Source: Chloracidobacterium sp. CP2_5A (lineage in GTDB: Bacteria; Acidobacteriota; Blastocatellia; Chloracidobacteriales; Chloracidobacteriaceae). Taken from it: 38,596 bases of DNA. The position numbers and the translations under genes were made by a program. Shown one piece after another: positions 1-38,596 of the stretch. Location: assembly GCA_002254845.1 (NCBI GenBank), contig NKPT01000033.1, positions 1 to 38,596 of the forward strand. The letters run 5' to 3'. The stretch's first letter is position 1; the number at the start of each line of letters is the position of its first letter. The notes under the pieces are model-generated. The model had not been told where the DNA came from. It ran no database searches and saw nothing but the letters and a program-made list of their open reading frames with translations.

Positions 1-37
1 AACTTGGCGAATCGTAAGACGAACCATCATCGGAAAC

Positions 38-865
38 TCACACAAAGAAGTCGGGAAGGAGTTCAGCGGAAGGGTCAACGGCGTAAGCGGCAAAGTCCGT
101 GACGCCGGCGTTGCGCAATACATCCTCGTCAATGAAAAAGTTGCCGGTGCAGGCGCGGCTCGGCTGCGTCAAGATCGCGTAGGCGGCGTCCGCCATAATG
201 TCCGGCGTTCGGCAGCGGCGAAGGGTCTCGTCGCCGCCAAGCAGGTTTTTGACAGCCGCTGTCGCGATCGCCGTGCGCGGCCAAAGCGCGTTCACCGCCA
301 CGCCTTGCCCGCGAAACTCCTCCGCCATCCCCAACACGCACATGCTCATGCCGTATTTCGTCATGGTGTAGGCCACATGCGGCGCAAACCACCGCGCTTC
401 CAGGTTGAGCGGCGGCGAGATATTGAGAATGTGCGGATTTTCCGCCTGGAGCAAGCGCGGCAGGCACGCCTGCGAGCAAACGAACGTGCCGCGGGTATTA
501 ATGCGGTGCATCAAGTCGTATCGCTTCAGCGGCGTTTGCAGGGTCGGCGTCAGACTGATGGCGCTCGCGTTGTTGACCAAAATATCAATGCCGCCAAAGG
601 CTTCCACGGCGCGAGCGACGGCGGCGGCGACTTGGACCTCGTCCTGAATATCCACGACGAGCGGCAACGCCCGCCCCCCGGCGGCCTCGATCTCAGCGGC
701 GGCGGTGTAGATCGTGCCGGGCAGCTTCGGGTGCGGCTCGGCGGTCTTGGCCGCGATAACGATGTTGGCGCCGTCGCGCGCCGCCCGCGCCCCAATCGCC
801 AAGCCAATGCCACGACTGGCGCCGGTGATGAAAAGCGTTTTTCCAGCGAGCTTCAAGGATGTCAT
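38..865 (-). CDS. SDR-family oxidoreductase, HSDL2-like
   Basis: A short-chain dehydrogenase/reductase of 275 residues. The N-terminal nucleotide-binding motif TGASRGIG lies near residues 15-22, the NNAS motif follows, and the active-site Tyr-x-x-x-Lys is present as YTMTK. The run of residues after the Tyr/Lys pair and the insert rich in Pro after the catalytic Ser (ISPPLN) resemble the N-terminal domain of HSDL2-type reductases; the SCP2 domain of eukaryotic HSDL2 is absent. The substrate cannot be read from sequence. ATG at 865 is preferred over the adjoining TTG because GGAG sits 5 nt upstream of it. It is transcribed away from the micro-ORF at 1042, so the 176 bases between must hold two promoters; none stands out. 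Family assignment is firm, HSDL2 likeness moderate. Confidence 0.88.
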   Translation of the reverse strand: MTSLKLAGKTLFITGASRGIGLAIGARAARDGANIVIAAKTAEPHPKLPGTIYTAAAEIEAAGGRALPLVVDIQDEVQVAAAVARAVEAFGGIDILVNNASAISLTPTLQTPLKRYDLMHRINTRGTFVCSQACLPRLLQAENPHILNISPPLNLEARWFAPHVAYTMTKYGMSMCVLGMAEEFRGQGVAVNALWPRTAIATAAVKNLLGGDETLRRCRTPDIMADAAYAILTQPSRACTGNFFIDEDVLRNAGVTDFAAYAVDPSAELLPDFFV

Positions 866-1041
866 CAAATCTCCAAACCTTTACCTAGAAATGCCGGCCA
901 GTCGCTCGGCGACCACCGGGCGAAACGGCCTTGTAGCACAAGCAAGCCGGAAAAGGTCATCTTTCAAACGGTGGCGCATGTGATACCATGACTTTTCACG
1001 CGTCCCGCATTCGACTTCATGAGCGAAGGGAGGATGTTTTT

Positions 1042-1164
1042 ATGGAAGACATCAGCAAAGTTGCCTGGGCTTGGTTTGGCGTGCTGCTGGCGATCTGCAT
1101 CATCGGCGCCTTTGGCAACTACATACCGAAGCTGTTTGTCAAAATGCTTATGTTTCTGAGCTGA
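1042..1164 (+). CDS. 40-residue single-pass membrane micro-protein
   Basis: A very short gene: ATG at 1042, TGA at 1162-1164, 40 residues. A strong ribosome binding site, GGGAGGA at 1028-1034, sits at normal spacing, which is the main reason to believe it. The peptide has an acidic start (MEDIS), one hydrophobic helix from about residue 8 to 26 rich in Trp, Leu and Ile, then a Lys-containing tail with a second short hydrophobic patch (KMLMFLS). This suggests a single-pass membrane peptide. About 100 bases after the stop comes a factor-independent terminator, so it may be a monocistronic unit. I do not recognise a family; it does not look like CydX or CcoQ. Small one-helix subunits are common in respiratory and photosynthetic complexes, so a subunit role is possible but only inferred. 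Confidence 0.6.
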   Translation: MEDISKVAWAWFGVLLAICIIGAFGNYIPKLFVKMLMFLS

Positions 1165-1270
1165 TTTCTCTGGCTCAACAGCCCTCGCGATCGCCATTCA
1201 CACAGCGGGCAGGCAGCGGCGCGCGGCGCCTAAAACGGTTTGCCCGACAGGCGCGAATTCGGTAGGTTGA

Positions 1271-1305
1271 AGGCAGGCGGCAAGCGGTCCCCCTGCCTTT
1301 TTCTT
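1271..1305 (+). terminator. Rho-independent terminator
   Basis: Perfect 7-bp stem AGGCAGG (1271-1277) with CCTGCCT (1292-1298), extended inward by two G-C pairs after a mismatch, followed directly by a T-rich run (TTTTTCTTTT). It closes the unit containing the 40-residue peptide. It also argues that the next gene starts at 1324 and not at the earlier in-frame TTG (1240), which would place the hairpin inside coding sequence. Confidence 0.75.
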
Positions 1306-1323
1306 TTGAAGCGAGTGCGCGTG

Positions 1324-2679
1324 ATGGAAGTCTTTGACCATCCTTGGCGCGCTGCGTCGCTCGCGGGCGCGGCGGACAGCTCGGAGATGCGTCGGCGACT
1401 GGTGCATGTGGGCATGGGGCTCTTCGCGCTGGTCGTCGTTTCATTTTGGCAAACGCTCCTGATGGGCTTGTCAGGGCTCGCGCTGGCCTGGGTCTTGCCT
1501 AAGTGGATGCCTAGCCTCCTTCGCCCCCACGAGCAGTCCAAAGGGTATTCAGTTGGCGTTATCGCCTATCCGGCCGCTGTCGTGGCGCTCACGCTTTTGT
1601 TTCCTGGCGACTTATGGATTGTCGCCGGAGGCTGGGCCATGATGGCCTATGGAGACGGCATGGCGGTTGTCTGCGGGCAGGGCATTCGCGGGCCGCGCCT
1701 CTGGTGGAACCCGCGCAAGAGCCTGTTTGGGACGCTGGGATTCATTCTGTTTGGCTGGCTGGGCACGCTTGCGACCGTTCTCGTCGCAGGCGGCCACCCT
1801 TTCACGCCATCGGGTCTGGCGTTGGTCATTCTGGTCGCGGCAGTTGTCGCCGCGCTGCTGGAATCGCTGCCCTACGACATTTGCGACAACCCGCTCGTCG
1901 CCGGCGCGACCGCCTTGGTTTTGTCTTTGGCGACGCAGATTGACCTGAGCGCCTGGCAGTCGGCTCAGTCCGATGTGGCGGCGCGGACGCCTGTAGCGCT
2001 TGGTCTGGCGGCTGTTCTGGCGCTCTTGGCCCGCGCGACCAAATCGGTGGATTGGTCCGGGGCGCTGACTGGCGCGGTCTTCGCCTTCGCCCTGTATGCC
2101 GCGCTTGGCGGGCTGGGCGTCGCCGGGCTCATGGCTTTTTTCATGGTCGGCACGGCCGCTTCGAAAATCGGCTACGAAAGAAAGCGGCTCAAAAGAGCGG
2201 CTCAGGAAATCCGCACTTGGCGCAACGCGGTGGCGAATGCCGGCGTCGCGGCGCTGTGCGCGCCATTGGTCGTCCTCACGCCGCGCCCCGACCTGTTCGC
2301 CGTGGCCGCGCTTGGCTCATTCGCGGCCGCCGCCTCGGACACCGTCGCTGGCGAAATTGGGCGGGCGTATGGCGGCACGCCCTATTCCATCGTCACGCTG
2401 CGCCGGACGCGGGTGGGGGACAATGGCGCCGTCTCCCTGGTCGGGCTGGCAGCCGGACTTGTGACCGCGCTTGGCTTTGGCGCGCTGGCCTGCCTTGCCG
2501 CCGATCCAAGCCTTCATCGCGCCGTCTGGTGTATCGCCATCGCTGGCATGGCCGGAAACCTGCTTGACAGCCTGCTTGGCGCGACGGCTGAAAATGCCGG
2601 CTACCTGGACAACGAAGCCGTCAACTTCGCCTGCACCCTAAGCGGCGCGATGCTTGCCGTTTTCCTGTTTTCGCTGTAG
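1324..2679 (+). CDS. Fused phytol kinase-like / DUF92 (phytyl-phosphate kinase-like) membrane protein
   Basis: A 451-residue polytopic membrane protein made of two enzymes' folds. Residues about 20-205 match the dolichol/phytol kinase (VTE5) family: a GDG motif at 110-112 and NPRKSLFG at 129-136, the usual CTP-kinase signature, then DNPLV near 189. Residues about 225-451 match DUF92, the family of plant VTE6 phytyl-phosphate kinase: SDTVAGEIG at 338-346, GDNGAVS at 365-371, NLLDSLLGA near 412-420 and NEAVNF at 430-435. Known enzymes of these families phosphorylate phytol in two steps to phytyl diphosphate, which feeds tocopherol, quinone or chlorophyll side chains. A fusion would do both steps in one membrane protein. 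ATG 1324 was chosen because it follows the terminator at 1271-1305. No strong ribosome binding site is visible. Substrate could be another isoprenoid alcohol such as farnesol or geranylgeraniol. Confidence 0.83.
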   Translation: MEVFDHPWRAASLAGAADSSEMRRRLVHVGMGLFALVVVSFWQTLLMGLSGLALAWVLPKWMPSLLRPHEQSKGYSVGVIAYPAAVVALTLLFPGDLWIVAGGWAMMAYGDGMAVVCGQGIRGPRLWWNPRKSLFGTLGFILFGWLGTLATVLVAGGHPFTPSGLALVILVAAVVAALLESLPYDICDNPLVAGATALVLSLATQIDLSAWQSAQSDVAARTPVALGLAAVLALLARATKSVDWSGALTGAVFAFALYAALGGLGVAGLMAFFMVGTAASKIGYERKRLKRAAQEIRTWRNAVANAGVAALCAPLVVLTPRPDLFAVAALGSFAAAASDTVAGEIGRAYGGTPYSIVTLRRTRVGDNGAVSLVGLAAGLVTALGFGALACLAADPSLHRAVWCIAIAGMAGNLLDSLLGATAENAGYLDNEAVNFACTLSGAMLAVFLFSL

Positions 2680-2730
2680 GAGCGCGGGCCCGCCTTTCCC
2701 TTGGCAAGCGCGCGCAGAGGCGGCAAAGGG

Positions 2731-3311
2731 ATGACGCTTCTCAAAAGCCAGTATCGGCTGCTTCAGGAGCTAGGCAAGGGGGCGTTTCAGCAGCGCTTAC
2801 CTGGCGGAAGACGCCCATTCGCCATCCAATCGGCGCTGCGTCATCAAGCGCCTGACGTGGAATCACGATCCGCAAAATGGCGCGCGCCGCGAGCGAGCGA
2901 TTCAAGCGCGCGGCGGCGCGGCTCGAAACGCTGGGGCGCGGCGCGCGCGCTGAGGGGCGACGGTATCCGTGGGGCGATCAATTCGACCCGCGCTGACTCA
3001 ACGCCTGGGAAAACAACGTCGGACGGAGTAAAGCCGTCGGGAGCTTCCCTTCCGGCGCGACGCCGGAAGGCGTCCTCGACCTGGCTGGAAACGTCGCCGA
3101 GCGGACGGCGTCCGATGACAAGCCTTATCCAGGCAGCGCGGTCAAGCTGATCCCCGGCGGGAAAGTCGCGCGCGGCGGCTTCTCGCTGCCAATGAAATAC
3201 GCTTCGGCCACGAAGCGAGCCCAAGCCCGCCTAACACGCGCGACCCGGTACAAGGAGTCGCCGCAGGGACGAGACGCCAACATCGGATTTCGCGTTGTCG
3301 CAAGCCCTTGA
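2731..3311 (+). pseudogene. Decayed protein kinase / formylglycine-generating-enzyme-like fusion
   Basis: Remnants of one gene read through shifting frames. From ATG 2731 comes a Ser/Thr kinase start (YRLLQELGKGAF, glycine-rich loop). At 2798, in the +1 frame, it continues YLAEDAH then CVIK with the ATP-binding Lys. From 2895, in the third frame, ERFKRA and LETLGRG continue the helix-C region. In that same frame the text jumps, around 2945-2951 in a GCGCGC run, straight to a formylglycine-generating-enzyme (FGE-sulfatase) domain: YPWGDQFDPR, an in-frame TGA at 2994-2996, LNAWENN, LDLAGNVAE, VARGGF, NIGFRVVASP, ending TGA at 3311. The kinase catalytic loop and most of both domains are missing. 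Lesions seen: two frameshifts, one large deletion, one nonsense codon. A terminator-like hairpin follows at 3340. The ancestral protein was probably a membrane or cytosolic signalling kinase with an FGE-like sensor domain. Confidence 0.85.
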
Positions 3312-3339
3312 GACCCGTGACCCTTAGCCGGCTCCCCGC

Positions 3340-3364
3340 AAAGGCGGAGCGCTCACGCCTTTTT
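3340..3364 (+). terminator. Terminator-like hairpin after the pseudogene
   Basis: AAAGGCG (3340-3346) pairs with CGCCTTT (3356-3362), followed by a five-T run on the plus strand. The loop itself contains the self-complementary GAGCGCTC. It would end transcription of the pseudogene. The minus-strand kinase-like gene stops inside the same hairpin, so it may work in both directions, although the T-run on that side is short. Confidence 0.6.
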
Positions 3365-4252
3365 AGCGGCGGCTCTGGCGATCTGACGCTTGCTGTTGGC
3401 TCTTGCTCTCTTGGCTCTTGGCTGGCTTTCGGCTTTGGCCGCGTCCGCCGGCGCCGCCAGGGCGGCGGCGAACTCTTCCCGTCGCCCCTCAATGTCTTCT
3501 TCCGCCGCGGCGGCGGGACGACCCGACGGGATCGCCAAGACGCGCGCGCCATCCACGACTGGCGCCTCCTTCGGAAGAACTTTCCGAATCTTCCGCTGCA
3601 AGACGCTGAACACCTTGTTGACGGTTTGGGTGGCGTCCACGGTATCAAAGCCATACTGCCGCGCTAGTTGGTCGAAGGTCGCCAGCAGCCGGGTTTGATA
3701 CTGCACAAAGCAGTCATACATATCGTCGCCGGGCAGAAAGTCCATTCCCGACTCCCAGTAATCAAAGCCGGTGCTGGCCAGGACGCGCGGGATAAGGTTT
3801 GGCAAGTCAATCTTCAGGTAAAAAACCGCGTCCGGCTTGAGCGCGAAGCCATAAACGCTCTGAATCCAGTCGGCGGCAGCGCCGCGCACGATCGCCCGCG
3901 CCATGAGCGAATACACGTAGCGGTCGGTCAACACCACAAAGCCCGCCCGCAGCGCCGGAATCATCTGATTTTCCAGCCGGTCAGCCAGATCGGTCGCGTA
4001 GAACAGGTCCATCGTCTTCGCCCCGAGCGTATGACCTTCCTTGGCTTTTTTGAGGCCGCGCCCGGCCAGCAGCGAGCGCGTCAGCCCGGTGTCCAGCACG
4101 GCGAAGCCGGACGATTCAAGCCAATTCTTGAGCAGCGCGATCTGCGTTGAGCGGCCGACGCCATCCGTTCCCTCCAGGACGATCAAGCGGCCGGGCAGAG
4201 TCTTTTCTTGAAAGCCAGACAATCCGGCTCCAAAAAACTGTACTTTGGTCAT
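3353..4252 (-). CDS. Thymidylate kinase-like protein with altered P-loop (Lys to Arg)
   Basis: A 299-residue paralogue of the next gene upstream. It keeps the thymidylate-kinase-like layout: P-loop near residues 27-36, a DRYVYS motif, and a C-terminal Asp-Ala-Thr segment. The P-loop reads GTDGVGRST, with Arg34 where nucleoside-phosphate kinases have the invariant Lys. The classic dTMP-kinase EPGGT loop is not present. From about residue 235 a 65-residue tail rich in Ala, Lys and Arg has been added; it looks disordered and could bind nucleic acid or polyphosphate. ATG 4252 has GGAG 8 nt upstream. It lies 46 bases after the canonical paralogue and is probably co-transcribed with it. Possible roles are a regulatory or scaffolding partner of the upstream kinase, or a kinase with weakened activity; neither can be settled here. 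Confidence 0.75.
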   Translation of the reverse strand: MTKVQFFGAGLSGFQEKTLPGRLIVLEGTDGVGRSTQIALLKNWLESSGFAVLDTGLTRSLLAGRGLKKAKEGHTLGAKTMDLFYATDLADRLENQMIPALRAGFVVLTDRYVYSLMARAIVRGAAADWIQSVYGFALKPDAVFYLKIDLPNLIPRVLASTGFDYWESGMDFLPGDDMYDCFVQYQTRLLATFDQLARQYGFDTVDATQTVNKVFSVLQRKIRKVLPKEAPVVDGARVLAIPSGRPAAAAEEDIEGRREEFAAALAAPADAAKAESQPRAKRARANSKRQIARAAAKKA

Positions 4253-4298
4253 ATCAGTGGCTCCATAAACCGACGCGCGAAGGCATCGCCGCCTTCGG

Positions 4299-5000
4299 CT
4301 ACCGCCGCCGGCGCCCCTGACGGAACTGCGGGTCGCGCAAGACGTCCTTCAGATGCGGCTTGACGAGGCTGCGGACAATCCGCTGCTGCTCGGTTATGGG
4401 CAGTGTCGCGTCAATCACTGTCAAGTTGTATTCCTCCACCAGTCGGTCGTACTCCTCCAGAATCTTGCCCTGGAAAATCCGAAACGACTCGTAGGGGTCT
4501 TCCGACCAGCCCATATCCAGACCGGCCTCGTAATATTTCAACTCCGGGCGCCCAACCAGAATGCGGTCGAGCGCCGTCTCCAACGGCACGCGAAAGTAAA
4601 AGCCAATGGTTGGCGGGACGGCGAAGCCGTACACCTTGCGCACCCAATCGCGGTCGTTGCCGCGCGCCGAGTCGCGGGCGAACGCCGTGTAAACGTAGCG
4701 GTCGGCCAGCACGATCGCGCCCGCCTTGAGCGGCGGAATAATGTCGCGCTCCGTGCGGTCAGCGAAGTCCGTCGCGTGGATCAGGCTGAAGGTTGTCGGC
4801 GAAAGCGCGCGAGTGTCTTTGCCGAGCTTAGTCGTTTTCTTGACGAGCGGCGAGGAGTTCCACGCGCTGAAAAAGACGCAGTACCCTTCCGCCACCAGCC
4901 ATTTGTGCAGCAAGTCGAGTTGGGTGCTTTTGCCGGAACCGTCAATGCCTTCGACAATAAAAAGCTTTCCGGGGAGACCGGTCGTGAGTCCAGCCTGCAT
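4299..5000 (-). CDS. tmk: Thymidylate kinase-family protein
   Basis: A 233-residue P-loop kinase with an intact Walker A, EGIDGSGKST, at residues 17-26 (Lys24), followed by STQLDLLHKWL, and a DRYVYT motif for the nucleoside-monophosphate site. Known members phosphorylate dTMP to dTDP for DNA synthesis in the cytosol. The loop after beta-2, EPGGT in typical Tmk, reads differently here (SAWNSSPLVKK), so it belongs to a divergent branch and its exact nucleotide is not certain. ATG 5000 has GGAG 6 nt upstream. It lies between serine acetyltransferase and the Lys-to-Arg paralogue, all on one strand with gaps of 63 and 46 bases, consistent with a three-gene operon. Confidence 0.72.
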   Translation of the reverse strand: MQAGLTTGLPGKLFIVEGIDGSGKSTQLDLLHKWLVAEGYCVFFSAWNSSPLVKKTTKLGKDTRALSPTTFSLIHATDFADRTERDIIPPLKAGAIVLADRYVYTAFARDSARGNDRDWVRKVYGFAVPPTIGFYFRVPLETALDRILVGRPELKYYEAGLDMGWSEDPYESFRIFQGKILEEYDRLVEEYNLTVIDATLPITEQQRIVRSLVKPHLKDVLRDPQFRQGRRRR

Positions 5001-5063
5001 GTCGCGCTCCGCGCTTGAGGGCGGACCGCCGCCCGCTCAAGCCAGGTTCAAGGAAATAGGCTT

Positions 5064-5981
5064 TCACGTCACGCGCGCCGCCCCCGCGCGGGTGACAATC
5101 CGAATTTGCGGATCCTCAATCACAACTTTGCTATACGGCTCGACGGAGCGGGTCAGCCAGACGTTACCGCCAATGACGCTGCCGCGCCCGATGACCGTGT
5201 CGCCGCCCAGAATTGTCGCGCCGGCATAAATCACCACGTCATCCTCGATGACCGGATGACGCTTCACATGACGCGCGAGCTGCCCATCGGCGTCCTTTGG
5301 GAAGGACAGCGCGCCAAGCGTCACGCCCTGATAGATTTTCACATTGTCGCCAATGACCGTCGTCTCGCCAATGACCACGCCGGTGCCGTGGTCAATGAAG
5401 AACCGGCGACCAATCCGCGCGCCCGGATGAATGTCAATGCCAGTGCGCCCATGGACGTATTCCGCCATGATGCGCGGGATGAGCGGCACGCCGCGGGCAA
5501 ACAGATCATGGGCGATGCGGTGAACCAGAATGGCCTGCACGCAGGGGTAGCTCAAAATCACTTCGTCGCGGTCGTGCGCCGCCGGGTCGCCTAGATAGGC
5601 GGCGTCCACATCCTCCGCAAGCAGGTCGCGCAGCGCCGGCAGCCGATCCAGCAGATCCCACACAATCGCCTGGGCTTCCGCCTGACAGTCGGCGCACTCG
5701 GCGCAGGCTTCCCTAGGCAGTCGCCGGTCGTGGCAGAGCGCAAGCGCGATTTGCTTCGGCAACTCCTCGGCGATGTCTTCAAGCAGCTCGCGCACCCGTT
5801 CCGGCGTCGCCGCCCGCGTCACCGCCCCATAGTAGCCGGGAAAGAGCAGCTCGCGAAAGTCAAGCAGAGTTTTGATGATGGCGTCCCGCGACGGCAGCGC
5901 GCCCTGGTCGTGCCGAAGGGCTGACGAAGCGGCGTACGACCGCGCGATGGCTTGAGCGGCTTGGTTCAGGCGGGGATGCAT
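5064..5981 (-). CDS. cysE: Serine O-acetyltransferase
   Basis: A 305-residue serine acetyltransferase, making O-acetylserine from serine and acetyl-CoA for cysteine synthesis. An alpha-helical N-terminal region (about 1-175) leads into the left-handed beta-helix of hexapeptide repeats (about 180-285). Catalytic and CoA-site landmarks are present: DPAA near 132-135, IHPGA (His185), DHGTG (His198), [18 protein letters not shown]. It is of the long, plant-like/EpsC-like form and carries an unusual Cys cluster (C-A-E-C-A-D-C) at residues 93-99, absent from E. coli CysE, which might bind a metal or sense redox state. No cysK is next to it. The start at ATG 5981 lacks a clear ribosome binding site. 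Confidence 0.9.
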
Positions 5982-6065
5982 GGGCGAGCGCGAAAACTTC
6001 GGACCAGCGCGAGCGCAATATCAGCTTGCCGGCAGACTCTAAAACAGAGCAGCCTTCGGCGCGAA

Positions 6066-6091
6066 ATATTTCTCCGCGATATTTCTCCGCG
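6066..6091. repeat. 13-bp perfect tandem repeat upstream of hppD
   Basis: The 13-mer ATATTTCTCCGCG occurs twice head to tail (6066-6078, 6079-6091). The first copy is part of the perfect palindrome GAAATATTTC. It lies 84 bases before the hppD start in the cysE-hppD intergenic space, an unusually AT-rich motif for this region, and may be a repressor or activator binding site. Function is inferred from position only. Confidence 0.45.
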
Positions 6092-6174
6092 CCAACGACC
6101 CGCTTGCGCGAAGCGGGCGACCGGACGACAATCCAGCGTCAGCTTTTTCATATTTTTCTCAAGGGGTATCATCT

Positions 6175-7290
6175 ATGTCCGCGCCCAAGGAAGCGACACT
6201 GCAGCGCGCTCCGCTCGCCGTCGTGGATTTCGACCACGTTGAGTTTTACGTCGGCAACGCCAAGCAGGCGGCGCATTTCTACCGAACCGCCTTTGGCTTT
6301 GACATCGTGGCCTATCGCGGCCCGGAAACCGGCGTCCGCGACCGCGTTTCCTACGCGCTTCAGCACGACGCTATTCGCTTGGTCGTCACTGGCGCGCTGA
6401 CGGCCGACCATCCCATTGCCGAGCACGTTCGCCGCCATGGCGACGGCGCGCATGCCGTCGCGTTTCGCTCGACGGACGTCACCGCCGATTTCGAGCGAGC
6501 CGTCGCGCGCGGCGCGCAAGCGGTCAGCGAGCCGGTCACGCTGAGCGACGCCCAGGGCGCGGTTCAGGTGGCTGAAATCGCCGCCTACGGCGACACCATT
6601 CACCGCTTTGTCGGCCGCGACGGCTACGGCGGCGCATTTCTTCCCGGCTTCGAGCCGCGCTCGATCAAGGCCGCTCAAACCGGATTCCTCCATCGCATTG
6701 ATCATGTCGTGGCCAACGTCGGCTGGAATGAAATGGAGACTTGGGTGAAGTTTTACGAAGACGTCTTTGGCTTCTTCCAGTTTCGGCACTTCGACGAGAA
6801 TGACATTTCGACGGAATACACGGCGCTGCGCTCAAAGGTGATGGCAAGCCCAAGCCTGGCTATCAAGCTCCCGATCAACGAGCCGGCCGAGGGCAAGAAG
6901 CGCTCGCAGATCGAGGAGTACGTGGACTTTTACGGCTCGCCCGGCGTGCAGCACATCGCCATCGCCGCGCCGGACATCATTCAGGCGGTATCGCGGCTCC
7001 GAGCCAACGGCGTGGAGCTTCAGAGCGTTCCCGCCAGCTACTACGACGCCGTGACCGAGCGGGTCGGCGACATCGCGGAAGACCTGTCCGCGCTTCGCGA
7101 CCTCAATATCCTCGTTGATCGGGACGACCAAGGCTACCTGCTGCAAATCTTCACCAAGCCGCTTCAGGATCGGCCGACGGTGTTTTTTGAGATTATTCAG
7201 CGCAAGGGCAGCGAAAGCTTTGGCAAGGGTAACTTCAAGGCGCTGTTTGAGGCGATTGAAAGGGACCAGGCCGCGCGCGGAACCTTGTAA
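6175..7290 (+). CDS. hppD: 4-hydroxyphenylpyruvate dioxygenase
   Basis: A 371-residue non-haem iron dioxygenase converting 4-hydroxyphenylpyruvate to homogentisate, in the cytosol. Two vicinal-oxygen-chelate halves are visible (about 15-150 and 170-345). The iron ligands His177 (in RIDHVV), His260 (in VQHIAI) and Glu339 (in FFEIIQR) are all present, as are the C-terminal glycine-bearing helix residues (FGKGNFKALFEAIE). Length is typical of HPPD. ATG 6175 is preceded by AAGGGG at normal spacing. Homogentisate can be degraded (a fumarylacetoacetase-family protein lies at 25.8 kb; no homogentisate dioxygenase is in the window) or, in phototrophs, prenylated with phytyl diphosphate to tocopherol, which would connect it to the kinase fusion at 1.3 kb. 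An acyl-CoA-ligase-like gene follows 84 bases downstream. Confidence 0.96.
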   Translation: MSAPKEATLQRAPLAVVDFDHVEFYVGNAKQAAHFYRTAFGFDIVAYRGPETGVRDRVSYALQHDAIRLVVTGALTADHPIAEHVRRHGDGAHAVAFRSTDVTADFERAVARGAQAVSEPVTLSDAQGAVQVAEIAAYGDTIHRFVGRDGYGGAFLPGFEPRSIKAAQTGFLHRIDHVVANVGWNEMETWVKFYEDVFGFFQFRHFDENDISTEYTALRSKVMASPSLAIKLPINEPAEGKKRSQIEEYVDFYGSPGVQHIAIAAPDIIQAVSRLRANGVELQSVPASYYDAVTERVGDIAEDLSALRDLNILVDRDDQGYLLQIFTKPLQDRPTVFFEIIQRKGSESFGKGNFKALFEAIERDQAARGTL

Positions 7291-7374
7291 AGCGGGCGAC
7301 AAAGCGGCGCTCTGGCGGGCGCGAGCGCCGCCGCGCCGGCCCGGCTGGCTTGCCAGCGCCCCGTGGGTGAGGCC

Positions 7375-9102
7375 ATGCATGATTTGCTAACCGAGTTTGA
7401 ACGCGAGGAAATCGTTTTCGAGCGCCTTGACGCCTGGGCGCAAGCGTCGCCCGACGCGGTTTACCTTTATGACGGCGAAGGCGACCGCGAGCTTACCTTC
7501 GGATACGTTTCGGAAGCGACGGACTGGATCGCTGGCCATTTGGCGCGCCTCGGCGTGACGCCCGGACAGCGCATCTCCGCGCTGACGCCAAATTCGCTTA
7601 TCGCCGCGCTTGCCATGTTTGGCATTTGGAAGGCGGGCGGGGTGTTTTGCCCGATTAACTATACGTTCGCCGGCAAGCTGCTGGCCTACACGCTCAACGA
7701 TACGCAGCCGGCCTGGCTGCTGGTTGACCGCCAGATGACGCCGCGGCTCGCGGAAATTGTCGGCGACCTTGCCTGCCCGCCCCGCGTCATTGTCTATGAC
7801 GCGCCGGAGGGCGCGCCGGACTTCATCCGCCCTGCGGATCGCCTGCCCCTGCCTGATGTCTTCCGCCCGATTGACTGGATGGAGCTGCTTTCGCCCGCGC
7901 CGCGCCCCAACTTCACGGCGACGTTTAGCGACCCGGCAAGCGTTGTTTACACCTCTGGCACAACCGGGCCGTCGAAGGGCGTTGTTCTGCCTTTCCGCTG
8001 CCTGAACCAGTACTGCTTTCTGGCGCGCAAGCTGCTGACCCGCGACGATGTCATTTACTGCGACTTGCCGCTATATCACATCGCGGGCGCGTTCGCGCTC
8101 GTGGCGCGGGCGGCGTGGGTCGGGTGCGAGGTTGCTGTCTGGAATCGCTTTAGCCCGCAGGATTTTTGGAGGCGGATTGCCAAACGGGGCGCGACAACCG
8201 CCATTTTGCTCGATGTCATGACGCCGTGGCTGATGAAAGCGCCGCCGAGCGAGCGCGATCGCCAGACGACGCTTGCCAAGGTGCATTTGCAGCCGCTGCC
8301 GCTCAATCACCAGGAAATCGCGCGCCGCTTCGGGTTCGACATCGTCACGACCGGCTTTGGGCAAACGGAGTCGGGGCTGGGGCTGTGCCTGGCGATTGAA
8401 GAAATGCCGGACGGCGAGGGCACGCCGGCCGAGTATTGGAAAGGCGCGACGCGCGACCACCTACGGCAAGTCGCGGCGCAGTTCGGCATTCCCGTGGCGA
8501 GCGGCGAGTCAGTCGCGACCAAGGGCGCGATGGGCCGGCCGATGCCCTTTCACGAGGTTGCCATCCTCAACGAGCGAGGCTATCCCTGCGCGCCGGGCGA
8601 GGTGGGCGAGCTCTGCTTTCGCCCCAAAATTCCAGGGCTATTGTTTGACGGCTACTTGGGCAAGCCGGAAGCGACGCTCAAGGCCTTTCGCCATCTCTGG
8701 TTCCACACTGGCGACGCGGCTTACGCGGACGAAAACGGCGACTACTTTTTCGTTGACCGGCTCGGCGACCGACTGCGGCGGCGCGGCGAGAACTTTTCCA
8801 GCTACATTGTCGAGGACCTCCTGTATCAACTTCCCGAAATCGCCCTGTGCGCCGTTTTTCCCATTCCCGGCGCGGAGAGCGATGAGGACGACATCGTGGC
8901 GTTTGTTGTCCCGAAAGCCGACGCGGCGCTGACGGAAGCGGCGGTTTTCGAGTGGGCCGAACGGCATCTGCCAAAGTACATGCAGCCGCGGCATGTCCGG
9001 GTTGTCGCCGAGCTGCCGCGCACGCTGACCAACAAGGTTGAGAAATACAAGCTCCGCGCCCAAGTCCTGCGCGAGCTGGGAGCGACCGAAAGTCGCGCCT
9101 GA
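7375..9102 (+). CDS. AMP-dependent acyl-CoA synthetase/ligase (CaiC-like)
   Basis: A 575-residue ANL-superfamily adenylating enzyme that activates a carboxylic acid with ATP and couples it to CoA. Motifs in order: the P-loop-like YTSGTTGPSKG, the A5 motif TGFGQTESG, TGDAAYADENGDYFF (A7), the hinge RLGDRLRRRGENFS (A8) and the C-terminal catalytic Lys in LTNKVEKYKLR (A10). The sequence is closest in feel to crotonobetaine/carnitine-CoA ligases; the acid substrate is unknown. It follows hppD by 84 bases and could belong to aromatic catabolism. Start choice is open: GTG 7363 and ATG 7375 are both in frame; ATG was taken, although its only GAGG lies very close (2 nt). Confidence 0.88.
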   Translation: MHDLLTEFEREEIVFERLDAWAQASPDAVYLYDGEGDRELTFGYVSEATDWIAGHLARLGVTPGQRISALTPNSLIAALAMFGIWKAGGVFCPINYTFAGKLLAYTLNDTQPAWLLVDRQMTPRLAEIVGDLACPPRVIVYDAPEGAPDFIRPADRLPLPDVFRPIDWMELLSPAPRPNFTATFSDPASVVYTSGTTGPSKGVVLPFRCLNQYCFLARKLLTRDDVIYCDLPLYHIAGAFALVARAAWVGCEVAVWNRFSPQDFWRRIAKRGATTAILLDVMTPWLMKAPPSERDRQTTLAKVHLQPLPLNHQEIARRFGFDIVTTGFGQTESGLGLCLAIEEMPDGEGTPAEYWKGATRDHLRQVAAQFGIPVASGESVATKGAMGRPMPFHEVAILNERGYPCAPGEVGELCFRPKIPGLLFDGYLGKPEATLKAFRHLWFHTGDAAYADENGDYFFVDRLGDRLRRRGENFSSYIVEDLLYQLPEIALCAVFPIPGAESDEDDIVAFVVPKADAALTEAAVFEWAERHLPKYMQPRHVRVVAELPRTLTNKVEKYKLRAQVLRELGATESRA

Positions 9103-9194
9103 AGGCTGTTTGACCGGAAAAGCTTTTTGACTCGCAGGCAACCTATGCTACGAACTGACCGCGCCAAGCGTGACCTTGCCAAGGGAGCGACCTT

Positions 9195-9953
9195 ATGCCG
9201 CAATCGGATGTCATTGATTACCGCATCGTGGGGGACGATTTACAAGGCGTCATTATCTCGCTTGACCCAAACGAGCAGGTGCTGGCTGAAGCCGGCGTGA
9301 TGCTTTACATGACCAATGGCATTCAGATGCAGACCGCCATGGCCACGGATAGCTCGAAAGGCTTTTTTGGCAATCTGGCCAAAGCTGTCGGGCGCGTGTT
9401 TTCCGGCGCGGGATTCTTTATCACGACGTTTACCAACTATGGCCAGTCCCGCGCCGACGTGGCGTTTGCCGCGCCTTATCCGGGCAAGATCATCCCGATT
9501 GACTTGGCTAAGTTCGGCGGCGAGGTTCTGTGCCAGAAGGATTCGTTTCTCTGCGCCGCCCGCGGCACCGACATTAGCGTCGGCTTTCAGCAGCGGCTCG
9601 GCGCGGGCTTTTTCGGCGGCGAGGGCTTTATCTTGCAGCGGTTGCAGGGCGACGGGCTGGCCTTCATTCATGCCGGCGGCGCGGTGATGTCGCATACCCT
9701 CCAGCCGGGCGAGACGCTGCGCGTGGACACCGGCTGCGTGGTGGCGTTCCAGCCTTCAGTGCAGTTCAATGTCCAGTTCGTGGGCGGCTTCAAAAACGCC
9801 TTATTTGGGGGCGAAGGCTTGTTTTTGGCGTCGTTGACAGGGCCGGGCTACGTCCTGCTCCAAACGCTGCCCTTCAGCCGGCTCGTGGGGCGCATCAGCG
9901 CGACTCTGCCGCGCGCGAGCTCCGGCGGCAGCTTCTTTGGCGACGACAGCTAG
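9195..9953 (+). CDS. TIGR00266 / AIM24-family protein
   Basis: A 252-residue protein of the AIM24/TIGR00266 family, an all-beta fold distantly like the tryptophan RNA-binding attenuator protein. Typical family features are the GIQMQTAM segment, the glycine-rich GFFGNL and FFGGEGF stretches, HAGGAV, LRVDTGCVVAFQ and the C-terminal FGGEGLFLASLTGPG. Biochemical role is unknown in bacteria; the yeast member is a mitochondrial membrane-organisation factor. There is no signal peptide. GGGAG lies upstream at normal spacing from ATG 9195. The 92-base gap from the ligase gene suggests it may be transcribed separately. Its TAG stop overlaps by four bases the stop of the convergent cytidine deaminase gene. 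Confidence 0.92.
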   Translation: MPQSDVIDYRIVGDDLQGVIISLDPNEQVLAEAGVMLYMTNGIQMQTAMATDSSKGFFGNLAKAVGRVFSGAGFFITTFTNYGQSRADVAFAAPYPGKIIPIDLAKFGGEVLCQKDSFLCAARGTDISVGFQQRLGAGFFGGEGFILQRLQGDGLAFIHAGGAVMSHTLQPGETLRVDTGCVVAFQPSVQFNVQFVGGFKNALFGGEGLFLASLTGPGYVLLQTLPFSRLVGRISATLPRASSGGSFFGDDS

Positions 9954-10492
9954 CGCGCGGCTCGCCCGGACGCGGCGGCGCTTTCCCGGACGCGGCGTCC
10001 CGAGCGCTTGCGCCGCTGCGTCCGGGGCGGCGGCGCGGATGCCTCGGCGGACTGTCGGGCCGGCAGGCTGAGAGCGTCAAACGCGGCCGGCAGGAGCGCG
10101 CCAAGCGGCCATTCAGCCGTTGCACCCTGCCAGCCAACGCTAATGACGCGAATATCGCCGCAAAACTCCCACAGGATTTGCCGACAAGCGCCGCAGGGCG
10201 GCGTCGGCGTCGCGGCCTCCGTCGCGATGATGACGGCCCGGAACGCTCGCTCGCCCTCGGAAAGCGCCTTGAAGAGCGCCACGCGCTCGGCGCAAACCGT
10301 CAGCCCAAACGAGGCGTTCTCAATGTTGCAGCCCGTGTAAAAGCGCCCGGAGCGCGTTTGCACAACCGCCCCGACCGAAAACTGCGAATATGGCGCGTAG
10401 GCATGGCGCCGCGCCGCTTGCGCGGCGGCGACGAGCGCCTCGTCGCTCAGGGCGGCCGTAGCGCTTGGCTCGACTGGTTGGGGCTGGGTCAT
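9950..10492 (-). CDS. cdd: Cytidine deaminase with basic C-terminal tail
   Basis: A 180-residue protein whose first 145 residues are a tetrameric-type cytidine deaminase, hydrolysing cytidine or deoxycytidine to uridine for pyrimidine salvage. Zinc and catalytic residues: Cys67 and Glu69 in VCAERVALFKAL, and Cys100/Cys103 in PCGACRQ. The GCNIENASFG substrate-binding segment is intact. From about residue 150 a 30-residue Arg/Ala-rich tail (TQRRKRSGRRVRES) follows that the family does not need; it may be disordered or only read-through coding. Its ATG overlaps the plsC stop as ATGA, so translation is probably coupled to plsC. The stop shares a CTAG with the stop of the convergent AIM24-family gene. 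Confidence 0.93.
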   Translation of the reverse strand: MTQPQPVEPSATAALSDEALVAAAQAARRHAYAPYSQFSVGAVVQTRSGRFYTGCNIENASFGLTVCAERVALFKALSEGERAFRAVIIATEAATPTPPCGACRQILWEFCGDIRVISVGWQGATAEWPLGALLPAAFDALSLPARQSAEASAPPPRTQRRKRSGRRVRESAAASGRAAR

Positions 10493-11121
10493 GGCTTTGG
10501 ACGCTGCAACTTGCTGGCAATGACTTCGCGCACGGCGCGGGCCGCTTCAGCCGCGACTTCCTTGAGGTCCCGGTCGCCGGCGGAGAAACGCATCGGCGGA
10601 TGGAAATGGACGGCGATCTTACTCGGCCGCGGCAGCTTGCGATACATGCTCCACGCTTCAAACCCGCCATTGAGCGTCACTGGCACAATGGGAACGCCCA
10701 TCTTGACGGCAATCCGAAAGGCCCCGGCTTTGAATTCCTGCAAGTCGCCGTGCGGCGTCCGGCCGCCTTCGGGAAAAATCATGACAACTTGACCGGCCCG
10801 AATGAGGTCTTGCGTCACCTTGAGCGCGCTTTTGTCAAACGGCTTGTCGTGGTCAACCGGAAAGCATTGAAAGTATCGCAAAAAAGGGCGCAGATACGCG
10901 ACGCGAAAAACGCGGCTCCAGGTCATAAAATGAATTGGCCGCCGAATCGGCAATCCAATCCAGAACGGGTCGGCGTAAGCCTGATGATTCGGCGCCAGCA
11001 CCACAGGCCCGCTTTTAGGCACCTGCTCGACGCCGGCGTAGGACATCCGAAAGAAGGGGTGGAGCGCTAAGCGCAGCGCCGGACGCGTCACGTAAACAAT
11101 GGTGCGCTGGTGGAGATTCAT
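10489..11121 (-). CDS. plsC: 1-acyl-sn-glycerol-3-phosphate acyltransferase
   Basis: A 210-residue PlsC-type acyltransferase that esterifies lysophosphatidic acid to phosphatidic acid at the inner membrane. The NHxxxxD catalytic motif is present as NHQAYAD (His46, Asp51) and the glycerol-phosphate motif as FPEGGRT (from about residue 116). PVTLNGGF follows. An in-frame TTG at 11244 would add 41 residues, but that stretch contains a perfect 10-bp hairpin and a pair of direct repeats that look regulatory, and it has little resemblance to the family, so ATG 11121 was chosen; neither start has a good ribosome binding site. It overlaps cdd by ATGA. Confidence 0.88.
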   Translation of the reverse strand: MNLHQRTIVYVTRPALRLALHPFFRMSYAGVEQVPKSGPVVLAPNHQAYADPFWIGLPIRRPIHFMTWSRVFRVAYLRPFLRYFQCFPVDHDKPFDKSALKVTQDLIRAGQVVMIFPEGGRTPHGDLQEFKAGAFRIAVKMGVPIVPVTLNGGFEAWSMYRKLPRPSKIAVHFHPPMRFSAGDRDLKEVAAEAARAVREVIASKLQRPKP

Positions 11122-11169
11122 CGCTTGTTCAAGGCTCAAGGGTCTCGCGCTGTCCGTCAAGCCATGCGC

Positions 11170-11230
11170 AACGCCCTCGCCAAACCTGACGAGGGCGTTG
11201 GAAGCGTTATCGTTGTTGAGAGCGTTATCG
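11170..11230 (-). promoter_or_regulatory. plsC leader: direct repeats and 10-bp hairpin
   Basis: Reading the minus strand toward plsC, CGATAACGCT occurs twice (11230-11221 and 11212-11203), 18 bp apart centre to centre, the spacing of an operator bound on one side of the helix. A perfect hairpin follows: AACGCCCTCG, a 10-base loop, CGAGGGCGTT (11199-11170). There is no T-run after it, so it is not a simple terminator. It could be an operator plus an attenuator or stabilising leader for plsC-cdd, or mark the end of the protease transcript. Confidence 0.4.
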
Positions 11231-11265
11231 AGCGGGATAGCCAAGCGGATTCGCGCCCCTGCCGG

Positions 11266-12696
11266 CTATTCGCCCCGAACGCCCAGCGCCCGCGCAATGT
11301 TGAGTCGCCCGCCCGTCGCCAATCGCCCGTCAAGCGCGGCGACCGGCGCGACGGAACGCAGCAATCGCCCCTTGAGCTGCTTGACCGGCAGCGCCGGGTT
11401 GCGCGCCAGAACCAGCGCCGCCGCGCCCGCGACGTAGGGCGTGGCCATCGAAGTGCCCGAAAAATGCTTGTAGCCCTGCCCGAAAACGCTCACCGGAACC
11501 GCGCTATACACATCTACGCCCGGCGCGGCCAAGTGAACCGTTTTCTTGCCATAGCAGGAAAACGGCGCCAGCTTGTCATCCGGGGACAGGGCGGCGACCG
11601 ACAGCACGTTGGCGACGGCGTAAGAGGCCGGATAGTGCGGCAGGCGATCATTATCCGTGCCTGAGTTCCCTGCGGCGGCGACGAAGAGCATGTCGTTGGC
11701 GTTGGCCGCTCGGATGGCGTCCTCTAGCGCCCGCGAATAGCCGCCGCCGCCCCAGCTATTTGACAGGACGCGCACATTGACGCCGCGCTGCTTCATGGCA
11801 ATCGCGTAGTCAATACACTCCAGCGCGTCGTTGAGCGTGCCGCGCCCGTTGGCGTCGAGGAACTTGAGCGCCATGATGCGCGCGTCCCAGTTAACGCCGG
11901 CAATCCCCGCGCTGTTGTCGCCCTTCGCGCCGATGACGCCCGCGCAGTGCGTGCCGTGACCATTGTCGTCCATGGGGTTGCCGCTATTGCCGACCGCATT
12001 GTAGCCGTAATAGTCGTCCACGATGCCGTTGCCATCATCGTCAATCCCATTGTCGGGGATTTCGCCCTCGTTGACCCACATATTGTCGGCTAGGTCCTCA
12101 TGCGCGTAGTCAACGCCGGTATCAATCACGGCGACCACCACGTCGCGGCTGCCCGTCGTGACATCCCAGGCGGCGAGGACGGCGGCGTCCACGCCAGGCG
12201 TGCCCCGCTGCCCGCCCTTGATCGGCTGCCCGTCGTTGAAGTGTCCCCATTGCTCGGCGAAGTCGGGGTCGTTGGGGCGCGTGTCGCCGATTTTGTACAC
12301 GTAGTTCGGCTCGACGTACTCCACGCTCGGATGCTTCCGCAGCCGCTCCAGAAAGGCGTCCGTGGCGCCGGCGTCACTTTCCGGGCACATCCCAAAGGCC
12401 AACAACGGCAGGTTGGGATAGCGGCGGGGGCGGCGCACACTCATTTGCTCCAGCATCTGGGCGATGACGCTTGGCTTGGCTGTTCGCTTGTATTTGACGA
12501 TGAAGCCGTAACTTTCAGGTCGCTCCGCAACCGTCGTCGGAGCGACGGCAAGGCGCTTACTCGGCTCGACTCTGACTTGGCAAAATTTCGACGCGCGGGG
12601 CTTTGGAGCCGGGAGGCGGCGCATGAAGCCAATCCCGCCGGCGGCCGCGATGACCGCGCAGCCAAGCGTCAAATGCTTGAGTGTGGATGAACGCAT
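11266..12696 (-). CDS. Secreted subtilisin-like serine protease (S8)
   Basis: A 476-residue subtilase. An N-terminal hydrophobic stretch (about 8-24) after MRSSTLKH looks like an uncleaved or signal sequence, so the enzyme probably acts outside the cytoplasm. Residues about 60-135 form an inhibitor-I9-like propeptide (SYGFIVKYK, then PSVEYVEPN at its end). The catalytic triad is Asp192 (AVIDTGVD), His247 (NGHGTHCAG) and Ser416 (SGTSMATPYVAG), with oxyanion Asn344 (AAAGNSG). An Asp/Asn-rich loop at 216-228 resembles a calcium site. The fold is complete, with no added C-terminal domain. ATG 12696 has GGGAG 8 nt upstream. No inhibitor or secretion gene lies beside it; the upstream neighbour on the strand is queE. 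Confidence 0.95.
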   Translation of the reverse strand: MRSSTLKHLTLGCAVIAAAGGIGFMRRLPAPKPRASKFCQVRVEPSKRLAVAPTTVAERPESYGFIVKYKRTAKPSVIAQMLEQMSVRRPRRYPNLPLLAFGMCPESDAGATDAFLERLRKHPSVEYVEPNYVYKIGDTRPNDPDFAEQWGHFNDGQPIKGGQRGTPGVDAAVLAAWDVTTGSRDVVVAVIDTGVDYAHEDLADNMWVNEGEIPDNGIDDDGNGIVDDYYGYNAVGNSGNPMDDNGHGTHCAGVIGAKGDNSAGIAGVNWDARIMALKFLDANGRGTLNDALECIDYAIAMKQRGVNVRVLSNSWGGGGYSRALEDAIRAANANDMLFVAAAGNSGTDNDRLPHYPASYAVANVLSVAALSPDDKLAPFSCYGKKTVHLAAPGVDVYSAVPVSVFGQGYKHFSGTSMATPYVAGAAALVLARNPALPVKQLKGRLLRSVAPVAALDGRLATGGRLNIARALGVRGE

Positions 12697-12756
12697 AATC
12701 TGATCTCCCGTGGCGGAATGGCAGCCGGCGGCATCGAACGCAGCCTGTCAAGGTAG

Positions 12757-12799
12757 AAAAAAACCTACACCGTCGTCGGCGAGACGGCAAGTCGACGAC
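12757..12799 (-). terminator. Possible terminator downstream of queE
   Basis: On the minus strand GTCGTCG (12799-12793) can pair with CGACGAC (12778-12772), and an alternative stem CCGTC/GACGG overlaps it. A run of seven T (12763-12757) follows 6 to 8 bases later, a looser distance than usual. It lies between queE and the protease gene and would separate the two. Confidence 0.4.
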
Positions 12800-12847
12800 A
12801 CGCGCCGTCGAGCGCGCGCCAGATGCCGCGCTTTAAGCGCCCGCGCC

Positions 12848-13480
12848 TCAAACGCCGCGCGCGTCAGCCGGCCAGATAAGCTTATGCAGCTGCGCTTGAA
12901 AGCGGACTTGAAGGCCATCCGCGAGGATGCGCTCGACAATCGGCCGGCGCTCGACGCCGAAAACCGTCGAGAATAACACGCTGGCTCGCTGCTCCAGCCG
13001 ATAGATGCGCAGAATTTCGCGCGCCCAAAAGTAATCGGCCATATCGGCCAGGACAAACTTGACCTCGTCCCGGCGCGTCACGTAATCCAGATTCGACCAC
13101 AGGTTTTTTTCCGCCATGCCGCTTCCCGGACACTTGATGTCAAGAATCTTGATGATGCGCGGATCGAGGCCCGAGACATCGCGATGGCCGCCGGTCTCGA
13201 TGAGCACCGTGTAGCCTTCCTCCAGCAAGCAGTCGGCAAGCGCGTGAATATCCTTCTGAAGCAACGGCTCGCCGCCGGTCAGCTCCACGAGGCGCGTGGG
13301 ATAAGCGCGCAGGCGCTCGACAATCTCCTCAACGGACAGGTGTGTCCCGCCGGTGAAGGTATATTCCGAGTCGCACCACGCGCAGCGCAGGTCGCAGCCG
13401 GTTGTTCGCACAAAGGCGCAGGGTAGCCCCGCGTAACTTGATTCCCCCTGGATACTGAAGAAAATTTCGGTAATGCGCAT
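12848..13480 (-). CDS. queE: 7-carboxy-7-deazaguanine synthase
   Basis: A 210-residue radical SAM enzyme that converts 6-carboxytetrahydropterin to 7-carboxy-7-deazaguanine in queuosine biosynthesis. The 4Fe-4S ligands are Cys29, Cys33 and Cys36 in GCDLRCAWCD, the usual CxxxCxxC. The start MRITEIFFSIQGE, the LTGGEPLLQ motif and IETGG are all characteristic of QueE. It uses SAM, magnesium and a reductant in the cytosol. No other queuosine gene (queC, queD, folE) is nearby, so the pathway is scattered. ATG 13480 lacks a clear ribosome binding site, but the conserved N-terminus fixes the start. Confidence 0.94.
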   Translation of the reverse strand: MRITEIFFSIQGESSYAGLPCAFVRTTGCDLRCAWCDSEYTFTGGTHLSVEEIVERLRAYPTRLVELTGGEPLLQKDIHALADCLLEEGYTVLIETGGHRDVSGLDPRIIKILDIKCPGSGMAEKNLWSNLDYVTRRDEVKFVLADMADYFWAREILRIYRLEQRASVLFSTVFGVERRPIVERILADGLQVRFQAQLHKLIWPADARGV

Positions 13481-13553
13481 GGGGAAGATAGCTCGCTTCG
13501 GACGCGAAACTCGCTAGGGTGAAACGTTACGTCGCCAGTATCGTTTCACGGAT

Positions 13554-15131
13554 TCAGCGCCCTGAAATGTACGCCAGCATGCCCCGCAGGTGCGCCAACC
13601 CCATCATCCACCGAAAGCCGACGGCATGCTTGATGGCAGCCACGGCCAGGCGCAGAATTTCCTCCGTCGAGCGCCGCCGGCGGTTGGACGCTTCATCGCA
13701 CAGAATCGCGCCGAGGCTATCCGCTAGCCCGATGGCGACAAACAGCGTTAGCAAGGCGGCGAGTTCATCAAACGCGAACCCGCCGGCGATAGCGGCGACA
13801 TCCACCAGAATGACCGCCAGCCACTCCCAGATCGGCGCGAAGATCGCAGCCACGATAAAAACCGGCAGCGCCAGCCGCGCGCGCCAGTCGCCCTGCCCGC
13901 CAAAGGTCAGCCCCAAGTGGCGAACCATCACGCCAAAGGCTTCCCGCGCCGCGATGGCCCGGGTGACCATCGCCTCGTCAAGCGAGGGCAGCGGCGGGAC
14001 GCGAGCGATGACTTCCGGCAGGAAGAGCACGCGCCGGGTTTCCTCGCTCTTGCGGACGGCATAGGCCGTCAGCAGGAGGTCCAGCGTGTCGGTGGCGTAT
14101 CCGGCGCGGTAGCCGCCAGCCGCCACAATCTCAGTTTTCTTGAGCAATGACACCACGCCCGGCAGCAGCGCCAGGTTGCCGACGCCGGCGCGCAGCAGCC
14201 ACTGTGCATGAAAGAGCGCGGCGCGGTCAATCCGCTGTAGATCGTCCAGCGGACGCTCGGTCGTCGCCGCGCTCACCAGCCGCTGGGTCGCTCCATAAGC
14301 GGGCGCGACACCGTCGGCGGAAAGGCGGATGTCCGAGCCGCTTGGCGTCGAGGCGTCGCCGGGGAATTCGGCCAGGCAGCTCGCCGCGACGGTGTGCGTC
14401 ACGTTTTCGATGAACCCGCGGGCCAGCTCGATAAGGGCGTCCGGATCCAGCAGAACTTGCGTGTCGAGGGCGCAGATGAGCGGATAGCGCGACAGATTCA
14501 GCCCGCAGTTGAGCGAGTCCTCGCGCCCGGTTTCCGGCTTCGCCACGACGGTGAGCGCGGCGTGCCGAGCCGAGGCGTAGAGCGTCGGCTCAGCGCGCAT
14601 CGGGACGCTTCGCTGAATGATGCGCGAAGTCGGATGGAGCATAAACGCTTCCTGCAAGCAGACGTGCGTGCCATCCGCCACGCCATCGTTCACGACAATG
14701 ACCTCAAAGCGCGGATAGTCGAGCGCCAGCAGTCGGTCTACGGTTTCGACGACTCGCTCGCGCCCGCCGCGCACCCACATCACAATCGAAATCGGGCGAA
14801 TGCGCTCCGAGTTTGGCAGCATCCACTCCATTTCCACGGCGCGCCGCTTCCGGCGCCGCCGAATTTCAATAAGCGAGCCGCCCATAGACGCCAAGCGCAG
14901 CAGCGCGGCCGTCAAGACCGCCAGAGTCAGCGCCGACGCGGCGCTCTTGAAGCCAAGCTGCAACTCGAAGCCAATGCCGCCGGGCGCGGCGACGATGAAA
15001 AAGACCAGAAGCGGGACAATCCACCAGGCAGCGAGGAGAATGGCGAGCGCACGCCCAAAGGCTGTTGGCGCGGTCGCCGAGGTGACATTGGAGCGCGGGG
15101 CGGAAGGCGGAAGAGGCGCGTCAAAAATCAC
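13554..15131 (-). CDS. Membrane glycosyltransferase, family 2
   Basis: A 525-residue inner-membrane protein. Two hydrophobic segments near the N-terminus (about 25-80) precede a GT-A domain: ISIVMWVRGGRERV, LDYPRFEVIVVNDGVADGT, then KPETGREDSLNCGL in the position of the GKAGALNAG segment, and ALDTQVLLDPDAL in place of the DxD site (here D-T-Q). Further membrane segments lie between about 430 and 470. The fold resembles PgaC/BcsA-type processive synthases, but the DxD change and lack of a clear QxxRW motif make the activity uncertain. GTG 15131 was chosen because it overlaps the upstream SDR stop as GTGA with GGGGG 7 nt before it, implying translational coupling; an earlier TTG (15191) is less likely. 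Product unknown, perhaps an envelope glycan. Confidence 0.75.
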   Translation of the reverse strand: MIFDAPLPPSAPRSNVTSATAPTAFGRALAILLAAWWIVPLLVFFIVAAPGGIGFELQLGFKSAASALTLAVLTAALLRLASMGGSLIEIRRRRKRRAVEMEWMLPNSERIRPISIVMWVRGGRERVVETVDRLLALDYPRFEVIVVNDGVADGTHVCLQEAFMLHPTSRIIQRSVPMRAEPTLYASARHAALTVVAKPETGREDSLNCGLNLSRYPLICALDTQVLLDPDALIELARGFIENVTHTVAASCLAEFPGDASTPSGSDIRLSADGVAPAYGATQRLVSAATTERPLDDLQRIDRAALFHAQWLLRAGVGNLALLPGVVSLLKKTEIVAAGGYRAGYATDTLDLLLTAYAVRKSEETRRVLFLPEVIARVPPLPSLDEAMVTRAIAAREAFGVMVRHLGLTFGGQGDWRARLALPVFIVAAIFAPIWEWLAVILVDVAAIAGGFAFDELAALLTLFVAIGLADSLGAILCDEASNRRRRSTEEILRLAVAAIKHAVGFRWMMGLAHLRGMLAYISGR

Positions 15132-16027
15132 GAGGCGACCCCCGCTGGCGGAGGAAAGGCTTGCCCAACAGCTTCCTCGCTGACTTGCCAAAGCCGCTTT
15201 TGCGCGGCCCGGTCGGCGGCGGCCGCGCTGGTTGGCGACTCGCGGCGGCGCTCGAAGTATTTTCCGCTCGTCCTTTCCAGCTCCGGGGCGGTCGCCAGGT
15301 GTAGCGATGTCTCCGCGCCGCGCGCCGGAGAGATGCCGAAGGCCCGCTTGAGCGCGGTCGCCGTCAGTCGGAACCAGCCAGTCGTGTTGTCAGCAAAGCT
15401 TGAGGCCACGCCGCCGGGATGCAAGCTGTTGGACGTTACGCCCGCGCCCTCTAATCGCTGGGCCAGCTCGCGGCTGAATAAGATGTTCATAAGCTTCGAC
15501 TGCCCATAGGCCCTCATCGCGGCATAGGGCTTCCGCTCAAACTGCATATCGTCAAAATCCACGCCGGAGACAAAGCGGTGGGCGGCGGAGCTGACGCTGA
15601 CAATCCGCGCCGGCGCGCTTGCCACGAGCAAATCGAGCAGCAAGTTGGTCAAGAGGAAGTACGACAGGTGGTTGAGCGCGAACGTCTGCTCAAAGCCGTC
15701 GGGCGTGACGCGGCGCGTATCGAAAATCGCGCCAACGTTGTTGACGAGCACATCCAGCCGGGGCTGCGCGGCGCGAAACTCGGCGGCGACGCGCCGAATG
15801 TCATCCAGCCGCGACAGATCAGCCGTCAAGGCGGCGATGTCGGCGTTTCCCGTGTCCGCCCGCAGCTCTTCGACAACCTGCTCGCACTTTTGGCGGTCGC
15901 GCCCGACAAAGACAACGGCAAAGCCCGCGCGCGCCAGCCCGCGCGCGGTTTCCTTGCCAATGCCGGCTGTCCCCCCGGTCACAAGCGCCACGCGTTTCAT
16001 GTTGTTGGTTGATGCCAGCAAAGTCAT
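15128..16027 (-). CDS. SDR-family oxidoreductase, retinol-dehydrogenase-like
   Basis: A 299-residue short-chain dehydrogenase of the retinol/WW-domain oxidoreductase type. The nucleotide site TGGTAGIG follows the start, NADP preference is suggested by GRDRQKCEQV after beta-2, NNVGA lies mid-protein, Ser in VSVSSAAHR and the Tyr-x-x-x-Lys pair in AYGQSKLMN. The SLHPGGVAS segment after the active site is also typical. Substrate is unknown, probably a lipid or isoprenoid carbonyl. Its TGA overlaps the GTG of the membrane glycosyltransferase, so the two are translationally coupled and may act together on an envelope lipid or glycan. Start alternatives are ATG 16027 (used), ATG 16000 directly before the Rossmann fold, and a TTG upstream. 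Confidence 0.85.
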   Translation of the reverse strand: MTLLASTNNMKRVALVTGGTAGIGKETARGLARAGFAVVFVGRDRQKCEQVVEELRADTGNADIAALTADLSRLDDIRRVAAEFRAAQPRLDVLVNNVGAIFDTRRVTPDGFEQTFALNHLSYFLLTNLLLDLLVASAPARIVSVSSAAHRFVSGVDFDDMQFERKPYAAMRAYGQSKLMNILFSRELAQRLEGAGVTSNSLHPGGVASSFADNTTGWFRLTATALKRAFGISPARGAETSLHLATAPELERTSGKYFERRRESPTSAAAADRAAQKRLWQVSEEAVGQAFPPPAGVAS

Positions 16028-16129
16028 CGCGGCTAGGTTAGCCAATGCCCCCTAGGCATCGTCAATGTTTCTGTGTTCAGCTTGGTCTGGTAAAGAGAGC
16101 GAAAACTCCCAGAAGCGCCGAAACTCGCT

Positions 16130-17152
16130 ATGCGTTTGGTCATTCGCCCGTTTGCCATTGAACTCAAGGAGCCGTTCGCGCTCTCAGTCGGCAGCCGGAC
16201 GAGCACGCCGGCTGTTCTTGCGGAGCTCCATCACGCCGGACTCGTCGGCTACGGCGAAGTCGCCTTGCCGCCTTACTTGGGCTGGACGCAAGCCGCCGTT
16301 TGCCAAGCGCTGGAGCGGGTGGTCTGGCCGGATGACCCCGACCCGCTCAACCTGGACGCGCTGCTGACCGCCGCGGCCAGCGCGCTCGGCGACCTGCCGC
16401 CCGCGTTGGCCGCGCTGGACATCGCGCTGCATGACCTGTTTGGCAAGATTCTTGGGCAACCGCTTTATGCGCTCTGGGGCCTTGATCTCGCCCGGATTCC
16501 GCCAACGTCGCTCACGCTAAGTCTCGCCGCGCCGGAGGCGATCCAGCGCAAGGCGCGACAAGCGACCGAGTATGAGATCATCAAGCTCAAGCTGGGCGGG
16601 CCTGACGACCGAGCGCTGGTGGCCGCCGCGCGCGAGGCGACCGACCGACCGCTTTCGGTGGACGCTAACCAGGGCTGGCGCGACCGCGCGGCGGCGCTTG
16701 ACTTCATTCACTGGCTGGCTGAGCGAAACGTCCTGTTCGTGGAGCAACCCTTCCCGGCGCGTCGCCTGGATGATCATGCTTGGCTCGCCGAGCGCAGCCC
16801 GCTGCCCATCATCGGCGATGAAGCCATTCGCGGGATGGCGGACGTGATCGCGGCCCGCGGCGTCTATCATGGCGTCAACATCAAGCTGGCGAAGTGCGGC
16901 GGGTTGCGCGCCGCCCGCGCGATGTTGACCGTGGCGCGCGCGCTGGGCCTCAAAACCTTGATTGGCTGTATGACCGAAACTTCCTGCGCCGTGTCGGCGG
17001 CGGCGCATCTTTCGCCCCTGGCCGACTGGGCTGACTTGGACGGGGCGGCGCTCATCGCCAATGACCCCTTCACAGGCGCGCAGCTCATCGCGGGACGCCT
17101 GACGCCGCGGCCCGCGCCGGGCATCGGCGTTGAGCCAAGGGCGCCCGCCTGA
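16130..17152 (+). CDS. Enolase-superfamily dipeptide epimerase
   Basis: A 340-residue muconate-lactonizing-subgroup member of the enolase superfamily, most like L-Ala-D/L-Glu epimerase. The capping domain is about 1-115 and the barrel follows. Landmarks: KLKLGG (Lys152/Lys154), magnesium ligands Asp178 (VDANQGW), Glu205 (VEQPF) and Asp230 (GDEAI), the second catalytic Lys in IKLAKCGG (252-255) and GCMTETS near the C-terminus. Known relatives epimerise dipeptides from murein recycling; the specificity loop cannot be judged by eye. The neighbouring minus-strand M14 carboxypeptidase, six bases beyond its stop, would fit peptide turnover. No strong ribosome binding site precedes ATG 16130. Confidence 0.85.
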   Translation: MRLVIRPFAIELKEPFALSVGSRTSTPAVLAELHHAGLVGYGEVALPPYLGWTQAAVCQALERVVWPDDPDPLNLDALLTAAASALGDLPPALAALDIALHDLFGKILGQPLYALWGLDLARIPPTSLTLSLAAPEAIQRKARQATEYEIIKLKLGGPDDRALVAAAREATDRPLSVDANQGWRDRAAALDFIHWLAERNVLFVEQPFPARRLDDHAWLAERSPLPIIGDEAIRGMADVIAARGVYHGVNIKLAKCGGLRAARAMLTVARALGLKTLIGCMTETSCAVSAAAHLSPLADWADLDGAALIANDPFTGAQLIAGRLTPRPAPGIGVEPRAPA

Positions 17153-17157
17153 AACGC

Positions 17158-18351
17158 TCAGGACGGCTCGACAGGACGCGCCAGCGCGCGAAGGGCGTCC
17201 ACCTCGATCTCCGACTCGACGCGCAGGGCTTCCCCGCTGACGCGCTGTCCCGCGAGCGACCAGCGCTCGCCGGCTTCATAGTCGCGCAGGTCGCCGACAT
17301 CCATCACGCGCCCGCGAATGGCATCCGCCGGCAGCGGATGCCGGCCCGGAATGTCAACGGCAATGTCGGCGACAATCGAAGGGATGCCTTCGCCAAAATC
17401 GAGCGTCGCGTCCTCGAAGATCAGGTCATAGAAGTTACGGGTGTTGCTGGGCAGCGATTCATACGCTGAGGCTTCCAGCTCGTCGAATTCGTCGCCGGCA
17501 ATCGCGTGAAGCGCGCCAAGCAACATCATGGCGTTGAGCTTGCGCAGGTAGGCCTTGCCTGGGTCGTTTCGCCAGCCGCCTGACTCGACCAGGACGACGC
17601 TCGTTCCCCAGCCCTGCATGGCGTCGCCAAAGCTGCGCGGCTCGTAGGCGTCGTCAAAGCGCGCCATATATCCGGCAATATAGGGAGCGAGAAGGCTGAC
17701 CAGCGCCGCCGCCAGCCGCTTGGCCCGCCGCCGGGCGACATTGTCCTTGCCGGAAGCGTCATGCGCCGGGGCCAGAAACGCCATCGCCGTCAGCCGCCGA
17801 CTGTCCCCCACCGTGTAGCGCGGGTTTTGATCGTGCAGGTTGAAAGCGTAATCCGGGACGAAATCATCATGCGTCCGCTTGAGAATCCGGGCTTCCGGCG
17901 CGCGCAGATAGCGAGCGTCGCGGTTGAGGTCGATGCCCTGCGCGGTGCGGCGCTGGAAGGCTTCCGCGCCGTCCGGGTTGAGCATCGGGATGATGCACGC
18001 CTGCGTTTCCTTAAGGATGGTCGCCAGCGCGGGGTGCTGTCCGAAAGCGGCGAGCGCCGCCAGCAGGTCGAGCGCGGCCAGGGTTGCCGTCGGCTCATCG
18101 CCGTGCATTTGCGTCCACATCAGAATGCGCCGCCGGCCCTCGCCAAACGTCACGCGATGGATGGGTCGCCCGGCGGCGGACTTGCCGGCGAAGGTCACTT
18201 TGATTCGCTCGTCGCGCGCGGCGAGCTCCGCCAGATGCGTCGCCAGCTCGCTCGCCGTCAAGCGAGGCGTCGCCTCGCGAACGGCGTAGCGGTCATAATG
18301 GGCGCCAAGAAACTCCACTAGGGCGTGGGTCGCCGCAGATAAGCCCGACAT
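17158..18351 (-). CDS. M14-family zinc carboxypeptidase
   Basis: A 397-residue metallopeptidase of the carboxypeptidase A fold. Zinc ligands are His83 and Glu86 in MHGDEPTA and His173 in FNLHDQNP; the substrate-carboxylate residues are in GIDLNRD (Asn143/Arg144), and the general base is probably Glu256 in VLVESGGW. The core covers about 30-275 and a C-terminal beta domain of about 120 residues follows. No signal peptide is visible, so it may act inside the cell, for example on murein or other short peptides, in line with the convergent dipeptide epimerase gene. It starts 27 bases after the citrate synthase stop on the same strand, so the two are likely co-transcribed. Confidence 0.9.
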   Translation of the reverse strand: MSGLSAATHALVEFLGAHYDRYAVREATPRLTASELATHLAELAARDERIKVTFAGKSAAGRPIHRVTFGEGRRRILMWTQMHGDEPTATLAALDLLAALAAFGQHPALATILKETQACIIPMLNPDGAEAFQRRTAQGIDLNRDARYLRAPEARILKRTHDDFVPDYAFNLHDQNPRYTVGDSRRLTAMAFLAPAHDASGKDNVARRRAKRLAAALVSLLAPYIAGYMARFDDAYEPRSFGDAMQGWGTSVVLVESGGWRNDPGKAYLRKLNAMMLLGALHAIAGDEFDELEASAYESLPSNTRNFYDLIFEDATLDFGEGIPSIVADIAVDIPGRHPLPADAIRGRVMDVGDLRDYEAGERWSLAGQRVSGEALRVESEIEVDALRALARPVEPS

Positions 18352-18378
18352 GGCAGGCGCGCTCCTGTCTCTCGCGAC

Positions 18379-19506
18379 CTATCGCTCAGACATGGGGATG
18401 TATTCGGCCTTTTCCGCGCCGGTGTAAAGCGCCAGCGGGCGAATGAGCCGGTTGTCGCGCAACTGCTCAATGGTATGCGCCACCCAGCCTGAAATGCGGC
18501 TGCACGCGAAAATCGGCGTGAACAAATCCGCCGGGATGTTGAGCGTGTAAAAGACCGGGGCCGAGAAGAAATCCACGTTCGGGTAGAGCTTCTTTCGGGC
18601 GAAGACAAGCTGCTCAATGCGCTCGGCCATTTCGTACCACTTGGTATTGCCGACATCCTCGCCAAGCTGCTTGGCAAACTTGCGCAACACGGTCGCGCGC
18701 GGGTCCATGGCGCGATAGACCCGGTGGCCGAAGCCCATGACTTTCTTCTTGTTGGCGAACAGGTTATCCACATAGGCCTCGACCCTATCCAGCTCGCCAA
18801 TTTCGAGCAGCATTTCCAGCACCCGCTGATTGGCCCCGCCGTGGAGCGAGCCGGCTAGCGCGCCAATCGCGCCAGTCGCGGCGGCATGAACGTCGGAAAG
18901 CGTGGAGGCGATCACCCGCGCCGCAAAGGTGGAAGCGTTCAGCTCATGGTCGGCATGCAGGATAAGACACACGTCAAAGACGCGCGCGCTCGACGGATGC
19001 GGCTTCTCGCCGGTCAGCCCGTAGAGGAAGCTTTCCGCCATCGTCAGCGACGGGTCGGGGGCGACCGGCTCCAGCCCGCGCCGAATCCGGTCATAGGCGG
19101 TTGTCAGCGTGGTCATTTGCCCTAGAAGCCGCACCGCCTTGCGGATGTTGGCAGCGTCGCTGTTGTCGTGGCCGTCCGGATCGTAGGCTGAGAGCGCAGA
19201 AGTCGCCGTCCGCAGCGCCTCCATAGGCGTCGCGGTCGGCGGCAACGCGCGGAGCAGCGCGTAGATTTCCGCCGGCACGCCGCGCTCTGCCTGCACCTGC
19301 TTGATGAACGCCTCCAGCTCGGACTGTTTAGGCAAGTTGCCGAAGAGCAGAAAGTAGGCCGTTTCTTCAAACGTCGAGCGCTCGGCCAAGTCCTGAATAT
19401 CAATCCCGCGGTACGCTAGACGACCGGCCGCGCCATCGATGAAGCAAATGGAAGATTGCGCCGCCAACACGCCCTCCAGACCTTTGACAAAATCCTCGTG
19501 CGCCAT
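18379..19506 (-). CDS. gltA: Citrate synthase
   Basis: A 375-residue citrate synthase joining acetyl-CoA and oxaloacetate at the entry of the TCA cycle. The catalytic residues are visible: His222 in SLHGGAN, His261 in GFGHRVYR and Asp312 in NVDFFS; HADHELNAS is also conserved. It is of the short, dimeric bacterial type without the NADH-binding N-terminal extension of E. coli GltA, and a 2-methylcitrate synthase cannot be excluded by eye. ATG 19506 has AAGGAG 6 nt upstream, the best ribosome binding site nearby, which fits high expression. A candidate promoter lies at 19638-19667. Confidence 0.95.
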   Translation of the reverse strand: MAHEDFVKGLEGVLAAQSSICFIDGAAGRLAYRGIDIQDLAERSTFEETAYFLLFGNLPKQSELEAFIKQVQAERGVPAEIYALLRALPPTATPMEALRTATSALSAYDPDGHDNSDAANIRKAVRLLGQMTTLTTAYDRIRRGLEPVAPDPSLTMAESFLYGLTGEKPHPSSARVFDVCLILHADHELNASTFAARVIASTLSDVHAAATGAIGALAGSLHGGANQRVLEMLLEIGELDRVEAYVDNLFANKKKVMGFGHRVYRAMDPRATVLRKFAKQLGEDVGNTKWYEMAERIEQLVFARKKLYPNVDFFSAPVFYTLNIPADLFTPIFACSRISGWVAHTIEQLRDNRLIRPLALYTGAEKAEYIPMSER

Positions 19507-19637
19507 GTCCGCTCCTTATGGAGAGTGAGATAGTAGTCCGCGCGGCTGAACGCCGCTATGTCTCGCAACTCAACCCGACCGAAGGGGGAGATTTGAACTT
19601 ATTGATTCCGGTGGCGGGCCGATGCTGAAGTGTGCGA

Positions 19638-19667
19638 ACCATAACAAAGGCCCATGCAGGCGGTCAA
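19638..19667 (-). promoter_or_regulatory. Candidate sigma-70-type promoter for citrate synthase
   Basis: On the minus strand TTGACC (19667-19662), an 18-base spacer, then TATGGT (19643-19638). The -35 box overlaps the stop codon of the heptose kinase gene, and the predicted transcript would carry a leader of about 125 bases to the citrate synthase ATG. Prediction by eye only. Confidence 0.4.
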
Positions 19668-20665
19668 CGCGCCGGCCGGCGGGCGGCGCGCAACTGTCCA
19701 GCCAACAGCTCATCGGGGCGGGCCGTCGCCGTGCCGAGCTTGCCGACGACCACCCCGGCGGCGCGATTGGCAAGCGCCGCGGCTTGGCGCAGCGGCAGCC
19801 CAACGCTCAGGCCCAGCGTCAGCGTCGCCAGCACGGTGTCGCCCGCCCCGGTGACATCATAGACCTCGCGCGCCGCGGCCGGAATGTGGCGCAGGCGGCC
19901 GCCGGTCGCTTCGTAGAGCGTCATGCCGGCTTCGCCGCGCGTCACGAGGATATGGGCGTCGCCGAGCATCGCCGACAGACGCCGACAAACCCCGCCGAGC
20001 GAAGCGTCATCCGTGATGGGCATCTGGGCGACGGCGGCGGCTTCGTGGTGATTGGGCGTGACCACGGTCACGGGCTGGTAGCGAGCGAAGCGCGCGGGCT
20101 TGGGGTCGAGCGCGACTGGCAGTCCGCGCCGGCGCGCCGCCGCGAGCGCCTGCCGGAGAACGCGCGGCGTCAGAGCGCCTTTGTCATAATCTGAAACGGC
20201 GACCGCCGCGACTTGCGGAAGCCAGTCCTCGACTTTGGCGACAATCGCGGCTTCAACGGATTCAGGGATGGGCTGCCGGGATTCGCGGTCAAAGCGGGCC
20301 ATCTGGTGAGCGTTGACCATGACGCGCGTTTTGCGCGTGGTCGGGCGGCCGGCGTCCGTGACCAGCCCGTGCCATTCGAGGTGCCACCGCAGCATGGCGT
20401 CGCGCAGGTGTTCGGCGGCCAGGTCGTCCCCAACGACGCCGACGACAAGCGGCACGCCGCCGAGCGCGCGGATATTGGCGGCGACATTGGCCGCGCCGCC
20501 CAAAACGTAGCTTTCACGCTCAATTTCAACCACTGGAACGGGCGCTTCGGGGGCGATGCGGCGGGCGCTGCCCCAAAAGAATTCGTCGAGCATGACATCG
20601 CCCAACACAAGGATGCGCTGTCCGGCCATGGCGGCGACAGCTTGTTCGCGTTCACGCTGGTTCAT
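19664..20665 (-). CDS. rfaE1: D-glycero-beta-D-manno-heptose-7-phosphate kinase (RfaE1/HldE kinase domain)
   Basis: A 333-residue PfkB-family sugar kinase matching the kinase half of HldE. It phosphorylates heptose 7-phosphate at C1 for ADP-heptose and LPS inner core synthesis. Landmarks: VLGDVMLDEFFWG near the N-terminus, RIAPEAPVPVVE, GGAANVAANIRALGG, SDYDKGAL, DPKPARFARY and the catalytic GAGDT anion hole near the C-terminus. The cytidylyltransferase half of HldE is not fused here, so a separate RfaE2 should exist elsewhere. ATG 20665 was chosen because the family begins about there; an in-frame start 210 bases further upstream would add a Pro/Arg-rich stretch with no likeness. This gene is the best evidence in the window for a Gram-negative, LPS-bearing cell. 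Confidence 0.92.
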   Translation of the reverse strand: MNQREREQAVAAMAGQRILVLGDVMLDEFFWGSARRIAPEAPVPVVEIERESYVLGGAANVAANIRALGGVPLVVGVVGDDLAAEHLRDAMLRWHLEWHGLVTDAGRPTTRKTRVMVNAHQMARFDRESRQPIPESVEAAIVAKVEDWLPQVAAVAVSDYDKGALTPRVLRQALAAARRRGLPVALDPKPARFARYQPVTVVTPNHHEAAAVAQMPITDDASLGGVCRRLSAMLGDAHILVTRGEAGMTLYEATGGRLRHIPAAAREVYDVTGAGDTVLATLTLGLSVGLPLRQAAALANRAAGVVVGKLGTATARPDELLAGQLRAARRPAR

Positions 20666-21265
20666 TTGGATGGCGCGCCTTGGGCGCGCAGCCTTGAGCC
20701 GGCGACCTGGCGCTGGCGGAGTTGGCAAACCTGAAAAACGCCGGGCGCGGCCGTCATTTCCCGGGGCGGCCAAGTCTGATGAAGTCGGCAAAGCGTCGTC
20801 AACCGCGCGCGGGATGCGATCGAGCCGCTTTGGCCATGGCCTAGCCGGCGGCTCCCCGCGCCTTTTGCAGGTCAAATCTATGGCTGGGTCGAAGCGCGGA
20901 CGTTAGGAACGGTCGTTCCTCCGCCGCTCGCCGGGCAAGCCTTTGCCGCAGCGGGCCGACCTGCTCAAATCACTCCAAAGATTCGTTTCCGGCCGAGCCC
21001 TCGATGACCGCCACGGATTCCTGGCTTTCATCACGCGATTTTTCCTGTGCAAACCCTCGTTGAAGCTCGTATCAACCCGAATCCTTCCGCCACGCCCGCC
21101 CTTCCGCCAGGCGCGCAGGCGCTCCGGCTTCAGGGTGACGCTGACACTTCCGTCGCTCGGCGAGTCAGCGGCAACGGAACGGACCGACTTGCGACGAAGC
21201 GCCGGTCAAGCGCGCCGCTCGGCCGTCAGCGCTTTTTTCCACTCAGGCTGCCTCCGTTGGACGCG
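20666..21265. other. About 600 bases without a supportable gene
   Basis: This stretch lies between the heptose kinase start and the methyltransferase stop, both on the minus strand. Open frames exist on both strands but are Arg/Pro/Ser-rich, lack ribosome binding sites and resemble no family I know. The only structure I see is the palindrome at 20905-20920. It must contain the promoter for the heptose kinase gene. A decayed gene or an untranslated RNA is possible. Confidence 0.5.
20905..20920. promoter_or_regulatory. Palindrome, possible operator
   Basis: AGGAACGGTCGTTCCT: seven-base arms AGGAACG and CGTTCCT with a two-base centre. It lies 240 bases upstream of the heptose kinase start in the gene-free stretch. 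The size and symmetry fit a dimeric repressor site; nothing further supports it. Confidence 0.35.
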
Positions 21266-21835
21266 TCACCGCCGCCACAGCCACAGCGCGCCCAGCGCCA
21301 GAAAGACGCCCGCCAACCCCAGCGCCGCCCGATATTCGCGGTGGCGCAGGTAAAGCCGCGCGTCAAATCCATCGCGCCACGCCGCCCCAAGGCGACGCCA
21401 ACTCGGCCAAAACAACGGCGTCCGGGCGGCGTACGCCGGGTAGTCTTCCGGGAAAAGCCGGCGCAGGTGAGCCTCCTCAGCGCGCATCACAGGCCAGTAA
21501 ACGCCGACAAACAGCGCGCCGGTCAGCAGCGCCAGCGGCCACGGCGCGGCCGCCGTCAGACATCCGACCGTCATCAGCCAACTCCCCAAATACAGCGGAT
21601 TGCGCGTCAAGCGGTAAGGCCCCTGCACAGTTAGTTTCTCATCCTTACGTAAATGCCCGGTCGCCCAGGCGCGCAGCGCCGCGCCCGCGCCGCCAATCAG
21701 CGCGCCGACGGCCATCCAGGCGGGCGACGGCCGCGCCGTGACGAGAAACCCCGCCGCGACGACAAATCCCAGCGGCACGCGCGCCCGCTGCGCCCACGAC
21801 CGCGCCCGCAACCGCCAAGTCGCCTCCTGCGCCAT
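21266..21835 (-). CDS. Isoprenylcysteine carboxyl methyltransferase-family membrane protein
   Basis: A 189-residue integral membrane protein of the ICMT/PEMT-like methyltransferase family. Hydrophobic segments lie at about 22-36, 40-58 and 87-112, with a final one at 170-187. The SAM-binding signature is GPYRLTRNPLYLGSW near residue 72-86, followed by the EEAHLRRLFPEDYPAYAART motif of the family. Bacterial members methylate unknown, probably isoprenoid or lipid, substrates at the inner membrane. The Cys-CaaX protein substrate of the eukaryotic enzyme does not apply. It begins 15 bases after the trpS stop, in a probable operon; an eight-C run on the coding strand occupies most of that gap and obscures any ribosome binding site. 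Confidence 0.82.
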   Translation of the reverse strand: MAQEATWRLRARSWAQRARVPLGFVVAAGFLVTARPSPAWMAVGALIGGAGAALRAWATGHLRKDEKLTVQGPYRLTRNPLYLGSWLMTVGCLTAAAPWPLALLTGALFVGVYWPVMRAEEAHLRRLFPEDYPAYAARTPLFWPSWRRLGAAWRDGFDARLYLRHREYRAALGLAGVFLALGALWLWRR

Positions 21836-21850
21836 GGTCGTTGGGGGGGG

Positions 21851-22825
21851 CTACGCGACGCCGCAGGCGCGACGCGCAGCGTCAATCGTCGCCATGGCTT
21901 CCCGCCGCGCGCGGGCCGCGCCGGCGCGCAGCACGTCTTCAAGGTCGTCGGGCCGCGCCAAAAGCTCGCGGTAGCGCTCGCGCGCCGGGCCGAACCGCTC
22001 CTGCAGCTTGACCAGCAACGCCTTCTTCGCCTCGCCGTAGCCGTACCCGCCCGCGCGAAAAGCCTCCGCCATCGCCGTCGTCTCTTCGGGCGACGCCGCC
22101 AAGGCGTAAAGCTGAAAAATCGCGTTCTTGGTCGGATCCTTCGGCGCCGCGACCGGGGCGGAGTCGGTCACAATGCCCATAACGGCTTTCTTGAGCGCCG
22201 CGTCGGTGGCGAACAGCTCAATCGTGTTGCCATAGGATTTGCTCATCTTCTGCCCGTCCGTGCCGGGCACGACGCTCGCCTCCTCGCTAACGCGCGCCTC
22301 CGGCAATACAAAGACCTCGCCGTAGGCGTGGTTGAAGTAGCCCGCCATATCGCGCGTCATTTCGACGTGCTGGGCTTGGTCGGCCCCGACCGGCACGACG
22401 TTCGAGCGGTAGGCCAGAATGTCCGCCGCCATCAGCACCGGGTAGTAAAACAGCCCGACCTTGGCGGGGATGCCGCGCGCGACTTTGTCCTTGTAAGCAT
22501 GCGCTCGCTCCAGCAAGCCCATCCCCGTCACCGTCGCCAGCAGCCATGCGAGCTCGTGGAGTTCGGGAATGTCCGACTGCCGAAACAGCGCGGCGCGCTG
22601 CGGGTCAAGTCCCAGCGCCAGATAGGTCGCGGCGACGTCGCGCGTCAATTCGCGCAGCCGAGCCGCGTCGTTGAGCGTCGTCAGCGCATGGTAGTTGGCG
22701 ATGAAGTAGAACGCCTCGCCCTCGCTCTGGAGCGCAATGTGCTGCGCAATCGCGCCAAAGTAGTTGCCAAGGTGTAGCTTGCCGGAAGGCTGGATGCCGG
22801 AAAGAAAACGAATCGCTTGTGTCAT
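21851..22825 (-). CDS. trpS: Tryptophan--tRNA ligase
   Basis: A 324-residue class I aminoacyl-tRNA synthetase that charges tRNA-Trp. The HIGH-like motif is PSGKLHLGN at residues 13-21 and KMSKS is at 193-197. GADQAQHVEMTRD, which lines the tryptophan pocket, is conserved. Length is typical of bacterial TrpRS. ATG 22825 fits the conserved start (RFLSGIQPSG) although no clear ribosome binding site precedes it. I searched the 137-base leader for a T-box or a leader peptide with tandem Trp codons and saw neither. Confidence 0.96.
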   Translation of the reverse strand: MTQAIRFLSGIQPSGKLHLGNYFGAIAQHIALQSEGEAFYFIANYHALTTLNDAARLRELTRDVAATYLALGLDPQRAALFRQSDIPELHELAWLLATVTGMGLLERAHAYKDKVARGIPAKVGLFYYPVLMAADILAYRSNVVPVGADQAQHVEMTRDMAGYFNHAYGEVFVLPEARVSEEASVVPGTDGQKMSKSYGNTIELFATDAALKKAVMGIVTDSAPVAAPKDPTKNAIFQLYALAASPEETTAMAEAFRAGGYGYGEAKKALLVKLQERFGPARERYRELLARPDDLEDVLRAGAARARREAMATIDAARRACGVA

Positions 22826-22962
22826 CGGGTTAGTCTTGGCTTAGCTCTATTGATTTGGCAAGCGCGCCCGTCCGCGGTCCGACAGGCAGACCCGGAGACT
22901 GCGCAAGTCAACCGCCTGCGATTCAGGCCAAGCCGTCTCCAGCTTGTGTTTTTATCGTATCT

Positions 22963-24282
22963 TTAGGTCGCTTCCACGAAATCGAGCGCCTTGCCGTGAG
23001 ATTCTTCCAGGAGCGCCAGCGCCAGGTAGGCCAGCAACGTACAGCCAACGCCGACGACCAAGGCGCTGTAAAGCAACCCCAGCGCCGTGTGATGCGCGAG
23101 CCACTGAAGCGCCAGCGTCAGCGGCACAACCGACGCCCGGACGAAGTTCGGCGCGCTGGTGGCGACTGTGGCGCGCAAGTTCGTGCCGAACTGCTCGGCG
23201 GCGATAGTAATGAACACTGCCCAGTAGCCGGCCGCGACGCCCAGCGCGAAGCACAGCGCGTAAAAATACGCCTGCGACGCGCCGCGCGAGGCGACGTAGA
23301 CGCACGTCAGCGCCAGCGTCAGCGTCTGGAAAGCGAACACCACCCGCTTGCGGCTCTGAAAATACTGGCTCAACAGCCCGCTGGCCAAATCTCCGACGAC
23401 CAGCCCGGCGTAGGCGTACTTGATGGCGTCACCCGCCGTCACGCCTGGAATGCCAAGCTCGCGCGACAGTTCCGGCGACAGCGTAATCAAAATCCCAATG
23501 GCGAACCACAGCGGCACGCCGATCAAAATCGAGCAAAAAAAGCGCCGGAAGCGGTCGGCGCTGGTGAATAGCGCGAAGAAGTCGCCGCGCGACACCCCTT
23601 GCCGCTCAAGGGCGTGAAACATTTTGGATTCGAGCAGCGTGGCGCGCATCGCCAGCAGGAGAAAGCCCAGCATGCCGCCGGTCATGTAGGCGACCTGCCA
23701 CGAAAAGTGCTTGCCGACCGTCGCGGCGACCACCGCGCCGGAAACGCCGACGCCGGCGACAATCGCCGTGCCGTAGCCGCGCAGCTCCTTCGGCAAGCTT
23801 TCGCTTACGAGCGTCACCGCCGCGCCAAGCTCGCCGGCCAGCCCGACGCCCGCCAAAAAGCGCAACGCGACGTAGAGCTGAAACGGCGTCATGCCCCCCG
23901 GCAGCAGCCCCGCCAGCTCAAGGATGAAGGCGTTCGCGAAGTTGGCGACCGAGTAGAGCAAAATCGAGCCAAACAGCACCGAGCGCCGCCCGCGCTTGTC
24001 GCCCAGCACGCCCCACAGCACGCCGCCGATGAGCAGCCCGATCATCTGTACGTCGAGCAGGAGAATGCCGTCGTCGAGGAGGCGCTGGCCGCTGAGGCCG
24101 AGCGCCTGCAAGCTCGGCACGCGAACGATGCCGAACAACAGCAAGTCGTAAATGTCCACGAAGTAGCCCAGCGCCGAGATGATGACCGTCGCCGAACAGA
24201 GCGGCGCGAAGCGTTCGGGAATGAGAGCGCGCATAGAAACCGGCAAGTCGCGGGCAGTTGAAGCTTGGCGTTCGCCAAGCAT
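22963..24282 (-). CDS. Major facilitator superfamily transporter
   Basis: A 439-residue inner-membrane protein with about twelve hydrophobic segments. The MFS loop 2-3 signature is present as GDKRGRRSVLFG and a second acid-basic loop, FRFLAGVGLAGELG, matches motif of the metabolite:proton symporter (sugar porter-like, MHS) family. Substrate cannot be told; relatives carry organic acids, sugars or osmolytes. Two starts are plausible: ATG 24282 and ATG 24234, which removes 16 residues before the first membrane segment; neither has a ribosome binding site. It sits 137 bases upstream of trpS on the same strand with no obvious functional link. Confidence 0.85.
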   Translation of the reverse strand: MLGERQASTARDLPVSMRALIPERFAPLCSATVIISALGYFVDIYDLLLFGIVRVPSLQALGLSGQRLLDDGILLLDVQMIGLLIGGVLWGVLGDKRGRRSVLFGSILLYSVANFANAFILELAGLLPGGMTPFQLYVALRFLAGVGLAGELGAAVTLVSESLPKELRGYGTAIVAGVGVSGAVVAATVGKHFSWQVAYMTGGMLGFLLLAMRATLLESKMFHALERQGVSRGDFFALFTSADRFRRFFCSILIGVPLWFAIGILITLSPELSRELGIPGVTAGDAIKYAYAGLVVGDLASGLLSQYFQSRKRVVFAFQTLTLALTCVYVASRGASQAYFYALCFALGVAAGYWAVFITIAAEQFGTNLRATVATSAPNFVRASVVPLTLALQWLAHHTALGLLYSALVVGVGCTLLAYLALALLEESHGKALDFVEAT

Positions 24283-24363
24283 AGCCGAAACGCGGCGTCC
24301 GGCGCACCGGAAGGTTTGGGACGACCCGCCGTCCTCGACAACCTGAAAAGCGCGGAGGCGACG

Positions 24364-25776
24364 CTACGGCGAGAAGGGCTCTAAAAAAGCGACGCTTTCC
24401 GCGATGGCATTCGCAAGCGCGGCTTCCTGCGCCGGAAAGACGGTTCGCAAGTCAAGCAATGCGCGCCCGGCGGCGGCGCGCGCGACGACTGGCGGCGACG
24501 CCCCCCGCAACCGCGCCGCCAGGTCGTCGGAGGAGCCGGTCGGCGGCGTCAGCGCGATGAGCGTCGTTGGCAGCTCGACGTTTGGCGCGCAGCCGCCGCC
24601 GATGACCGACGCGCCCGGCGCGAGTTCAATGCGGCAGCGTTCTGGCGGAACGCGCCGCCGCAGCCGCCGCGCCAGGCGCTGCGCCCGCCGCTTGAGAGTC
24701 AGCGGGGACGCCCGCAGCATCGCCAGCGTCGGTATGGCCGCCCAATCGCCCGCCCGGCACAGACGCAAGACGGCTTCCAGCGCGGCGTAGGTCAGCTTGT
24801 CCACGCGGAGCATCCGCATGAGCGGCCGCCGCCGGATGTGCTCGATCACGTCGCGGCGCCCGGCGATGACGCCCGCCTGCGGGCCGCCGAGGAGCTTGTC
24901 GGCGCTGAACGTCACCACGTCCGCGCCGTCGGCGAGCGACCGCGCCGGGAGCGGCTCGTCGCGCAGGCCGTCGGCCGTCAAGTCAACCAGCAGTCCGCTT
25001 CCAATGTCGTCAAACAGGATGAGCCCGTGTCGCTTGGCGAGTTCGGCCAACTCGGCGACGGTCGGACGCGCCGTGAAGCCAGTCATCCGAAAGTTCGACT
25101 GGTGAATGCGGACGATGAGGCGCGCGTCGGGCGTCAGCGCCGCTTCGTAGTCGGCCAACCGCGTGCGGTTGGTGGTCCCGACTTCGCGCAGCGCAACGCC
25201 GCTTTGCGCCATAATGTCGGGGATGCGAAACCCGCCGCCAATTTCTACCAGCTCGCCGCGCGAGATGAGCGCCGCCCCGCCCCGCCCAAGCGCGTCGAGA
25301 ACGAGCCAGACGGCCGCCGCGCAGTTGTTGACGACGACCGCCGCCTCGCAGCCGAGCAGCTCTCGCCAGAGAGCCTCGCCATGCGCGTCGCGCCGCCCGC
25401 GGCGGCCGGTCGTCAGATCGTATTCGAGATTGGCGTAGCCGCCGGCGATTTCCACAACGGCCTGGAGCGCCGGCGGCGGCAGCGGCGCCCGCCCTAGGTT
25501 GGTGTGGAGGATGACGCCGGTCGCGTTGATGACCGGACGCAGCGACCGCGTTTCAAATAACCGCTGTCGCGCCGCCGCGCAGAGCCGCTCCAAGATTCGC
25601 TCGGACGGACACGACACGGCGGGGCTTTGAAGCAGTTCGGCGCGGCGCTGAGCGATGGCGGCGCGGGCCGCCGCGCGGCGTTCAACTGGCGTATACGCCT
25701 GCGCCGTCGGGTCGGCGTCCAGCGCCTGCGCCAGACGCTCCACTGACGGCAAGCGGCGCAGTTCCTCCGGCCGCAT
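24364..25776 (-). CDS. selA: L-seryl-tRNA(Sec) selenium transferase
   Basis: A 470-residue PLP enzyme that turns Ser-tRNA(Sec) into selenocysteinyl-tRNA(Sec) using selenophosphate. Landmarks: LPSVERLAQAL at the N-terminus, INATGVILHTNLGRAPL, the PLP Lys294 in FSADKLLGGPQAG and PLMRMLRVDKLTYAALE after it. Length fits bacterial SelA. An in-frame start 153 bases upstream exists, but ATG 25776 follows the stop of the fumarylacetoacetase-family gene by one base (TGAGATG), and the family start fits, so the two are translationally linked. Presence of SelA implies selB, selD, a tRNA-Sec and at least one selenoprotein elsewhere; none is in this window. A SelA-like protein with another role cannot be ruled out. 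Confidence 0.9.
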   Translation of the reverse strand: MRPEELRRLPSVERLAQALDADPTAQAYTPVERRAAARAAIAQRRAELLQSPAVSCPSERILERLCAAARQRLFETRSLRPVINATGVILHTNLGRAPLPPPALQAVVEIAGGYANLEYDLTTGRRGRRDAHGEALWRELLGCEAAVVVNNCAAAVWLVLDALGRGGAALISRGELVEIGGGFRIPDIMAQSGVALREVGTTNRTRLADYEAALTPDARLIVRIHQSNFRMTGFTARPTVAELAELAKRHGLILFDDIGSGLLVDLTADGLRDEPLPARSLADGADVVTFSADKLLGGPQAGVIAGRRDVIEHIRRRPLMRMLRVDKLTYAALEAVLRLCRAGDWAAIPTLAMLRASPLTLKRRAQRLARRLRRRVPPERCRIELAPGASVIGGGCAPNVELPTTLIALTPPTGSSDDLAARLRGASPPVVARAAAGRALLDLRTVFPAQEAALANAIAESVAFLEPFSP

Positions 25777-25777
25777 C

Positions 25778-26635
25778 TCAGTCCCGCGGGGCGACGACGA
25801 CGTTGCGGAGCGTTCCGATGCGCTCAATCGTGATCGCCACTTCGTCGCCGGGCTGGAGAAAAACGGGCGGGCGGCGAAAAACGCCGACCCCGCCAGGCGT
25901 GCCGGTGGAAATGACGTCGCCCGGCTCAAGCGTCATCGCCTGCGATAAAAACCAGATCAGGTAGGGAATATCGAAAATCATCTCGCGCGTATTCGACGCC
26001 TGCATGACGCGCCCGTTGAGCGTGAGGCTGATGTCCAGCGCAGGCGGGTCAGGAACGGCGTCGGCCGTTACAAGCCACGGCCCCATCGGCGCGAAGGTGT
26101 CGCAGGATTTCGCCCGCGTAAACTGCTTGTCCTGGCGCTGCATGTCGCGGGCGCTGACGTCGTTGAGGATGGCGTAGCCGCCGACGTAAGCGGAGGCGTC
26201 CTCCCGCGCGACCCGGCGAGCCGTTTTGCCGATGACGACGGCCAACTCGGCTTCGTAGTCCACTTCGCGGCTGGTGGGCGGCAAAACGATGGGACTGCCG
26301 TGACCCGTCACGGCGCTGGCGTACTTGGCGAACGTCACCGGCTCGGTCGGCGCGGCTTTGCCCTGCTCGGCGGCGTGATCGCGGTAGTTCAGCCCAACGG
26401 CGATAATCTTGCCCGGCCGCGGCACGGGCGGCAGGAACTCGACCGCGTCAAGCGATATCGCGCCGCCGCGCCGCGCCTTTTCCGCCACATCCGCAAAGAG
26501 CGCCGCCCGCGCCATGGCGTCGAGGGCGAACGCATCCTTTGGCTCAGCGAGGGCGTGGCTCAGCTCAATGGCGACCTCATCCACAATGGCGGCCGTGAAG
26601 GTTTTGGACTGGTAGCGCAAAAGAGCGAGACGCAT
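25778..26635 (-). CDS. Fumarylacetoacetate hydrolase-family protein
   Basis: A 285-residue FAH-fold enzyme. The metal site is visible in DYEAELAVVIGK with GLNYRDHAAE before it, then GYAILNDVSARDMQ and the ISTGTPGGVGVF motif. The short form of the family includes fumarylpyruvate hydrolases and acylpyruvases as well as fumarylacetoacetase, so the substrate is not certain. It could close tyrosine catabolism started by the HPPD at 6.2 kb, but homogentisate dioxygenase and maleylacetoacetate isomerase are not in the window. Its stop and the selA start are one base apart. ATG 26635 is the natural start (MRLALLRYQS). Confidence 0.9.
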   Translation of the reverse strand: MRLALLRYQSKTFTAAIVDEVAIELSHALAEPKDAFALDAMARAALFADVAEKARRGGAISLDAVEFLPPVPRPGKIIAVGLNYRDHAAEQGKAAPTEPVTFAKYASAVTGHGSPIVLPPTSREVDYEAELAVVIGKTARRVAREDASAYVGGYAILNDVSARDMQRQDKQFTRAKSCDTFAPMGPWLVTADAVPDPPALDISLTLNGRVMQASNTREMIFDIPYLIWFLSQAMTLEPGDVISTGTPGGVGVFRRPPVFLQPGDEVAITIERIGTLRNVVVAPRD

Positions 26636-26733
26636 AGGGCTTGCAGCGGTTCAATGCGCGGGAGCGATTGTGTGAGCGCAGCCTACCATAGCCCTGACGG
26701 CTTGGCGGAAAAAAAGGGTCTTCCGCGCCGGCG

Positions 26734-28671
26734 CTACCTGGCGCGCGCAAAGCCAGCCGCCAAGCCGCGGCGAAGGTCGCGCGGTCGAAGATCAGAACGA
26801 ACGCCATAGGAGCCGCAGGGCAATTCAGCGTCCCCGCAAAACCCTGCGACGGGATACAGATAGGTCACGCCCGCCAGCGACTTCCTTTCAAGGCGAACAT
26901 TGATCGGGCGAACGTCCATCTCGCTTTTGACCACAAGGTGGAATGGCAGCGTCGGCGGCGGAAGCAGCCACTTGGGGACGGAATTATCAGGCGCGTTCAG
27001 CAATCCGGCCGCGGCATAGGACTCAATCGCCATTTCCGTCGCATCCTTCGCGCATCCGGTCGCCGCAATGCAGCTTGCCAGAACAACCGCCGTCGTCAAC
27101 GGCGCCCAAGTCGGTTGAGGCGCGAAAAAACGCCTGCGGCTCAGCGCCTTTCCAAGGAAAAAAGCCAGGAGTCCGGCGCTGGTCACAAAGCCTGCGATCA
27201 GAATTCCCGTGGACCATCGAAATGGAAGAAACCTGAGCGCGATAAGCAACAAGAAAATGGATGCAAGGCTGGCGCTAAAGCGATCGCGCAAGAAGCGCTC
27301 GCCTTGGTCTGCGCGAGCATGCAGAAGCAAGGCCAGCAAAAGGCTTGTTCCAATATGTAAGTAGCCAAGACCGTAGCGAGCGTCGGGCGCTGAAGCGAGA
27401 ACAAAAACATTGCCAATCAGCCCAACGGCGGCAACCAATAGAATCGCCCCTTTAACGCTTCGGATAAATATGAGAAAGCCTGCGCTAGCAAGGTTAATTA
27501 CTGAGAAAAAAATAAAGTATGTCTGATTCCGTAGCCACCGCCAGCCCATTTCCGACCAACTCGTCGGCACGCTTGAGTTGCCGTCAGGGTAGAAGCCCAG
27601 CGCGACCGTCAGCGCGGGGAGCTTCGCCTTGTCTTCCGCCGTGGCAGGATCAACGGCCCAGCCGACTTGAAGATCAAAAAGCGTCAGAGGGTAAAACGCA
27701 TAGCCGCTTGAGATAAACTGAACTGCAAAGAAAGGTCCGGCATAAAGCGCCAGAACAAACGCAAGAAAAGCTAGCGAGCGCGCTGAGTCGCGCCGTCGCC
27801 AAGCTTCTGCAAGCGCTACAATCGCGGCTAGCGGGGCCGTGAAAAGCTTAAGGCTGACCGCTCCAGCCACGCACAGTAAAGCGGGATGAAACCCTCGGTC
27901 GCCGCGCTCGCTGTCGGCTGAGCCTGCAAGCAAAAGCCAGCAAGTCATGACAACAACGAAGACGACAATAATATCCGGCGAGGGCGAAAAGACAATTTGG
28001 CTATAGCTTCTAAGACAAATGCTCAGATAGACAAGCGAGGCAACGCCAAGAAACCAGTCGGAGAGCCTCATTGTTCCGCGCGTCAGTCGCCAGCCGACCA
28101 GCATGAAGTTCAAGCCAAACAGCGTGCAGGCAAAGCCATTCGCTAGCGCGTAAACGCGCCCTCGCGCCAACCCGGCGTCAAACGCGGCGGTCAGGGTATG
28201 CCAGGCGGTTGTGAGCGCAAGGTGTGGCTCTAGGAGCGCAAGTCCGCACACCGTGCCATACTCGCTGAACCACCGGACGCGCGGGATATGGTAAATCCGC
28301 GCATCTTCCAGAAGCGTTCCGCGCAAGACAAGCCAAGCCAGCGACAGGGCCAGCAGCCCGCCGCCTGCCAGGATAGGCCAACGCGCGAAGGTCCAGCATT
28401 CGCGAGCGGCGCGCCGCGCTTTCAGCAAGACCAGCGCCGGCAGCGACAGCCCAAGCGCCGTCAGGGCGCACCAGCGGGGGCGCAAGGGCAGGATGAGCGA
28501 TAAGGCGAGAAAAGCGTTGGTGAGCGTGAGCAAGCCAATCCACGCCATGGCGAGGCAGCGGTCGGCGGGTCGCTCGAAAGCGTCAAGTTGGCTGAAAAAC
28601 GTCAGAGCCGACGCGCCAACCGCGAGGCACAGGGCGAGCAAGACCGCCCAGGCGGCCAAATAAAAAATCAT
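26734..28671 (-). CDS. Large polytopic membrane protein, LIC_10190-like / GT-C-like
   Basis: A 645-residue inner-membrane protein with ten or more hydrophobic segments through about residue 520, then a soluble C-terminal part of about 100 residues. The region around 125-160 (ARIYHIPRVRWFSEYG, then GLALLEPHL and TTAWH) recalls the LIC_10190 family of putative membrane glycosyltransferases, and an acidic residue in the first outer loop is where GT-C enzymes bind lipid-linked sugar. Function is not established; attaching or polymerising envelope sugars is a reasonable inference. Codon use is less GC-rich than that of its neighbours in the middle of the gene (about 27.2-28.1 kb), which might reflect membrane composition or transfer. 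It is on the same strand as the FAH-selA pair, 98 bases upstream. Confidence 0.65.
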   Translation of the reverse strand: MIFYLAAWAVLLALCLAVGASALTFFSQLDAFERPADRCLAMAWIGLLTLTNAFLALSLILPLRPRWCALTALGLSLPALVLLKARRAARECWTFARWPILAGGGLLALSLAWLVLRGTLLEDARIYHIPRVRWFSEYGTVCGLALLEPHLALTTAWHTLTAAFDAGLARGRVYALANGFACTLFGLNFMLVGWRLTRGTMRLSDWFLGVASLVYLSICLRSYSQIVFSPSPDIIVVFVVVMTCWLLLAGSADSERGDRGFHPALLCVAGAVSLKLFTAPLAAIVALAEAWRRRDSARSLAFLAFVLALYAGPFFAVQFISSGYAFYPLTLFDLQVGWAVDPATAEDKAKLPALTVALGFYPDGNSSVPTSWSEMGWRWLRNQTYFIFFSVINLASAGFLIFIRSVKGAILLVAAVGLIGNVFVLASAPDARYGLGYLHIGTSLLLALLLHARADQGERFLRDRFSASLASIFLLLIALRFLPFRWSTGILIAGFVTSAGLLAFFLGKALSRRRFFAPQPTWAPLTTAVVLASCIAATGCAKDATEMAIESYAAAGLLNAPDNSVPKWLLPPPTLPFHLVVKSEMDVRPINVRLERKSLAGVTYLYPVAGFCGDAELPCGSYGVRSDLRPRDLRRGLAAGFARAR

Positions 28672-28778
28672 GTCTGGCTTGGCTCAGCGTTTCGGACTAG
28701 CCCTGCGCAAGCTCGGCGGCTTTTGCCGTTTTTCCGGTAGAGCGAAACGGGCAGCGGCGTCACTTCAGGCTTTAGCTG

Positions 28779-28854
<76 letters not shown>

Positions 28855-28879
28855 ACAGGCGACTAAGCTGTAGCTAGGC

Positions 28880-28909
28880 TGTATAAGCCGGACGGCGAGC
28901 GCTTGTCAA
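28880..28909 (-). promoter_or_regulatory. Promoter of tRNA-Lys
   Basis: TTGACA (28909-28904), an 18-base spacer and TATACA (28885-28880) on the minus strand, ending 25 bases before the tRNA 5' end. The -35 box is embedded in GCTTGACAAGC, the same 11-mer as at the tRNA-Gly promoter. Confidence 0.65.
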
Positions 28910-28921
28910 GCCCGATGATTT

Positions 28922-30163
28922 TCACTCGGTTGCCGGCGGCGACAGCGGCGACCACGCCTGCCAAGCCTCTTCAAGCGACTGCCCAAGCCAACTCAGCCCA
29001 ACCTTCGTCGCATGCCAGGGATCAGGCATGGCGAGCAAATAGACCAGCCGGCGCGTGACATAGCCCGCGATGCCGTCAAAAGCCAGTCCAAGAATGTTGG
29101 CGGCAGCCGCGCCGCGCCCCAGCGTCATCATTTCGCCAAGCGGCTCGTAATGATACTCCCGCGACGGCTCGCCACGCAGGGCGGCGGCAATGTTGCGAGC
29201 GACGATCAGCGCCTGCCGGACGGCAACTTGCGCCGTCGCCGGCGCGGCGACGCTCGCGGCAATGTCGCCCAGCGCGTAAACGCCCGGAAAACCGGGAACC
29301 TCAAGCGTCCGACCAACCGGAATCCGCCCGCGCCGGTCGCGTACAAAGGGAAAATCCGCCAACACTGGCGCGGGACGGCTGCCGGCCGTCCAAACGATGG
29401 CGTCAGCGGCAACCCGAGCGCCGTTTTCCAGCTCAACCCCAGCGGCGGAACAGCCCGCGACGCCGACCCCCAGGTGCAGCTCGACGCCGCGCCGCGCCAA
29501 CTCGCGGCGCGCTAGATGACGAAGCGCCGAGGCGTACTGCGGGAGAATTTCCGGGAGACGATCGATCAAATGGAGCTGCGCCCGCGCCGGCGGCAATCCC
29601 GCCCGCCGCAACTCAGCATGCAGCCGATCCGCCATTACGGCCGCCAGCTCAACGCCGCTTGGGCCCGCGCCAACGATGGCGAACGAAACGGTCTCGCCGG
29701 GCGCGGCGGCGGCGCGCTGCGCCGCGTCAATCAGTGACGCCTTTAGCGCGCGCGCGTCAGCCAGCGACCGGAACGGGCGAGCATGCGATCTGACGCCGGG
29801 CAAGCCAAAATCGTCGCTTACGCTGCCAAGCGCCAGCACGACAGTGTCAGCTTCAAGGACGAGGTCGCCGTCGGCTTGACGGACGAGCACCGCACGGCGA
29901 CCCGCGTGAAACTCGCCTCCCGCGACTTCCCCGCAAACAAATCGACAGCTGCCCGGCAAAACCTCGGCGAAAGACGGGGCGATCTGCCAGGCGGCGACTT
30001 CATCAGTCAGAATTTCATAGAGGAGCGGAAGGAAGAGAAACGCTGGAGCGCGATTGACCAAGGTTACGCCCGCTGAGCGCGTCACGCCAAGCGCGTCGAG
30101 CGCCCGCGCCAGATACAAGCCGCCGAATCCGCCTCCCAAAATCAAAACTCGATGCTTTCCCAT
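28922..30163 (-). CDS. ndh: Type II NADH:quinone oxidoreductase-family protein
   Basis: A 413-residue two-dinucleotide-domain flavoprotein. The FAD site GGGFGG follows directly on the start (HRVLILGGGFGGLYLARAL), the NAD(P)H site is IVGAGPSGVELAA, and the second FAD contact is PGVYALGDIAA. A C-terminal amphipathic region (about 340-400, with LVYLLAMPDPWHATKVGLSWL) would dock it on the membrane. It should pass electrons from NAD(P)H to quinone without pumping protons; cyanobacterial relatives reduce demethylphylloquinone instead, so the quinone is open. ATG 30163 was chosen at the Rossmann start rather than an in-frame start 60 bases upstream. It is followed by tRNA-Lys, whose promoter lies just past its stop, and preceded by rpsA. 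Confidence 0.88.
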   Translation of the reverse strand: MGKHRVLILGGGFGGLYLARALDALGVTRSAGVTLVNRAPAFLFLPLLYEILTDEVAAWQIAPSFAEVLPGSCRFVCGEVAGGEFHAGRRAVLVRQADGDLVLEADTVVLALGSVSDDFGLPGVRSHARPFRSLADARALKASLIDAAQRAAAAPGETVSFAIVGAGPSGVELAAVMADRLHAELRRAGLPPARAQLHLIDRLPEILPQYASALRHLARRELARRGVELHLGVGVAGCSAAGVELENGARVAADAIVWTAGSRPAPVLADFPFVRDRRGRIPVGRTLEVPGFPGVYALGDIAASVAAPATAQVAVRQALIVARNIAAALRGEPSREYHYEPLGEMMTLGRGAAAANILGLAFDGIAGYVTRRLVYLLAMPDPWHATKVGLSWLGQSLEEAWQAWSPLSPPATE

Positions 30164-30279
30164 GCTGATACATTCGAAGCGAACAGATGGGCGGGGATGG
30201 AGCGGCCGCTGGGGAAGCCGCACGGGTTCCCCCAGCGATATATTTGAGGAGCGGCAGGCTAAGCCCAGCGGGGCGCGCG

Positions 30280-32097
30280 CTAGCGCGACTCCTTTTCGCC
30301 GCGCATGAAGCGCGCAAGCTCGCCGAGGCTGGTCATGGTCTCGCTGTTGAGGTAGTTGCTCACGTCTTCAGGGTCGTTTTCCTTGCCGACCGCGCGCGCC
30401 GACAGGCCGATCTTTCGATTGGATTCATCAAGCTTGAGAATTTTGAATGGCAGCGATTGCCCAACTGAAACAACCGATTCCGCGCGGTCAACGCGCTGAT
30501 CGGAAAGCTCTGAAATATGGCACAGCCCCTCGATGCCTTCCTCAAGCTCCACGAACACTCCGAAGCCCGCAATGCGAACCACCTTGCCGGTCACGACATC
30601 GCCTAGCCGATGCTGCTGGAAGAAGCGCTCCCAGGCATTCGGCTCAAGGTCCTTGATAGACAAGCTGAGCCGCCGGTTGACCGTGTCAATGCTCGTGATG
30701 ATGGCCTCGATGGATTGCCCCTTCTTCAAAACATCCGAAGGATGCTTGACGCGCTTTGTCCAGGAAAGATCGGAAACGTGAATCAGCCCGTCTATGCCGT
30801 CCTCGATTTCCACAAAAGCCCCGAAGTCGGTTAGGTTGCGCACCTTGCCGGACACGCGCGAGCCAACGGAGTACCGCTGCGCGACGGAATCCCAAGGGTT
30901 GGGCTGGATCTGCTTCATCCCAAGACTGATGCGGCGATTGACCGGATCCACTTCCAGAATCATCGCCTCGACCTCATCGCCAACCGACACCAGCTTTGAA
31001 GGATGCTTGATACGCTTCGACCAGGTCATTTCCGAGACGTGAACGAGACCCTCGATGCCATCCTCAAGCTCGACAAAGGCGCCATAGTCGGTCACTGAAA
31101 CCACTCGCCCCTTGACGATGTCGTCCCGGCGGAAGCGCTCGGCGACAGTATCCCACGGATCGGGAAGAAGCTGCTTATACCCCAGACTGACCCGCTCGCG
31201 CTCGCGATCAAACTTAAGCACCTTGACTTGAACCGTGTCCCCCACGCTGAACAAATCAGAGGGCTTCGGCAACCGCCCCCACGACATGTCCGTTACATGC
31301 AAAAGGCCGTCAATCCCGCCCAGATCGATGAACGCGCCGTAATCGGTAAGATTTTTCACTTGGCCGGAAACGATGACATTCTCGTCAAGCAGGCGCAGGG
31401 TTTCGGCTTTCCGGGCCGTTGTCTCTTCCTCAAGCAGGACCTTGCGCGACAAAACAATGTTGTTGCGCTTTTTATTGAGCTTCAGAATGCGGCAGACGAT
31501 TTCGCGCCCCAGGAGCGCGTCCAGATTGCGCAGCGGGCGAATGTCAGCTTGGCTGCCCGGCAAAAAGGCCATGATGCCGCCCAAGTCCACTTGAAGCCCG
31601 CCCTTCGTGCGCTCGACAATCTTGCCGGACACCGTCTGGTTTTCCGCAAAGGCTTTCTCAATGGCTTCCCAGAGATGATGCCGACGCGCATCAGCATGGG
31701 AAAGCTCGACGTAACCATCGCCGCCTTCAATTTGCTTGACCATCACCTCGACAGAAGCGCCGCGAGCGATAGTCAGCTCGCCATCCGGCCCCATGAATTC
31801 TTCCTTCGAAACCAGCCCCTCCGACTTGAAGCCAATGTCAACGACAACGCCTCGCTCGGTGATAGAGACCACCTGCCCAACCACGATATCCCCGGGCGAG
31901 ACCGAGGCGGAGGTTTGCTCGTAATCGTCAAGCATTGAGGCAAAGTCAGTGTCATCAGCAGCTTCCGCCGCGGATGACACGTTCGGCTCCGTGTCCGGGG
32001 TAGTTTCCTCTGGAGCTGGTGAAGAAGGGGCGACCGGCGCGCGGAGCGGCGTGATAGTCACGCCTTCAGGGCCGGACGGCTGCACATTATCTGCCAT
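30280..32097 (-). CDS. rpsA: 30S ribosomal protein S1
   Basis: A 605-residue protein with six S1 (OB-fold RNA-binding) domains at about residues 68-135, 153-220, 238-307, 325-394, 412-481 and 498-568; domains 3-6 carry the strong DYGAF/DFGAF and VHVSEMTW-type signature. It binds mRNA on the 30S subunit and helps initiation. An acidic, Pro/Ser/Thr-rich N-terminal extension of about 65 residues precedes the first domain, longer than in E. coli. The promoter (TTGACA, 18-base spacer, TAGAGT) lies at 32173-32144, about 47 bases before the ATG, and AAGAAGAGA lies upstream of the start. No cmk gene is next to it, unlike many proteobacteria. Confidence 0.97.
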   Translation of the reverse strand: MADNVQPSGPEGVTITPLRAPVAPSSPAPEETTPDTEPNVSSAAEAADDTDFASMLDDYEQTSASVSPGDIVVGQVVSITERGVVVDIGFKSEGLVSKEEFMGPDGELTIARGASVEVMVKQIEGGDGYVELSHADARRHHLWEAIEKAFAENQTVSGKIVERTKGGLQVDLGGIMAFLPGSQADIRPLRNLDALLGREIVCRILKLNKKRNNIVLSRKVLLEEETTARKAETLRLLDENVIVSGQVKNLTDYGAFIDLGGIDGLLHVTDMSWGRLPKPSDLFSVGDTVQVKVLKFDRERERVSLGYKQLLPDPWDTVAERFRRDDIVKGRVVSVTDYGAFVELEDGIEGLVHVSEMTWSKRIKHPSKLVSVGDEVEAMILEVDPVNRRISLGMKQIQPNPWDSVAQRYSVGSRVSGKVRNLTDFGAFVEIEDGIDGLIHVSDLSWTKRVKHPSDVLKKGQSIEAIITSIDTVNRRLSLSIKDLEPNAWERFFQQHRLGDVVTGKVVRIAGFGVFVELEEGIEGLCHISELSDQRVDRAESVVSVGQSLPFKILKLDESNRKIGLSARAVGKENDPEDVSNYLNSETMTSLGELARFMRGEKESR

Positions 32098-32143
32098 GGG
32101 TTCGGAAATCTCTTCTTTGAAATTGCGCTAGTGGAAGCCTAAG

Positions 32144-32173
32144 ACTCTACAACCCTTGTCTCGTCAATGTCAA
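32144..32173 (-). promoter_or_regulatory. Promoter of rpsA
   Basis: TTGACA (32173-32168), an 18-base spacer, TAGAGT (32149-32144) on the minus strand. A second TTGACG follows directly. Spacing and a perfect -35 box fit a strong housekeeping promoter, with a leader of about 40 bases. Confidence 0.6.
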
Positions 32174-32194
32174 GGGACCGCAAGCTAAATAAAC

Positions 32195-32232
32195 AAAAAG
32201 ACGACGAGCTTTAGCGCCTTCGTCGTCTTTTT
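32195..32232 (-). terminator. Strong bidirectional terminator
   Basis: A perfect 13-bp inverted repeat, AAAAAGACGACGA (32195-32207) with TCGTCGTCTTTTT (32220-32232) and a 12-base loop. Transcripts from either strand end in a T-run. It ends the tRNA-Gly transcript, just upstream of the rpsA promoter, and so keeps the two units apart. Confidence 0.85.
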
Positions 32233-32242
32233 GAAGTTTTTG

Positions 32243-32317
<75 letters not shown>

Positions 32318-32352
32318 ATATGCTCTTCCGGGAAGCCTTGCGAGTATCGCTA

Positions 32353-32381
32353 AGGCTAGTTAGCGAACTGAGGCTTGTCAA
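32353..32381 (-). promoter_or_regulatory. Promoter of tRNA-Gly
   Basis: TTGACA (32381-32376), a 17-base spacer, TAGCCT (32358-32353) on the minus strand, ending 35 bases before the tRNA. The -35 region reads GCTTGACAAGC, identical to that of tRNA-Lys. The -10 box is poor. Confidence 0.55.
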
Positions 32382-32443
32382 GCCTTTCGCGCGAGCGAGG
32401 CTGTCCCCCGTCGCCGCCGGCTCAAGGTAAGAGCAGAAAAAAA

Positions 32444-32487
32444 TACACTTTCCGTCGAACATGGGTTGTGCTGCCTCCGAAAGTGTA
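32444..32487. promoter_or_regulatory. Dyad in the DICT gene leader
   Basis: TACACTTTC (32444-32452) and GAAAGTGTA (32479-32487) form a perfect 9-bp inverted repeat around a 26-base centre, about 110 bases upstream of the DICT-domain gene. It may be a split operator or a hairpin in the leader. The intergenic stretch 32382-32597 otherwise shows nothing I recognise. Confidence 0.4.
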
Positions 32488-32597
32488 CGAAAATAAACTT
32501 AACCGTTGGATACTGCGTTAAGCTCCGACGAGTTTTGTCCCCGGCAGCCTATCCCGCCGGTCGCCGATGGGGACGCGGTTGCCATGGGAGTCTTGCC

Positions 32598-33191
32598 ATG
32601 TCAGCACCCATCGCAGAGACCTTCGATAACATTGTCATCCACCTGGATGCGCGCGCCGAGCGTAACGGGGGCGGGCTGCCTGTCACTGAAACCGATACCT
32701 TTCGGACACTTAACTTTTCGCTCATGCTGAGCATTTCGCACTACATCGAGGACCGCTTCATTGAGAAGCGGCTGTCCGGCTTGTTTATCGCCTCGTTTCA
32801 AAAACTCTCGCTGTTTGTGCCGCAGCAAGAGCGTTATGCCGCCTTGGCGCGGACATCCAAGGACGTCTGGATTATTGGCGAGCCGGACATCCCGCCGCCA
32901 CTTTTAGCGAATAGCGTCCAGTTTTTCCGTCCGGCTGATAGCGCCTGCCGCGATTATTGGATCGTCCTGAGCGATGATCCGCGGTTTCGCATCGCGCTTT
33001 TCGCGCGCGAGCGGCGCAGCGCGGCGGCCGCGCCTGGCAAGAACGGGCATGTCAGCGGAAAACGCAGCTTCGAAGGCTTCTGGACCTATCGTGATGAGTA
33101 TATTGATGCCATCCGCGACAGCATCCAAACCTACTATGCCAAGCAGGAGCTGCGGGTCATGCCCCAAGCGGACGCGGTGGGCATCCCATAG
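32598..33191 (+). CDS. DICT sensory-domain protein
   Basis: A 197-residue protein made almost entirely of a DICT domain, a sensor module usually found joined to GGDEF, EAL, histidine kinase or MerR-type domains in cyanobacteria and other bacteria. Family-like segments: LFIASFQKLSLFVPQQERYAALA, GEPDIPPP, a beta-strand ending WIVLSDDPRFRIALFARER, and FEGFWTYRDEYI near the end. No output domain is fused, and none lies next to it, so a partner protein is expected. ATG 32598 has GGGAG 7 nt upstream; an open frame extends further 5' but without sense. The last 35 bases overlap the end of the convergent ubiquitin-like gene. Confidence 0.8.
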   Translation: MSAPIAETFDNIVIHLDARAERNGGGLPVTETDTFRTLNFSLMLSISHYIEDRFIEKRLSGLFIASFQKLSLFVPQQERYAALARTSKDVWIIGEPDIPPPLLANSVQFFRPADSACRDYWIVLSDDPRFRIALFARERRSAAAAPGKNGHVSGKRSFEGFWTYRDEYIDAIRDSIQTYYAKQELRVMPQADAVGIP

Positions 33192-33459
33192 CCGGCTGGC
33201 CCCGACGCTCCGCCGATCCCCCGCGCGTGTTGAGAAAAATGCCGATTGTATCCCCAGACACAATGCCCGCTTGGGCGAGCGTCTGGTTGGGACGTAGCTG
33301 CATATTCCGAAAGACAAGCGTAGCCCCCGGTATATTGGGGATAACGCCAGCTTCAACCAGGTTTCGCAAAATTGCATCGGCGGTCATGTCGTCAGAAACC
33401 GTGACTTCCACTTCCTTCCCGTTGTTTTCATTGCGAAAAGTAATGTCAACATCCGACAT
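33157..33459 (-). CDS. Ubiquitin-like beta-grasp protein (EsaB/YukD-like) with internal Arg-Gly-Gly
   Basis: A 100-residue protein. Residues 1-78 read as a ubiquitin-like beta-grasp domain: VDITFRNENNGKEVEVTV (beta hairpin), ADAILRNLVEAG (helix), ATLVFRNMQLRPNQTLAQAGI (strands 3-4 with the ubiquitin-like kinked segment), GDTIGIFLNTRGG (last strand). The ubiquitin hallmark Arg-Gly-Gly at 79-81 is followed by a 19-residue tail (SAERRGQPAMGCPPRPLGA). For E1-dependent conjugation the tail would have to be cut after Gly81. ATG 33459 with GAGG 9 nt upstream was preferred to an earlier TTG. It is the last gene of a strand-collinear run with a membrane zinc-ribbon protein (37 bases upstream) and an E1-like adenylyltransferase. 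The last 35 bases overlap the DICT gene on the other strand. Confidence 0.78.
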   Translation of the reverse strand: MSDVDITFRNENNGKEVEVTVSDDMTADAILRNLVEAGVIPNIPGATLVFRNMQLRPNQTLAQAGIVSGDTIGIFLNTRGGSAERRGQPAMGCPPRPLGA

Positions 33460-33496
33460 GGAGAAAGACCTCAACTCCTGATTTCAGCGTCTTGAG

Positions 33497-33832
33497 TCAC
33501 AGCGTGTAGTAATCACAGCGGGCGCAATAGCCAGCTTGCGGCTCAAAGCGGTCATCTTGGTGACAGACCTCGCACCGCGCGGGAAGCTCGGCGCGCTTCA
33601 CGAGGAAAGTGCGTTCCAGGTTGCCAGCGAGGGGGGCGTCGCCACGGTCGCCGCTATAGTTGCGCCGGTGCAAGTCAACATAGTAGCGGCGCGGGAACAA
33701 GAGATAGCTCCCGGGCTGATTTCCGTCTTCAAGCTCGCGTCGCCCTTGGTAAAGCTCATAGAACTCAGAGCCGCAAGAGACGACCAGAATCAGCAGGAAA
33801 AGCAGCGAACCCAAGATTGCCACGCCTTCCAT
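33497..33832 (-). CDS. Small membrane-anchored zinc-ribbon protein
   Basis: A 111-residue protein: one N-terminal hydrophobic helix (about 4-20, ending in VVSC), a linker with many Arg, Tyr and Asp residues, and a C-terminal zinc ribbon with Cys87, Cys90, Cys103 and Cys106 (CEVC, 12-residue loop, CARC). The protein probably sits in the inner membrane with the ribbon in the cytoplasm. I do not recognise a named family. It lies between the E1-like gene (114 bases upstream) and the ubiquitin-like gene (37 bases downstream), so a role as membrane target, adaptor or RING-like factor for the module is a natural guess. An alternative in-frame ATG at 33901 would add 23 residues encoded partly by a 12-bp tandem repeat (VQLGVQLG). 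Confidence 0.7.
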   Translation of the reverse strand: MEGVAILGSLLFLLILVVSCGSEFYELYQGRRELEDGNQPGSYLLFPRRYYVDLHRRNYSGDRGDAPLAGNLERTFLVKRAELPARCEVCHQDDRFEPQAGYCARCDYYTL

Positions 33833-33850
33833 ATCGCCCGCGCCCTTTCC

Positions 33851-33883
33851 AAGCTGAACTCCAAGCTGAACTCGAAGCTGGAC
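33851..33883. repeat. 12-bp tandem repeat before the zinc-ribbon gene
   Basis: AAGCTGAACTCC and AAGCTGAACTCG stand head to tail (33851-33874) with a partial third copy (AAGCTGGAC). It lies in the gap between the E1-like and zinc-ribbon genes, or, with the upstream start, encodes a QLGV-type repeat. Such repeats can change copy number and so alter the spacing or the N-terminus. Confidence 0.6.
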
Positions 33884-33946
33884 ATCGCCCGCCGTCGTCA
33901 TCGGGAGCGCCCCGCCGCCGCGCGGACAGACAACGCTCGCCTCGAG

Positions 33947-35209
33947 TTAGTCCGTCTGCCGTCCCCAATCCGCGAGGACAGCCGCTAAGTCACCTGTCAG
34001 CTCGCAAGCCCAGCTACGACCCGCGCGGTCTTCAACCGTCAAGATATGCAAGGGAGGCACGCCAAGCTGACGCAGCGCGCGCTCCTCATCCTCGCGCGTC
34101 ATGGGCGCGTCTCCAAAGCGATGACGCGAGAACCGGGTTACAACTTCAATATAGCCCGCCGTCGTGACAGGGTGCGAAATCAGCTCGTTTATAGCAAAAC
34201 CGCCCGCAGTTGGACAGCGCCCGCAAACCAGCTCATCCTCGTACAGCAGATGCGCCGGGCGCTCAATCGCCATCGGTCGCCCACAGCGGCGGCAGGCCAT
34301 GCGTCGAATGTAGCGTCGTCCCAAATGCACCGTCACGCCGCTGCCCAGCCGCGCCTCCAGCGCATCGAGCGCCTGCCGCAACGAGGCGTCGGCGCCAATA
34401 GGCAGCTCCACCACCTGCTCAAGGCGACCATGCGCGAGGCAATGCGGATCAAGCGGCAACTGAATGGCATGAAGGCTATGCGTCCAGCCGTTATAGATGC
34501 GCCGAACCCCAAAGGCGACCGGCTCGCCATGGAGAATTTTCACCGCTTCCTGCACCTGAAGCGCGGAGGTCAACGCCGATGTCACCTGGATGGCGGGCAG
34601 CCGCTCCTCCAGCAGGTAGCGCTGCCGGACCTGCTCGCAAGAGTCGTACCGCGAGCGGGCATCGGCAAGTTGATCAGGCGTGATCGCGCACTCGAAGCAG
34701 GGGCCCGCGTCCGCCGAAAAAGCGGTGACGCTGCCGGTCAGCTCATACATGCCGGCATTCACCCACGGCACGCCAACCGCCCGCGCCGCGCGGTTGATAG
34801 ATAGCCGCGCCTCGTCGTTGTCCACGCAGCCCAGAATCAAATCAACCCGCCGGAAAAGCCCCAGCCCAATGTCCCAAACCAAATCGGCGTCCAGTCCGCG
34901 AACCAAGCCCAAAGTCTCGCGGCAAAGCGCCTGCGCCCGCTCCGCCGCAACCGCCGCCTTGCGTCGACCAATATCGGACGGCTTGAAGAAAACCGTTCGG
35001 CTCAGATTGGAGGGCGAAATGTCATCGTGGTCCACGACCAGCAGCCATCGAGCGCCAAGCAACGCCAAGTTCTTGAGCGTTTCGTTTCCCAGCGCCCCAG
35101 CCCCAACCACGAGAATGCGGGCGGCGCGAAGCGTCTCCTGCCGCCACCAGCCCAGCCGCTCCTGGCGATCAAAAAACGATTCGGCCTGCGATATTTCAGC
35201 CAAGGGCAT
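33947..35209 (-). CDS. E1-like/ThiF-family adenylyltransferase with C-terminal zinc and Ub-system domain
   Basis: A 420-residue protein. Residues about 15-230 are an E1/ThiF/MoeB adenylation domain: nucleotide loop GAGALG (36-41), VVDHDDISPSNLSR (Asp60, Arg71), Lys76, and CVDND (Asp130). CFEC (Cys171/174) and YDSCEQ (Cys191, a possible thioester cysteine) follow, then IQVTSALTSALQVQEAVKILHG, as in the ThiF branch that goes with prokaryotic ubiquitin-like proteins. Residues about 300-335 add a zinc ribbon (CRRC 306-309, CGRC 329-332), and the end (LGVPPLHILTVEDRAG) has the RHODANESE-free C-terminus of that branch. It should adenylate the C-terminus of a ubiquitin-like protein. ATG 35209 has GGAG 5 nt upstream. 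It lies 89 bases after the TPR lipoprotein on the same strand. Confidence 0.83.
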   Translation of the reverse strand: MPLAEISQAESFFDRQERLGWWRQETLRAARILVVGAGALGNETLKNLALLGARWLLVVDHDDISPSNLSRTVFFKPSDIGRRKAAVAAERAQALCRETLGLVRGLDADLVWDIGLGLFRRVDLILGCVDNDEARLSINRAARAVGVPWVNAGMYELTGSVTAFSADAGPCFECAITPDQLADARSRYDSCEQVRQRYLLEERLPAIQVTSALTSALQVQEAVKILHGEPVAFGVRRIYNGWTHSLHAIQLPLDPHCLAHGRLEQVVELPIGADASLRQALDALEARLGSGVTVHLGRRYIRRMACRRCGRPMAIERPAHLLYEDELVCGRCPTAGGFAINELISHPVTTAGYIEVVTRFSRHRFGDAPMTREDEERALRQLGVPPLHILTVEDRAGRSWACELTGDLAAVLADWGRQTD

Positions 35210-35298
35210 CGCAGCTCCAACCGGCGCGAAAAGAGGAAAAAGATTGACCGTAGCCGGGAGCGGCTACGGTCGCGCAGAGGCTCGCTTGAAAATAAAGT

Positions 35299-36153
35299 CT
35301 AACTGCCCCCGGACAACTCCGCCGCAGCTTGGCGATTGAGCTCCTGAAACTTCTCAACGGCCACTTGCGCGTCCTTTTCAAGCTGCGCGACGAGCTGCGC
35401 ATCCACGGTCGCCTTCGCCTGCTCCTTGAGCAAGAGCGACTTGTAGCTATAGGCATTCGCGTACTGCGGGTCGGCTGCGATGGCCTTCTCGATAAAGCTT
35501 AGCCCGGTTCGCGCTGCCTGGAGCAGCGCGTCAATATCTTCCTTCTTCCACTTGTCCGGCTTCGCCACCTCCGGCAGCTTGCCCGGCACTTGGGTTTCAT
35601 ACTTCTTCGATATCTTTGTCGCCTCATTCCAGTAAATGACGCCAATCGAATAGAGACACTCGGCTTTCGTGGTTGGCTTTTGATTCGGAAGCTCAGCGCG
35701 CTTTTGCAGCCATTCCTGATAGCTTTTCTGGTCATCTAAGGTTTTGTAGAGATCGGCGATAAAAGCGTAGACCTGATCGCGATCGCGGTCTTTCAAGCGG
35801 GCATCGTTCTCCGGCTTAAGCAACTCTTTATACGCCTCAATCGCCATTTTCGCCGTCTTGACTTGCTCTTCCCCATCCTCGCTGCCGACGCGCGAGCGAA
35901 TGGCGGTGGCGTAAAACAGCTTTGCCTGGACGAACTCAGGGTCGCGCTCTATGGCCTCCTTGAAAATCTTCTCGGCTTTATCGAAGCGCCCCTTGTTGTA
36001 CTCGCGGGCCCCTTGATTCAGCAAGTCCTTAGCAATGAGCTTATTGCACCCGGACATCCCAAATGAGAGGAAGACGGCGCCACACAGGGGCGCCGCCTTG
36101 CGGAAAGCCAATGTCAGCCACCCGAAAGAGACCTGCTGTTTCTGCATTGTCAT
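35299..36153 (-). CDS. TPR-repeat lipoprotein
   Basis: A 284-residue protein with an N-terminal signal ending in a lipobox-like FGMSGC, so it is probably lipid-anchored. At least two tetratricopeptide-like units follow: GAREYNKGRFDKAEKIFKEAI (about 48-68) and CLYSIGVIYWNEA near the middle, then FIEKAIAADPQYANAYSYKSLL (about 213-240). Lys/Gln-rich composition suggests a coiled, charged surface. Similar TPR lipoproteins accompany ExbB/ExbD genes in Acidobacteria and Bacteroidetes as accessory Ton-complex or outer-membrane factors. It lies 10 bases from exbD, so the operon tonB-exbB-exbD-exbD-TPR is tight. ATG 36153 has no strong ribosome binding site. Confidence 0.78.
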   Translation of the reverse strand: MTMQKQQVSFGWLTLAFRKAAPLCGAVFLSFGMSGCNKLIAKDLLNQGAREYNKGRFDKAEKIFKEAIERDPEFVQAKLFYATAIRSRVGSEDGEEQVKTAKMAIEAYKELLKPENDARLKDRDRDQVYAFIADLYKTLDDQKSYQEWLQKRAELPNQKPTTKAECLYSIGVIYWNEATKISKKYETQVPGKLPEVAKPDKWKKEDIDALLQAARTGLSFIEKAIAADPQYANAYSYKSLLLKEQAKATVDAQLVAQLEKDAQVAVEKFQELNRQAAAELSGGS

Positions 36154-36163
36154 AGGAAGTCAC

Positions 36164-36601
36164 TCAGTCAAGGTTATCAATTTGCAGGCCAATCGGAGCC
36201 GCCCCCGCGCCTTTCGCAATATCAATGAGCTTGAGGACTCGCTCATACTGAACATCCCGCGGTCCCTTGATGAAGGCGGCGCGCAGGTCAGACGGGCGCT
36301 TTTCCAAGAATTCCTTTAGCTCGCGCTTGAGCTGGTCCTCTGTTTTCTCTTGAGAGTTCCACTTGATGATCCCTTGGCGATCAATCGTCAACACCGGGAA
36401 GATCGTGTCGCTCGGCGACTGCTGCTGCTCTTTGGGCTTTTCTGGAATTTTGCTCTCAAAGCGATGAGGGTCCTTGTGCTTGATGACCATAAAAATAATG
36501 ATCATCACCAATAAAACGTCAATAAGCGGCGTAATATTGACATCGGGGCGCGGGCCGCTGGTATCGCTACCGCTAGGCCCGCCGCCAGTTGACATAGCCA
36601 T
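36164..36601 (-). CDS. exbD: ExbD/TolR-family protein (second copy)
   Basis: A 145-residue ExbD/TolR protein. A short cytoplasmic start, one membrane helix with the essential proton-channel Asp in ITPLIDVLLVMIIIF, and a periplasmic domain. The periplasmic linker has a Gln/Ser-rich patch and FIKGPRDVQYERV near the C-terminus. GGAGG lies 9 nt upstream of ATG 36601. It follows another ExbD gene by 73 bases; the two differ in the periplasmic half and may form mixed complexes with the ExbB encoded upstream. Confidence 0.9.
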   Translation of the reverse strand: MAMSTGGGPSGSDTSGPRPDVNITPLIDVLLVMIIIFMVIKHKDPHRFESKIPEKPKEQQQSPSDTIFPVLTIDRQGIIKWNSQEKTEDQLKRELKEFLEKRPSDLRAAFIKGPRDVQYERVLKLIDIAKGAGAAPIGLQIDNLD

Positions 36602-36674
36602 GGCGACTGTCCTCCATTTAGACTCGCTGCTCGGTTACGCCACCCTGACAGGCCGCTCAGGATGGGGCAAGCGT

Positions 36675-37106
36675 TCACTTTTTCTTGCGCTTCTCAGTGA
36701 CCAGTCCAATTCGGTCAATGCCGGCGTTTCGAATGGCGTCCACTGTCATGACCACTTCGCCATACGGGACAGTCTTTTCGGCGCGGATATAAACGACTTG
36801 ATCCTCTTTCTTGGCCTTTTCACGCATGAGTCGCTTGATGCGCTCGACCAGCTCAGTTCGAGGCACGGGATCGCGCCCAACATAATATTGCCCAGCTTGG
36901 GGGATTGAAACCACGACCGAGGTGTCTTTCGTGATATTCGGATCCTCATCCGGGTTATCGTTTTCCGGCAGGTTGACGTTGATGCCCTGAGAAAGCAAGG
37001 GCGTCACCACGATGAAAATAATCAACAACACCAGCATGACGTCCACCATGGGCGTCACATTGATGTCGCTATTGTAACTGCCACCTCCGCCAGCGGACAT
37101 TCCCAT
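36675..37106 (-). CDS. exbD: ExbD/TolR-family protein (first copy)
   Basis: A 143-residue ExbD/TolR protein with the helix VTPMVDVMLVLLIIFIV, holding the proton-carrying Asp, and a periplasmic region that reads YYVGRDPVP and VVYIRAEKTVPYGEVV, the fold of ExbD. A start with glycines (MSAGGGGSYNSD) is common. It begins three bases after the exbB stop (TAAGTCATG), so the proteins are translated together. With ExbB it should use the proton gradient to energise TonB. Confidence 0.93.
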   Translation of the reverse strand: MGMSAGGGGSYNSDINVTPMVDVMLVLLIIFIVVTPLLSQGINVNLPENDNPDEDPNITKDTSVVVSIPQAGQYYVGRDPVPRTELVERIKRLMREKAKKEDQVVYIRAEKTVPYGEVVMTVDAIRNAGIDRIGLVTEKRKKK

Positions 37107-37109
37107 GAC

Positions 37110-37865
37110 TTAGCGCGCTCCTCGCCGCTTGAGGAAGTAATCAATCAACTCGGATGACGAGTTTTCCATCTCGACGTTGTAAGCTTCGACCTTGCTGGTG
37201 AAGTAGTTGAACATCCACACCGCCGGCACCGCCACCAGCAGCCCGAACGCCGTCTCGATCAACGCCTCGGAGATGCCGCCCGCCACAGCGCCAATGCCCG
37301 CCCCTTCGGCTTCCTTCATCCCCTGGAAGGCGTTGATGATCCCGATTACCGTCCCAAACAAGCCAACGAATGGCGCCGTCGAGCCGATGGTCGCCAGACC
37401 TGAAAGGCCTTTCTTGAACTCGGCCATCTTGACCGCCACGGCCCGCTGCAGGGCGCGCTTGGAGGCTTCGATGACATCGCCGGAAAGCTGAGCGTCGTTC
37501 TGGTGCGCCCGAAATTCCTGTAAGCCGGCATTCACAACAACTGCCAAATGGCTCTTGCGATGCTGGTCGGCAATGTTGATCGCCTCTTCGATGCGATCAT
37601 TCTTCAACGCCTGAGCCACCTTTGGGGCAAACTCGCGGGACTGGGTCTTAGCCTGCGTATAGGTCAGAAACCGCTCCACCATGATCGCGATGGAATAAAC
37701 CGACATAAGAAACAGAATGATGGCGACGGCCAGCGCCGTTGGACCCATCTTCCGAATCATGCCGAGCAGGGTAAAGTCTTCAGTTTCGGCCTTGCCGCCT
37801 TCCTGGGCGAACATAATAAGCGCCTGCATCGTCAGCAAGCCGAACTTCGTGAAAAGCAACGTCAT
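37110..37865 (-). CDS. exbB: ExbB/TolQ-family proton channel
   Basis: A 251-residue polytopic protein of the MotA/TolQ/ExbB family: first helix near 43-63, a cytoplasmic loop, then GLSGLATIGSTAPFVGLFGTVIGIINAF and EALIETAFGLLVAVPAVW, the two conserved later helices that line the channel. It forms the inner-membrane proton channel with ExbD. GGAGG lies 10 nt upstream of ATG 37865. The tonB stop lies 161 bases upstream behind a terminator, so exbB probably has its own promoter; I do not see a clear consensus. Downstream genes exbD, exbD, the TPR lipoprotein, E1-like, zinc ribbon and ubiquitin-like follow in one direction. Confidence 0.94.
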   Translation of the reverse strand: MTLLFTKFGLLTMQALIMFAQEGGKAETEDFTLLGMIRKMGPTALAVAIILFLMSVYSIAIMVERFLTYTQAKTQSREFAPKVAQALKNDRIEEAINIADQHRKSHLAVVVNAGLQEFRAHQNDAQLSGDVIEASKRALQRAVAVKMAEFKKGLSGLATIGSTAPFVGLFGTVIGIINAFQGMKEAEGAGIGAVAGGISEALIETAFGLLVAVPAVWMFNYFTSKVEAYNVEMENSSSELIDYFLKRRGAR

Positions 37866-37977
37866 GAGATGTCATCCTCCAAAGGTAGAGAGAAAGCTTC
37901 GAAGATATTTGGAACGGGGGCTTACGCTCGCCCGGTCTGACGAGAGGCGAACGCGGACATCGCGCTTTGGCATCGGC

Positions 37978-38016
37978 AAAAATCGCCGTCGCTAGCCACG
38001 CTACAGTGACGACGGC
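37978..38016 (-). terminator. Terminator after tonB
   Basis: On the minus strand GCCGTCG (38016-38010) pairs with CGACGGC (37991-37985) across an 18-base loop that can itself form CAC/GTG, followed by GATTTTT (five T at 37982-37978). It lies 11 bases after the tonB stop and separates tonB from exbB. Confidence 0.7.
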
Positions 38017-38026
38017 GGCGGTCAAC

Positions 38027-38596
38027 TTAGTTGAGCACAAAGTTAAACGTAATGGCCCCGGACACTTTCACAGGCTGACCATTGAGAATCGTTGGCTTGA
38101 ACGTCCACCGGCGGGCAGCGCTCACCGCCGCTTGCTGAAGCAAGGGCGGACCGCTCACGGGACGGGCGCTGACCACATTTCCTTTTTCATCAATCACAAT
38201 TTCAACCACCACGGGGCCCTGAATGCGCGCCGACTTGGCGACGGGGGGGTAGTCAGGCTGGACTCGGTTGATCGCGTTCCCTTTGAGAACCCCTTCGCTT
38301 TTACGAACGGGACCCGTCGGCACTTGCGCGTCCTTTGGCGGATCCGGCGGCGGCGGTGGCGCGGCGTCGCCCGTGCTGCCCGGCACGCCGCCTGGCACGC
38401 CGCCCGGCACGCCGCCCGGCACGCCGCCGACAACTCCTGAAGCATCGCTGCTGCCGGCGTCGCCCACTCGCGACCGAAGCTGAGCTTGCTTTGGAATCTC
38501 CTTGATTTCCTTCGGCACTTCCTTGGGCGCGGTAAAGGTGTCGTCAATCACCGGAGCCTTCGTCTGCGGGGCTGACGTCGCGGCGGACGGCGGGGG
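38027..38596 (-). CDS. tonB: TonB-family protein (5' end outside the window)
   Basis: The C-terminal 189 residues of a TonB protein; the reading frame is open to the window edge, so the membrane anchor is not seen. Layout: a Pro/Lys-rich linker (TAPKEVPKEIKEIPK), a Gly-Val-Pro-Gly tandem repeat region, a PPPPPDPPKD segment, and the C-terminal TonB domain: VQPDYPPVAKSARIQGPVVVEIVIDEKG, ending ITFNFVLN. The YP motif and the RIQG turn are typical. It spans the periplasm to drive outer-membrane receptors, with ExbB/ExbD encoded downstream, though a terminator separates them. Confidence 0.93.
   Translation of the reverse strand, partial: PPPSAATSAPQTKAPVIDDTFTAPKEVPKEIKEIPKQAQLRSRVGDAGSSDASGVVGGVPGGVPGGVPGGVPGSTGDAAPPPPPDPPKDAQVPTGPVRKSEGVLKGNAINRVQPDYPPVAKSARIQGPVVVEIVIDEKGNVVSARPVSGPPLLQQAAVSAARRWTFKPTILNGQPVKVSGAITFNFVLN
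38381..38428 (-). repeat. 12-bp tandem repeat inside tonB
   Basis: Four nearly identical 12-bp units (consensus CGGCACGCCGCC on the plus strand; one unit starts T) encode Gly-Gly-Val-Pro repeated. In frame, so copy-number changes would lengthen or shorten the linker without breaking the protein. Confidence 0.85.

Follow-up and report, generated by a model that had tools for sequence, protein, structure and literature searches.

The window analyzed here, a 38,596-nucleotide stretch of Chloracidobacterium sp. CP2_5A DNA, carries three minus-strand genes encoding an E1-like enzyme, a small membrane zinc protein (ZR) and a beta-grasp ubiquitin-like protein (Ubl). All three lie where an initial annotation, made from sequence alone, had placed them. 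Features of the trio are:

33947 to 35209, minus strand: E1-like Ubl-activating enzyme, 420 aa
Residues 23-257 of the E1: adenylation domain with catalytic-type Cys191
34637 to 34639, minus strand: E1 Cys191, invariant in 54/54 aligned E1s
C171/C174/C257/H260 of the E1: probable Zn site
33974 to 34426, minus strand: E1 C-terminal region, residues 262-412, aligning into the eukaryotic E1 C-terminal ubiquitin-fold region
C306/C309/C329/C332 of the E1: ribbon carried by the putative C-terminal UFD-like domain
33497 to 33832, minus strand: ZR, membrane zinc protein, 111 aa
33512 to 33616, minus strand: FxIK-zinc-ribbon module of ZR
33157 to 33459, minus strand: Ubl, beta-grasp ubiquitin-like protein, 100-aa ORF
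33217 to 33225, minus strand: Ubl Arg79-Gly80-Gly81, last conserved residues and predicted mature C-terminus
33157 to 33216, minus strand: non-conserved 19-residue Ubl tail and stop, overlapping the 3' end of a convergent DICT gene

Neighbors of the trio in the window are TPR, ExbD/ExbB-like, DICT and S1 genes. Within the genus, TPR/ExbBD genes lie upstream of the trio in 6/6 sister genomes and DICT/S1 genes downstream in 5/6, the contig of the sixth ending shortly past the Ubl gene.

The 420-aa E1 matches the Pfam ThiF family (E=2.7e-45) and contains the GAGALG motif, Asp130 and the extra CRRC/CGRC ribbon (C306RRC309 and C329GRC332) that had been read in it initially. Among 54 aligned rows, G36, G38, G41, D60, D62, R71, K84, D130 and C191 are invariant and N68 is nearly so. 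The enzyme has the intact nucleotide site and catalytic-type Cys of prokaryotic E1-Ubl-E2-JAB systems, with Cys191 the putative thioester cysteine. Residues 13-407 of its predicted model (pLDDT 89.7) align with SAE2 (4.4 Å over 314 residues) and residues 7-406 with Uba1 411-1024. At the C-terminus, VIA alignments reach model residues 406-408 in SAE2, UBA3, UBA1, UBA6 and UBA7, at 4.4-8.2 Å across two domains.

The Ubl scores above the cut-off of Pfam Rad60-SLD (29.8 versus 23.8 bits). Its AlphaFold2 model (pLDDT 78.7, pTM 0.58) places residues 4-81 on ubiquitin 1-76 (1ubq; Z 13.0, 1.6 Å over 76 residues), so the beta-grasp fold on which the initial annotation depended is borne out by the predicted structure. 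YukD/EsaB shares this fold, and the Ubl matches Pfam YukD weakly, at 24.3 bits against a cut-off of 27; we therefore rejected a YukD/type VII secretion identity. YukD is reported as not conjugated (PMC1779556). The Arg-Gly-Gly originally noted in the Ubl is present and conserved in 13/13 sequences, the window included, but the window's ORF does not end there and continues for 19 residues. Since 3/13 sequences stop exactly at GG and the other ten run on into dissimilar tails, 1 to 21 residues long, Arg-Gly-Gly is the last conserved element, and the 19-residue tail is predicted to be removed by a JAB peptidase. A beta-grasp Ubl with a conserved C-terminal Gly is likewise found in prokaryotic E1-Ubl-E2-JAB systems. 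Each of 14 genomes has one Ubl match at E<=1, and identity to the window's proteins is 72-96% for Ubl versus 46-88% for E1, making the Ubl more conserved than its own E1.

A search for the trio, proposed with the initial annotation for Acidobacteriota and run here across the order, recovered the gene order E1-ZR-Ubl in the window and 12 more genomes, or 13 of the 14 searched. In each of these 13, and so across two families, ZR separates E1 from Ubl. Because this order is kept at E1 identities down to 46%, the trio is not a chance arrangement. In G008, a draft of 1090 contigs, Ubl, E2, JAB and a fragment of ZR are present, and no E1 matched at E<=1e-20. In the genome of the window, one E2 gene and a gene for a matching JAMM/JAB peptidase lie on other contigs, and E2 and JAB searches found no match on the contig of the trio. 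The earlier statement that the window lacks E2 and JAB is thus correct for the window but not for the genome, and the view of the trio as a compact, self-sufficient unit does not survive. Pathway genes of the genus Chloracidobacterium are split over three loci, so joint expression is not assured. E2 follows Ubl in 4/4 genomes of the sister family, one of which, G011, has five genes in a row, E1-ZR-Ubl-E2-JAB. Given the E2 and JAB elsewhere in the genome and this sister-genome linkage, the trio represents the part of an E1-Ubl-E2-JAB system that handles activation. Such systems are a known bacterial kind: E2, JAB and Ubl lie <=10 kb from E1 in 68/80 named related loci, as counted with HMMs built partly from loci recurring in the 80 (L093-L095).

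Exactly one E2-family match, along with a JAB over cut-off, was found in each of the 18 genomes searched. The E2 match is the single one at E<=10 (2e-26 to 7e-24 within the order), and Cys95 is invariant in 17/17 aligned rows. A profile of the 17 E2s hits UBE2B/UBE2A first (5e-9 to 7e-9) and E2 W lower (2.4e-6), identifying a UBC-related E2 with an active Cys; the three single E2 sequences of the order that were tested fall below the Pfam UQ_con cut-off (19.0-23.8 versus 27 bits). The E2 of the window's genome has as its two best PDB matches 2a7l (LOC55284; 1.3e-4), which we take to be the same gene as Ube2w, and 2mt6 (E2 W; 1.5e-4). In JAB, E70, H146, H148, S156 and D159 are invariant in 16/16 rows, giving the full JAMM metal motif of E1-Ubl-E2-JAB systems. 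Its profile best matches an N11-like JAMM structure in the PDB (8e-18) and also RPN11, CSN5 and BRCC36, and the JAB of the window's genome exceeds both Pfam cut-offs. The variant in this order pairs a Ubl ending in Arg-Gly-Gly, where other branches have Ala-Gly, with an E2 bearing HPH in place of HPN, and the two changes coincide in 70/70 scorable loci. HPH is a published mark of Ube2w, an E2 that tags protein N-termini (PMC4630614). The E2 of the window's genome resembles that family in this replacement and in its best matches, 2a7l and 2mt6, but differs in that the 17-E2 profile places UBE2B/UBE2A (5e-9) above E2 W.

Judged by their listings, the papers found in our literature search on Chloracidobacterium with ubiquitin do not concern this system. 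Bacterial operons combining E1, E2, JAB and Ub-like genes were reportedly described by Burroughs et al. in 2011. As excerpted, Iyer et al. 2006 (PMC1779556) describe bacterial operons with Ubl, E1, E2 and JAB genes together, a Ubl with a conserved C-terminal Gly and an E1 without rhodanese, all as here. Their row 6d E2 is without the classical His, whereas HP(N/H) is kept here. Also unlike the operons in that excerpt are the free E1 with a UFD-like end, the Ubl with RGG, the three loci in the genus, the order-specific transmembrane zinc protein and the FxIK tails. The operon of Caldiarchaeum subterraneum, as far as the extract of PMC5654768 describes it, is similar in its pro-ubiquitin with a short, JAMM-cut tail past GG, its E2 and its E1-like proteins, which end in a ubiquitin-like domain; the N11-like JAMM that heads the PDB matches of the JAB profile is a further point of likeness. 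The operon includes a small RING E3, whereas the membrane zinc protein is an addition here.

ZR, as initially described, is a 111-aa protein with a single hydrophobic segment and a C-terminal CEVC/CARC ribbon. The N-terminal, transmembrane-like segment (Kyte-Doolittle 19-mer 2.56) precedes an FxVK string and the C2C2 zinc ribbon, which has 4 Cys versus the 8 ligands of RING. This terminal FxIK-zinc-ribbon module appears undescribed, and the strings CEICHQ and CEVCHQ were not found in the literature searched. The module recurs in related genomes, where many membrane proteins besides ZR bear it, with 2 to at least 45 sites per genome in 14/14 genomes of the order; counts are lower bounds in G007, G009 and G011, which each had >51 candidates of which 51 were scored. 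Chloracidobacterium itself has only two matches at E<=1e-6, ZR and one membrane protein (G000:C5:53158-53262). Outside the order, the module was found in 0/133 genomes when <=51 candidates per genome were scored, some of these genomes also having >51 candidates. No ZR in outgroup systems is convincing: L096-L169 gave none at 1e-2, and in four outgroup genomes the best E was 0.033. ZR is thus dispensable for the core chemistry.

A string resembling FxIK occurs in E2 tails and at JAB N-termini, and in the window's genome ZR and the E2 tail share TFLVKR letter for letter. In JAB N-terminal regions FxIK occurs in 13/13 sequences of the order (shuffled mean 2.2), 11/14 of the related class (3.9) and 2/50 of other classes (3.8), the three groups having been drawn after the E2 tails were seen, with JABs lacking the core pattern or having <10 residues of N-terminal region, and also L077 and L107, left out. 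The E2-tail motif is present in 10/10 seed loci (shuffled mean 2.1) and 5/6 hold-out loci (shuffled mean 1.0), the miss being L107; the counts cover these 16 loci because the tail anchor pattern missed 55/71 E2s. FxIK is a short pattern picked after part of the data was seen, and related sequences count as independent in the shuffles. With 2/50 other-class JABs against 3.8 expected, we rejected an E2 C-terminal motif common to JAB in all branches; outside one class, JAB is without the E2 tail motif. E2s of Planctomycetes-like, Anaerolineae-like and Ubl-E2-fusion loci mostly end in other class-specific strings, and these narrow patterns were found in none of the JABs listed at those loci. Similar strings were seen by eye in the JABs of L158.

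The spread of the module raises the question of whether ZR belongs to the pathway at all. It could be part of a general sorting or zinc module family unrelated to the Ubl, one copy of which landed in the operon, as the many module matches but one Ubl per genome would suggest; nor did ten genomes outside the order with this E1 yield the module (<=19 candidates each in one search). The constant position of ZR across two families and the string it shares with the E2 tail argue otherwise, as does the coincidence of module and order (14/14 versus 0/133), which concerns one clade and may reflect one event. We regard an unrelated module as quite possible, while leaning against it. Module family and distribution fit an adaptor or receptor role and do not prove one; ZR may be the adaptor and the module proteins its clients.

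Whether an E2 participates was considered as well. E2 and JAB genes that lie outside the window and, in the genus, apart from the trio, and a ZR always lodged between E1 and Ubl would suit direct handover from E1 to ZR or membrane targets, or a Ubl that acts non-covalently. In eukaryotic E1s, however, the UFD domain serves E2 binding, and the E1 here has a putative UFD-like domain; together with the one E2 match and the JAB in each of 18 genomes and the sister-family gene order, this makes an E2-free pathway very unlikely. Defense was weighed because the PADLOC E1-E2 (1.4e-13) and BilD (1.4e-7) profiles match the ThiF domain. BilABCD likewise comprises E1, E2, Ubl and JAB, but according to PMC11354881 it is a defense system in which BilA has two Ubl domains and BilD an inactive and an active adenylation domain, whereas a single ThiF stretch in 420 aa and a single Ubl domain occur here. 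Trio retention in 13/14 genomes, the fixed genus context and an E1 tree that holds the order together at 0.998 stand against those profile matches; an anti-phage role of the Bil/Bub/CBASS sort is unsupported and very improbable. A sulfur-carrier pathway, with a ThiS/MoaD-like Ubl and a cofactor adenylyltransferase, is suggested by the ThiF family domain and by MoeB (Z 31.0) and ThiF as best single-domain folds (Z 30-31), but we rejected a thiamine/molybdopterin role and consider it extremely improbable given NCBIfam ThiF/MoeB equivalog scores far below cut-off (113 of 275 and 83.9 of 449 bits), two further ThiF-family genes elsewhere in the genome, the E2 and JAB partners and the neighbors of the trio.

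A whole pathway for ubiquitin-style tagging of proteins thus seems to be conserved in Chloracidobacterium and its order, and it is highly probable that the trio is its activation arm. The analysis shows how E1, Ubl, E2 and JAB are conserved in sequence and fold, that they occur together and that they share an operon in sister genomes; conjugation by this set is likely, and we infer each chemical step. The JAMM/JAB peptidase, encoded elsewhere, would cut the Ubl precursor back to ...NTRGG. E1 and ATP would adenylate Gly81 and then form a Ubl thioester on Cys191. The ubiquitin-fold-like C-terminal domain would bring the loaded E1 to the one E2, moving the Ubl to E2 Cys95, from which it would pass to a target amino group, possibly an N-terminus given the Ube2w-like HPH active site; the JAB peptidase would reverse conjugation. 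ZR is predicted to tether the machinery to the membrane on its inner side via the FxIK string also present in E2 and JAB tails, a string that would bind Ubl or E1. A membrane-centered Ubl network run by the whole order, with one RGG-Ubl, an N-terminus-tagging HPH E2 and an FxIK-ribbon module docking clients or adaptors, is a doubtful extension. If true, the module on up to 45 or more membrane proteins per genome would dock proteins, ZR and enzymes onto the Ubl machinery, a bacterial counterpart of the E3/receptor layer in which a docking module replaces RING domains.

Bacterial systems of the ubiquitin-like sort are most familiar as sporadic defense operons. That of this order looks like a single-copy pathway kept throughout, and the conserved part of its Ubl has an ending like that of eukaryotic ubiquitin. 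The paired RGG and HPH changes suggest a rule for E2 specificity that can be put to the test. Through the zinc module, each genome yields a small set of candidate proteins, as targets or receptors, with which the question of substrates can be tested directly. The order-wide pathway is a place to ask what bacterial Ubl tagging does outside defense.

Three minus-strand genes lie in the transcription order E1, ZR and Ubl, as the initial annotation had correctly observed, separated in the window by 114 bases (E1/ZR) and 37 bases (ZR/Ubl). A fourth gene converges with Ubl.

33947-35209, minus strand: E1, a 420-residue ThiF-family enzyme of the type that activates ubiquitin-like proteins, first of the trio
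33497-33832, minus strand: ZR, a 111-residue membrane zinc-ribbon protein, between E1 and Ubl
33157-33459, minus strand: Ubl, a 100-residue beta-grasp ubiquitin-like protein, last of the trio
32466-33191, plus strand: DICT-domain protein (Pfam, 4.4e-10), convergent with Ubl

The window corresponds to contig C133 in a draft assembly of 3.4 Mb. An E1 match at E<=1e-20 was present in 25 of 147 relatives. Besides the window's genome, 12 genomes of the order show the E1-ZR-Ubl arrangement; together these make up 7/7 of the genus, 2/3 others of the family (G007 and G009) and 4/4 of a second family. G008, a draft of 1090 contigs in which the search among relatives at E<=1e-20 returned no E1, has Ubl adjoining a ZR fragment, and also encodes a ubiquitin-conjugating-type enzyme (E2) and a JAMM/JAB peptidase (JAB). 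E1s of the genus are 75-88% identical to that of the window; the figure is 57-58% for the family and falls to 46-50% for the second family. Because the order is united in the E1 tree (support 0.998), the sequences are consistent with vertical inheritance. Directly upstream of the trio (window 35299-37865, minus strand) are genes for a TPR protein, two ExbD/TolR-like proteins and one ExbB/TolQ-like protein, all but the first named by eye; these adjoin the trio in 6/6 sister genomes of the genus and were not found at the six loci outside the genus. Two adjacent thymidylate-kinase-looking genes (by eye) occupy window 3353-5000, also on the minus strand.

E1 matched Pfam ThiF at 2.7e-45. Across 54 aligned relatives most nucleotide-site residues were invariant, together with D130, C171, C174, C191, C257, C306, C309 and C329; H260 and C332 were nearly so. 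C191 occupies the position of the reactive Cys in MoeB and eukaryotic E1s. The predicted structure (pLDDT 89.7) aligns with MoeB (Z 31.0) and reaches the C-terminal ubiquitin-fold region of several eukaryotic E1s, with model residues 13-407 placed on SAE2 5-535 and 7-406 on Uba1 411-1024. As the long alignments stand at 4.4-8.2 A, a C-terminal ubiquitin-fold domain (UFD) is no more than likely.

Ubl scored over the cut-off for Pfam Rad60-SLD, and its model (pLDDT 78.7) has the topology strand-strand-helix-strand-strand-strand, with ubiquitin chains heading the Foldseek list (4.6e-7). Alignment on 1ubq ends at model residue 81, opposite ubiquitin Gly76. With 72-96% identity to the window and 50 invariant columns among 13 sequences, Ubl is more conserved than E1. 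Arg79-Gly80-Gly81 (RGG) is kept in 13/13; three proteins terminate there and 10 continue with dissimilar tails of 1-21 residues. The window tail overlaps the 3' end of the DICT gene by about 35 bases, and Ubl of sister genome G002 terminates at GG. Because the tail varies so freely, it is best explained by a predicted removal, by analogy with archaeal pro-ubiquitin, the tail of which was shown to be cleaved by its own JAMM enzyme (PMC5654768).

The trio had also been interpreted as a compact activation unit. Its assignment to the E1-Ubl conjugation type holds; its completeness does not, as the E2 and pathway JAB of this genome reside on contigs C222 and C135, respectively. Four loci from outgroups, all with an E1 of this family, have an E2 near Ubl and, in two, a JAB with Pfam support. 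A profile built from these four E2s found exactly one match at E<=10 in every one of 18 genomes, E values within the order running from 2e-26 to 7e-24, and Prok-JAB matches exceeded the cut-off in 18/18. Ubl is followed by E2 in 4/4 genomes of the second family: G011 has E1-ZR-Ubl-E2-JAB in a row, one gene separates E2 from JAB in G012, and JAB is on a different contig in G010. E2 adjoins JAB on a contig without the trio in G007, G008 and G009. Cys95 of E2 (17/17 aligned) and the JAMM residues of JAB (16/16 aligned) are invariant. Against PDB, the E2 profile matched UBE2B/UBE2A chains and the JAB profile N11-like, RPN11, CSN5 and BRCC36 chains; the single E2 sequences scored against Pfam fell below its cut-off. 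A separate pair in the window genome consists of another ThiF gene (G000:C158:66891-68338) and a second Prok-JAB gene.

Scanning genomes with the E1 alignment confirmed at least 543 relatives, and 80 loci were kept for analysis, among them loci of Planctomycetota, Chloroflexi, cyanobacteria, Bacteroidetes and Lachnospiraceae. E2, JAB and Ubl were all within 10 kb of E1 at 68/80 (our count). The three closest relatives had Ubl and ZR and nothing else of the set; the remaining loci, often at contig ends, had none of E2, JAB and Ubl (five), JAB alone (one) or no JAB (three). This kind of system was reportedly already known to Burroughs in 2011. The E1-Ubl-E2-JAB kind is thus known and widespread, and Iyer 2006 already describes it in bacteria (PMC1779556). 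Natural Ubl-E2 fusions occur at L119, L136, L145, L147, L149-L151, L153, L155, L158 and L160, most with a second, free Ubl adjacent, and their E2s carry class-specific end strings such as PRIKLK. A related system at L044 (genome G015) combines a Ubl-E2 fusion with a protein that by eye looks like TIR and another that resembles Prok-RING but scores below cut-off (0.00023); its E2 tail ITFKPIDRV resembles AITFKPVPPAG of a neighbouring protein.

Seventy of the 80 loci could be scored for both the E2 motif and the Ubl ending. An HPN E2 accompanied a Ubl whose conserved part ends in TAG, VAG or DAG in 66/70, an HPH E2 accompanied RGG in 4/70, and mixtures numbered 0. Three of the four HPH/RGG loci are from this order; the fourth, L107 (KSB1), falls outside the clade (node supports 0.873 and 0.914) that joins the order with an HPN/DAG class, so the tree would require at least two joint changes, a small number of events. 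HPH is described as unique to the Ube2w family, which ubiquitylates N-terminal amino groups (PMC4630614). Ube2w-type chains are the best PDB matches of the window genome's single E2, but not of the E2 profile.

A short string, FxIK, recurs among the components. The E2 tail of the window genome contains HTFLVKR with a second copy, RFHIRS, at the extreme end, ZR contains RTFLVKR, and JAB begins MTFRIK. All 17 aligned E2s share the final Phe of the tail. In JAB N-terminal regions FxIK was present in 13/13 of the order (shuffled mean 2.2), 11/14 of a related class (3.9) and 2/50 of other classes (3.8), with pattern and classes picked after part of the data had been seen and shuffles treating kin sequences as independent. 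We read FxIK as a putative strand-like site at which Ubl or E1 would dock.

The ZR profile found many further matches within the order to a module of FxIK string plus zinc ribbon. Its consensus (36-row alignment) is [F/L/I]x[I/V] followed by RCE[I/V]CHQxDx(F/Y)...CxRC, with R, C, C, H, D, C, R and C invariant. Among 43 host frames, from regions chosen for the strongest or clustered matches, 42 had [FLIM]x[IVL] within 12 residues before the ribbon and 42 a hydrophobic 19-mer (KD>=1.8) outside the module. The nearest upstream Met lay 8-39 residues before the ribbon, mostly 10-20, in 36/43; two had no in-frame Met, and five modules ended five residues before the stop. Among the matches listed at E<=1e-6, the module occurred twice in each of seven Chloracidobacterium, at least 42, 16, at least 45, 4, at least 38, 12 and 17 times in G007-G013, respectively, and in none of 133 other relatives. 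Among matches listed for 396 genomes of the phylum, eight, all of the order, had the module; E1 (E<=1e-60) was present in 16, eight of these without it. Because a single clade may represent a single event, coincidence of module and order is weak evidence of a link to the Ubl pathway. The best match among 36 members had E=0.0016 in Pfam and E=0.13 in PDB.

Each of the 14 ZR copies carries a hydrophobic stretch. A hydrophobic tail segment is found on JAB at 42/66 loci outside the order versus 0/14 JABs within it, and ZR may have taken over membrane attachment from JAB. ZR had no match at 1e-2 in L096-L169, and its best E in four outgroup genomes was 0.033.

Collectively, the trio is part of a predicted dispersed, order-wide E1-Ubl-E2-JAB pathway, and the distinctive features of the order's system are its RGG Ubl, its HPH E2 and a zinc module matching no library searched.
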